A DNA stretch of 36,114 nt from Candidatus Saccharimonas sp. (GTDB lineage Bacteria > Patescibacteriota > Saccharimonadia > Saccharimonadales > Saccharimonadaceae): contig DZCW01000008.1 in NCBI GenBank assembly GCA_022736555.1, forward strand, positions 1 through 36,114, written 5' to 3'. The notes under the pieces were generated by a model. The model saw nothing but the letters and a program-made list of their open reading frames with translations, did no database searches and was not told the DNA's origin. Both the position numbers and the translations under genes were made by a program. Below are positions 1 to 36,114 of the stretch, one piece after another (position 1 is the first letter of the stretch; each line of letters opens with the position of its first letter).

Positions 1-29
1 GAGCCAAGATTATATATTTTACAGACTAT

Positions 30-60
30 CCAGTAAGCATTCACGCTACTGGATTTTTGT
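30..60 (+). repeat. Terminator-like repeat, copy 1, upstream of msrB
   Basis: An inverted repeat CCAGTA/TACTGG (30-35 and 47-52) is followed by a T-rich run and directly by the msrB -10 box. Nearly the same 30 bases recur at 922-951, just after msrA, again followed by T residues and a -10 box. The element probably ends the upstream transcript and lies next to the start of the following one. The stem is only 6 bp, so terminator function is inferred. Confidence 0.55.
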
Positions 61-66
61 TATAAT
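61..66 (+). promoter_or_regulatory. -10 box of msrB, leaderless spacing
   Basis: TATAAT ends 6 nt before the ATG at 73, so transcription should begin at or next to the A of the start codon. No Shine-Dalgarno sequence fits between. No clear -35 hexamer is visible at 17 nt. Confidence 0.65.
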
Positions 67-72
67 TAGATT

Positions 73-429
73 ATGGAAGAATTAACTCCAGAAGAAAAAC
101 GTGTCATTTTAGAAAAAGGTACAGAGACTCCTTTTTTGGGTAAATTTACGAACAACAAAGCTGATGGAGTATATGTATGCAGACAATGTGGAGCTGAATT
201 GTATAACTCAAAAGATAAATTTGAATCAAATTGCGGTTGGCCGAGTTTCGACGATGAGATAAGCGGCGCAACTGCTAAGACCTTGGATGCCGATGGTACT
301 AGAACCGAGATATCTTGTGCAAGATGCGGAGGTCACTTGGGGCACGTATTCACCAACGAACATTTAACAGATAAAAACATCAGGTACTGCGTAAATTCAA
401 TTTCAATGGATTTCATCCCAAAGGTTTAA
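73..429 (+). CDS. msrB: Peptide-methionine (R)-S-oxide reductase MsrB
   Basis: A 118-aa stand-alone MsrB domain that reduces methionine-R-sulfoxide in proteins in the cytoplasm. It shows the two zinc CxxC pairs (C36/C39 and C82/C85) and the catalytic cysteine in RYCVNS (C106). The GWPSF and GGHLGHVF motifs typical of the family are present. Length is near the usual size of a single-domain MsrB. The ATG at 73 lies 6 nt after TATAAT and the message looks leaderless. The stop is 2 nt before msrA, so the two complementary repair enzymes are co-transcribed, covering both sulfoxide stereoisomers. Confidence 0.95.
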
Positions 430-431
430 CG

Positions 432-917
432 ATGATTAAAAAAATATATTTAGGTGGCGGGTGTTTCTGGGGCATGCAAGAGCTTTTCCGAAAACTGCCG
501 GGTGTAATCCAAACTCGTGTTGGATACTCTGGAGGAAATATTGAAAATCCAACTTACGAAAATCACGAAGGCTACACTGAGGTGTTGGAAATAGAATATG
601 ACACGGAAAAAACTTCATTTACAAAAATGCTAGATTTCTTTTTTCAGATACATGATCCGACAACTATGGACCGCCAAGGTAACGATCAGGGCTTATCGTA
701 CCGTTCTGTTATTTTTTATGATAACGAAGAGGAGAAGGAAGAAGCGGAAGGGTTTATCGACTTAGTTAATAAGTCCGGCAGATGGGAAAATAACGTGGTC
801 ACTAAGTTAGAATTATTTAAAAAGTTTTATTTAGCTGAAGATTACCACCAAGACTACTTGCAGAAATATCCAGATGGGTACACCTGCCATTTCATGAGGT
901 TTGGCAGTTATTTATAG
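432..917 (+). CDS. msrA: Peptide-methionine (S)-S-oxide reductase MsrA
   Basis: A 161-aa MsrA that reduces methionine-S-sulfoxide. The diagnostic GGCFWG motif is at the N-terminus, with catalytic C11. The YSGG, HDPT and EDYHQDYL segments are also characteristic. It follows msrB by 2 nt and has no promoter of its own. Translation is probably coupled to the end of msrB. The terminator-like repeat at 922-951 lies 5 nt after the stop. Many bacteria fuse MsrA and MsrB; here they are separate but adjacent. Confidence 0.95.
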   Translation: MIKKIYLGGGCFWGMQELFRKLPGVIQTRVGYSGGNIENPTYENHEGYTEVLEIEYDTEKTSFTKMLDFFFQIHDPTTMDRQGNDQGLSYRSVIFYDNEEEKEEAEGFIDLVNKSGRWENNVVTKLELFKKFYLAEDYHQDYLQKYPDGYTCHFMRFGSYL

Positions 918-921
918 TTTG

Positions 922-957
922 CAGTAAGCATCCACGCTACTGGATGTTTGTTTTTTT
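922..957 (+). repeat. Terminator-like repeat, copy 2, after msrA
   Basis: The second copy of the 31-60 element differs at only a few positions. The CAGTA/TACTG stem (922-926, 938-942) is followed by a stronger T run (951-957). It sits between the msrA stop and the -10 box of the next gene, as copy 1 sits before msrB. Confidence 0.6.
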
Positions 958-961
958 GAGC

Positions 962-967
962 TATAAT
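962..967 (+). promoter_or_regulatory. -10 box, leaderless spacing
   Basis: TATAAT ends 6 nt before the ATG at 974, the same spacing as at msrB. The six bases after the box begin TAG in both cases. Confidence 0.6.
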
Positions 968-973
968 TAGTCT

Positions 974-1219
974 ATGAATGATAGTCGTATAAATCTTTCT
1001 ACAATTACAGGACGGATAAACGCTATAGCGCTAGAATTGCTTGATAAAAACCCAGAAGGTATCAGGTGGGTAGATTTGGCTTCAATGATTAAACGACTAG
1101 ACCCAAACCTACATCCAAAAACAGTCAATGGAAGCATTTGGAAGCTTACTTATAAATTTCCTGATAAAGTTTATAAACCTACAAAAGGTTTATTTCGTTT
1201 ACTAAAATATAAAGAGTGA
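974..1219 (+). CDS. Small winged-helix-like protein, unknown function
   Basis: An 81-aa soluble protein I do not recognise by family. Its layout (helix ending in LLDKNPEGIRW, then DLASMIKRLDPNLHPKTVNGSIW, then a basic end KPTKGLFRL) resembles small winged-helix domains, where residues around 45-60 would be the recognition helix and the GLFRL strand the wing. It might therefore bind DNA, but no catalytic motif or partner is visible. It has its own leaderless-type promoter and is followed by a terminator, so it is monocistronic. Confidence 0.7.
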   Translation: MNDSRINLSTITGRINAIALELLDKNPEGIRWVDLASMIKRLDPNLHPKTVNGSIWKLTYKFPDKVYKPTKGLFRLLKYKE

Positions 1220-1277
1220 TTATCACAGTGAACATCCATGGCCGGTACGCTAAGCCAAGACGCATTTTTATTACACA

Positions 1278-1312
1278 AAGCCATCGTATATAATGGCTTC
1301 TTTTGTATTTTT
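1278..1312 (+). terminator. Rho-independent terminator
   Basis: A 7-bp stem AAGCCAT/ATGGCTT (1278-1284, 1293-1299) with an 8-nt loop is followed by CTTTTGTATTTTT. It ends the 974-1219 transcript. Confidence 0.7.
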
Positions 1313-1335
1313 AACTCCGTTAATCACCTCTATGT

Positions 1336-1341
1336 TATACT
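1336..1341 (+). promoter_or_regulatory. -10 box, leaderless spacing
   Basis: TATACT ends exactly 6 nt before the ATG at 1348, again predicting a leaderless message. Confidence 0.6.
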
Positions 1342-1347
1342 CGGATT

Positions 1348-1554
1348 ATGCAAAAGATAGCTACCCGTGTGTTTATTTATTCATCAGTTGCTTTCGGTCT
1401 TATTGGTATACTTAGGGTGCTAACGTTGCCGGCAGACGGCGAAAATACTTCAGATTTAGATACCATTTTTTTGAAACTTTTATTGATATGCGTTTTTATT
1501 ATTTTACCTTCCTTTGCACTAAGTATTGCGGGTAGGTATTTGAATGTTAAATAG
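1348..1554 (+). CDS. Small two-helix membrane protein, unknown
   Basis: A 68-aa protein with two hydrophobic segments (about residues 8-27 and 41-60) joined by a short acidic loop (DGENTSDLD). Topology and role cannot be assigned. It is monocistronic, with its own -10 box 6 nt upstream, which supports the start. The downstream spacer contains an A/T-rich palindrome around 1570-1590 followed by T residues that may act as a weak terminator. Confidence 0.6.
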   Translation: MQKIATRVFIYSSVAFGLIGILRVLTLPADGENTSDLDTIFLKLLLICVFIILPSFALSIAGRYLNVK

Positions 1555-1618
1555 TAGTTTCAATAATATAAATATATCGATATTTTTTTCTTCTTATCAT
1601 TCCGCGTGTCCAAGGATA

Positions 1619-1645
1619 TATAATCGATTTATAATTAAAAAAGGA
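1619..1645 (+). promoter_or_regulatory. Promoter and ribosome-binding site of the flavodoxin gene
   Basis: Two TATAAT hexamers (1619-1624 and 1630-1635) precede AAGGA at 1641-1645, 7 nt before the ATG at 1653. This gene therefore has a short leader with a Shine-Dalgarno site, unlike its leaderless neighbours. Confidence 0.55.
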
Positions 1646-1652
1646 TAATAGA

Positions 1653-2090
1653 ATGAAAATTTTAGTTATTTATGACTCAAATTGCGGTAATACTCAGAAA
1701 GTAGCTGAAACAATTGCCGATGAGCTTGGGGTTAAGACGGCAAATATTTCATCTATCAACCCGGAGGAATTAACGAGTCTTGATCTTTTAGTTGTCGGTA
1801 CGCCGATTATTGGCTGGAAACCAACTTTACGTATGCAGGAATTTTTATCAAATTTGAAAAGTAATCAATTGGACGGTATAAAAGCAACAGCCTTTGATAC
1901 CAGGGTTAAACTATTTATCCACGGCGATGCTATGGGCAAGGTGGCTGATTCTTTGAAAAATGCAGGGGCTGAAATATTTGTTAATCCAATGCCTTTTTAT
2001 ATAGAAGGACCTCAAGCAAATCCTCACTTACTCAAGGGCGAGATTGAAAAAGCAAAGGAATGGGCTAAAAACATCAAAGCTAAATATTAA
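1653..2090 (+). CDS. Flavodoxin-like protein
   Basis: A 145-aa cytoplasmic FMN electron carrier of the flavodoxin family. The phosphate-binding loop is seen at the N-terminus (YDSNCGNTQKVAE), followed by LVVGTPIIGWKPT at the position of the isoalloxazine-binding loop, and a third conserved strand near FIHGDAMG. Length matches short-chain flavodoxins. A Shine-Dalgarno site (AAGGA) supports the ATG. The partner reductase is not in the window. A terminator follows at 2152. Confidence 0.85.
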   Translation: MKILVIYDSNCGNTQKVAETIADELGVKTANISSINPEELTSLDLLVVGTPIIGWKPTLRMQEFLSNLKSNQLDGIKATAFDTRVKLFIHGDAMGKVADSLKNAGAEIFVNPMPFYIEGPQANPHLLKGEIEKAKEWAKNIKAKY

Positions 2091-2151
2091 GGCTCTACGT
2101 TCGTAGGTATATTACAAGGTTCAAAACCCGTACACTTAGCCATAAAAATCG

Positions 2152-2178
2152 TCAGGCCTAGAGGTCTGGTATTTTTTT
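2152..2178 (+). terminator. Rho-independent terminator after flavodoxin
   Basis: The stem CAGGCC/GGTCTG has one G-U pair and loop TAGA, followed by a run of seven T residues. Confidence 0.75.
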
Positions 2179-2202
2179 ATATCCCAGCTAATTTGCTTCT
2201 GA

Positions 2203-2208
2203 TATAAT
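2203..2208 (+). promoter_or_regulatory. -10 box of a 51-aa gene, leaderless spacing
   Basis: TATAAT ends 6 nt before an ATG at 2215. This is what marks the short reading frame at 2215-2370 as likely real. Confidence 0.55.
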
Positions 2209-2214
2209 TACGAC

Positions 2215-2370
2215 ATGGTCTTAGATATAGAACTTACATTAAACAGATTTGGGTTTGGTAAAATTTCTGAAAATAAGTTCCAACTATTTTTTATTAGATT
2301 TTCGAAATGGAAAATCCCTGGCAAGTATTCAATTTCTTTTGAGATAAATTGGCGCACGGATAAGAATTAG
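2215..2370 (+). CDS. 51-aa protein, unknown
   Basis: A short open frame starts MVLDIELTLNRFGFG and ends INWRTDKN. It is basic and aromatic with alternating hydrophobic residues, suggesting beta strands; there is no membrane helix. It is supported by a -10 box at the leaderless distance. It ends 16 nt before the flavoprotein gene, so both are probably on one transcript. I do not recognise it. Confidence 0.45.
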   Translation: MVLDIELTLNRFGFGKISENKFQLFFIRFSKWKIPGKYSISFEINWRTDKN

Positions 2371-2386
2371 GAAAGAGTATTGCATT

Positions 2387-3640
2387 GTGATAAAAAAATA
2401 TGATCTTATAGTAATTGGCGGCGGCGCATCAGGGATGATGGCGGCTGGACGTGCCGGTGAACGCGGGCTCCGCGTTCTTTTGCTTGAAAAAAATAAACAG
2501 TTTGGTAATAAAATACTCATAACTGGCAATGGCCGCTGTAACATATTGAATGCTATAGAAGACGAACATATGCTTTTGGAAAAATATGGTAGCTCGAAAC
2601 AATTTCTATATTCAATCTTTGCTCAGTTTGGAGAAAAAGATGCATTTAATTTCTTTAACTCGCGCGGATTACCTCTAGTAATCGAGGAACATAATCGGGT
2701 ATTTCCAAAATCACAAAACGCGCTCGATGTTGTGCGGTTTTTAGTTGATTATATGCGACAGGGTAACGTAGAAGTGCGAACTCAATGTTCTGTTTCGGGT
2801 GTACAAATTAAAGATGGTAATATCGAATCTATTTCATGCAGAGATGAAGTGCTGACTGCTACAGAATACATCTTTGCCACCGGTGGTGTATCTCATCCAG
2901 AAACTGGCTCGACAGGCGACGGCTATAAATGGCTAAAACAGTTAGGACACACAGTTGTCAGCCCAACTCCGAGTCTAGTGCCTCTTGTAGCCAAAGAACG
3001 TTGGGTCAAGGAACTGTCGGGTGTGTCGCTGGAAGATATGAAGATAACTTTTTTTGTTGACGATAAAAAAGAATTTAAATTGAATGGAAAGTTATTGTTT
3101 ACTCATTTTGGTATTTCTGGTCCGTTGATTCTTAATAGTGCTTCTAAAGTTTCAAAGTTATTACCTACGGGAATCGTTACTGCCGAGATTGATATGTTTC
3201 CGAGAACAGATTCTGGGGATCTAGAACGCCAAATAATTAGTATTTTTGATTTGAATAAAAACAAAACACTGAAAAACATAGTAAACGAACTGGTGCCGGC
3301 AGGGATGTCCAAGGGGATGTTATTATTACTTTCCCAATATATGGATATGGAGACAAAAGTTCATTCAGTGGCAAAAGAGAATCGAAAAAAGATAGTTAAT
3401 TTATTCAAAGCTTTGCCAATTACAATTACAGGGCTAATGGGGCTGGATCGAGCCATAGTTGCCGATGGTGGTTTGCCGCTAACCGAAGTAGACATGAAAA
3501 CTCTGCGATCAAAGAATATAAATAACCTTTTTGTCACCGGTGACCTGCTGCATATCAATAGGCCATCTGGCGGTTTTTCATTACAATTATGTTGGTCTAC
3601 TGGTTATGTGGCTGGATCTAACGCTGGTAAAAAAGATTAA
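2387..3640 (+). CDS. BaiN/HI0933-family FAD-dependent oxidoreductase
   Basis: A 417-aa flavoprotein of the HI0933/YhiN/BaiN family. The N-terminal Rossmann motif GGGASGMMAA binds the FAD ADP moiety. The family hallmark ILITGNGRCNILN follows at about residue 45, and the C-terminal NLFVTGDLLHINRPSGGFSLQLCWSTGYVAG segment closes the FAD site. The physiological substrate of this family is mostly unknown, so no reaction is assigned. The start is GTG with GGAAAGAG upstream. Cytoplasmic; a terminator follows at 3696. Confidence 0.85.
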   Translation: MIKKYDLIVIGGGASGMMAAGRAGERGLRVLLLEKNKQFGNKILITGNGRCNILNAIEDEHMLLEKYGSSKQFLYSIFAQFGEKDAFNFFNSRGLPLVIEEHNRVFPKSQNALDVVRFLVDYMRQGNVEVRTQCSVSGVQIKDGNIESISCRDEVLTATEYIFATGGVSHPETGSTGDGYKWLKQLGHTVVSPTPSLVPLVAKERWVKELSGVSLEDMKITFFVDDKKEFKLNGKLLFTHFGISGPLILNSASKVSKLLPTGIVTAEIDMFPRTDSGDLERQIISIFDLNKNKTLKNIVNELVPAGMSKGMLLLLSQYMDMETKVHSVAKENRKKIVNLFKALPITITGLMGLDRAIVADGGLPLTEVDMKTLRSKNINNLFVTGDLLHINRPSGGFSLQLCWSTGYVAGSNAGKKD

Positions 3641-3695
3641 TCTTGGCTTTAAATTTTTTAGTTGTTGTTAATATGTTCATAATTTGACATACCGG

Positions 3696-3727
3696 TCGGG
3701 TGGTTGATACCCGAAAATATATATTTT
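3696..3727 (+). terminator. Rho-independent terminator
   Basis: The stem TCGGGT/ACCCGA (3696-3701, 3709-3714) with a 7-nt loop is followed by an A/T-rich tract ending in TTTTT. Confidence 0.65.
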
Positions 3728-3782
3728 TGAGTAATAATTGAACACCACGTGACGAGTATAGCGGCGAAGATATTACGGATTA

Positions 3783-3811
3783 TTGCTTGAATGCTATATT
3801 TTACTTATACT
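3783..3811 (+). promoter_or_regulatory. Promoter of the Kef-type antiporter
   Basis: TTGCTT (3783-3788), 17 nt, TATACT (3806-3811). Transcription would start near 3818 and leave a leader of about 120 nt before the ATG at 3938. I see no known riboswitch in that leader, and nothing else in the 297-base gap apart from the terminator at 3696. Confidence 0.5.
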
Positions 3812-3937
3812 TAAAATGACACATATAAGAAGAGAACAATATTAGTCTTGGTAGATCTGAACTGGATTTCCAAAATTAGCGTTGGTGTAAGTCAAGTCTT
3901 AGAAATAAACGATAAACATAGGTGAGTAAAAATCTTT

Positions 3938-5698
3938 ATGGTGAACCAGGTATTCGTTGAGATAAGCATTTTAATCGCGATTGCGGCGGCCATATCGGTG
4001 TTTATGCGTATTCTAAGGCAGCCACTAATTATTGGGTATATTTTATCTGGTATCTTGGTAGGACCAGCAGTGTTTAATTTGATAAATAATACTAACACTA
4101 TCGAAATGCTTGGAAAGTTCGGTATTGTTCTGCTGTTGTTTATTGTAGGGTTGGGTCTAAACCCGAAGACTATAAAAGAGCTCGGTAAGGCATCCTTTAT
4201 CACTGGTGTTGGAGAGGTTATAATCGCTACGCTTGTTGGTTTTATAATCGTTAGATGTTTTGGATTTGATATTGTTTCTTCGGTTTATATATCACTAGGT
4301 TTAGCTCTCAGCTCGACGATTGTTATATTAAAACTACTATCGGATAAAAAAGAGCAGAATAGGCTACACGGTAGGATCACGATCGGCTTTTTATTGGTTC
4401 AGGATATTATTGCTACTATTGCGCTATTAGTTTCGGCAGCTTCGGCAAAAGGTGGGTTAGAGCCGTTAGATGTTATTTTGCTAATTGGCAAAGGCTCACT
4501 ATTAATGTTGGCTATATATGTGGTTTCTTTGTACGTGTTAAAGCCACTGAGCTCATTTCTTAGCCGTTCCCAGGAGTTATTATTCTTGTTTGCTCTTGCT
4601 TGGGGTCTAGGCATAGCAATGTTATTTTTTAAACTTGGGTTTTCTCTAGAGGTTGGAGCTTTGTTTGCCGGAGTATCACTTGCTTCGATGGCTTATTCAC
4701 AGGATATAGCGTCACGACTTCGACCACTACGAGATTTCTTTATAGTCGTTTTCTTTGTGTCGTTAGGCGCGAGTTTAGAGATAGGTTTTATCGGCCAATT
4801 ATGGTGGCAGGCGGGATTGCTTAGCACTTTTGTACTCGTTGGTAATCCTATTATCGTGATGTCGATTTTAGGCATGCTTGGGTACAAAAAGAGAACAAGT
4901 TTCAAAACCGCCATCGCAGTTGGGCAGGTTAGTGAGTTTTCTTTGATTTTGGTTTTATTGGGTGCTAGCAATAATCAATTATCTCATAGTGGCGTTGCGC
5001 TCGTGACGATAGTTGCATTAATTACTTTTGCCCTTTCGTCGTATCAAATTATTTATTCGGATAAAATTTATAAATTTCTTGAAAAGTACTTAAGTCTTTT
5101 TGAAAGAAAAAAAACTAATCCAGATCATAATCATAATGAACATTATGGTGGCATAATTTTCGGTTATAAAAAAGGTGGATTAGAGTTTGCTCGTTCTTTT
5201 TCGAAACTGCATATAAAGTGTCTCATTATCGATCATGACCCTGACGTTATTGATGAAGTATCAAGACTTGGGTACGATCATCTATACGGTGACGTAACTA
5301 GTCTTGATCTATTAGAGGACGTTAATGTTAGCACTGTTAAATCTGTTATATCGACTATCACCGACCAAGACACAACCGAATTCATCGTTCGTTATGTTGT
5401 AAGCGTTAACCCACGCGCATTGATAATCTGTAGCGCTGATTCAGCGCTTAATGCGGTTAGGCTTTATGAATTAGGTGCGACTTATGTGATGATGCCGCAT
5501 ACTATAGGCACCGAAAAGATAAGTAATTTTATTGCTAAACACGGCTTAGCAAAGAGTGAGTTTAAGACTTTTCGCGATAAACATCTTATATATATAAATA
5601 ACTCGATTGATGAGATTCCAGAAAAGAAACACCGAAGACTTGGGCGACTTGTTATAGAAAAAATGTCTGGCATAGCGAAGCATCAAAATAAAAAATAA
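3938..5698 (+). CDS. CPA2-family cation/proton antiporter (Kef-type) with TrkA-N domain
   Basis: A 586-aa inner-membrane transporter. Residues 1-380 form about a dozen membrane helices of the Na+/H+ exchanger fold, including the typical PLIIGYILSGILVGP entry and a GxALSSTIVILKLLSD segment as in KefB/KefC. Residues from about 405 form a cytoplasmic TrkA-N/RCK-like Rossmann domain (GGIIFGYKKGGLEFA, then LIIDHDPDVIDEV and GDVTSLDLL). The likely role is K+ or Na+ efflux in exchange for protons, controlled by nucleotide or redox state; the exact ion cannot be told. AGGTGAG lies 11 nt before the ATG. The following broken exporter starts within 50 nt. Confidence 0.88.
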   Translation: MVNQVFVEISILIAIAAAISVFMRILRQPLIIGYILSGILVGPAVFNLINNTNTIEMLGKFGIVLLLFIVGLGLNPKTIKELGKASFITGVGEVIIATLVGFIIVRCFGFDIVSSVYISLGLALSSTIVILKLLSDKKEQNRLHGRITIGFLLVQDIIATIALLVSAASAKGGLEPLDVILLIGKGSLLMLAIYVVSLYVLKPLSSFLSRSQELLFLFALAWGLGIAMLFFKLGFSLEVGALFAGVSLASMAYSQDIASRLRPLRDFFIVVFFVSLGASLEIGFIGQLWWQAGLLSTFVLVGNPIIVMSILGMLGYKKRTSFKTAIAVGQVSEFSLILVLLGASNNQLSHSGVALVTIVALITFALSSYQIIYSDKIYKFLEKYLSLFERKKTNPDHNHNEHYGGIIFGYKKGGLEFARSFSKLHIKCLIIDHDPDVIDEVSRLGYDHLYGDVTSLDLLEDVNVSTVKSVISTITDQDTTEFIVRYVVSVNPRALIICSADSALNAVRLYELGATYVMMPHTIGTEKISNFIAKHGLAKSEFKTFRDKHLIYINNSIDEIPEKKHRRLGRLVIEKMSGIAKHQNKK

Positions 5699-5742
5699 TA
5701 TATAATAATCAAATCAAGTATTTATATATATTTCTAATTTCG

Positions 5743-6162
5743 ATGTTACCCCTTGTCGAACAAAGAGGGGCGATCCCTCTTGGTATTATCACTTTCGACA
5801 TTAACCCTTTTTTGGTTTTTTAGCTAAGCTTATTGGGCAGTATTGTACCGGCTCCATTCATATACCTATCGTTTAATCGAATATTTGCATGGATGAAGAC
5901 GAAGTCGATTTTTGATAAATTTACTAATTTTATCGATAAGAAACTCAAAAAAGGTTCTAAGAAGTTAGAAATATACAAAGAGGCCGGGCTAATTGCTTTC
6001 GTTGGAGTCCCCCTGCCTACGACTGGATTATGGACTGGCAGTGCGATTGCAGCATTCTTGGGCCTTGATTTTAAAAAATCTATGATATGTATGGTTATCG
6101 GCGGTGTGATATCTGCGGCTATTATAACGGTTTTTTCTGTTGTGATTTCACTACCAACTTAA
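5743..6162 (+). pseudogene. Small multidrug export family protein, broken by in-frame TAG
   Basis: In one frame the sequence reads MLPLVEQRGAIPLGI..., the conserved N-terminal E-x-RGAIP signature of the Sm_multidrug_ex (COG2426) family. A TAG follows at 5821-5823, then continues as GSIVPAPFIYLSF, a cytoplasmic basic loop, VGVPLPTTGLWTGSAIAAFLG (family hallmark) and a final helix. Joined, this would be a normal-length protein. The longest uninterrupted part starts at TTG 5833 with no Shine-Dalgarno site and lacks the RGAIP helix. Upstream of 5743 the frame stays open as IKYLYIFLIS, a plausible first helix; it begins with ATC at 5713, exactly 6 nt after TATAAT (5701-5706), where a leaderless ATG would be expected. 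Loss of a start codon plus a nonsense codon suggests a pseudogene; read-through is the alternative. Confidence 0.65.
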
Positions 6163-6207
6163 GCCCGGAATCTCATTAGCCATTAGGGGTTATGGTTATT
6201 CCTAAGC

Positions 6208-6213
6208 TATAAT
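6208..6213 (+). promoter_or_regulatory. -10 box of the P-type ATPase gene
   Basis: TATAAT ends 9 nt before the ATG at 6223, giving a leader of only a few bases. No Shine-Dalgarno site is present. Confidence 0.5.
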
Positions 6214-6222
6214 ATAGAGTAT

Positions 6223-8721
6223 ATGCTTTGGTATAAACAAAATGTTGATCAGTTATACGACATCTTAGATACTTCAGAAAAAGGATTATTAACTAATGAT
6301 GTAAATAAACGCCTTAAGCTATATGGTCCAAACCAATTAACTATTCGTAAAGATTCGCTTTGGCAAATTATAGTTGAGCCTTTTAAGAGTATATTTGTCA
6401 TTATTCTGATGGCTGCAGCATTGGTGAGTATGTTGAGCCAGGAATTTTTGGACGCTATGATTATCGGCCTGATTATTATAATCAATGCCACTATTTATTA
6501 TTTTCAACGTTATGCAACCACGAAGGTATTAAGAAGTCTAAAGAAACACAGTCTTCAGCAAGTTAATGTCACTAGAGGGGGTGTCTCTCAGACTATTTCC
6601 TCTATCGGTTTGGTACCCGGCGATATCGTTGTTCTCGGTGAGGGAGAAAAAGTACCTGCTGATGCAAGAGTGGTTCATACTGATGATTTACAAGTTGATG
6701 AAGCCTCTTTGACTGGCGAATCAGTGCCCGTGCATAAACATGCTTCGACACTTGAATCTGATAAACAAATATTCGAACAAGACAACATGGTTTTTCAGGG
6801 TACCTATATAATCTCTGGCGTAGCTACGGTCTTGGTAGTAGAAACTGGTAGCCGAACTGAATATAGTAAAATTGCTGGACTGGTCGTAGACGATAAATCG
6901 AAAAGCCCGGTTCAAGCAAAAATAGATCAGCTAGTCTCATTACTGGTTAAAATTACCGCAGTTTTAGCGGTTATTGTTTTCGTGCTGTCTTTAATTAGGG
7001 GGATACCGGTTAACGAGGCATTGAGATTTGCGCTATCGATGACAGTCTCTGCTGTACCAGAAGGGCTACCGGTTGCACTGACGGTTATTATAGTTTTAGG
7101 CATGAGGCGGATGGCCAAGCAAAAAGCTTTAGTTAGGTCATTTAAGGCAATCGAAGATATTGGGTTAATTACGACAATTGCAACCGATAAGACTGGTACT
7201 TTAACGAAAAATCATCTTACCGTCGTAGATAAATGGTCGGTTGGTGATGAGAGTGTGGCTGATATTGCCGAGCGCACCATAGACAAATCAATGGTTTTAT
7301 CGGATCCCCTAGACAAAGCGATAAAAGAATTTGTCGAGGGCCATAAAAATCATAAAATCAACAAGCTTTATCCTTTTGATATTTCTCTGCGAATGAGTGG
7401 GGCGTTTATTGAAAGCGATAAAATTATATATATAAAAGGTTCCCCGGAACATGTTTTATCTAAATCAAAAATAACAAACGAACAGCGTCACATATCTGAG
7501 TCTGTCTTGCGTGAGCTTGCATCAAAAGGGTATCGAGTAATTGCATTTGGAAGATACAAAGTTGAAGACAGGCTACCTGATGATTTGAGCATTATTAGTA
7601 GAAATGATATTGATTTTGTAGGTTTTTTGGCTTTCGCTGATGAACTAAGGCCCGAGGTTAAGGGTGCTATACGCGCCGCACATAAGGCTGGTATTAGTGT
7701 AAGACTTATTACTGGGGATCACTACGAAACAGCATTTAATATAGGTAAACAGTTAGGGCTAGCTACACACCCCGAACAGGTCGTGCAAGGTGTCGACCTA
7801 CCTAGGACTATGCCAGCGTTGGTTAATATGATAAAAACAAAAACGATCTTTGCACGTATATTGCCCGAGGATAAATTCATGATACTGAAAGCTCTAAAAC
7901 AGACAGAAATTACCGCAATGACTGGTGATGGTGTTAACGATGTGCCTGCGTTAGCCAATGCTCACGTAGGTATTGCTATGGGATCGGGTAGTGATATTGC
8001 TAAAGATGCTGGTGGGATTGTATTGCTTGATAATAATTTTACCACGATAGTCAAAGCTATAGCTGAAGGTAGGCAAATATTTGATAACATACGAAGAATG
8101 CTTTTTTATCTGTTGTCTACTTCACTTGGGGAGGTGTTAACTATGGTTGGAGCGTTATTATTTGGCCTGCCTTTGCCAGTTACGGCTATACAAATATTGT
8201 GGATAAACCTGGTGACCGATACGGCAATAGTTTTGCCGCTCGGTTTGGAATCACGAGAGGAAGGGTCTATGAATCGACCGCCTAGACGGCCAAAAGATCC
8301 GCTTTTGAGTAGGCTATTACTCTCTAGAATAGCAATTATTAGCTTAACTATGGCTGTAGTTACCTTAGTAACTGTGTTTATACTTGTTCAGCAAGGCTAC
8401 GATGTTGGCTATATACAGACGGTTGCCTTCTTAATGTTAATTGTGGCGCAGTGGGTGAATTCCTTTAATGCTAGGAGTGAATTTAAATCATCGTTTAGCA
8501 GGATAAAGAGTGCGAATTATGGGCTTATAATAGGCATAGGCGTTGCCGCTGGTTTACAGGCATTAGTTATGTTTGGGCCATTGGGGCGAGTCTTTGATAT
8601 TCATTCAGTCCCAATGTCGACATTGCTAATAAGTTCTGGTGTTATGGCTTTTGCTATATTGATTGTTTCGGAATTGCATAAACTCATTATTAGGGATACT
8701 AGCAAGAATACAGTTCGTTAG
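6223..8721 (+). CDS. P-type cation-transporting ATPase (P2, Ca2+-type)
   Basis: An 832-aa ion pump of the inner membrane. In order: a cation-ATPase N-terminal domain, the actuator domain with TGES, the M4 signature PEGLPVALT (P2-type), the phosphorylation site DKTGTLT (D322), the nucleotide-binding domain (KGSPEHVLSKS), the hinge MTGDGVNDVPAL and four C-terminal helices. Length and PEGLP motif fit prokaryotic Ca2+-ATPases; Na+ or other substrates cannot be excluded. It ends 6 nt before the oppositely oriented carboxypeptidase gene. Confidence 0.92.
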   Translation: MLWYKQNVDQLYDILDTSEKGLLTNDVNKRLKLYGPNQLTIRKDSLWQIIVEPFKSIFVIILMAAALVSMLSQEFLDAMIIGLIIIINATIYYFQRYATTKVLRSLKKHSLQQVNVTRGGVSQTISSIGLVPGDIVVLGEGEKVPADARVVHTDDLQVDEASLTGESVPVHKHASTLESDKQIFEQDNMVFQGTYIISGVATVLVVETGSRTEYSKIAGLVVDDKSKSPVQAKIDQLVSLLVKITAVLAVIVFVLSLIRGIPVNEALRFALSMTVSAVPEGLPVALTVIIVLGMRRMAKQKALVRSFKAIEDIGLITTIATDKTGTLTKNHLTVVDKWSVGDESVADIAERTIDKSMVLSDPLDKAIKEFVEGHKNHKINKLYPFDISLRMSGAFIESDKIIYIKGSPEHVLSKSKITNEQRHISESVLRELASKGYRVIAFGRYKVEDRLPDDLSIISRNDIDFVGFLAFADELRPEVKGAIRAAHKAGISVRLITGDHYETAFNIGKQLGLATHPEQVVQGVDLPRTMPALVNMIKTKTIFARILPEDKFMILKALKQTEITAMTGDGVNDVPALANAHVGIAMGSGSDIAKDAGGIVLLDNNFTTIVKAIAEGRQIFDNIRRMLFYLLSTSLGEVLTMVGALLFGLPLPVTAIQILWINLVTDTAIVLPLGLESREEGSMNRPPRRPKDPLLSRLLLSRIAIISLTMAVVTLVTVFILVQQGYDVGYIQTVAFLMLIVAQWVNSFNARSEFKSSFSRIKSANYGLIIGIGVAAGLQALVMFGPLGRVFDIHSVPMSTLLISSGVMAFAILIVSELHKLIIRDTSKNTVR

Positions 8722-8727
8722 GATGAT

Positions 8728-10650
8728 TTAAATGTTAACTATTTTCCAGAGTGTAGGCTCGTGGTCCCAGAAAAAATCACCATTTCGAGTAGGTAGTTCA
8801 ATTAGAATGGCGGGCGTGCCATATTGCTCGCCAGCCCATTCCTCGAACTCTCCGGTTATTGTGTAGCCCATTACTTCGTCGGCGTGGCCTATCATGCTGC
8901 TATATCCTACATTTGCTGCGTACAAGAGCCCAATGTTTGTAGAGTCGCCGTATTGATTAGCCCCCACTAAGCTACCTTGAGCGTGGAATGATACCTCGAG
9001 TCTAGGTTGTAGACTAGTTGTGAGGTTAGCTAAAGCTATTGTTTCCGGTTCGGACATAGGGGTGGGGCCTCCACTGTTAGCTATGATGCCACCACCAATA
9101 TCTACGCTAGATTGCCAGTTAGCCGATGCGAAGTTTCTGTCGATATTTACATTATTAGCGTTGTATCGCGTAGATACGGCTAGCCCATCCGGGTTTACGC
9201 TAGGTACGATAACTACTCTGCGGTCGGTCGGTATTTTATAGGCGTTAGTGTCGAGGTAATCTATCCAATTTTGCATAATATACGAACCGCTATGCTCGTC
9301 ACCATGTATACCGCCAGTAAATAATATCGTTGTTGAGCCGGTGCCATAATAGTAGGCGATAATCGGTCGACCCATAACCGAATAGCCGATTACTTCGGTT
9401 GCGCGACAAGTAATTCGTGATGCATACGACCAATTAGTGTTTGACCCTATATCGTATTGGCTGTTTAATCCCTTGTTTATGATTACAGATAATGAGCCGC
9501 AACGTGGCAAATCATGTAACTGGAATATTATCTGATTATTGGATCGGCCAATAGTCGAATTACCACCAACTAGACTGACGATATTGGAGATATTTTGTGT
9601 TTGAGATATTGGCTGGTCAAAAGTAACCACTATTCTGGCATTGGCATCAATTCCGCCGTTGCCGATATTAATATTAATGACTTTTGGTCCACCGGATGTC
9701 TGGAAATTTATGGCATACGGGGATTCTAGTAAACTGCCGTCCTGGCCTTCGGCTGCATTTAGCGTTAGTCTATACTGTGATTCTCGTTCCAAATCGGTTG
9801 CAATTGATATTTCAACGGTCGATCCGGTGATTTTAATGGTTGAAACTATTCTAGCAGCTACGTTGTTATCTATTTTTTCCAAGATCGCATCAGCTGTAAT
9901 TAACGTCTTGTCAGCCTCGAACGTAAAAGTTTTTGGTTTGGAATAAACTATCTCGCCAGTCGTAACTGATGTTTTCGTAATACTAGTCGGGGGTATTAAG
10001 CTTAAAGTTCCTTCGACGGCGCTGGATATATCTTTGTTATTAAAAATTCGCGTTAATTTATATGGGTATTTTGTACCCTGTTTTAGACCGAGCGATTTAA
10101 TATCACAGCTGATTTTATTTACATCGTTTGTGCATTTGTTAGTTTTATTATTAATTTCAATTTTATATGTGAATATATTGTCGGTCTTGTCGAGAGTGAA
10201 TTCCAGCGATTTAGTTAAGGCTACTGGTTTGTTTATTGCGGCACTAACTCTTGGCTTATCTCCTACATTTATAGTGTAGTTATTGCGTAAAACCAACCAT
10301 CCAAACGGGGAATAACTGATGTCTATATTTCCAGCTGACGGTGATTTAAACGGTGTTACGCAAACCTTATTCGAGAATAGAACTAGGCTGCCTATTTTAG
10401 TTTCATTTTGTGTTTGTAGCTTGAAATCAGATCCGCCTGATTGTTTCTGTATTTTAGGTAATAGGGTTAGCTTACTAATGCAGCTGCTATCTTTGGAATA
10501 TGAGAAAGTTATGTTTTTCGGAACTACAAAGTATATGGCATAGCTAATAATTATGACTAGGAACAGTAAAACAATCCAAATTTTAATAGGGATTTTAAAT
10601 AAACCAGATTTGATGCTTTTTATAACATATTTAATTTTATGTTTTGACAT
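8728..10650 (-). CDS. Membrane-anchored M14-type zinc carboxypeptidase with Ig-like repeats
   Basis: A 640-aa protein with a basic cytoplasmic start, one membrane helix (about residues 23-43), an extracellular stalk of beta-rich Ig/Big-like repeats (about 50-410) and a C-terminal M14 peptidase domain. Zinc ligands are visible as H449 and E452 in GGIHGDEHSG and H556 in SFHAQG. NIDRNF gives the substrate-binding Asn-Arg, and the catalytic glutamate is E618 in ILIELPT. This resembles MpaA-like or gamma-D-Glu-diaminopimelate peptidases, so a peptidoglycan peptide is the likely substrate, cut outside the cell. The start is 8 nt from a TATATT box, near-leaderless. Confidence 0.85.
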   Translation of the reverse strand: MSKHKIKYVIKSIKSGLFKIPIKIWIVLLFLVIIISYAIYFVVPKNITFSYSKDSSCISKLTLLPKIQKQSGGSDFKLQTQNETKIGSLVLFSNKVCVTPFKSPSAGNIDISYSPFGWLVLRNNYTINVGDKPRVSAAINKPVALTKSLEFTLDKTDNIFTYKIEINNKTNKCTNDVNKISCDIKSLGLKQGTKYPYKLTRIFNNKDISSAVEGTLSLIPPTSITKTSVTTGEIVYSKPKTFTFEADKTLITADAILEKIDNNVAARIVSTIKITGSTVEISIATDLERESQYRLTLNAAEGQDGSLLESPYAINFQTSGGPKVININIGNGGIDANARIVVTFDQPISQTQNISNIVSLVGGNSTIGRSNNQIIFQLHDLPRCGSLSVIINKGLNSQYDIGSNTNWSYASRITCRATEVIGYSVMGRPIIAYYYGTGSTTILFTGGIHGDEHSGSYIMQNWIDYLDTNAYKIPTDRRVVIVPSVNPDGLAVSTRYNANNVNIDRNFASANWQSSVDIGGGIIANSGGPTPMSEPETIALANLTTSLQPRLEVSFHAQGSLVGANQYGDSTNIGLLYAANVGYSSMIGHADEVMGYTITGEFEEWAGEQYGTPAILIELPTRNGDFFWDHEPTLWKIVNI

Positions 10651-10658
10651 ACGCTCTC

Positions 10659-10718
10659 AATATAAACACTAGCGCTATTTACATTGTAACTTAAAAATGT
10701 AGGAAACTGCTCTATAAT
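10659..10718. promoter_or_regulatory. Divergent promoters between carboxypeptidase and HD genes
   Basis: On the minus strand TATATT (10659-10664) lies 8 nt before the carboxypeptidase ATG. On the plus strand TATAAT (10713-10718) lies 8 nt before the HD-protein ATG at 10727. Both would give leaders of zero to two bases. Confidence 0.5.
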
Positions 10719-10726
10719 ATGTTTCT

Positions 10727-11353
10727 ATGGAAGAATTATACAAAAGAGTTACCGAGATATTTTCTAAACGGCATCATATAGCCCATGACATTAAACACAT
10801 CACTAGAACGGCTGCCTTGGCGAGATATATTGCCGGTCAAGAGGGTTATGATGAGGACGAGGCCGAAGTTGCTGGTATTTTGCATGATATGGGGCGTACG
10901 GTGCAAGACGAGGATAAAGGGCATGGTCCTGCCGGAGTTCCGTTAGCGCGGCAATTATTAGACGAATATACAAATTATGACGAAATAGCCAAGACCCGTA
11001 TTTTATCGGCCGTCGAATGTCATAGCTATTTAAACGCGATAGGTGAATTAACTCATATCGTCCAAGATGCTGATATGTTGGATGGGTTAGGGGCTATTGG
11101 GATGATGCGAGCTTATACCTCCAAGGCTAATTCTGTAGATTATAATTCGGATGATATAGTCCCTAGCGTTGGCAAACAAAACGCAACTATTAATGATCAG
11201 ATAGTTTATCAGATGGAGTGGTTTGGTTTAATGCATACAAAAACTGCCAAGAAAATAGCCACCAGTAGGCATGATTTTATGGTTGGATTCTTCAAAGAGT
11301 TTAATAATGAGGCGCTAGGGCTAGACTATAAAAGAAAAACCCCTCAATTATGA
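10727..11353 (+). CDS. HD-domain phosphohydrolase
   Basis: A 208-aa cytoplasmic metal-dependent phosphohydrolase of the HD superfamily. The metal ligands are visible as H24 in HDIKHITR, the HD pair H52-D53 in GILHDMGR, and a distal aspartate in VQDADMLDGLGAIG. The arrangement matches uncharacterised YedJ-like HD hydrolases that probably act on nucleotides or phosphomonoesters. The substrate is unknown. The TGA stop lies inside the terminator of the opposite-strand gene. Confidence 0.85.
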   Translation: MEELYKRVTEIFSKRHHIAHDIKHITRTAALARYIAGQEGYDEDEAEVAGILHDMGRTVQDEDKGHGPAGVPLARQLLDEYTNYDEIAKTRILSAVECHSYLNAIGELTHIVQDADMLDGLGAIGMMRAYTSKANSVDYNSDDIVPSVGKQNATINDQIVYQMEWFGLMHTKTAKKIATSRHDFMVGFFKEFNNEALGLDYKRKTPQL

Positions 11354-11357
11354 GGGG
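11333..11357 (-). terminator. Minus-strand terminator overlapping the end of the HD gene
   Basis: The stem CCCCTCA/TGAGGGG (11340-11346, 11351-11357) has a 4-nt loop. Only the minus strand has a following T run (TTTTTC), so it ends the 11383-12525 transcript. It is embedded in the last codons of the HD gene. Confidence 0.7.
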
Positions 11358-11382
11358 CGCACTAGCGATCCATAAGATCTAG

Positions 11383-12525
11383 CTAGTATGATAACTTTTC
11401 TATTTTAAGTGAATAGTCTAATTGCTCGTAAGCTTTCTTGAGCGATGGGTTGCCGTACGATGTGTCGCAATTATAAATATAAATTAATTTATTACGCGCT
11501 ATCGTATCACCTTCTCTGTAGTCCTGTATGAGGTCTACTTCCATTTTTGCCCATGTTTCCGGATATATAATCTGACAGCCTGGCTGTTCGATTGGTCTAC
11601 CGAATAGGTTGGCTATTTCCTGAAAAGATGGATTGTCGGAACGAAAACCATCGACGATTTCATTATTAACTACAATCTCGGTTCGATCATATTTAACCCC
11701 GTTAATAATCACGGCATCTCTGCGGTCTATGATTTGATAAGCAATTTGCCTAAGATTCTCGCGGTGCCATAAACCATGGTGACTGAATCTGTCTTTGTCG
11801 GATATCACTGCATAAGCGGGGATTAGTGTTTGGTGGTCATTATCGCTACGGGTAAAGTAACGCTCGTCGAAACGTAGTGAGATATCGCTATTATTGCTAA
11901 TATCTTTGTTAGTTTTGACGAGTTCAAATATTGGATGGCCATTCTGCCGCTGTTCAATCATCCAAGCCAAATCGTTACGTCAAATGTTGAGGCAACCTTT
12001 AACTTGGCTGTATTGAGCGTTATCGTCGTAATTTCGCGCGACAGCCATCATGGATACGATCTTTCCAATCCTAGTGGATTCTTTGTCAAAGGAATCCATA
12101 ATCTCCTGATAAAATTCGTCGAGCAACTGATTAGCTAATTAGTATGAGTTTTGGATGCTCATGAACTTTTGTGCTTCCTGTAAAACTCGTCTAAAATCCG
12201 CGATTTCCCTGATAAAATGGTCGCGAACTAATTCTGGTTTCAATAAGCCATCTACTCCTCTGGGTAATAGATTAGGTAAGAATAGGCGAAACATCCCACG
12301 GATCATCACTGACTCAGCATTAGGGCGAAAACTAACTAGATTTCTAGGCATAAAGTTAATCTTGCCAGAATCTCGATAGGCCTCGACCACATGGTTGTGG
12401 GGAAATGTGCCTGAAAATACGCAATCTAACATACTTAGCTTGTTATTTAGATCTTCTACTAATACCGCTTCGGCATAATCTGGATCGATTTTTATTGCAT
12501 CAGATCTGGTTGGTATTCCAATCAC
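11383..12525 (-). pseudogene. Unknown 380-aa protein broken by two in-frame stops
   Basis: One minus-strand frame runs 381 codons from GTG 12525 to 11383, with TAA at 12139-12141 (codon 129) and TGA at 11980-11982 (codon 182). The 128-aa first part (MIGIPTRSD...MSIQNSY), the 52-codon middle (LANQLLDEFYQEIMDSFDKE...) and the 195-aa last part (MAWMIEQRQNGHPIFELV...) all read like ordinary soluble protein. There is no frameshift and no change in codon style. The last part could start only at TTG 11970, which has no Shine-Dalgarno site. I do not recognise the family; the C-terminal half is rich in charged and aromatic residues and has no membrane helix. It is best described as one gene interrupted twice, or two or three unrelated short genes by chance. 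Confidence 0.6.
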
Positions 12526-12705
12526 TTTGCATCATCATCCTTTCACTTAAAATAGATAGGTTCAAGAGCGACCTGTGGTCGCTTTACGCTGTTTACAGTA
12601 TAATAATATACCAAAAAAGTAAATAGTATTGAATGATAAGGTGCATATCTTAAGGATAATACCAAGTTTGTCATGCTATTAAGTTAATAGTATTCTAATA
12701 TTCAT
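12526..12705. promoter_or_regulatory. Divergent intergenic region with hairpin and -10 boxes
   Basis: The region holds the 5' leader of the minus-strand gene with a hairpin AGCGACC/GGTCGCT (12567-12573, 12577-12583). On the plus strand TCTAAT (12694-12699) lies 6 nt before the ATG at 12706, consistent with a leaderless start for the deacetylase gene. Nothing else is recognised. Confidence 0.4.
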
Positions 12706-13560
12706 ATGGGTCGCAAAAAACGTCGGTCAAAGAAGCGTATAAAGCATATTTCTAATAGACGGCTTTATCTCATTATCTATACTGTTATGGTCGCACTATT
12801 TATAATAGTTTATATTCTAACGTTGCCAGCATAATCGGTAAAAAACATAGGTAGTGCTAACCAAAAACCAGCTAAACCTACCACCGTATCTCTGGTAGGT
12901 CTAAAGGTACCGGATCAAAAATCAGCCAAGCCGCTACCCGTGTTTACGCCCGATTATGCCATACCACCAATTCAGGACGGTATGGCGCCGGTTATTGCTA
13001 ATATACCAACTAAACAAAATGTAGTGTTTTTAACAATAGATGATGGTGCATTCAAGGATCAGTCGGTGGTAGATATGATCAAGCAGAACGGCGTAAGGGC
13101 ATCCCTGTTTTTGTCGAAGGCCTTTATAGCCAGCAATCCTGACTTTTTCAAACAAATAATTTCACTTGGGTCATTAGTTGAAAATCATACCATAGGGCAT
13201 GACGCCAATATGGCTAAGAATCAGGATTACGATCAGCAAAAGGCTGAAATCTGTGGCATGGCCAACTACGAGGCTGAACATTATGGACGTCGACCTATAT
13301 TCTTTCGACCATCTGGCGGGGCGTATTCCGACACTATGCGCCGGGCGGCCGCTGATTGTGGCATGAAAGCCATAGTCACCTGGATTGCCAAGGCAAATGG
13401 TGGATCGATGCAATATCAAATAGGCAGCAAATTACGACCGGGTGATATTGTATTGATGCATTTTAGACCTGAATTTAAACAGGATATGCAGGCATTTTTG
13501 AATGCCCAGGATGCGGCCGGGTTACATACGGAACTGCTCGAAGATCTAATAATTAATTAA
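12706..13560 (+). pseudogene. Polysaccharide deacetylase (NodB-type), anchor separated by in-frame TAA
   Basis: From ATG 12706 the frame encodes a very basic N-terminus (MGRKKRRSKKRIKH), a membrane helix (LYLIIYTVMVALFIIVYILTL) and then TAA at 12832-12834 (codon 43). The same frame continues through a Lys/Pro-rich linker (NQKPAKPTT, DQKSAKPLP) into a full NodB domain. NodB motifs are seen: TIDDG (metal aspartates), NHTIGHD (metal histidines), FFRPSGGAY and VLMHF. The product would remove acetyl groups from cell-wall glycan outside the cell. The only start after the stop is GTG 12940, without a ribosome-binding site, and it would yield a cytoplasmic enzyme with no anchor. The gene is thus broken, read through, or mis-sequenced at one codon. 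Confidence 0.75.
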
Positions 13561-13562
13561 TC

Positions 13563-15371
13563 TTACTTTAAATTATTGAATTGATTGTAGCGAACGATTA
13601 ATGATGACATGTTCTTTTCGGTGTCGAGTGTAGTTTTACAATCGCTTGTCCCGTTGAATACAGCCAGCTGATCATGACAAGTTTTCAGGCTGTTAGATCC
13701 ATTAGCGAATAGACTCTGACCGAACATTAATTGGTCGGTTTTTATGCCTAGTAGATCAAGGACTGTTGGCGTGATATCTAAATGAGTGCCTTGGTTCGTG
13801 TAGGTCTTACTAGTGTTGTCGTTTGGCAGCTTAACTAGTAATGGTACTTCTTTTTCTTGAACGGTGGTCGGATCGTATTTAATTGTACCAGCTGTAAAAG
13901 CGGATAGAACTGGGGTGTGATCACCATAAATTACGATCATAGAATCATCATATAGCCCCTCTGATTTTAATTTCGTAAAGAATATGCCTAGCATTCGATC
14001 GGTGTAGTTAATGTTTTGCAAGTATCCGCCAACCTGGTCGGGATAATCCTGAATATTTATATTTAACCCCTTGGTTTGGTCGGTCACACTAAATGGAACA
14101 TGCGAAGTTAATGTAATGACATAACTTAGACTTGGTTTTGGTTGGGATTTTATGTACTCGGCCGTTTTAGATAGAAAATCTCCGTCATTTAGCCCCATAT
14201 TTATCATTGCACCATTTGGGTAGCTATCGGCAGCGTAAAACTTCTGATAACCTAGTGATTTTAGGGCGATATTACGATTCCAAAAATTACGGTTAAAACC
14301 ATGGTAGGCGTAGGTACTATAGCCATTAGTGGCCAAGGTTTTTGGTAGGCTAGAGAAATCGTCATGTCCATATCGTACAAATATTGCCGAATCGGTTAAT
14401 GGAAAAAATGATGTATTGGCTACAAAATCAGTGTCCGAAGTATGTCCAGCCCCAATCACAAAACGATCATTAGGGAAAAACTGAGAATTTTTAGCTAAGC
14501 TATTTAAATTAGGTGTTATTTCTCGGCCATTAACTGATTGATTAATAACAAAGCCACCTAGGGATTCGACTTGGACTATAATGACATTTTTGCCTTTGGC
14601 TATGCCGGTTAGATTATTGGTTGACTGAGCTGGTTTATTACTATTAACCCAATTAACTAATGTTCGGGTCTGGTCGGACGATAAACTAGTAGTTTCTTCC
14701 CGTATAAAACGAGTTATATCTATGGCGTGTGCTAAAAAGATTCCGTAATATTGTGAAGTTGAAACGGTATCATAACCTCGGTCGATTACCTCGTTTAGTT
14801 TATTGACGCCACCCATTGATTGTAGGGCGAACCAAAGACCAGTAATCGTAATAAGCAGGATTACAAATGAAGTTTTATATTCGGATTTTCCAGCAGTAAA
14901 CCTGGTGCTATATTTACTAAAAAATGATCGGATTGGTTTGTTGAACAGTATAACGACAATAATATCGATAAAGAATAGGATATACCACCAACTCAGTAGT
15001 CCGGCTATTGCTGGGCCAACACCTGCCGCTTCGCTTATGGAACTGAGTAAACCTACCGTAGGAAGGGTTTTGAAATACGAAAAATAAACCATATCGATCA
15101 GTAATAGAATCGTCAGTAAAGAGGCTAGTATTATCGTTATTTTATTTTTGTATTTACGTACAAAATATAGCGGCGAGAAAATTAATGCTGTGCCTATAAA
15201 CCCAACTACGATGCCATCTAGATACTGATTAGTAGGCCAGGTCAGCGACAGTATAAAGGTGTTAATAACGAATAATTTTAACCCAATGCTTAATATGAAA
15301 AATAATATCAAGTATTGTTCGCTAATAAATGCAATTATGTGTTTAGCGAGGGTTTTTATTATCTCAACCAT
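13563..15371 (-). CDS. LtaS-like membrane sulfatase (polyglycerol-phosphate synthase family)
   Basis: A 602-aa protein with five N-terminal membrane helices (to about residue 190) and a C-terminal extracellular sulfatase-fold domain. GKNVIIVQVESLGG holds the first metal-site glutamate, the nucleophile threonine T311 lies in GAGHTSDTDF, and the late metal ligands are in IYGDHTP. This is the layout of lipoteichoic acid synthase, which transfers glycerol-phosphate from phosphatidylglycerol outside the membrane. A phosphoethanolamine or phosphoglycerol transferase with another acceptor is possible. AGGAG precedes the ATG. It converges with the deacetylase gene, 2 nt apart. Confidence 0.85.
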   Translation of the reverse strand: MVEIIKTLAKHIIAFISEQYLILFFILSIGLKLFVINTFILSLTWPTNQYLDGIVVGFIGTALIFSPLYFVRKYKNKITIILASLLTILLLIDMVYFSYFKTLPTVGLLSSISEAAGVGPAIAGLLSWWYILFFIDIIVVILFNKPIRSFFSKYSTRFTAGKSEYKTSFVILLITITGLWFALQSMGGVNKLNEVIDRGYDTVSTSQYYGIFLAHAIDITRFIREETTSLSSDQTRTLVNWVNSNKPAQSTNNLTGIAKGKNVIIVQVESLGGFVINQSVNGREITPNLNSLAKNSQFFPNDRFVIGAGHTSDTDFVANTSFFPLTDSAIFVRYGHDDFSSLPKTLATNGYSTYAYHGFNRNFWNRNIALKSLGYQKFYAADSYPNGAMINMGLNDGDFLSKTAEYIKSQPKPSLSYVITLTSHVPFSVTDQTKGLNINIQDYPDQVGGYLQNINYTDRMLGIFFTKLKSEGLYDDSMIVIYGDHTPVLSAFTAGTIKYDPTTVQEKEVPLLVKLPNDNTSKTYTNQGTHLDITPTVLDLLGIKTDQLMFGQSLFANGSNSLKTCHDQLAVFNGTSDCKTTLDTEKNMSSLIVRYNQFNNLK

Positions 15372-15516
15372 TGGGCTCCTATTCTAACGTTCCTAACTGA
15401 TTTTTTGTTTAATAGACGGGTTTTGCCTAATTAGTATTCTATTTTGACAGCAAACTATCATAAAATGCAAATTACGCTTGGTTGAATTGTATCTATGACC
15501 TAAGCCTTCTGTTAAA

Positions 15517-16317
15517 ATGGGGTATAAACAACAGGGGGCTCGATTGCTAAATTATCCAATTGATAAAATTATTCTATTCTTTATAATCTATGCCTTTTTT
15601 GGTTGGTGCCTGGAAGTTATCGTTTCAACTATGCAAACTGGCAAATTTGTTAATAGGGGTTTTCTAAATGGCCCATTTTGCCCAGTTTATGGATTCGGAG
15701 TTATTACAATACTAGCCCTGATCGCTCCATTCAAAGATAATGTTTTGGTTATTTTTGTTGGGTCAATAATATTAACCACTATAGTTGAATTTATAACGGG
15801 ATATATATTAGAAAAAAGTTTCAACCAGAAATGGTGGGACTATTCAAAAGAGCCACTAAACATCAGGGGATATGTTTGCGCGCAAACCTCATTGTTGTGG
15901 GGTGTGGCGTGTGTCTTTTTGATTTATGTTTTGCAGCCGCCACTTGGTCACCTGATAGGTTATATACCAGCCAAGGTTAGTATATTTATAACCGCCATAC
16001 TCGTATTTGTAATGGTAATTGACGCTATAATAACCCTCATAGCTCTGGCAAAACTCAAACGAAAAATTTATCTAGCCCAAGACATTGGCGATCGTATCAA
16101 GTCGCTATCAGATATGATGGGTAAAACTATTCATGAAAATACAGTTGCCGCTATGAAGATGGGCGATGGTAATATGAAAGAGCTTGAAATTCTAAAAAAT
16201 AAATATCAGGCAATATTGAATGAAAAGACCTTTAGATATAATAGGATACTGCGAGCTTTCCCTACGCTTAAATTAGCTAAGCCCAAGATTAGAAATAGGC
16301 CAAAGAAGACAAAATAG
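15517..16317 (+). CDS. Putative ABC-transporter type IV (CmpB-like) membrane protein
   Basis: A 266-aa protein of the ABC_trans_CmpB family, with four to five membrane helices in residues 15-180 and a charged coiled-coil C-terminus. The family signatures YAFFGWCLEV, NRGFLNGPFCPVYGFG and WWDYSKEPLNIRGYVC are clear. Despite the name its function is not established. The start is uncertain: ATG 15517 sits on a possible -10 (TTAAAATG), and a TTG at 15544, giving MLNYPIDK, has AGGGGG just upstream and may be the real start. Confidence 0.8.
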   Translation: MGYKQQGARLLNYPIDKIILFFIIYAFFGWCLEVIVSTMQTGKFVNRGFLNGPFCPVYGFGVITILALIAPFKDNVLVIFVGSIILTTIVEFITGYILEKSFNQKWWDYSKEPLNIRGYVCAQTSLLWGVACVFLIYVLQPPLGHLIGYIPAKVSIFITAILVFVMVIDAIITLIALAKLKRKIYLAQDIGDRIKSLSDMMGKTIHENTVAAMKMGDGNMKELEILKNKYQAILNEKTFRYNRILRAFPTLKLAKPKIRNRPKKTK

Positions 16318-16328
16318 CATAATTATTA

Positions 16329-16357
16329 TTGACATACTTTTCATACTTTAATATAAT
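16329..16357 (+). promoter_or_regulatory. Consensus promoter with direct repeats, AbrB-MFS operon
   Basis: TTGACA (16329-16334), 17 nt, TATAAT (16352-16357): a perfect consensus promoter. Two direct repeats CATACTTT (16333-16340 and 16342-16349) with a 9-bp period fill the spacer, a good place for a repressor such as the AbrB-type product to bind. The ATG at 16366 is 8 nt after the -10 box. Confidence 0.75.
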
Positions 16358-16365
16358 GTTGTCAT

Positions 16366-16608
16366 ATGCAGCATGACAAGAAGCTATACGGCACTACAAC
16401 TGTTGGTACTAAGGGTCAGGTAGTTATTCCGGCATCAGCCCGCGAAGAGTTATCGATTAATACCGGTGACAAGTTGTATGTTATTGGATCGCCCATAAAA
16501 GGTGTTGTTATGTTGTTGCAAGAAGACAAGCTAGAAAAACTTATCCAGCACATGGATCTCCATGTCGAAACACTAAAAAATCTAAAGAAACTCCAAGATC
16601 GGAAATAA
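16366..16608 (+). CDS. AbrB/SpoVT-type transcriptional regulator
   Basis: An 80-aa protein with an N-terminal swapped-hairpin AbrB domain (TTVGTKGQVVIPASAREELSI, then TGDKLYVIG) and a C-terminal coiled coil (residues 50-80) likely to dimerise. It binds DNA as a dimer. It is the first gene of an operon with the MFS exporter 5 nt downstream. Its own promoter carries direct repeats, so autoregulation and control of the exporter is a reasonable inference. A MazE-like antitoxin is unlikely, since no toxin follows. Confidence 0.85.
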   Translation: MQHDKKLYGTTTVGTKGQVVIPASAREELSINTGDKLYVIGSPIKGVVMLLQEDKLEKLIQHMDLHVETLKNLKKLQDRK

Positions 16609-16613
16609 TTTAT

Positions 16614-18302
16614 ATGCATCACCACTTGGGTCTTAGGACCAAGGTTATTATTATGTTGTCTGTTATGGCGAGCCTATTTTTAGTAGCGCTTGACCAGATG
16701 ATATTTACAACCGCTCTAGGCAAAATAGTCGAAGATTTTAACGCTTTTTCATCACTTGGCTGGGTAGTTACGGCCTATTTGCTGACTTCTACTATGACCG
16801 TGCCCGTGGCTGGCAAATTATCTGACTTATTCGGCCGTCGCGTAATGCTGCTAATAGGTATTGGCATTTTTGTCGCCGGTTCAATGATGGGTGGTATGAG
16901 CGGTAGTATGTCGCAGTTAATCGTCTGGCGTGCTGTCGAGGGCATTGGTGGCGGAATTATCACCGCTAATGCGTTCACGATTGTCGGTGACCTATTTGCT
17001 GCTCGTGAGCGTGGTAAGTGGCAGGGGGTTGTCGGGGCTGTGTTTGGACTCTCGTCAGTCATAGGACCATTACTGGGCGGTTTCTTGACTGAATCACATA
17101 ATATATTAGGTTTGATTACTAACTGGCGTTGGACTTTGTTTATTAACGTTCCGATTGGTATTGTTGCCTTCATCGTGATCACGTTGTTTTGCCCAAGCCT
17201 TAAACATGACAGACACCCCAAGGTTGATTATGCTGGAGCAGCCTTATTAGCATCGGCGCTAGCTATGATAGTCCTAGCTATCGATAACACTAAGACTATC
17301 TTTGCCGGGCTAATGAGCTCTACTGGGCTAACATTAGTTGGGCTACGCATTGTTATGTTCAGTTTAGTGGCTATATTAATAGCTGTATTTATCAGAGTAG
17401 AGCTTCGCGCCAAAGAACCAATTTTGCCAGCCTATTTCTTCAAGAACCGTAACTATGTGTTAATAATGGCTATTGCGACATTGTTTGGGGCGGCCTTCTT
17501 GGGCTCTGTGATGTATTTAACTCAGTTTAACCAACAGGTTTTCGGGGCTTCACCGTCACAGTCTGGGTTGATGTTATTACCTATGGTAGGTGGGTTAACT
17601 TTAACGAGCATCGGTTCAGGCCAAATTATATCCAGAACTGGTAAATACAAGATATTTATGAAGATTGGGTTTAGCATAGCGACTATTGCTGTTCTATTTT
17701 TAACAACATTAACGCCGCAGTCTAGCTATCTATATGAAGCGATAATTATGGTGTTTCTAGGTATGGGCATGGGCGTAGCTTTGCCAGTTATAAATCTAGC
17801 AGTACAAAACGAATTTGAACTAGCGGACATCGGGGCGGCTACCAGTTCCAGTCAGTTATTCCGAGGCTTAGGCTCGACTATAGGTATCGCTATATTTGGT
17901 GCGGTACTAACGACTGGCATAACTTCTGGATTTGGTGACATGAGCCGCAACCCGTACGTCCAAACGCTCAGTCAGAATCCTTCGGTGTCTAAAATAGGTA
18001 GCCTAAAAGATTCCGATACATTACTAATGCTTAATACACCAGATGTCAAAAAAGAGATTAATAAACAGTCAACCGAGGCGTTTGCCAATGTACCGGAACC
18101 TGTGCGTGACGTAGTTCAAAATAAGTTCAAGACCCAACAAGATGATTTTGCTTCGATCGTTGTTCGCGTATTTAGCGATAGTCTACACAATATCTTTATT
18201 ATGTCGGCAGGGTTGATGTTATCTGCTACGGTGTTAGTATTCCTAGTTAAGGAAAAACCACTACGAACCGCTAAGCCCTCAGATACCCCAGGCGAAATTT
18301 AA
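16614..18302 (+). CDS. MFS drug exporter, DHA2 (EmrB/QacA) family
   Basis: A 562-aa integral membrane transporter with about 14 helices. The DHA2 features are visible: the first helix with LDQMIFTTALGKI, WVVTAYLLTSTMTVPVAGKLSDLFGRR (motif A), and a motif-C-like GAVFGLSSVIGPLLGG. It exports drugs or toxic compounds using the proton gradient. A polar 60-residue segment near the end (about 440-515) forms an extracellular loop before the last helix. Expression probably depends on the upstream AbrB-type regulator. Confidence 0.88.
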   Translation: MHHHLGLRTKVIIMLSVMASLFLVALDQMIFTTALGKIVEDFNAFSSLGWVVTAYLLTSTMTVPVAGKLSDLFGRRVMLLIGIGIFVAGSMMGGMSGSMSQLIVWRAVEGIGGGIITANAFTIVGDLFAARERGKWQGVVGAVFGLSSVIGPLLGGFLTESHNILGLITNWRWTLFINVPIGIVAFIVITLFCPSLKHDRHPKVDYAGAALLASALAMIVLAIDNTKTIFAGLMSSTGLTLVGLRIVMFSLVAILIAVFIRVELRAKEPILPAYFFKNRNYVLIMAIATLFGAAFLGSVMYLTQFNQQVFGASPSQSGLMLLPMVGGLTLTSIGSGQIISRTGKYKIFMKIGFSIATIAVLFLTTLTPQSSYLYEAIIMVFLGMGMGVALPVINLAVQNEFELADIGAATSSSQLFRGLGSTIGIAIFGAVLTTGITSGFGDMSRNPYVQTLSQNPSVSKIGSLKDSDTLLMLNTPDVKKEINKQSTEAFANVPEPVRDVVQNKFKTQQDDFASIVVRVFSDSLHNIFIMSAGLMLSATVLVFLVKEKPLRTAKPSDTPGEI

Positions 18303-18377
18303 CAAATTATCTACTTGTGCGCTATGTAACAGTGGCTTACAATATAATCAGTAAGCGTTATCTATATAGCGCATATC

Positions 18378-18406
18378 TTGACGTGTCAGTCATGGACTGA
18401 TAGTAT
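18378..18406 (+). promoter_or_regulatory. Promoter upstream of structured RNA candidate
   Basis: TTGACG (18378-18383), 17 nt, TAGTAT (18401-18406). A second -10-like TATAAT lies at 18343-18348 but without a -35 at a good distance. Transcription from the first would begin near 18413. Confidence 0.5.
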
Positions 18407-18412
18407 GGTTGA

Positions 18413-18668
18413 TGTGTCTCGCGCCAAAACTATATTTTAAAGGTCGAAGCGCGTGAGGCTGTACATAGTACAAGGAGTGAAAAAATCACATGCCAATAGC
18501 CATCGAATTTGTGCCGTCAAGGCGCAAAAAGATAGCAGTGGATGTGGTGCCTGCCGAATGGCAACTGTATATCGCACAGTAAGAGTCGTTTGACTAAAAA
18601 TCCAAGTCTCGTTCTCGGGACTTACAAAAAAAGAAAACACCCCAAGGCACCGGGGTGTTTTCGCTTTT
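18413..18668 (+). ncRNA. Candidate structured RNA, unidentified
   Basis: This intergenic stretch is dense in inverted repeats and bounded by a promoter and a strong terminator. Helices include TGTAC/GTACA (18460-18472), GTGA/TCAC (18477-18489), TTTGTGCC/GGCGCAAA (18508-18528), TGCC/GGCA (18552-18563) and AAGTCTCG/CGGGACTT (18604-18623), plus a long-range CTCGCGC with GCGCGTGAG. I tested it by eye for RNase P RNA, tmRNA, SRP RNA and 6S signatures and found none convincing. Alternatively it is a long leader for a 30-aa ORF (18490-18582, starting MPIAIEFVPSRRKK) preceded by AAGGAG at a long 12-nt spacing. Confidence 0.4.
18632..18668. terminator. Bidirectional terminator
   Basis: The 10-bp stem AAAACACCCC/GGGGTGTTTT is followed by CGCTTTTTT on the plus strand and by CTTTTTTT on the minus strand. 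It serves both the RNA candidate and the DsbA-like gene. Confidence 0.8.
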
Positions 18669-18681
18669 TTAATCTGTTATT

Positions 18682-19383
18682 CTATTCGGAAATAGTAGGC
18701 GGTGTTATACCGACCTTATTTAATTCATCATTCAATGCTGATTCTAATTTTATCTTGTCGCTCCATATGGCTGGTTCTAATTTGGTCCCATTTAGGAAGA
18801 ACGTAGGCGTTGAGTTGAGTTTTGATTTATTGCCTAGAGCCTGGTCGTAGGTGATCTTACTATTAACTGCGGTTGATGCTATATCGGTTTTGAACTTTGC
18901 GGTGTCTAATTTAAAGTCACTAGCGTAGCTTGAAAATATATCGACCAAGTCATTGCCCGATAAACCCTCCCAGTCAGACTGCGAAGCGTATACTTTGTCA
19001 TGCATTTCCCAGTATTTACCCTGTAACCCTGCGGCTTCAACTGCACCAGCTGCCGCTTTAGCATTTTCATGTATGGATGTTAGCGGAAAGTTACGGAATA
19101 TAAATTGTATCTGGTCTTTGTAGATATCAACAATAGCCTCTATGGTCGGGTTTATTTCACCACAACCCGGGCATCGATAGTCACCATATTCAATTAGAAC
19201 TACCTTGCTATCAGAACTGCCTTTTGTATGGTCGCCAATATTGCCATTCTGGCTGTTAGCTGTTTGTGCTATGTTGGTATCTATTTTACTAACATTGGTA
19301 TCTGTATTTTTCGAAAAGATAACTAACAATGATAGAACGCCAACTATTAAAACTGTAAAAATGGTCCAAGAAATTTTATTCAA
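18682..19383 (-). CDS. DsbA/BdbD-like thiol-disulfide oxidoreductase, membrane-anchored
   Basis: A 233-aa protein with an N-terminal anchor or signal (residues 6-24), a polar Ser/Asn-rich linker and a thioredoxin fold with inserted helices. The redox motif C71-P-G-C74 follows LIEYGDYR, and the cis-proline loop is STPTFFLNG. It probably forms disulfides in exported proteins. The start is TTG at 19383, chosen because a strong Shine-Dalgarno site AAGGGAG (19390-19396, minus strand) lies 6 nt upstream. The bidirectional terminator follows. Confidence 0.88.
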   Translation of the reverse strand: MNKISWTIFTVLIVGVLSLLVIFSKNTDTNVSKIDTNIAQTANSQNGNIGDHTKGSSDSKVVLIEYGDYRCPGCGEINPTIEAIVDIYKDQIQFIFRNFPLTSIHENAKAAAGAVEAAGLQGKYWEMHDKVYASQSDWEGLSGNDLVDIFSSYASDFKLDTAKFKTDIASTAVNSKITYDQALGNKSKLNSTPTFFLNGTKLEPAIWSDKIKLESALNDELNKVGITPPTISE

Positions 19384-19456
19384 AAGATACTCCCTTACTT
19401 ACTAGCAACGATTGTATCAAAAAAAGGCCTAGGTCGACAGTGTAGATGGTTATGAT

Positions 19457-20464
19457 ATGAGTTACAATAGTGACGGAATGTTCGCTTTTCTATTTGTATT
19501 AACGGCTATGAGCTTCACTCTGTTACTAATTGTAGCGGCAGCGCACCCCAAGCATAGCAAATTAACTATGTTCGAGCTTGAGCGCCGATCTAAGTTAGGT
19601 GATAAGTATGCTATAAAGTCCATGGAACGCGAGAAGCTGCTGGTGGATGTTGTATCCTTGCAAAGTATGGCGGTTGCACTACTACAGGTTGTTATATTCT
19701 CACTTTCTGAGCTAACCTTTGGCTGGGCTGTTGGTATTGTTGTAGCCATATTCTTAGCGATGGGGTATGGTGCAACTGCAAATATTGGGTTATTTAGGAA
19801 TTGGTCAAATAAAATATATGGACGTTTAGAAAAACCTATATTAAGTCTGATCCAAAAACACCCCCATATATTTAAAGTATTGAGAAGTGCGCCAACCGGA
19901 GGACATACTTACAGCTTGCATATCGATTCTCGCGAGGAACTCCAGCATCTAGTGGCTGAATCTGATGATATTTTAACACCCGATGAGAAGAAACTAATCG
20001 TTAATAGTTTGTCCTTTAATGATCAACTGGTGCGCACAATTATGACACCACGCGCCGAAATCGACACCATTAAAAAAGCTGAGTTTTTAGGCCCGCTGGC
20101 TCTTGATGACTTGCATAAAACCGGCCATAGTAAATTGCCGGTTATTTCTAACGATATTGATCATATTATTGGTATTCTGCATTTGGAGGGTTTGTTGGCT
20201 CTAGATATTAAACGCTCCACGACTGCCGAAAAGGCCATGGAATCAAAAGTTTATTACATACACCAAAATCAGACACTGCAGCATGCATTAACCGAGTTTC
20301 TCACGACACGTCATTATTTGTTGATTGTGACCAACGAAAATCGCGAAACGGTTGGTTTAATCACTCTTACCGATGTAATCGAGGCACTACTGGGTCGCGA
20401 GATTGTTGATGAATTCGATTTTCATGACAATTTACGCATAGTGGCATCGCGTAAAAAGCCCTAG
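19457..20464 (+). CDS. CBS-pair membrane protein, HlyC/CorC/CNNM-like
   Basis: A 335-aa protein with an N-terminal helix (about residues 7-28), a pair of helices near 65-110 and then a cytoplasmic CBS domain pair. The VRTIMTPRAEIDTI sequence is the typical start of CBS1 in CNNM/CorC proteins, and GLITLTDVIEALLGREIVDEFD ends CBS2. The N-terminal part is shorter and less regular than a full DUF21 domain, and the C-terminal CorC domain is absent. A role in divalent cation transport or its regulation is inferred from family only. Confidence 0.78.
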   Translation: MSYNSDGMFAFLFVLTAMSFTLLLIVAAAHPKHSKLTMFELERRSKLGDKYAIKSMEREKLLVDVVSLQSMAVALLQVVIFSLSELTFGWAVGIVVAIFLAMGYGATANIGLFRNWSNKIYGRLEKPILSLIQKHPHIFKVLRSAPTGGHTYSLHIDSREELQHLVAESDDILTPDEKKLIVNSLSFNDQLVRTIMTPRAEIDTIKKAEFLGPLALDDLHKTGHSKLPVISNDIDHIIGILHLEGLLALDIKRSTTAEKAMESKVYYIHQNQTLQHALTEFLTTRHYLLIVTNENRETVGLITLTDVIEALLGREIVDEFDFHDNLRIVASRKKP

Positions 20465-20485
20465 TTCTATAGGGGTAAAAAGTGA

Positions 20486-20491
20486 TATACT
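20486..20491 (+). promoter_or_regulatory. -10 box of aspS
   Basis: TATACT ends 11 nt before the aspS ATG, predicting a leader of about 5 nt with no room for a Shine-Dalgarno site. Confidence 0.45.
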
Positions 20492-20502
20492 AGACAATAA
20501 TT

Positions 20503-21819
20503 ATGGATAGAACATTAAGTCGAGAATTAGCAAACAAAATTGGCCAAACAGTCACAGTACGTGGTTGGCTACATAAAAAACGCCTAATGGGTGGTTTGAA
20601 CTTTATTACCATCAGGGATCGTAGTGGACTAACTCAGACATTAATTGACAACAAGGATGAGCTAGAAAAACTTCGCGGGCTACAAGTTGGTACCATCCTA
20701 GCTATTACTGGTACGGTTATAGCTGACGACCGCGCCCCCGGTGGAGCTGAAATTCATGACGTACAAGTTGTTGTTGAAGAACCGGTTAGGGATGAACCAC
20801 CAATCGAAGTCGATAAACCGATTTCACACAAGTCAGAACATCTAGACATGTTATTCGAAAACCGAGTCCTCAATATTCGTAACATCCAAGAACAAAAGAT
20901 CTTCAAAATTCGGGCTGACCTAACGCAATATATTCGTGAATTTTTACGTAGCAAGGAATTTATCGAAATTGATACACCTAAACTACTAGCCGAAGCTACC
21001 GAGGGCGGTGCTGAGGTCTTTAAATTAGATTATTTTGGCAAAACCGCTACACTAGCCCAGAGTCCTCAGTTTTTTAAACAAATTATGGTTGGGGCTTTTG
21101 AGCGAGTCTACGAGATCGGGCATTCATACAGGGCGGAACCTAGCGCCACGACACGTCACTTAACCGAACTTACAATGCTAGATATTGAAATGGGCTTTGT
21201 TAGTGGTCATGATGAGGTTTTGGATATGGTGGCCGATATGACCCAGAATGTTCTAAAACGTGCCTATGACGAACATGGTGATGACCTAAAGAGTTTAAAT
21301 GCGCCAGAGCTAAAACTACCCGAAGACGGTAAAGTGCCTAGGTTTACTATTGCCGAGATTCACGAAATGTATACCAAGGCAACTAAAACTAATACGATTA
21401 TGGAAAAGGATCTAATCCCAGACGAAGAGCGTTGGATTAGTGACTATGCGCGTAAACAACTGGGTACGGATTTGGTTTATGCGGTTCGTTTCCCGATCGA
21501 GGTCGGCAAATTTTATCACAAACTTGATGTTGATGACGGTACTGTGCTGTGGGGCGACCTATTAATGCGCGGTCTAGAAATCGCAACTGTGCCTTTGCGT
21601 GAGAATAATTATGACAAGATGATCCAGCAGATGAAAAACAAGGGAATGGATGTCGACCATGATGGGTTTAAATATTACTTGCAGGCATTTAAATACGGCT
21701 TGCCTCAACATGGTGGTTGTGGCTTTGGTATTGATCGTTTAGTACAAAAAACAATTGGTCTAGCTAACGTCAAAGAAGCCACTTTATTCCCACGCGATAT
21801 TAATCGTCTGACACCATAA
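20503..21819 (+). CDS. aspS: Aspartyl-tRNA synthetase, archaeal-type
   Basis: A 438-aa class II synthetase that charges tRNA with aspartate in the cytoplasm. An OB-fold anticodon-binding domain (residues 15-100) precedes the catalytic core. Motif 2 is seen as YEIGHSYRAEPSATTRHLTE and motif 3 as GGCGFGIDRLVQKTIGL, ending KEATLFPRDINRLTP. The length and lack of the GAD insertion mark the short archaeal form rather than the roughly 590-aa bacterial form. Such enzymes are often non-discriminating, charging tRNA-Asn as well when GatCAB is present, which the window does not show. Confidence 0.93.
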   Translation: MDRTLSRELANKIGQTVTVRGWLHKKRLMGGLNFITIRDRSGLTQTLIDNKDELEKLRGLQVGTILAITGTVIADDRAPGGAEIHDVQVVVEEPVRDEPPIEVDKPISHKSEHLDMLFENRVLNIRNIQEQKIFKIRADLTQYIREFLRSKEFIEIDTPKLLAEATEGGAEVFKLDYFGKTATLAQSPQFFKQIMVGAFERVYEIGHSYRAEPSATTRHLTELTMLDIEMGFVSGHDEVLDMVADMTQNVLKRAYDEHGDDLKSLNAPELKLPEDGKVPRFTIAEIHEMYTKATKTNTIMEKDLIPDEERWISDYARKQLGTDLVYAVRFPIEVGKFYHKLDVDDGTVLWGDLLMRGLEIATVPLRENNYDKMIQQMKNKGMDVDHDGFKYYLQAFKYGLPQHGGCGFGIDRLVQKTIGLANVKEATLFPRDINRLTP

Positions 21820-21848
21820 ATTAATAGAATAAGGAAAAACAAAAAAAC

Positions 21849-22337
21849 ATGGACCAAAATGCCAGTATCGATATCAAACCAACAGTCGAAGCTGGTAGCA
21901 ATAATCCTAAGCCAGCCACCCCAAACAAACAGCGCCACTTTTTGGCTGTATTTTTCCTAAGTTTTATGTGGGGCATGTTCGGCGTTGATCGATTTTATTT
22001 GGGCAAGGTCGGAACTGGATTTTTAAAGTTAATAACACTCGGTGGTCTCGGATTATGGACATTAACGGATTTTGCATTGATTACATCTGGCGGTATGCGT
22101 GATAAACAGGGTAACGAGATGTTAGAATTTGCCAAATATAAAAGCTTTGCCAACAGAACCGTTTCGATATTTACGTCTGTGCTAGTAATTCTAATTGTCC
22201 TGTCGGGTATGTCTATATATTTTGGCGTCAAACAGGTGATGGATAGTGGTGCTTTGCAAAATCTATTGAATGGCACTAATAGTAGCCAAACTATAGACAC
22301 TAATCAAATAATGAAACAATTTAATATAAATCTGTAA
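21849..22337 (+). CDS. TM2-domain membrane protein
   Basis: A 162-aa protein with a polar N-terminus, a TM2 domain ([44 protein letters not shown]) and a third helix (about 102-124). The GVDRFYLG and G-rich turn are diagnostic. Role unknown. It follows aspS by 29 nt, preceded by an A-rich tract with AAGGAAAA, and is probably co-transcribed with it. Confidence 0.85.
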
Positions 22338-22377
22338 AATTTGACCAAACAGGTCTAGTCGTTGGATAATAAGGCAT

Positions 22378-22929
22378 ATGAAATTTTTATCAAAATTAAT
22401 TATCAGTTGTTTAGCTATTGCTGTGGTTCTGACGGGCGCGGTATTTCTGAAGGTTTCAGCCCAGGACCAACCAATAACTAGTCAGCAAATTGATTTGATC
22501 CGTGGCAATTGCGTATCTACTAAGAATACACTGAACCAACTACACGCTAGCGATGCACTTTTGCGTGTAAATCGTGGGCAAATATATGAATCGATCGAAA
22601 CCAAACTGATGAACGGCTTCAATGGGCGGTTATCGAATAATAATTTCAACAATTCTAATATGACATCGATAACTAATAATTATGAATCAACCTTAAATAA
22701 CTTTAGGTCGCACTATATAGTTTACGAAGAACAATTAGCGTCGGCCATTAGTATAGACTGTTCAAAACAACCGGCCGCTTTCTATGAGGCTATTTCATCA
22801 GCTCGTACTAAACGTAGTCAAGTACATGCCGATGTTGTTAAGCTGAACCAATATATTGACCAATATCAGGCGGCTGTGGACCAATTTGAAAAAGATTATC
22901 AAACCGCAGCTAATGGGATGAAACAATAA
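22378..22929 (+). CDS. Secreted coiled-coil protein, unknown
   Basis: A 183-aa protein with a clear signal peptide (MKFLSKLIISCLAIAVVLTGAVFLKVSAQ, cleavage after about residue 29) and a mature part of predicted helices with two cysteines (C45, C124) that may form a disulfide. The C-terminal 50 residues (Gln/Asp/Lys-rich) look coiled-coil. AAGG lies 5 nt before the ATG. It overlaps the next gene by 1 nt (TAATG), so the two are translated as a pair. I do not recognise it. Confidence 0.75.
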   Translation: MKFLSKLIISCLAIAVVLTGAVFLKVSAQDQPITSQQIDLIRGNCVSTKNTLNQLHASDALLRVNRGQIYESIETKLMNGFNGRLSNNNFNNSNMTSITNNYESTLNNFRSHYIVYEEQLASAISIDCSKQPAAFYEAISSARTKRSQVHADVVKLNQYIDQYQAAVDQFEKDYQTAANGMKQ

Positions 22930-23306
22930 TGGAAGAATTAAAAATAGTTTCGGCGATTAGTAATAGTGAGTTTGTTAACAAGCACCGTTTATTAGTTTTT
23001 GTTGTTATGTCGATCGTGATTTCGATGATATTAGTTGCTGTTAGCATGGCTATGTATAATAGCAGTGGAGCTGCCCAGTTGGATCTAAGCAGACCTGGTT
23101 ACAAGAGTGTACGCTCTCAGGCGATAACGAGCGATGGCAGCGTTCAGACTTATTCTGCCGTGGGTACGATAAGCCAGAGCTCTATTACTGAATTCAAATC
23201 ATTGCTAGTAAAACAAGTAGACAAAGTTAAAACCGTCGATGCTTTTGGCGGTGATCCACTTAGCCCAGATTCTCTGGGTATAGGCACTGGTACTACGGCG
23301 CTTTGA
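22929..23306 (+). CDS. Single-pass membrane protein, unknown
   Basis: A 125-aa protein with a membrane helix at about residues 22-44 and a 75-residue extracellular part rich in Ser, Gly and Asp (DAFGGDPLSPDSLGIGTG). It overlaps the preceding secreted-protein gene by 1 nt and has no separate promoter, which suggests the two products work together at the cell surface. It converges with MurC, 4 nt away. Family not recognised. Confidence 0.7.
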   Translation: MEELKIVSAISNSEFVNKHRLLVFVVMSIVISMILVAVSMAMYNSSGAAQLDLSRPGYKSVRSQAITSDGSVQTYSAVGTISQSSITEFKSLLVKQVDKVKTVDAFGGDPLSPDSLGIGTGTTAL

Positions 23307-23310
23307 TATT

Positions 23311-24567
23311 CTAATTCGACTCAGATAGTCTGCCACGCAGCCATTCGTCAATTTGTCCTGCCCCAGTAACTAAGACTAGTTTGCTAGCACTGCGAGCTTC
23401 TTGGATCACATTCCATAATTCGTCATCGAAATTAGCTATATGCACTTTATCGTGATTAGTTATTTTTTTAGTTAGTTCAGCGGGGCTTAGAATTGGTAGA
23501 TTCGGATCTTCGCGTGATAGATATGTAGGCAGCCAATAGATCGCTTCGGCTAATTCAAACTGATTAGTGTACTGGTCGCGAACTTCATGTTGGCGGATAT
23601 TTTGGTGTGGTTGATAAACCAAAACTACATGGTCGGATATTTCGCGGGCTAGTTGTAATGTAGCGGCGATCTCAACTGGGTGATGACCATAATCGGTATA
23701 CAGATTGTCGGCTAACTTTTCGAAACGTCGATCGGTACCTGGAAAATTTGCGAGTATAGTGTCGGTTTCGGTGTTGATTCCTAGTCTTTCCAGGGCTATC
23801 TGGACTAATGTTGCGTTACGACGATTATGCTGTCCGTGAAGTGCTAGATTATTTCTGATTGCCGACTGATTAATTATTTCAGTGTTAGCCAATTTGCTAA
23901 ACAGTTCGCTATGTTGGTCGCTCCAGGTGATAACCTGATTGCTCTGTGCGGCGAATTGGTAAAAGGCGTCCAAATAATCCTGGGGGCTAGGGTAGGTGTC
24001 GGGGTGGTCATAATCGATAGCAGTTAGAACTGATAGATATGGTTTAAAATGCAGGAAATTGCGATCGTATTCATCGCATTCATATACAAAATATTCACTA
24101 TTAGGATCAAATTTACCGCTTGGTCCGAATGATACGGTAGTACCAATTGAGTAGCTAACAGGGATATTCAACTGTTGTAAAGTCCACACCATCATACCAG
24201 TGGTAGTCGTTTTACCGTGAGTGCCGGCAATAGTGATTAGTTTTAGTTTTTTATCACCTATGATGTAATCTAGCAATTCGTCGCGTTTAGCTGTTCTAAT
24301 CCCTAGTTCACGTGCTTGTGATAACTCAGGGTGGTTATCTGGCAAAGCTGAAGTGTAAACGAACCAATCTATTGGCGCCTCGTTGTGTTGGGACTTCAAA
24401 AAAGTGCCATCCTGTAGGTTACTGATTATGATACCTCGATCACGTAGTTCCTTGGTGATAAGTGATTCATTTGGGTCTGATCCGATGACACTATAGCCGG
24501 CATCATAGGCGATTTCAGCTAACGGTCCAATACCGACCCCACCAATACCTGAAAAGTAAATATTCAT
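23311..24567 (-). CDS. murC: Mur ligase, MurC/Mpl type
   Basis: A 418-aa cytoplasmic ATP-dependent ligase of peptidoglycan synthesis. The N-terminal UDP-binding Rossmann motif is FSGIGGVGIGPLAEIA, the ATP-binding P-loop is GTHGKTTTTG (115-124), the central domain has YECDEYDRNFLHF and the C-terminal domain TDYGHHPVEIAATL. The YECDE/DYGHHP pattern fits both MurC (adds L-Ala to UDP-MurNAc) and Mpl (adds recycled peptide). MurC is preferred, but at 418 aa it is shorter than the usual 450-490. The message is leaderless by the 6-nt rule. Confidence 0.8.
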   Translation of the reverse strand: MNIYFSGIGGVGIGPLAEIAYDAGYSVIGSDPNESLITKELRDRGIIISNLQDGTFLKSQHNEAPIDWFVYTSALPDNHPELSQARELGIRTAKRDELLDYIIGDKKLKLITIAGTHGKTTTTGMMVWTLQQLNIPVSYSIGTTVSFGPSGKFDPNSEYFVYECDEYDRNFLHFKPYLSVLTAIDYDHPDTYPSPQDYLDAFYQFAAQSNQVITWSDQHSELFSKLANTEIINQSAIRNNLALHGQHNRRNATLVQIALERLGINTETDTILANFPGTDRRFEKLADNLYTDYGHHPVEIAATLQLAREISDHVVLVYQPHQNIRQHEVRDQYTNQFELAEAIYWLPTYLSREDPNLPILSPAELTKKITNHDKVHIANFDDELWNVIQEARSASKLVLVTGAGQIDEWLRGRLSESN

Positions 24568-24573
24568 ATGTTT

Positions 24574-24579
24574 AGTATA
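24574..24579 (-). promoter_or_regulatory. -10 box of murC, leaderless spacing
   Basis: On the minus strand TATACT ends exactly 6 nt before the murC ATG. Confidence 0.6.
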
Positions 24580-24608
24580 TCATTTATTTTTTATGATCTT
24601 ATGGTGTA

Positions 24609-25859
24609 ATGCGTCTAAAGGAAAGTGTAAAAATAAAAAAGTTATGGCAATCAATGTATTCTACGGTTTTTTAAAACGACGTCATTTTTTGGCGCTATGC
24701 TACGTTTTCTGAAGTTGCGGAATTGTATGCGTCTAGAATATTTCGGGTAGCTGCTATGTATATTGCTGGTGGTTTTACCTCAGTTTATCTGTATAAAATT
24801 GGCTACAGCCTATCATTTGTCATATTATGTTGGGCTTGTTTATATTTATTCAAGGCACTTATGACTTTTTCCTCAGCATTTCTTATTGCGAATGTTGGTC
24901 CAAAACATGGAACTTTGGTTAGTAACCTACTCTGCATACCAGCCATGTTGGCAATCGGTCTTGTGCCAAATATCGGATTTATAGGTGTAGTAATCTGGGG
25001 TATATTTATTGGTATATCTGGTGCGATTTATCAGCTGTGCTACCACGTTGATTTTTCTAAAATTAAAAATACTGAGCATGCCGGTAAAGAGATTGCATTC
25101 ATGAATATTTTTGAAAAGATTACTATGGGTGTTAGCCCTGTAATTGGTGGATTGATAGCTTTATGGTTTTCCCCGCAAGTAGTTATGCTACTAGCTGCCT
25201 TATTGTTTGTCGCCGCCGCTTTGCCACTCTTTGGAACATCCGAACCAGTTAGAACAAAGCAAAAGCTTAGTTTTATAGATTTTCCTTGGAGGGCGGTAAT
25301 TAGTAGTATTATGGCGCAATCTGGCGTTGGTTTTGACGCTGCGGTAACTAGTGTTGTTTGGGTTTTATTTGTTGCCGTTGCAATACTACCTAATAGTGGT
25401 AATTCAATTTATGTGTATTTAGGCATATTATCATCCGTATCGATCATTATTGCTATCTTAGCCTCATACGCTTATGGAAAGCTAATAGACAGAAATCGTG
25501 GGCAATACTTATTAAAATTTAGCGTGATAGGGAACTCATTAGTTCATATATCTCGAGCATTCACGCTGACTATACAATCCGTCGTTGGAGTGAACATTAC
25601 TAATGAGATAGCCACTACTGGGCAGAGTATGGCATTTATGCGTGGCATGTTTGATACTGCGGACCTATCGGGACATCGAATCGTATACCTATGTCTTTCG
25701 GATATAGTATCTAACATTGGTGCCTCCTTGGCATGTTTTATAGCGTCGTATTCGGTGATGTGTTTAGGTGATATTAACGGTTTCAGGGTGGTATTTATTA
25801 TGGCAGCCATAGCTGTTTTGATGGTCAATATGGCGCACTTTAACCTCTATCGTAAATAA
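24609..25859 (+). pseudogene. MFS transporter broken by in-frame TAA at codon 22
   Basis: A frame from ATG 24609 reads MRLKESVKIKKLWQSMYSTVF, then TAA (24672-24674), then NDVIFWRYATFSEVAELYASRIFRVAAMYIAGGF and eleven to twelve membrane helices to 25859. The N-terminal portion around the stop looks like the cytoplasmic start common to this kind of MFS protein (helices then GGFTSVYLYKIGYSLSF). The longest uninterrupted part starts at TTG 24723 with no Shine-Dalgarno site, and it would lose the first cytoplasmic helix. The substrate is unknown; weak similarity to sugar/drug MFS members only. The gene is broken, read through, or mis-sequenced. Confidence 0.6.
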
Positions 25860-25906
25860 TCATCGTGCTATACTATACTTAATAGTTTTGGTGGGGTTTA
25901 CGAAGA

Positions 25907-26536
25907 GTGGTCAATAAGAAACAAGTTAGATGGAGTCTCAAACATCTGCAATATGTCAAAATATGGCAGCTGGTTATTTTATTGATCTTGTCCGGATTTA
26001 TATCGGCGACGTTTTTGAGATTGAATAATATAGGTATGGTCGAACGGCGTTCGGCGGTACTCGCAGCCGATAATATTGGCGATGCTAGGGCTATAGAAAA
26101 TAGATTGTATGATTTACAACGTTATGTCTCGGCTCATATGAACGCCGATCTAGGCAAGGGAGTTTTCCTTGAATCAACATATAATAATGATCGTAATAAA
26201 CTAGTTGCCGCAGCTGCAAATGACATTAATCCAAATGGCAACATTTATGAAAAAGCTCAGACAGTTTGTGCGCCGCAATTTAGCCATTATTCGTTCGCAT
26301 ATACGCAGTGTACCTTGAACGAACTAAGTAAGTATCAATCTAGTGGTAATTTAGCGAGTTCGGTAAAATTATCGCCTAATACCTACGTATATAATTTTGC
26401 TTCGCCCCTTTGGTCGCCAGATTTTGCGGGGTGGTCGGTGGTAATTTTTGTAGTGATTTTGATAATGATTTTAGTGCGAATTACCGGTGTTGTTATCTTA
26501 AAGCTATTGCTTCGCCAACATCGCAACAATATTTAG
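25907..26536 (+). CDS. Two-helix membrane protein, unknown
   Basis: A 209-aa protein with helices near residues 20-38 and 178-200 and a roughly 130-residue extracellular domain with two cysteines (in QTVCAPQF and YTQCTLNE) that could pair. The topology puts both ends in the cytoplasm. The start is GTG at 25907, chosen because no ATG precedes it in frame. TATACTATACT at 25869-25879 is a double -10 box giving a leader of about 20 nt. Not recognised. Confidence 0.65.
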   Translation: MVNKKQVRWSLKHLQYVKIWQLVILLILSGFISATFLRLNNIGMVERRSAVLAADNIGDARAIENRLYDLQRYVSAHMNADLGKGVFLESTYNNDRNKLVAAAANDINPNGNIYEKAQTVCAPQFSHYSFAYTQCTLNELSKYQSSGNLASSVKLSPNTYVYNFASPLWSPDFAGWSVVIFVVILIMILVRITGVVILKLLLRQHRNNI

Positions 26537-26606
26537 CCGTTGACACCGAGCGCACTACAATGTACGCTAACTCTTGTATAGCACTAACAGGAGGTATAAG
26601 GATCTT

Positions 26607-26813
26607 ATGGCTTACAAGCACACAAACTCAAAGGGTATCACATATTACTTGCACAGCACCGAAGTAACACTTCGTGGCGGCAAAAAGCAAACCATTTACT
26701 TTTTTGCAAAAGTAGAAAAGAATGCTAAGGGCCAGCCAGTTGATCTACCTGAAGGTAGTATCGTCAAAGAGAATCCACGCAATGGTTTCTTGACCGTTTC
26801 AAAGAAAAAATAG
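26607..26813 (+). CDS. Small conserved basic protein (GITYYLHS-type), unknown function
   Basis: A 68-aa protein starting MAYKHTNSKGITYYLHSTEV and rich in Lys and Gly (RGGKKQTIYFFAK). I recall similar short proteins from Patescibacteria and actinobacteria with a YYLHSxEV...KQTIYFFAK pattern but no known role. The start is ATG 26607, preceded by AAGG at 5 nt and a strong AGGAGG (26589-26594) at 12 nt. A TTGACA at 26540 is a possible -35. A highly expressed gene is suggested by the strong ribosome-binding site. Confidence 0.75.
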   Translation: MAYKHTNSKGITYYLHSTEVTLRGGKKQTIYFFAKVEKNAKGQPVDLPEGSIVKENPRNGFLTVSKKK

Positions 26814-26825
26814 TTCATTTCGTAC

Positions 26826-26855
26826 TTGCATCATAGGCGCGTTTGGTAGTATAGT
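26826..26855 (+). promoter_or_regulatory. Promoter immediately upstream of a terminator
   Basis: TTGCAT (26826-26831), 18 nt, TATAGT (26850-26855). Transcription would start near 26862 and meet the terminator at 26877, giving an RNA of only about 45 nt unless the hairpin is read through into the ABC operon. Confidence 0.4.
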
Positions 26856-26876
26856 AAAATCAAACAAACAGGTGCC

Positions 26877-26906
26877 AAAATACCCCTTTTACGAGGGGTA
26901 TTTTTG
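26877..26906 (+). terminator. Rho-independent terminator or attenuator
   Basis: The 10-bp stem AAAATACCCC/GGGGTATTTT (26877-26886, 26895-26904) is followed by T residues. It ends the small basic-protein gene and stands 40 nt before the ABC operon. Confidence 0.75.
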
Positions 26907-26945
26907 TTGGGGCTGTGCTAATATTATTTAGGAAATGAGAATACT

Positions 26946-27710
26946 ATGAAAGTAAAAGTAATGATCAAGGTGCGCAATCTAAAAAAGCGCTATGATGACA
27001 AACAAGCCGTGGACGGCGTTAGTTTTGATGTTCACGAGGGTGAGATATTCGGAATTTTAGGCCCGAATGGCGCTGGTAAAACCACAACTCTTGAAATGAT
27101 GGAAACGCTTCGTTCGATTGATAGCGGTTCAGTAGAGATTAACGGTATAGATGTTGAAAAGAATCCGCGGGATATTAAATATCTGATCGGCGTTCAGCCG
27201 CAATCACCGGCGTTTCAGGATAAAACCAAATTAACCGAGGTGATTGAAATGTTTGCTGCTGCTTACGGTGAAAAGGTTGATCCGATGGAGTTCTTGCGCG
27301 ATGTAGAGCTAGAGGATAAAGCCAATAGCTACGTTGAGGATCTATCTGGTGGTCAAAAACAACGCCTGAGTATCACTACGGCGCTCGTACATGGCCCTAA
27401 GGTATTTTTCCTAGATGAACCAACAACTGGGCTTGACCCACAAGCCAGACGTCATCTATGGGATCTAATCAAAAAAGTGCGCGACAAAGGTATTAGTGTA
27501 ATTATGACGACTCATTATATGGATGAAGCCGAAGTATTATGTGATCGAATCGCCATTATGGATAACGGCAAGATTGTCGCTATCGATACGCCTAGGGGTT
27601 TAATCAAACAATTACTAGCTCGTGGTTTCAAGAAAAAACAATATGTCGAACAAGCTAACCTTGAGGATGTTTTTATTGATCTAACGGGTAAAGGGTTAAG
27701 GGATAACTAA
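26946..27710 (+). CDS. ABC exporter ATP-binding subunit
   Basis: A 254-aa ABC ATPase. Walker A is GPNGAGKTT (39-47), the signature LSGGQKQR, Walker B VFFLDEPTTGLD, and the H-loop histidine TTHYMDEAE. It belongs to the DrrA/CcmA drug-export type. The next gene, one nt after the stop, encodes its permease, and together they form an ABC-2 exporter at the inner membrane. GGAAATGAG provides a ribosome-binding site. ATG 26946 is used; an internal ATG at 26961 gives MIKVRNLKK and is the more usual start for this family. Confidence 0.92.
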   Translation: MKVKVMIKVRNLKKRYDDKQAVDGVSFDVHEGEIFGILGPNGAGKTTTLEMMETLRSIDSGSVEINGIDVEKNPRDIKYLIGVQPQSPAFQDKTKLTEVIEMFAAAYGEKVDPMEFLRDVELEDKANSYVEDLSGGQKQRLSITTALVHGPKVFFLDEPTTGLDPQARRHLWDLIKKVRDKGISVIMTTHYMDEAEVLCDRIAIMDNGKIVAIDTPRGLIKQLLARGFKKKQYVEQANLEDVFIDLTGKGLRDN

Positions 27711-27711
27711 T

Positions 27712-28821
27712 ATGAATAAATCAATATATACCGTTCTCACGTTCGTTAGGATTAATACCAAGCGCTTTTTCCGCGACAAATTAGCGCTGTTTTTTAGCAT
27801 CGGTTTTCCATTAATATTCTTATTTGTTTTTGGCAGTCTAAATAGCAGCACTAGCAGTGTGTCGTTTAACGTGGCGTTAATTAATCAATCCAAGAGCTCT
27901 TTTTCGACTGAATTTGCTAAAAACATCAACAGTAGCAGTTTTATGAAAGTTAATAAAAACATTACTACAATTGATGCTGCCAAAGATAAAATGACTCGAT
28001 CCGAGCTGGATGCGGCGATCGTATTACCTGCGAGTTTTGGTAACGTAGTGGCTGACGATACTTTTCCTAGTGGGCAGGCCGAGATAATGTACACTCAGAA
28101 TAACCAGCAATCAGCTCAGGCGCTTAGTGGCATTATTGATGCGCAGTTCAAGGCAATTAATGCTAAGTTTGTCAAAAATGTAACGCCATTCACAGTTAAA
28201 ACCAATCAGCTGAACGAACGTAGTTTATCGGCGTTTGATTATACTTTTGCGGGGCTACTAGGCTTTGCGATTATCGGTATGGGTATTTTTGGACCAGTCA
28301 ATGTTTTCCCAGAGCTCAAAAAGATGGGGATTCTGCGCCGTCTATCAACAACCCCTTTGAGGGTTTGGCAATATTTCCTATCGACTATGGTGGGGCAGGC
28401 GATAATTGGGCTAATTAGTCTAGCGATTATGTTTGCTGTCGCCATTTCGGTATTTCATCTGAAAGTTGTGGGCAATTGGGTGGAATTATCGGTATTCCTA
28501 GTGTTTAGTATAACTATGATTCTAGGTATAGGTTTGTCGCTCGGTGGTTGGGCTAAAAACGAACGTCAAGTTGCGCCGCTGGCGAATATTGTCGTATTCC
28601 CGATGATGTTTTTATCAGGCACATTCTTCCCTAGATTCTTGATGCCAGAGTGGTTACAAAATGTTTCTAACTTTTTACCACTAACGCCAGTTATTGATGG
28701 TATTAGATTAATCGTAACCGAAGGCAAACATTTAATTGATATATTGCCACAAATAGGCCTAATTGGTCTGTGGATGGTTGTAATTTACCTGATCGCGTTC
28801 AAAGTATTCCGCTGGGAGTAG
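27712..28821 (+). CDS. ABC-2 type exporter permease
   Basis: A 369-aa permease with one N-terminal helix, a large extracellular domain (about 45-170) and five to six C-terminal helices. RFFRDKLALFFSIGFPLIFLFVFG at the N-terminus is typical of ABC-2 permeases, and GWAKNERQVAPLANIVVFPMMFLSGTFFPRFLMPEWLQ is the conserved C-terminal segment. It is translated with the ATPase. Substrate unknown (drug, lipid or peptide). Confidence 0.9.
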   Translation: MNKSIYTVLTFVRINTKRFFRDKLALFFSIGFPLIFLFVFGSLNSSTSSVSFNVALINQSKSSFSTEFAKNINSSSFMKVNKNITTIDAAKDKMTRSELDAAIVLPASFGNVVADDTFPSGQAEIMYTQNNQQSAQALSGIIDAQFKAINAKFVKNVTPFTVKTNQLNERSLSAFDYTFAGLLGFAIIGMGIFGPVNVFPELKKMGILRRLSTTPLRVWQYFLSTMVGQAIIGLISLAIMFAVAISVFHLKVVGNWVELSVFLVFSITMILGIGLSLGGWAKNERQVAPLANIVVFPMMFLSGTFFPRFLMPEWLQNVSNFLPLTPVIDGIRLIVTEGKHLIDILPQIGLIGLWMVVIYLIAFKVFRWE

Positions 28822-28822
28822 A

Positions 28823-28851
28823 TTGACTTAACTGGCAATCTGTGTTATAAA
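28823..28851 (+). promoter_or_regulatory. Strong promoter with leaderless spacing
   Basis: TTGACT (28823-28828), 17 nt, TATAAA (28846-28851), then 6 nt to the ATG at 28858. This is the best single example in the window, since both boxes and the start are at textbook distances. Confidence 0.8.
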
Positions 28852-28857
28852 TTGTTT

Positions 28858-29418
28858 ATGTCCAGCTTTGAAAGCCTTGAACAGTTTGTACGAGAATACG
28901 ACTTTCCTGCCTCTGGTAATGTGTCTGAACGCGTTATAGAGGAATATGCCGATCTGCATGAGTGCTCTTATGATGAAGCCTATAAACATTATGGGATTGA
29001 TCCAAACGAATTAGAACAAAAAGATATCGAGCCTAGCTTGGTTGGTCCCTCTGTTAATCTAAGTGAGCGAGCCACACATCTAAAAAATGCGCTGCATGAA
29101 TATTCCGAGAGCTCAAAAATCGGTGGCTTTAAATACGCTTCAGAAGATGAAAATAGCGATATTCACAGACGATATACTAACGAGCAGATATCTAGAATAA
29201 TTAGTAGCTCCGAGTGGCATAGGGGCGAGGGTTACAAGGAATTTGCCAAGGCTTTCGGTACAGTTGCCTTAATCGATTTCGGTTATGACACCGATACTAT
29301 TATGGACGATACTAAGGCTTCCGAACGTAAATTCATAGATAAATACGTCGGTAAGGATAATAAGACTAATCGTGATAAATTTCGAGACATCCTGTCAAAA
29401 CAAGAAACTAATAACTAA
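28858..29418 (+). CDS. Soluble acidic protein, unknown
   Basis: A 186-aa acidic protein starting MSSFESLEQFV. The start at ATG 28858 is chosen over the in-frame TTG at 28852 because it lies 6 nt after the -10 box, and the TTG would fall before the transcription start. The middle part (YADLHECSYDEAYKHYGID) and the end (RDKFRDILSKQ) are helical and charged. No catalytic motif is recognised. The stop overlaps that of the opposite-strand gene by 4 nt. Confidence 0.75.
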   Translation: MSSFESLEQFVREYDFPASGNVSERVIEEYADLHECSYDEAYKHYGIDPNELEQKDIEPSLVGPSVNLSERATHLKNALHEYSESSKIGGFKYASEDENSDIHRRYTNEQISRIISSSEWHRGEGYKEFAKAFGTVALIDFGYDTDTIMDDTKASERKFIDKYVGKDNKTNRDKFRDILSKQETNN

Positions 29419-29729
29419 ACTATTTTTTTGTATTTCTTGATTAAAAATATAGATAAAAATGATACTACTAAAAAGGTTAAAAAGTTAACAGTGGTATTTC
29501 CCCAGTTTATTGGAGTATCCATAGTACCTGCGATGCCGCCTACTGATCTGGTGTAAACCGGTAGTGGCCACCCCATTGTGTAATCGGTGCTGCAATCATA
29601 GCATTTCGAATAATCAACACCCGACATGGTGTTTTTTGACTGTATGAACATCGTGGACAAGAGTGATAACGATAGCGCGATGCCAACTGAAATAATAAAA
29701 ATGATAGTATATTTCTTTAGATTATCCAT
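29415..29729 (-). CDS. Two-helix membrane protein with CxxC, unknown
   Basis: A 104-aa protein with helices at about residues 8-28 and 80-97 and an extracellular loop containing CYDC (SKCYDCSTDYTMGW). The message is leaderless by the 6-nt rule (TAAACT at 29736-29741). The CxxC might bind metal or be oxidised. It converges with the upstream gene, overlapping it by 4 nt. Family not recognised. Confidence 0.65.
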   Translation of the reverse strand: MDNLKKYTIIFIISVGIALSLSLLSTMFIQSKNTMSGVDYSKCYDCSTDYTMGWPLPVYTRSVGGIAGTMDTPINWGNTTVNFLTFLVVSFLSIFLIKKYKKIV

Positions 29730-29768
29730 AGGTCTAGTTTAGCATAAGGTATATCGACTATGTCGCCA

Positions 29769-29803
29769 TAAAAAAATAGAGGCGAATATGTCCTCTATTT
29801 TTC
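29769..29803 (-). terminator. Terminator of the minus-strand tRNA
   Basis: On the minus strand a stem AAATAGAGG/CCTCTATTT is followed by a run of T residues, just downstream of the tRNA gene. Confidence 0.7.
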
Positions 29804-29814
29804 ACTAATCATTC

Positions 29815-29890
29815 TGGTGGGGGCGGTTGGAATTGAACCAACTACCAAGTGGTTATGAGCCGCCTGCTCTAACCAGTGAGCTACGCCCCC
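29815..29890 (-). tRNA. tRNA with CAU anticodon (elongator Met, or Ile2)
   Basis: A complete cloverleaf is seen on the minus strand: acceptor GGGGGCG/CGCCCCC, D-arm GCTC/GAGC, anticodon loop CTCATAA, T-arm GTTGG/CCAAC with TTCAATT, discriminator A and encoded CCA. The anticodon is CAU. The anticodon stem has one apparent C-A mismatch (position 29-41). G1-C72 pairing excludes the initiator. Elongator Met is the default; a lysidine-modified Ile2 tRNA cannot be ruled out from sequence alone. Confidence 0.9.
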
Positions 29891-29900
29891 AGACTTTCAC

Positions 29901-29933
29901 ATTATAGCGTATTATTATCTGTTGAGCTATAAT
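29901..29933. promoter_or_regulatory. Divergent -10 boxes for tRNA and FtsB-like gene
   Basis: TATAAT on the minus strand (29901-29906) serves the tRNA and TATAAT on the plus strand (29928-29933) serves the gene at 29948, which would have an 8-nt leader. Confidence 0.55.
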
Positions 29934-29947
29934 TATTCTAGATAAAT

Positions 29948-30391
29948 ATGAAAAAAATAAACATTCGTCGTATATATTATCTATTTCGCCACAAATATTG
30001 CACGCTCAATAATGCTGTGATTGCGATTGCTTTTTTGATTGCAGCTGGCTGGGTTTGGGGGTCATTAGGAGTGATGCAGCGTAATTATAGTTTGCAGAAG
30101 GAACTAGATGATAAGTCTCGTCAATTAATTGTTGCCCAGCTAGATAATGAAAATGCTAAATTAGCCCAGCATTATTACCAGACAGATGAGTATAAGGAAT
30201 TGGCGGTTCGTGAGCGTTTAGGGTTGGTCACACCAGGTGAGAGTGTTCTGATTTTGCCTCCAAATTCTGAGTTAGCCAAGGGCGCAGACAAAGTCACGAC
30301 GACATCGTCAGCTCCGCTTGAATTGGTCAGTAATTTTAACCAATGGATGAATTTTTTGTTCGGCGGTAACAACAAAAACATTTCTGGCTAG
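29948..30391 (+). CDS. FtsB/DivIC-like septum formation initiator
   Basis: A 147-aa single-pass protein with a short cytoplasmic basic start, one helix (about residues 23-42), an extracellular coiled coil (LQKELDDKSRQLIVAQLDNENAKLA) and the conserved end of the DivIC/FtsB family (EYKELAVRERLGLVTPGESVLILPP). The protein would join the divisome and link FtsL to FtsQ-like partners. A Ser/Thr-rich tail follows. It lies between the two tRNA genes and has its own promoter. Confidence 0.82.
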   Translation: MKKINIRRIYYLFRHKYCTLNNAVIAIAFLIAAGWVWGSLGVMQRNYSLQKELDDKSRQLIVAQLDNENAKLAQHYYQTDEYKELAVRERLGLVTPGESVLILPPNSELAKGADKVTTTSSAPLELVSNFNQWMNFLFGGNNKNISG

Positions 30392-30404
30392 TGTTATGGC
30401 TGCC

Positions 30405-30433
30405 TTGTAAAATTTATCCACATCTGTTAATAT
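30405..30433 (+). promoter_or_regulatory. Promoter of tRNA-fMet
   Basis: TTGTAA (30405-30410), 17 nt, TAATAT (30428-30433), ending 11 nt before the tRNA 5' end at 30445. Confidence 0.55.
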
Positions 30434-30444
30434 TATATGTATGC

Positions 30445-30522
30445 CGCGGGGTGGAGCAGCCTGGTTAGCTCGGATGGCTCATAACCATCAGGTCGTTGGT
30501 TCAAATCCAACCCCCGCAACCA
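30445..30522 (+). tRNA. Initiator tRNA-fMet (CAU)
   Basis: A full cloverleaf with CAU anticodon and encoded CCA. The acceptor begins CGCGGGG and ends CCCCGCA, leaving C1 opposite A72, the unpaired first position that marks bacterial initiators. The anticodon stem is GATGG/CCATC, so only two of the three G-C pairs (positions 30-40 and 31-39) that usually flank the initiator anticodon are present; position 29-41 is T-A. Length is 78 with CCA, one base longer in the D loop than the E. coli form. Confidence 0.95.
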
Positions 30523-30559
30523 AAATTAGACGTCACCTTGAGACAATCTCAAAGTAAAG

Positions 30560-30586
30560 AAAACCCCTTGTTTCAAGGGGTTTTTC
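30560..30586 (+). terminator. Terminator after tRNA-fMet
   Basis: The stem AAAACCCCTT/AAGGGGTTTT with a GTTTC loop is followed by T and C. It ends the initiator tRNA transcript. Confidence 0.75.
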
Positions 30587-30679
30587 GCTGCCTTGAACTG
30601 AAAACTATTTATTTAATTAAGAAATAGCAGCGCTTAAGTCATCTTTGAACAGGTTCTTGAAAGGGAGCAAAAAACACGA

Positions 30680-30736
30680 TGCACCCACTGTCTTTCTCTT
30701 TGCACCCATTTGCACCCGTTCTTTCATTTTGCACCC
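30680..30736 (+). repeat. Four helically phased TGCACCC repeats
   Basis: TGCACCC occurs at 30680, 30701, 30711 and 30730, with spacings of 21, 10 and 19 bases, so all four face the same side of the helix. They lie 100-160 bases before the recombinase start. Related GGTGCAAA units, the reverse orientation, occur at 32581 and 32592. They may be binding sites for the recombinase or a regulator. The rest of the 30587-30841 gap shows nothing else I can name. Confidence 0.5.
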
Positions 30737-30841
30737 ACGGCCTTTTTTGCGTATCTTTTTGCGAATATTGTGCGCATACAAAAGCTGGGATAAGATAGAT
30801 GAGTAGGCAAAATTAATTATTGCTTCATAGATAAGGTTATA

Positions 30842-31828
30842 ATGTCCGAAAGAATAATTACCGAGATTCCGCCGAAGTTTAATATTTCGTCATTGTTTAA
30901 GCGGGTGGCCATCTATTGTCGCGTTAGCACCTATCATATTGCACAAGGAGAAAGCCTAAAAGCTCAAATCGACAGATATCAGAAAATGGTGGAAGATCGA
31001 TGTGACTGGATGTTAGTAAAAACCTATTCAGATACAGCCTCTGGCCGAAACACTACGGGACGCACTGAGTTTACGGACTTAATGAACGACTGCAAGAACG
31101 GGAAAATTGATTTAGTTATTACGAAATCAATTAGTCGGTTCGGACGTAACACTGTAGATATTCTGAGCAATATCCGCCAACTAAAGAAATATAACGTCGA
31201 TGTGTTTTTTGAGATTGAAAACATGCATACTTCGGACAGCAAATCAGAGCTTTTACTATCTTTCATTAGTGCAGTAGCTCAGGATGATAGTGCAGCTAAA
31301 AGTCATAATATAAGGGTTGGTATTGAATGCCAACTAAATAAAGGGACATCGAATCTTTACTCACGCCCATGTTATGGTTACAGAAAAGGCAAGAACGGTA
31401 ATCTAACCATAGATGAAATGTAAGCTAAAAACGTAAGGTATATTTTCGATCTCTATTTGCAGGGACATAGCGTAATTTCAATCATCAGGGAACTTAAAAA
31501 ACGTAGAATAAAGTCACCAAGTGGTAATACTGTCTGGTCAAAACGCGCAATCGAGACATTACTAGCCAATGAAAAATATGTCGGCGATGTTACTGTCGGC
31601 AAAACATTTAGGAATGAGTTTCCTAGCAATAAGCGTAGCGTTAATAACGGTGAGCGCAGAAAGTTTGAAATGACGAATTCTCACAAACCAATTATTCAGC
31701 GTGAAGTTTTTAATAAAGTGCAACAAGAACATAAGAAAAGAAGCAATATAGGGATAGATGCCGGGAAGGTTGTACGTAAGAATACGCGGTATAGTATGAA
31801 AAGTCTTGTAGTGGAGAAGGTTGCTTAG
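30842..31828 (+). pseudogene. Large serine recombinase, broken by in-frame TAA and truncated
   Basis: The N-terminal resolvase domain (193 aa) is intact, with catalytic S29 in IYCRVST, the EN...SRFGRN arginine region and an LKAQIDRYQ segment. A TAA at 31421-31423 follows IDEM, and the same frame continues AKNVRYIFDLYLQGHSVISIIRELKKRRIKSP, the recombinase domain, to SLVVEKVA and TAG. Large serine recombinases normally go on from there into a zinc ribbon (C..C...) and coiled coil; here the frame ends at the place the ribbon would begin. AAGG lies 6 nt before ATG 30842. An inactive remnant of an integrase or transposon recombinase is most likely. Confidence 0.75.
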
Positions 31829-31845
31829 AGCATTCCCTGAAGTAC

Positions 31846-32475
31846 TTATTGGGATACTAAGCGAGGCGGATTGAGTCGTTTATACGACTCGACTATTTCA
31901 CTGTCCCGTATCGTCTCGGTTTTTGTGACCTGAGAGTTAATGGCGTTAGTCAGCTTATCGCTGAAGCCCAGATAAACCAGCATAGGCACGCGCGTTTTAA
32001 TAATCTTGATCGCTGGTATTAAATCGGTGTCGGAACTTAGAATCACGAATTGTTCGTACTTCTGAGCGAAGGCATCAACGATCATGTCGACGGCAATACC
32101 GACATCGACACCCTTTTCCTGAAAGCGCAAGTCCTGATGGCCGCAATTTTTACAGACATCACTATCGCGCAGTTTAAGCTTGCCGGATTCAATAAACCGA
32201 ATATTTTGTTTGGCTAGTGTATTTTTTAAACGGCGCAGGTTATCCGAGAATTTTCTGGATTTAGTTAGAATATCCTCGTTCTTATCGCTGATAACTTTGA
32301 TCTTAGCACCATAATATTTGATGTCGATTTCCGTGTCGGGTATGATATGGGCGATTAAGCCCCGAATATCCAGGTTATACAGTTCTTGTTTATCTTGAAT
32401 CAAACCTCCTTTTATAAGCACATCCGAGGCTTTATAAAGGAAGTTCTGACCATCAATATAAACAACCGTTTTCAT
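31846..32475 (-). CDS. NYN-domain protein (putative RNase) with zinc-finger-like insert
   Basis: A 209-aa protein with the NYN/PIN-like nuclease core: the first acidic site in VVYIDGQN, then EKGVDVGIAVDM and the third in ILSSDTDLIPAI. These aspartates bind metal in the family. A CKNCG motif sits between the first and second sites, but only two cysteines are visible, so zinc binding would need two further ligands. Proteins of this type process or degrade RNA. It lies opposite the truncated recombinase, 18 nt away. A TAAAAT box lies 7 nt before the ATG. Confidence 0.82.
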   Translation of the reverse strand: MKTVVYIDGQNFLYKASDVLIKGGLIQDKQELYNLDIRGLIAHIIPDTEIDIKYYGAKIKVISDKNEDILTKSRKFSDNLRRLKNTLAKQNIRFIESGKLKLRDSDVCKNCGHQDLRFQEKGVDVGIAVDMIVDAFAQKYEQFVILSSDTDLIPAIKIIKTRVPMLVYLGFSDKLTNAINSQVTKTETIRDSEIVESYKRLNPPRLVSQ

Positions 32476-32492
32476 TGTTTATATTTTACCAT

Positions 32493-32533
32493 AATAAACA
32501 AAGAACCTCGACGGGAATAATCCAAGTCGAGGT
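32493..32533 (-). terminator. Minus-strand terminator between 41-aa gene and NYN gene
   Basis: The 8-bp stem ACCTCGAC/GTCGAGGT (32505-32512, 32526-32533) is followed on the minus strand by a T-rich tract. Confidence 0.6.
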
Positions 32534-32580
32534 GCTGTGGCTACATGATAGCACGATTTTATATTTTAAACAACATGCCT

Positions 32581-32599
32581 GGTGCAAAGTTGGTGCAAA
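32581..32599 (-). repeat. Two GGTGCAAA repeats (inverse of TGCACCC units)
   Basis: GGTGCAAA at 32581-32588 and 32592-32599, 11 bases apart, read TTTGCACC on the minus strand, the same core as the four repeats at 30680-30736 but in inverse orientation. The pair flanks the other side of the recombinase/NYN region. Confidence 0.4.
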
Positions 32600-32685
32600 A
32601 GATTATACGATTGACTGGTATTTTTGAAAATATATTTTTACTCGGAAAAACAACAAAAACCCCGATTTTAAAGAAGTTTTTGGTG

Positions 32686-32811
32686 TTAGCCCTTGGTTAT
32701 ATCCAGACACTTTTTTAGTATCTTTTCGACAGTTTTATAACTAAACCCCTCAGCTTCCATGCTGCGAGCGATACTAGCGATCAAAAGCTTTTTCTTTTCT
32801 GCTTTACTCAT
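32686..32811 (-). CDS. 41-aa helical protein, unknown
   Basis: A short frame beginning MSKAEKKKLLIASIARSMEA and ending KKCLDITKG, helical and basic, with a possible helix-turn-helix-like middle (EGFSYKTVEKILKK). The minus-strand TAGAAT at 32818-32823 lies exactly 6 nt before the ATG, the leaderless spacing. I do not recognise it; small proteins of this kind are common beside recombinases. Confidence 0.5.
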   Translation of the reverse strand: MSKAEKKKLLIASIARSMEAEGFSYKTVEKILKKCLDITKG

Positions 32812-33049
32812 GCTTCTATTCTAATAAACTTAAGTATAAAAATCCATTTCGGAAAAGGTTGCTTAGGATTAAAAAGGGAGCTAAGCTTGAGTTAAAATCA
32901 GTTGCGCCGGTACATCTGTTATGTTAGCCTCATCTGGTCAAGAACAAAAATACTTTGTGTGGTCACTTGCTATCATTTTATATTATTACAGATTCTTGTA
33001 GCTTCTGTCTTTGCCCAGGATAACGATTTGATACAAGATTTTATAAGGT

Positions 33050-33190
33050 TTATACATCATTACCTAAATTCCGCATATACTCTGCTGCTCTAATTTCACT
33101 TGCAGAGAATTCTCCAACTTTTTCAATTACCAAAGAGCTAGCCCTTGTCACCCACCCCCTTGCATATTTCTTTAAAATGCTTATACTAGT
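33050..33190 (-). pseudogene. Possible relic of a secreted-toxin C-terminal domain
   Basis: A 46-codon open frame without a normal start reads ...SLVIEKVGEFSASEIRAAEYM and ends RNLGNDV before TAA. The pattern SAxEIxAAxxMxxxGxxV is like the beginning of CdiA-type nuclease toxin tips as I remember them, where more than 60 further residues would follow; here they are missing. It overlaps the promoter of the next plus-strand gene. The similarity is from memory and unverified. The rest of the 32812-33199 gap has no gene I can support. Confidence 0.25.
33160..33187 (+). promoter_or_regulatory. Promoter of the surface-protein operon
   Basis: TTGCAT (33160-33165), 16 nt, TATACT (33182-33187), 12 nt before the ATG at 33200. 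Confidence 0.5.
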
Positions 33191-33199
33191 TTAGTGAGG

Positions 33200-33355
33200 A
33201 TGATACGTAGTAATAGTGTAGCGGTATGGGTTGCCAGTCTGTCATTATTGACAGCTGTTCTTGGTGTACTGCCATCTCTGTTGTTGTCTCTGTTAGATTT
33301 ATCCAAGTTCACATCGTCTTTTAATTCACAAAACATGGCAGGTAATATCCAATGA
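33200..33355 (+). CDS. 51-aa membrane peptide, coupled to surface protein
   Basis: A short frame MIRSNSVAVWVASLSLLTAV followed by a continued hydrophobic stretch to about residue 33 and a polar end SQNMAGNIQ. It is one membrane helix or a signal-like peptide. Its stop overlaps the start of the giant protein by 4 nt (ATGA, 33352-33355), so the two are very likely translated together. GAGG touches the ATG, too close for a normal ribosome-binding site. Not recognised. Confidence 0.55.
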   Translation: MIRSNSVAVWVASLSLLTAVLGVLPSLLLSLLDLSKFTSSFNSQNMAGNIQ

Positions 33356-36114
33356 AAAACCGTCGTGTCTTAGTCCCAGTCCTAGTCAGCTTAATCATCG
33401 GTTTATTCCTAATTATTGCCGTCGTTATCTTAGTCATCTTTACCGCTAGCCAAGCCAACAACGCTGTTGTCAATAGTGGTAATGTGACCAGTAGCTTACC
33501 TAAAACTTTAACCACCCTCCCAGTCGTCAAACAAGTCATCGGTGCTAACCTTGAAGTTACTGGTAATCTAAACACTCAAAGCATCATAACTGCAGACAAT
33601 ATCTCGGCTGACTCTATTACTGCCAAGAAAACCATCAAAGCTTCCAGCATTACCTTTGCCAAGACTAACGGTGCTACTGCCGCTAACCAGTTATACGTCA
33701 CAGCTGATGGTTCACTAAACTACTACGATGGTACTAAACGCACTAATCTAACCGACATTGCTAGTTCCGTCAGTCAACTACTAGCTTCAGCTGTTTCAGT
33801 CCAAAACGTTGGTGGTCTAACTGGTACAGTTTCCCTAGGTGCTGGTCTAACTGCTCAAAACGGTCAACTAACTAATAGCGGTGTAACTGGCATAGCTGGA
33901 TCAACTGGCAATATTACTCTAGGCACTGGCTTAGCTATGAACGGCAACACTCTAACTAGCACTGGTGTAACCAGTGTTGTTTCTGGTAGTTCAGACATCC
34001 TAGTCTCAACTGACGAAAATGGCATCGTAACTGTCAGTCAAGCTGGTTCAGGTGCTAGTGGTACAGTCGCTCTAGGCCCAGTTGCAGCCCAGGTTGACCC
34101 ATCAACCAACTCATCAATCTGGATCAACAAAACTGGTTCTGGTAACCTAATCCAACTATCTACTGGCGTATCCCCAGTTAACCGTTTCGTAGTTGACCAA
34201 ACTGGTGCCATCGTGACTGGTAGTATTAGCTTTAGCCAACTAACTAATATGCCAAGTATTACCAATACTATTGGTGGTGCTAGCGGTACCATCACATTAG
34301 GTAACGGTTTAACCGTAGTTGGTCAATCCCTCAGTAACAGCGGCGTACTAAGTGTCGGTGGTCTAACTAGTAACATCGGTTTAGGTAGTGGTCTAACTAT
34401 ATCTGGCAATAACATTGTCGCTACTGGTAGTGGTGTCGGTTCAGTTACTGGTACTCCTAACCAAGTCATCGTTAGTGGTAGCGGTGCCTTAACACTGTCC
34501 TTACCACAAGACATTGCTACTACTAGCAGCCCAACCTTCGCCGCCCTAACCCTCTCTACAGCCCTCCCAATCCTAAGTGGTGGTACAGGCGCCACTAACG
34601 CCACCGGAGCACGCACCAACCTAGGCGCCGCTGCTAGTGGAGCCAACAACGACATCACCAGTCTAACAGCCCTTACTACCATCACTTCACCTTCAGCCCT
34701 AACCATTGGCGCTACTACCCAAAGCCTAACCCTTCAAGGCTCATCAATATCTATTAGCGAACACTCAGGTTCCTTCACTAGCACATTAAGCCTAGTCGCT
34801 CCAACTGCTAACGTAACCTACCAACTACAAACTGCAGCTGCTGGTACCTACGATGTCTGTACGACAGCAGCTAACTGTGTCGGTATTGGTGGGGGAGTTA
34901 CAACTCCTGGTGGTACCATCGGTACACTATCCAAGTTCACCTCAGGCTCCGCCATTGGTGACAGCATCATCACAGATAACGGTACAACTGTATCTATAGC
35001 TGGAACATTAAGTGTTAATACTATTACACCAACTGCTGCAGCCATCATCGGTGCTACCACCCAAAGCCTAACTCTCCAAGGTGCCGCAACTACACTAACC
35101 AGCACATCAGGTAGCTACACCAACACCCTAAGCTTTACTACTCCATCAGGTAGCAATAAATCCATCGTTATACCAAACGCTAGTGGTACCATAGCAGTAT
35201 CTGCTGCCGGCCCACTAGCCATCGATGCCCTAGGCAATCTATCCTGTCCAACCTGTTTAACTACCGGCGGCAGCGGTGGATCAGCTGGTGTTTCCAGCGT
35301 TAACACTCAGACCGGTGCCATAACCATAGCCTCCATTACAGCCTCCAGCATCGTCACAAGCAGTGGTACCATTACCATCCAAGATGCCAGCTCCACAGTC
35401 AAAGGCTTAGCCTCATTTAACTCAACCAATTTAACTGTCACTAACGGGGCAGTTAACACTATCCAAGGTATCTCTACTACAGCATCTCCTACCTTCACAG
35501 GCTTGACCTTAACTAACGCTCTATCTGTCGCCAGTGGTGGTACTGGTCTAGGTAGTACGCCACTCTCTGGACAGCTACTAATTGGTAACGGTACCGATTA
35601 CACCCTAAATACTTTAACTGCTGGCTCAGGTATAACTATAGATAACTCCACTCCAGGTCAAATAACCATCAATGCTGCTGGTGGTAGTAGTTGTCCAACC
35701 TGTGCCAACCAAACTCTAGACAATCTAAACGCTGTAGCCATAAACACCAGCCTACTACCAGGTATAACTAACACTATTGATCTAGGCTCAGCCACTTATG
35801 CTTACCGTAACGGCTATGTAGCTGGAGTCTTCCAAACTGGTTCAATTGATGCCATCACTGCTGCAACCTTATCTATTGGTGCAACTAACGCTACAGCCAT
35901 CAGCCTAGAACAGAGCACAACAATAGCTGCTAACAAAAGCTTAACAGCTAACGGAAGCGCATTATTCCAAGATGCCACTAACTCTACTACGGCTTTCCAG
36001 ATACAGAATGCTACTGGAACATCTTATTTAACTGCGGATACGACAAATGGATCTATAGCTATTGGGAGTACGGCGTTTAGTACTACTGCTAGCTTTGCGA
36101 ATAAGGTGGATTAC
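33352..36114 (+). CDS. Giant phage-fibre-like surface protein, partial (3' end outside window)
   Basis: An open frame of 921 codons with no stop in the window. The N-terminus MKNRRVLVPVLVSLIIGLFL and further hydrophobic residues to about 33 form an anchor. The rest is Thr/Ser/Gly/Asn-rich and beta-strand-like. The segment LSGGTGATNATGARTNLGAA with nearby TTSSPTFAALTL is typical of phage tail fibres. TIGATTQSLTLQG recurs near 34704 and 35046, and SCPTC occurs twice. The coding strand favours C-ending codons (ACC, GCC, AAC, ATC), unlike nearby genes. A trimeric adhesin, possibly with an S74-type self-cleaving end outside the window, is the best guess. It follows a coupled membrane peptide. Confidence 0.8.
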   Translation, partial: MKNRRVLVPVLVSLIIGLFLIIAVVILVIFTASQANNAVVNSGNVTSSLPKTLTTLPVVKQVIGANLEVTGNLNTQSIITADNISADSITAKKTIKASSITFAKTNGATAANQLYVTADGSLNYYDGTKRTNLTDIASSVSQLLASAVSVQNVGGLTGTVSLGAGLTAQNGQLTNSGVTGIAGSTGNITLGTGLAMNGNTLTSTGVTSVVSGSSDILVSTDENGIVTVSQAGSGASGTVALGPVAAQVDPSTNSSIWINKTGSGNLIQLSTGVSPVNRFVVDQTGAIVTGSISFSQLTNMPSITNTIGGASGTITLGNGLTVVGQSLSNSGVLSVGGLTSNIGLGSGLTISGNNIVATGSGVGSVTGTPNQVIVSGSGALTLSLPQDIATTSSPTFAALTLSTALPILSGGTGATNATGARTNLGAAASGANNDITSLTALTTITSPSALTIGATTQSLTLQGSSISISEHSGSFTSTLSLVAPTANVTYQLQTAAAGTYDVCTTAANCVGIGGGVTTPGGTIGTLSKFTSGSAIGDSIITDNGTTVSIAGTLSVNTITPTAAAIIGATTQSLTLQGAATTLTSTSGSYTNTLSFTTPSGSNKSIVIPNASGTIAVSAAGPLAIDALGNLSCPTCLTTGGSGGSAGVSSVNTQTGAITIASITASSIVTSSGTITIQDASSTVKGLASFNSTNLTVTNGAVNTIQGISTTASPTFTGLTLTNALSVASGGTGLGSTPLSGQLLIGNGTDYTLNTLTAGSGITIDNSTPGQITINAAGGSSCPTCANQTLDNLNAVAINTSLLPGITNTIDLGSATYAYRNGYVAGVFQTGSIDAITAATLSIGATNATAISLEQSTTIAANKSLTANGSALFQDATNSTTAFQIQNATGTSYLTADTTNGSIAIGSTAFSTTASFANKVDY

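Follow-up and report, generated by a model that had tools for sequence, protein, structure and literature searches.

In mycoplasmas, F1-like ATPases can act on surface proteins, as in the gliding of Mycoplasma mobile and in the MIB-MIP system (PMC12994834, PMC11864180). The systems used here for comparison are the Type 2 (G1) ATPase of gliding and the Type 3 F1-like X0 ATPase of MIB-MIP (PMC12994834, PMC3369863, PMC11864180). The F1-like X0 ATPase has been called mycoplasma specific (PMC12994834). Genes of an F-type ATP synthase are present in nearly all Patescibacteria despite the lack of a respiratory chain (PMC11665869), and they have been reported to be dispensable in one species (PMC10633639). 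The same paper presents VCBS-type surface proteins as host-interaction factors of Saccharibacteria, with SEML1_0891 being essential on the host. The means by which ultrasmall epibionts attach to their hosts and act on them are still poorly understood, and a search of the open-licence literature returned no publication on F1-like ATPases in Saccharibacteria.

Here, we analyzed a window of 36,114 nucleotides from Candidatus Saccharimonas sp. that ends within a very long gene. The window is the whole of contig C8 (positions 1-36114), one of the nine contigs of a 692,521-bp genome that is 96.6% complete. We consider it probable that the window carries the 5′ third or so of the gene of a giant membrane-anchored fibre, a paralogue of a fibre that contig C2 of this genome encodes at the end of an F1-like ATPase operon. 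Of wider interest is the locus itself, which brings together an F1-like ATPase, a c-like protein with an ectodomain, and a fibre.

RESULTS

A giant gene at the end of the contig

The features of this region are collected in Table 1. The 921-codon frame reported in an earlier note is present, and it is incomplete only because the contig stops at its last position. The tail-fibre-type motif, the repeat spacing of about 114 residues, the two SCPTC motifs and the hydrophobic N-terminal anchor that the same note had described were all located in it. Its statement that codon use differs from that of the neighbours also holds, with G-ending codons making up 2.9% of six four-fold boxes in the giant, versus 14-25% in the window neighbours and 14% in the atpD-like gene of the same genome. 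Codon use changes in a sharp step within the gene, from about 2% G-ending codons in 33352-35750 to 12.7% after approximately 35750, i.e., in the last ~360 bp.

No Pfam, PHROG or NCBIfam family spans the 921 residues. The frame is more than a chance one, since the C2 paralogue is conserved at the DNA and frame levels and homologues of another genus keep the architecture. The FG-GAP array found in the paralogue is represented in the window by its first four residues. Farther upstream, at 30842-31423 and 31457-31828, the resolvase and recombinase parts of a large serine recombinase lie in separate frames, which suggests a mobile-element gene that has been broken.

Table 1. Features of the giant gene and its upstream region, in window coordinates
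Feature	Position	Strand	Remarks
TATACT, possible -10 element	33182..33187	+	read by eye
51-codon frame, ATG start, hydrophobic N-terminus	33200..33355	+	reads as truncated paralogue of the 266-aa partner
55-bp exact repeat	33231..33285	+	equals the end of contig C4; assembly k-mer breakpoint
ATGA stop-start overlap, peptide/giant	33352..33355	+	
5′ part (921 codons) of the giant surface fibre gene	33352-36114	+	open at 3′ end
N-terminal membrane anchor, residues 4-32, hydrophobic (RRVLVPVLVSLIIGLFLIIAVVILVIF)	33361..33447	+	sequence; aligned with four other-genus giants
Conserved beta-rich neck (KQVIGANLEVTGN ... LYVTADGSLNYYDG)	33523..33756	+	kin to mini-fibre stalk base (hhalign)
GGTGATNATGARTNLGAA motif, residues 410-427 of the giant	34579..34632	+	
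Two blocks carrying IGATTQSLTLQG, residues 452 and 566, spacing 114	34705..35082	+	
SCPTC motif no. 1, residue 631	35242..35256	+	CPTC or CASC in relatives at the same site
SCPTC motif no. 2, residue 780 of the giant	35689..35703	+	
KVDY, opening residues of the C2-type FG-GAP array; contig end	36103..36114	+	C2 paralogue comparison

Giants at F1-like ATPase operons

We searched 394 genomes of the GTDB family with a profile built from the N-terminal part of the giants, without regard to synteny, and obtained matches in five: our genome and four of another genus (Ca. Saccharibacteria 47-87, 49-20, NP70 and UBA8109). In all five, the gene of a 256-266-aa protein closes an F1-like operon, and a giant gene starts 1 nt after it or overlaps it by 4 nt. 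Operon-linked giants are thus no farther than 4 nt from the gene of a putative secreted c-subunit-like membrane protein, hereafter the partner. In our genome this arrangement is on C2, where the giant overlaps the 266-aa protein gene by ATGA, preceded by genes for b-like, delta, alpha, gamma, beta and epsilon F1 subunits. The window copy has no adjoining ATPase. Homologues of the partner were found in 73/394 genomes, and an N-terminus search at the genus level returned our genome and one weak match, a mini-fibre (see below) beside an F1-like operon.

The giant family combines a constant N-terminal anchor and neck with a long repeat stalk, and those operon-linked giants whose 3′ end is available finish in a small tip with a predicted fold resembling phage fibres and H-type lectins. 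Where complete, the other-genus giants measure about 3,090-3,170 aa. Their GGTG motifs recur mostly every 134 residues, and two of them gave no Pfam match to FG-GAP. An 11,043-aa open frame in genome G084 was discarded, being a run of masked N.

Near F1-like operons without giants, we observed large signal-peptide proteins with an early NFQGRL or GFQGRL (L064:11660-14773, L066:1-2280, L068:7449-9383), possibly another fibre family of this locus. A Saccharibacteria-type F1-like operon was also seen on a contig labelled Chlamydiae (L079, CAJCIR010000038.1), probably a binning error.

The F1-like ATPase

Our genome has a single alpha/beta pair, that of the C2 operon. Both subunits were identified, with scores under the NCBIfam equivalog cut-offs: 440 against 463 for beta and 379 against 484 for alpha. 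No a subunit (PF00119) was detected at E<=1 in this 96.6% complete genome, and no PF00137 match to a c subunit above the cut-off. In the four giant-bearing relatives and most other genomes with the 266-aa family, a canonical a subunit is encoded elsewhere, for instance ~164 kb from the partner gene in G129. At least two alpha/beta pairs are present in most of 12 tested genomes, G013 having the F1-like pair only. In a tree, the F1-like betas form one clade (98/88), with long branches present, apart from the canonical betas of the same genomes. The C2-type F1-like ATPase is a separate ATPase and not a displaced ATP synthase. Genomes G129 and G075 have three alpha/beta pairs each, and therefore some Saccharibacteria possess more than one F1-like ATPase. 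The b-like subunit (L059:2-667; L079:7386-8021; L083:7399-8034) is barely recognized by family models; it starts with a hydrophobic stretch, followed by a long helical body.

The c-like partner

The partner is not recognized by Pfam or NCBIfam, and a PDB sequence search with its profile yielded nothing useful. We modelled it with AlphaFold2 from 26 homologues (pLDDT 82). Following a signal-like helix, the model has a beta ectodomain and then a pair of long helices, 193-227 and 229-263, with the break at an invariant GRNP. In fold comparisons of this predicted model, the ectodomain resembles the C-terminal domain of phi29 gp12 (Z 12.0) and phage capsid decoration proteins (Z 9-12 overall). The hairpin resembles ATP-synthase c subunits (Z about 10), of which the closest (6n2d, 9itj, 9itt) superpose with an rmsd of 1.3-1.8 A over 69-72 residues at 21-23% identity. 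Helical hairpins match easily by fold. The predicted hairpin has the fold of the ATP-synthase c-subunit hairpin, with an RNP/RQP loop. Homology at the sequence level is only suggestive, the profile alignment with c subunits being weak (hhalign probability 18-30%, P about 1e-3). None of 26 partners has an acid at the ion-binding site (GRNP+18), which is L, I, V or F, versus D in the canonical c subunits of these bacteria (GRNPEKLxDIRTLMITAIVFADSLAIIG).

Mini-fibres and the fibre tip

In related Saccharibacteria devoid of giants, a mini-fibre of ~300-350 aa, composed of an anchor, a beta stalk and a tip, adjoins the F1-like operon in divergent or convergent orientation. Its anchor and stalk align with the giant N-terminus (hhalign probability 96%, P 2.9e-9), and a profile of its tip recognizes those of four giants, three of them at E 8e-25 to 5.8e-28 and g201 at 4.5e-21. 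Mini-fibres with the giant-type tip are found beside the F1-like operon in seven more genomes. As mini-fibres share both the anchor and the tip, the giants are best read as mini-fibres with a grown stalk, that is, as enlarged copies of the fibre of the F1-like ATPase locus. Growth would have involved GGTG repeats, mostly of 134 residues, in the other genus and FG-GAP propeller repeats in our genome.

The model of the fibre tip (pLDDT 86) resembles tailspike LKA1 (Z 7.6), Helix agglutinin (Z 6.8) and R-pyocin fibre tips, with Z scores in the range of 6-7.6, all below 8. Two uncultured phage proteins are 37-42% identical to the tip (E about 1e-9), and the C2 tip gave a weak match to the H-lectin family PF09458, at E 0.16. 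The earlier note had proposed a host-attachment fibre. Our data support that the giant of this episymbiont lineage is anchored in the membrane and fibre-like, with parts of the phage-fibre type, and host attachment stays our best guess because the C2 tip is modelled with a tailspike, R-pyocin and H-type-lectin fold.

Possible roles of the fibre and the ATPase

The fibre would project from the cell, tip outward, and may bind glycans on the host bacterium. At the C2-type locus, the F1-like ATPase has no a subunit, and its acid-free c-like protein would form a ring bearing ectodomains. As the most speculative step, suggested by synteny and fold only, this ATPase might spend ATP on moving, tensioning or assembling the fibre. 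The window gene would provide an additional fibre, which may share the C2-type base or work passively. Taken to its end, this scheme describes a pump-less rotary machine derived from ATP synthase, in which the F1-like motor would turn the c-like ring, and the outward ectodomains would act on the phage-tipped fibre. We regard such a machine as possible but doubtful. If it exists, it would convert epibiont ATP into force on the host surface, with the window gene coding for a second, giant fibre. Proton pumping by the C2-type ATPase is unlikely, since the genome has neither an a subunit nor an acid-bearing c subunit.

The giants may also be plain host-adhesion fibres, with an F1-like ATPase that pumps, regulates or powers something else and has no mechanical link to them. 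The position of the window copy, apart from any ATPase, fits this explanation, as does the involvement of VCBS-type proteins in Saccharibacteria host interaction, exemplified by SEML1_0891 (PMC10633639). However, it accounts poorly for the 5/5 linkage across two genera at a spacing of 4 nt or less, for the same-tip mini-fibres beside the F1-like operon in the seven more genomes, and for the lack of an a subunit and of an acid-bearing c in our genome. Plain adhesion is thus a tentative explanation that we would not favour. A giant membrane-anchored fibre, paralogous to that of an ATPase operon, is the reading retained below.

Paralogous giants on other contigs

The giant of contig C2 (16.6 kb) is on the minus strand, from ~7677 to 69 (L006:69-7677; ~2,535 codons). 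Its identity to the window giant is 68% for the N-terminus, 78% for the stalk and 74% at the DNA level, where the indels of the compared stretch are multiples of three with one exception. Some 20 FG-GAP repeats (FG-GAP_3 in Pfam, E 7e-86 and 3e-103) precede its small C-terminal lectin/tail-fibre-like tip. The FG-GAP array and tip of the window giant are predicted from this paralogue and may differ. The C2 gene is broken by several single-base indels or frameshifts and a stop, which could reflect a recent pseudogene, a strain mixture or an assembly error.

A single orphan 3′ giant end is present, at the start of contig C4 (L018:2-1435). Its tip is unlike that of C2 and carries the signature WEWTDGW...RGGSWDLG...FGFRVAR, reminiscent of FGE-sulfatases and C-type lectins, with a sub-threshold match to PF03781 (0.017); a search of the whole genome for PF03781 was negative, and a PDB sequence search with this tip gave nothing useful. 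The signature also recalls target proteins of retroelements. A diversity-generating retroelement was rejected, the similarity being a resemblance only: no reverse transcriptase was found in the genome, and the PF03781 match is sub-threshold. The S74 domain gave no Pfam match in the C2, C4 and two other-genus giants, the window giant being incomplete at its 3′ end. Several contig ends of the genome share exact 55-bp stretches, and the contig breaks therefore look like k-mer repeat breaks.

Such a set of paralogues raises the possibility that the window holds a donor copy, silent or decaying, and that giants recombine among the copies at the ends of C8, C2 and C4 to swap tips. The presence of paralogous 5′ as well as 3′ ends, the latter with two types of tip, the frameshifts of C2, the identical 55-bp stretch and a partner shrunk to 51 aa would all agree with this. 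Against it, no break interrupts the window frame in its 921 codons, and a codon use that differs from that of the neighbours would fit expression. We consider a donor role unlikely and keep to an additional fibre.

The 51-aa peptide

A peptide gene precedes the giant in the window, and the 4-nt ATGA overlap between the two, reported in the earlier note, was confirmed. Its possible -10 element is absent from the list of a consensus promoter scan because of a weak -35, and GCTTATACT was also found, by eye, upstream of the paralogous units of C4 and C2. The first 30 residues match the signal-peptide region of the 266-aa protein of the same genome with a local score of 53, compared with 16-30 for 25 other members of the partner family, and the DNA score of the peptide against the partner was reached by 0/2000 codon shuffles. 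The peptide retains the signal-peptide part and is devoid of the ectodomain and hairpin. No convincing alignment supported derivation of its C-terminal part by internal deletion of the partner. As the match is confined to the signal-peptide region, the peptide is best read, from these alignments, as a shortened paralogue or leftover of the c-like partner. It may now act chiefly as a short leader, its translation being coupled to initiation on the giant.

The earlier note had seen in it a dedicated partner for insertion or export of the giant, an idea to which the ATGA overlap, the hydrophobicity of the peptide and a second copy of its start, in a preserved frame at the end of contig C4, lend some weight. 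In relatives, however, the peptide-fibre pair is not kept: 0/5 homologous giants (four genomes and the C2 paralogue) have the peptide, and the 256-266-aa c-like protein is found in its place. Moreover, the peptide matches only the signal peptide of that protein, and the giant has an anchor of its own, making an export helper quite improbable.

The question of a phage origin

Despite motifs of the tail-fibre type and a tip related to uncultured phage proteins, a prophage or tailocin tail fibre is hardly credible and was rejected: the giant has an N-terminal membrane anchor; no relatives of its N-terminus and stalk were present in 50,697 phage records, nor any match to the N-terminus in 2.9 million viral contigs; its window neighbours are chromosomal and largely housekeeping (class II tRNA synthetase, Mur ligase, ABC transporter, DivIC, split serine recombinase, NYN) and form no virion morphogenesis cluster; and its relatives lie in ATPase operons.

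DISCUSSION

The fibre locus of Saccharibacteria has counterparts in several known systems. The predicted fold of its tip resembles those of phage tailspike and R-pyocin tips and of H-type lectins such as Helix pomatia agglutinin and discoidin II. Unlike those, it is borne by a bacterial fibre with a membrane anchor, at the far end of a stalk in which our genome has FG-GAP repeats. SEML1_0891 of Ca. Southlakia epibionticum likewise has propeller-type repeats on a surface protein of host-dependent Saccharibacteria; unlike for the operon-linked giants, no link to an ATPase appears in the accessible part of that report (PMC10633639).

The partner resembles the F-type c subunit (PF00137) by its predicted helical hairpin with a (G/A)R(N/Q)P loop and an expected outside/inside/outside topology. 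It differs from it by a signal peptide, an ectodomain of ~130-150 residues and the lack of the ion-binding acid. The fold predicted for the ectodomain is shared with the C-terminal domain of phi29 gp12 and phage decoration proteins; unlike phi29 gp12, it is predicted to be tethered to the membrane and is encoded in a cellular ATPase operon.

Closest in overall design are the Type 2 (G1) and Type 3 ATPases of mycoplasma gliding and MIB-MIP, which also associate an F1-like complex derived from ATP synthase with a membrane part of its own and are also tied to large surface proteins that touch the host. Unlike them, the Saccharibacteria locus keeps b-like, delta and epsilon subunits. Its membrane part would be a c-like hairpin with an ectodomain, whereas that of the mycoplasma X0 is described as a 12-TM plus 2-TM pair, and its surface protein is a beta-fibre. 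The beta subunit of our genome scores 406 with the MSC_0618 model, 356 with MMOB1670 and 440 with the general atpD model. As the F1 sequences are nearer to the general atpD and atpA models than to the mycoplasma ones, the mycoplasma ATPases serve as an analogy, and the locus is not a member of their families. The conserved locus combines an F1-like ATPase that lacks an a subunit, a c-like protein whose predicted ectodomain is of the phage type, and a phage-tipped fibre. As such, it would represent a concrete, testable surface machine, parallel to the gliding and MIB-MIP ATPases and outside mycoplasmas.
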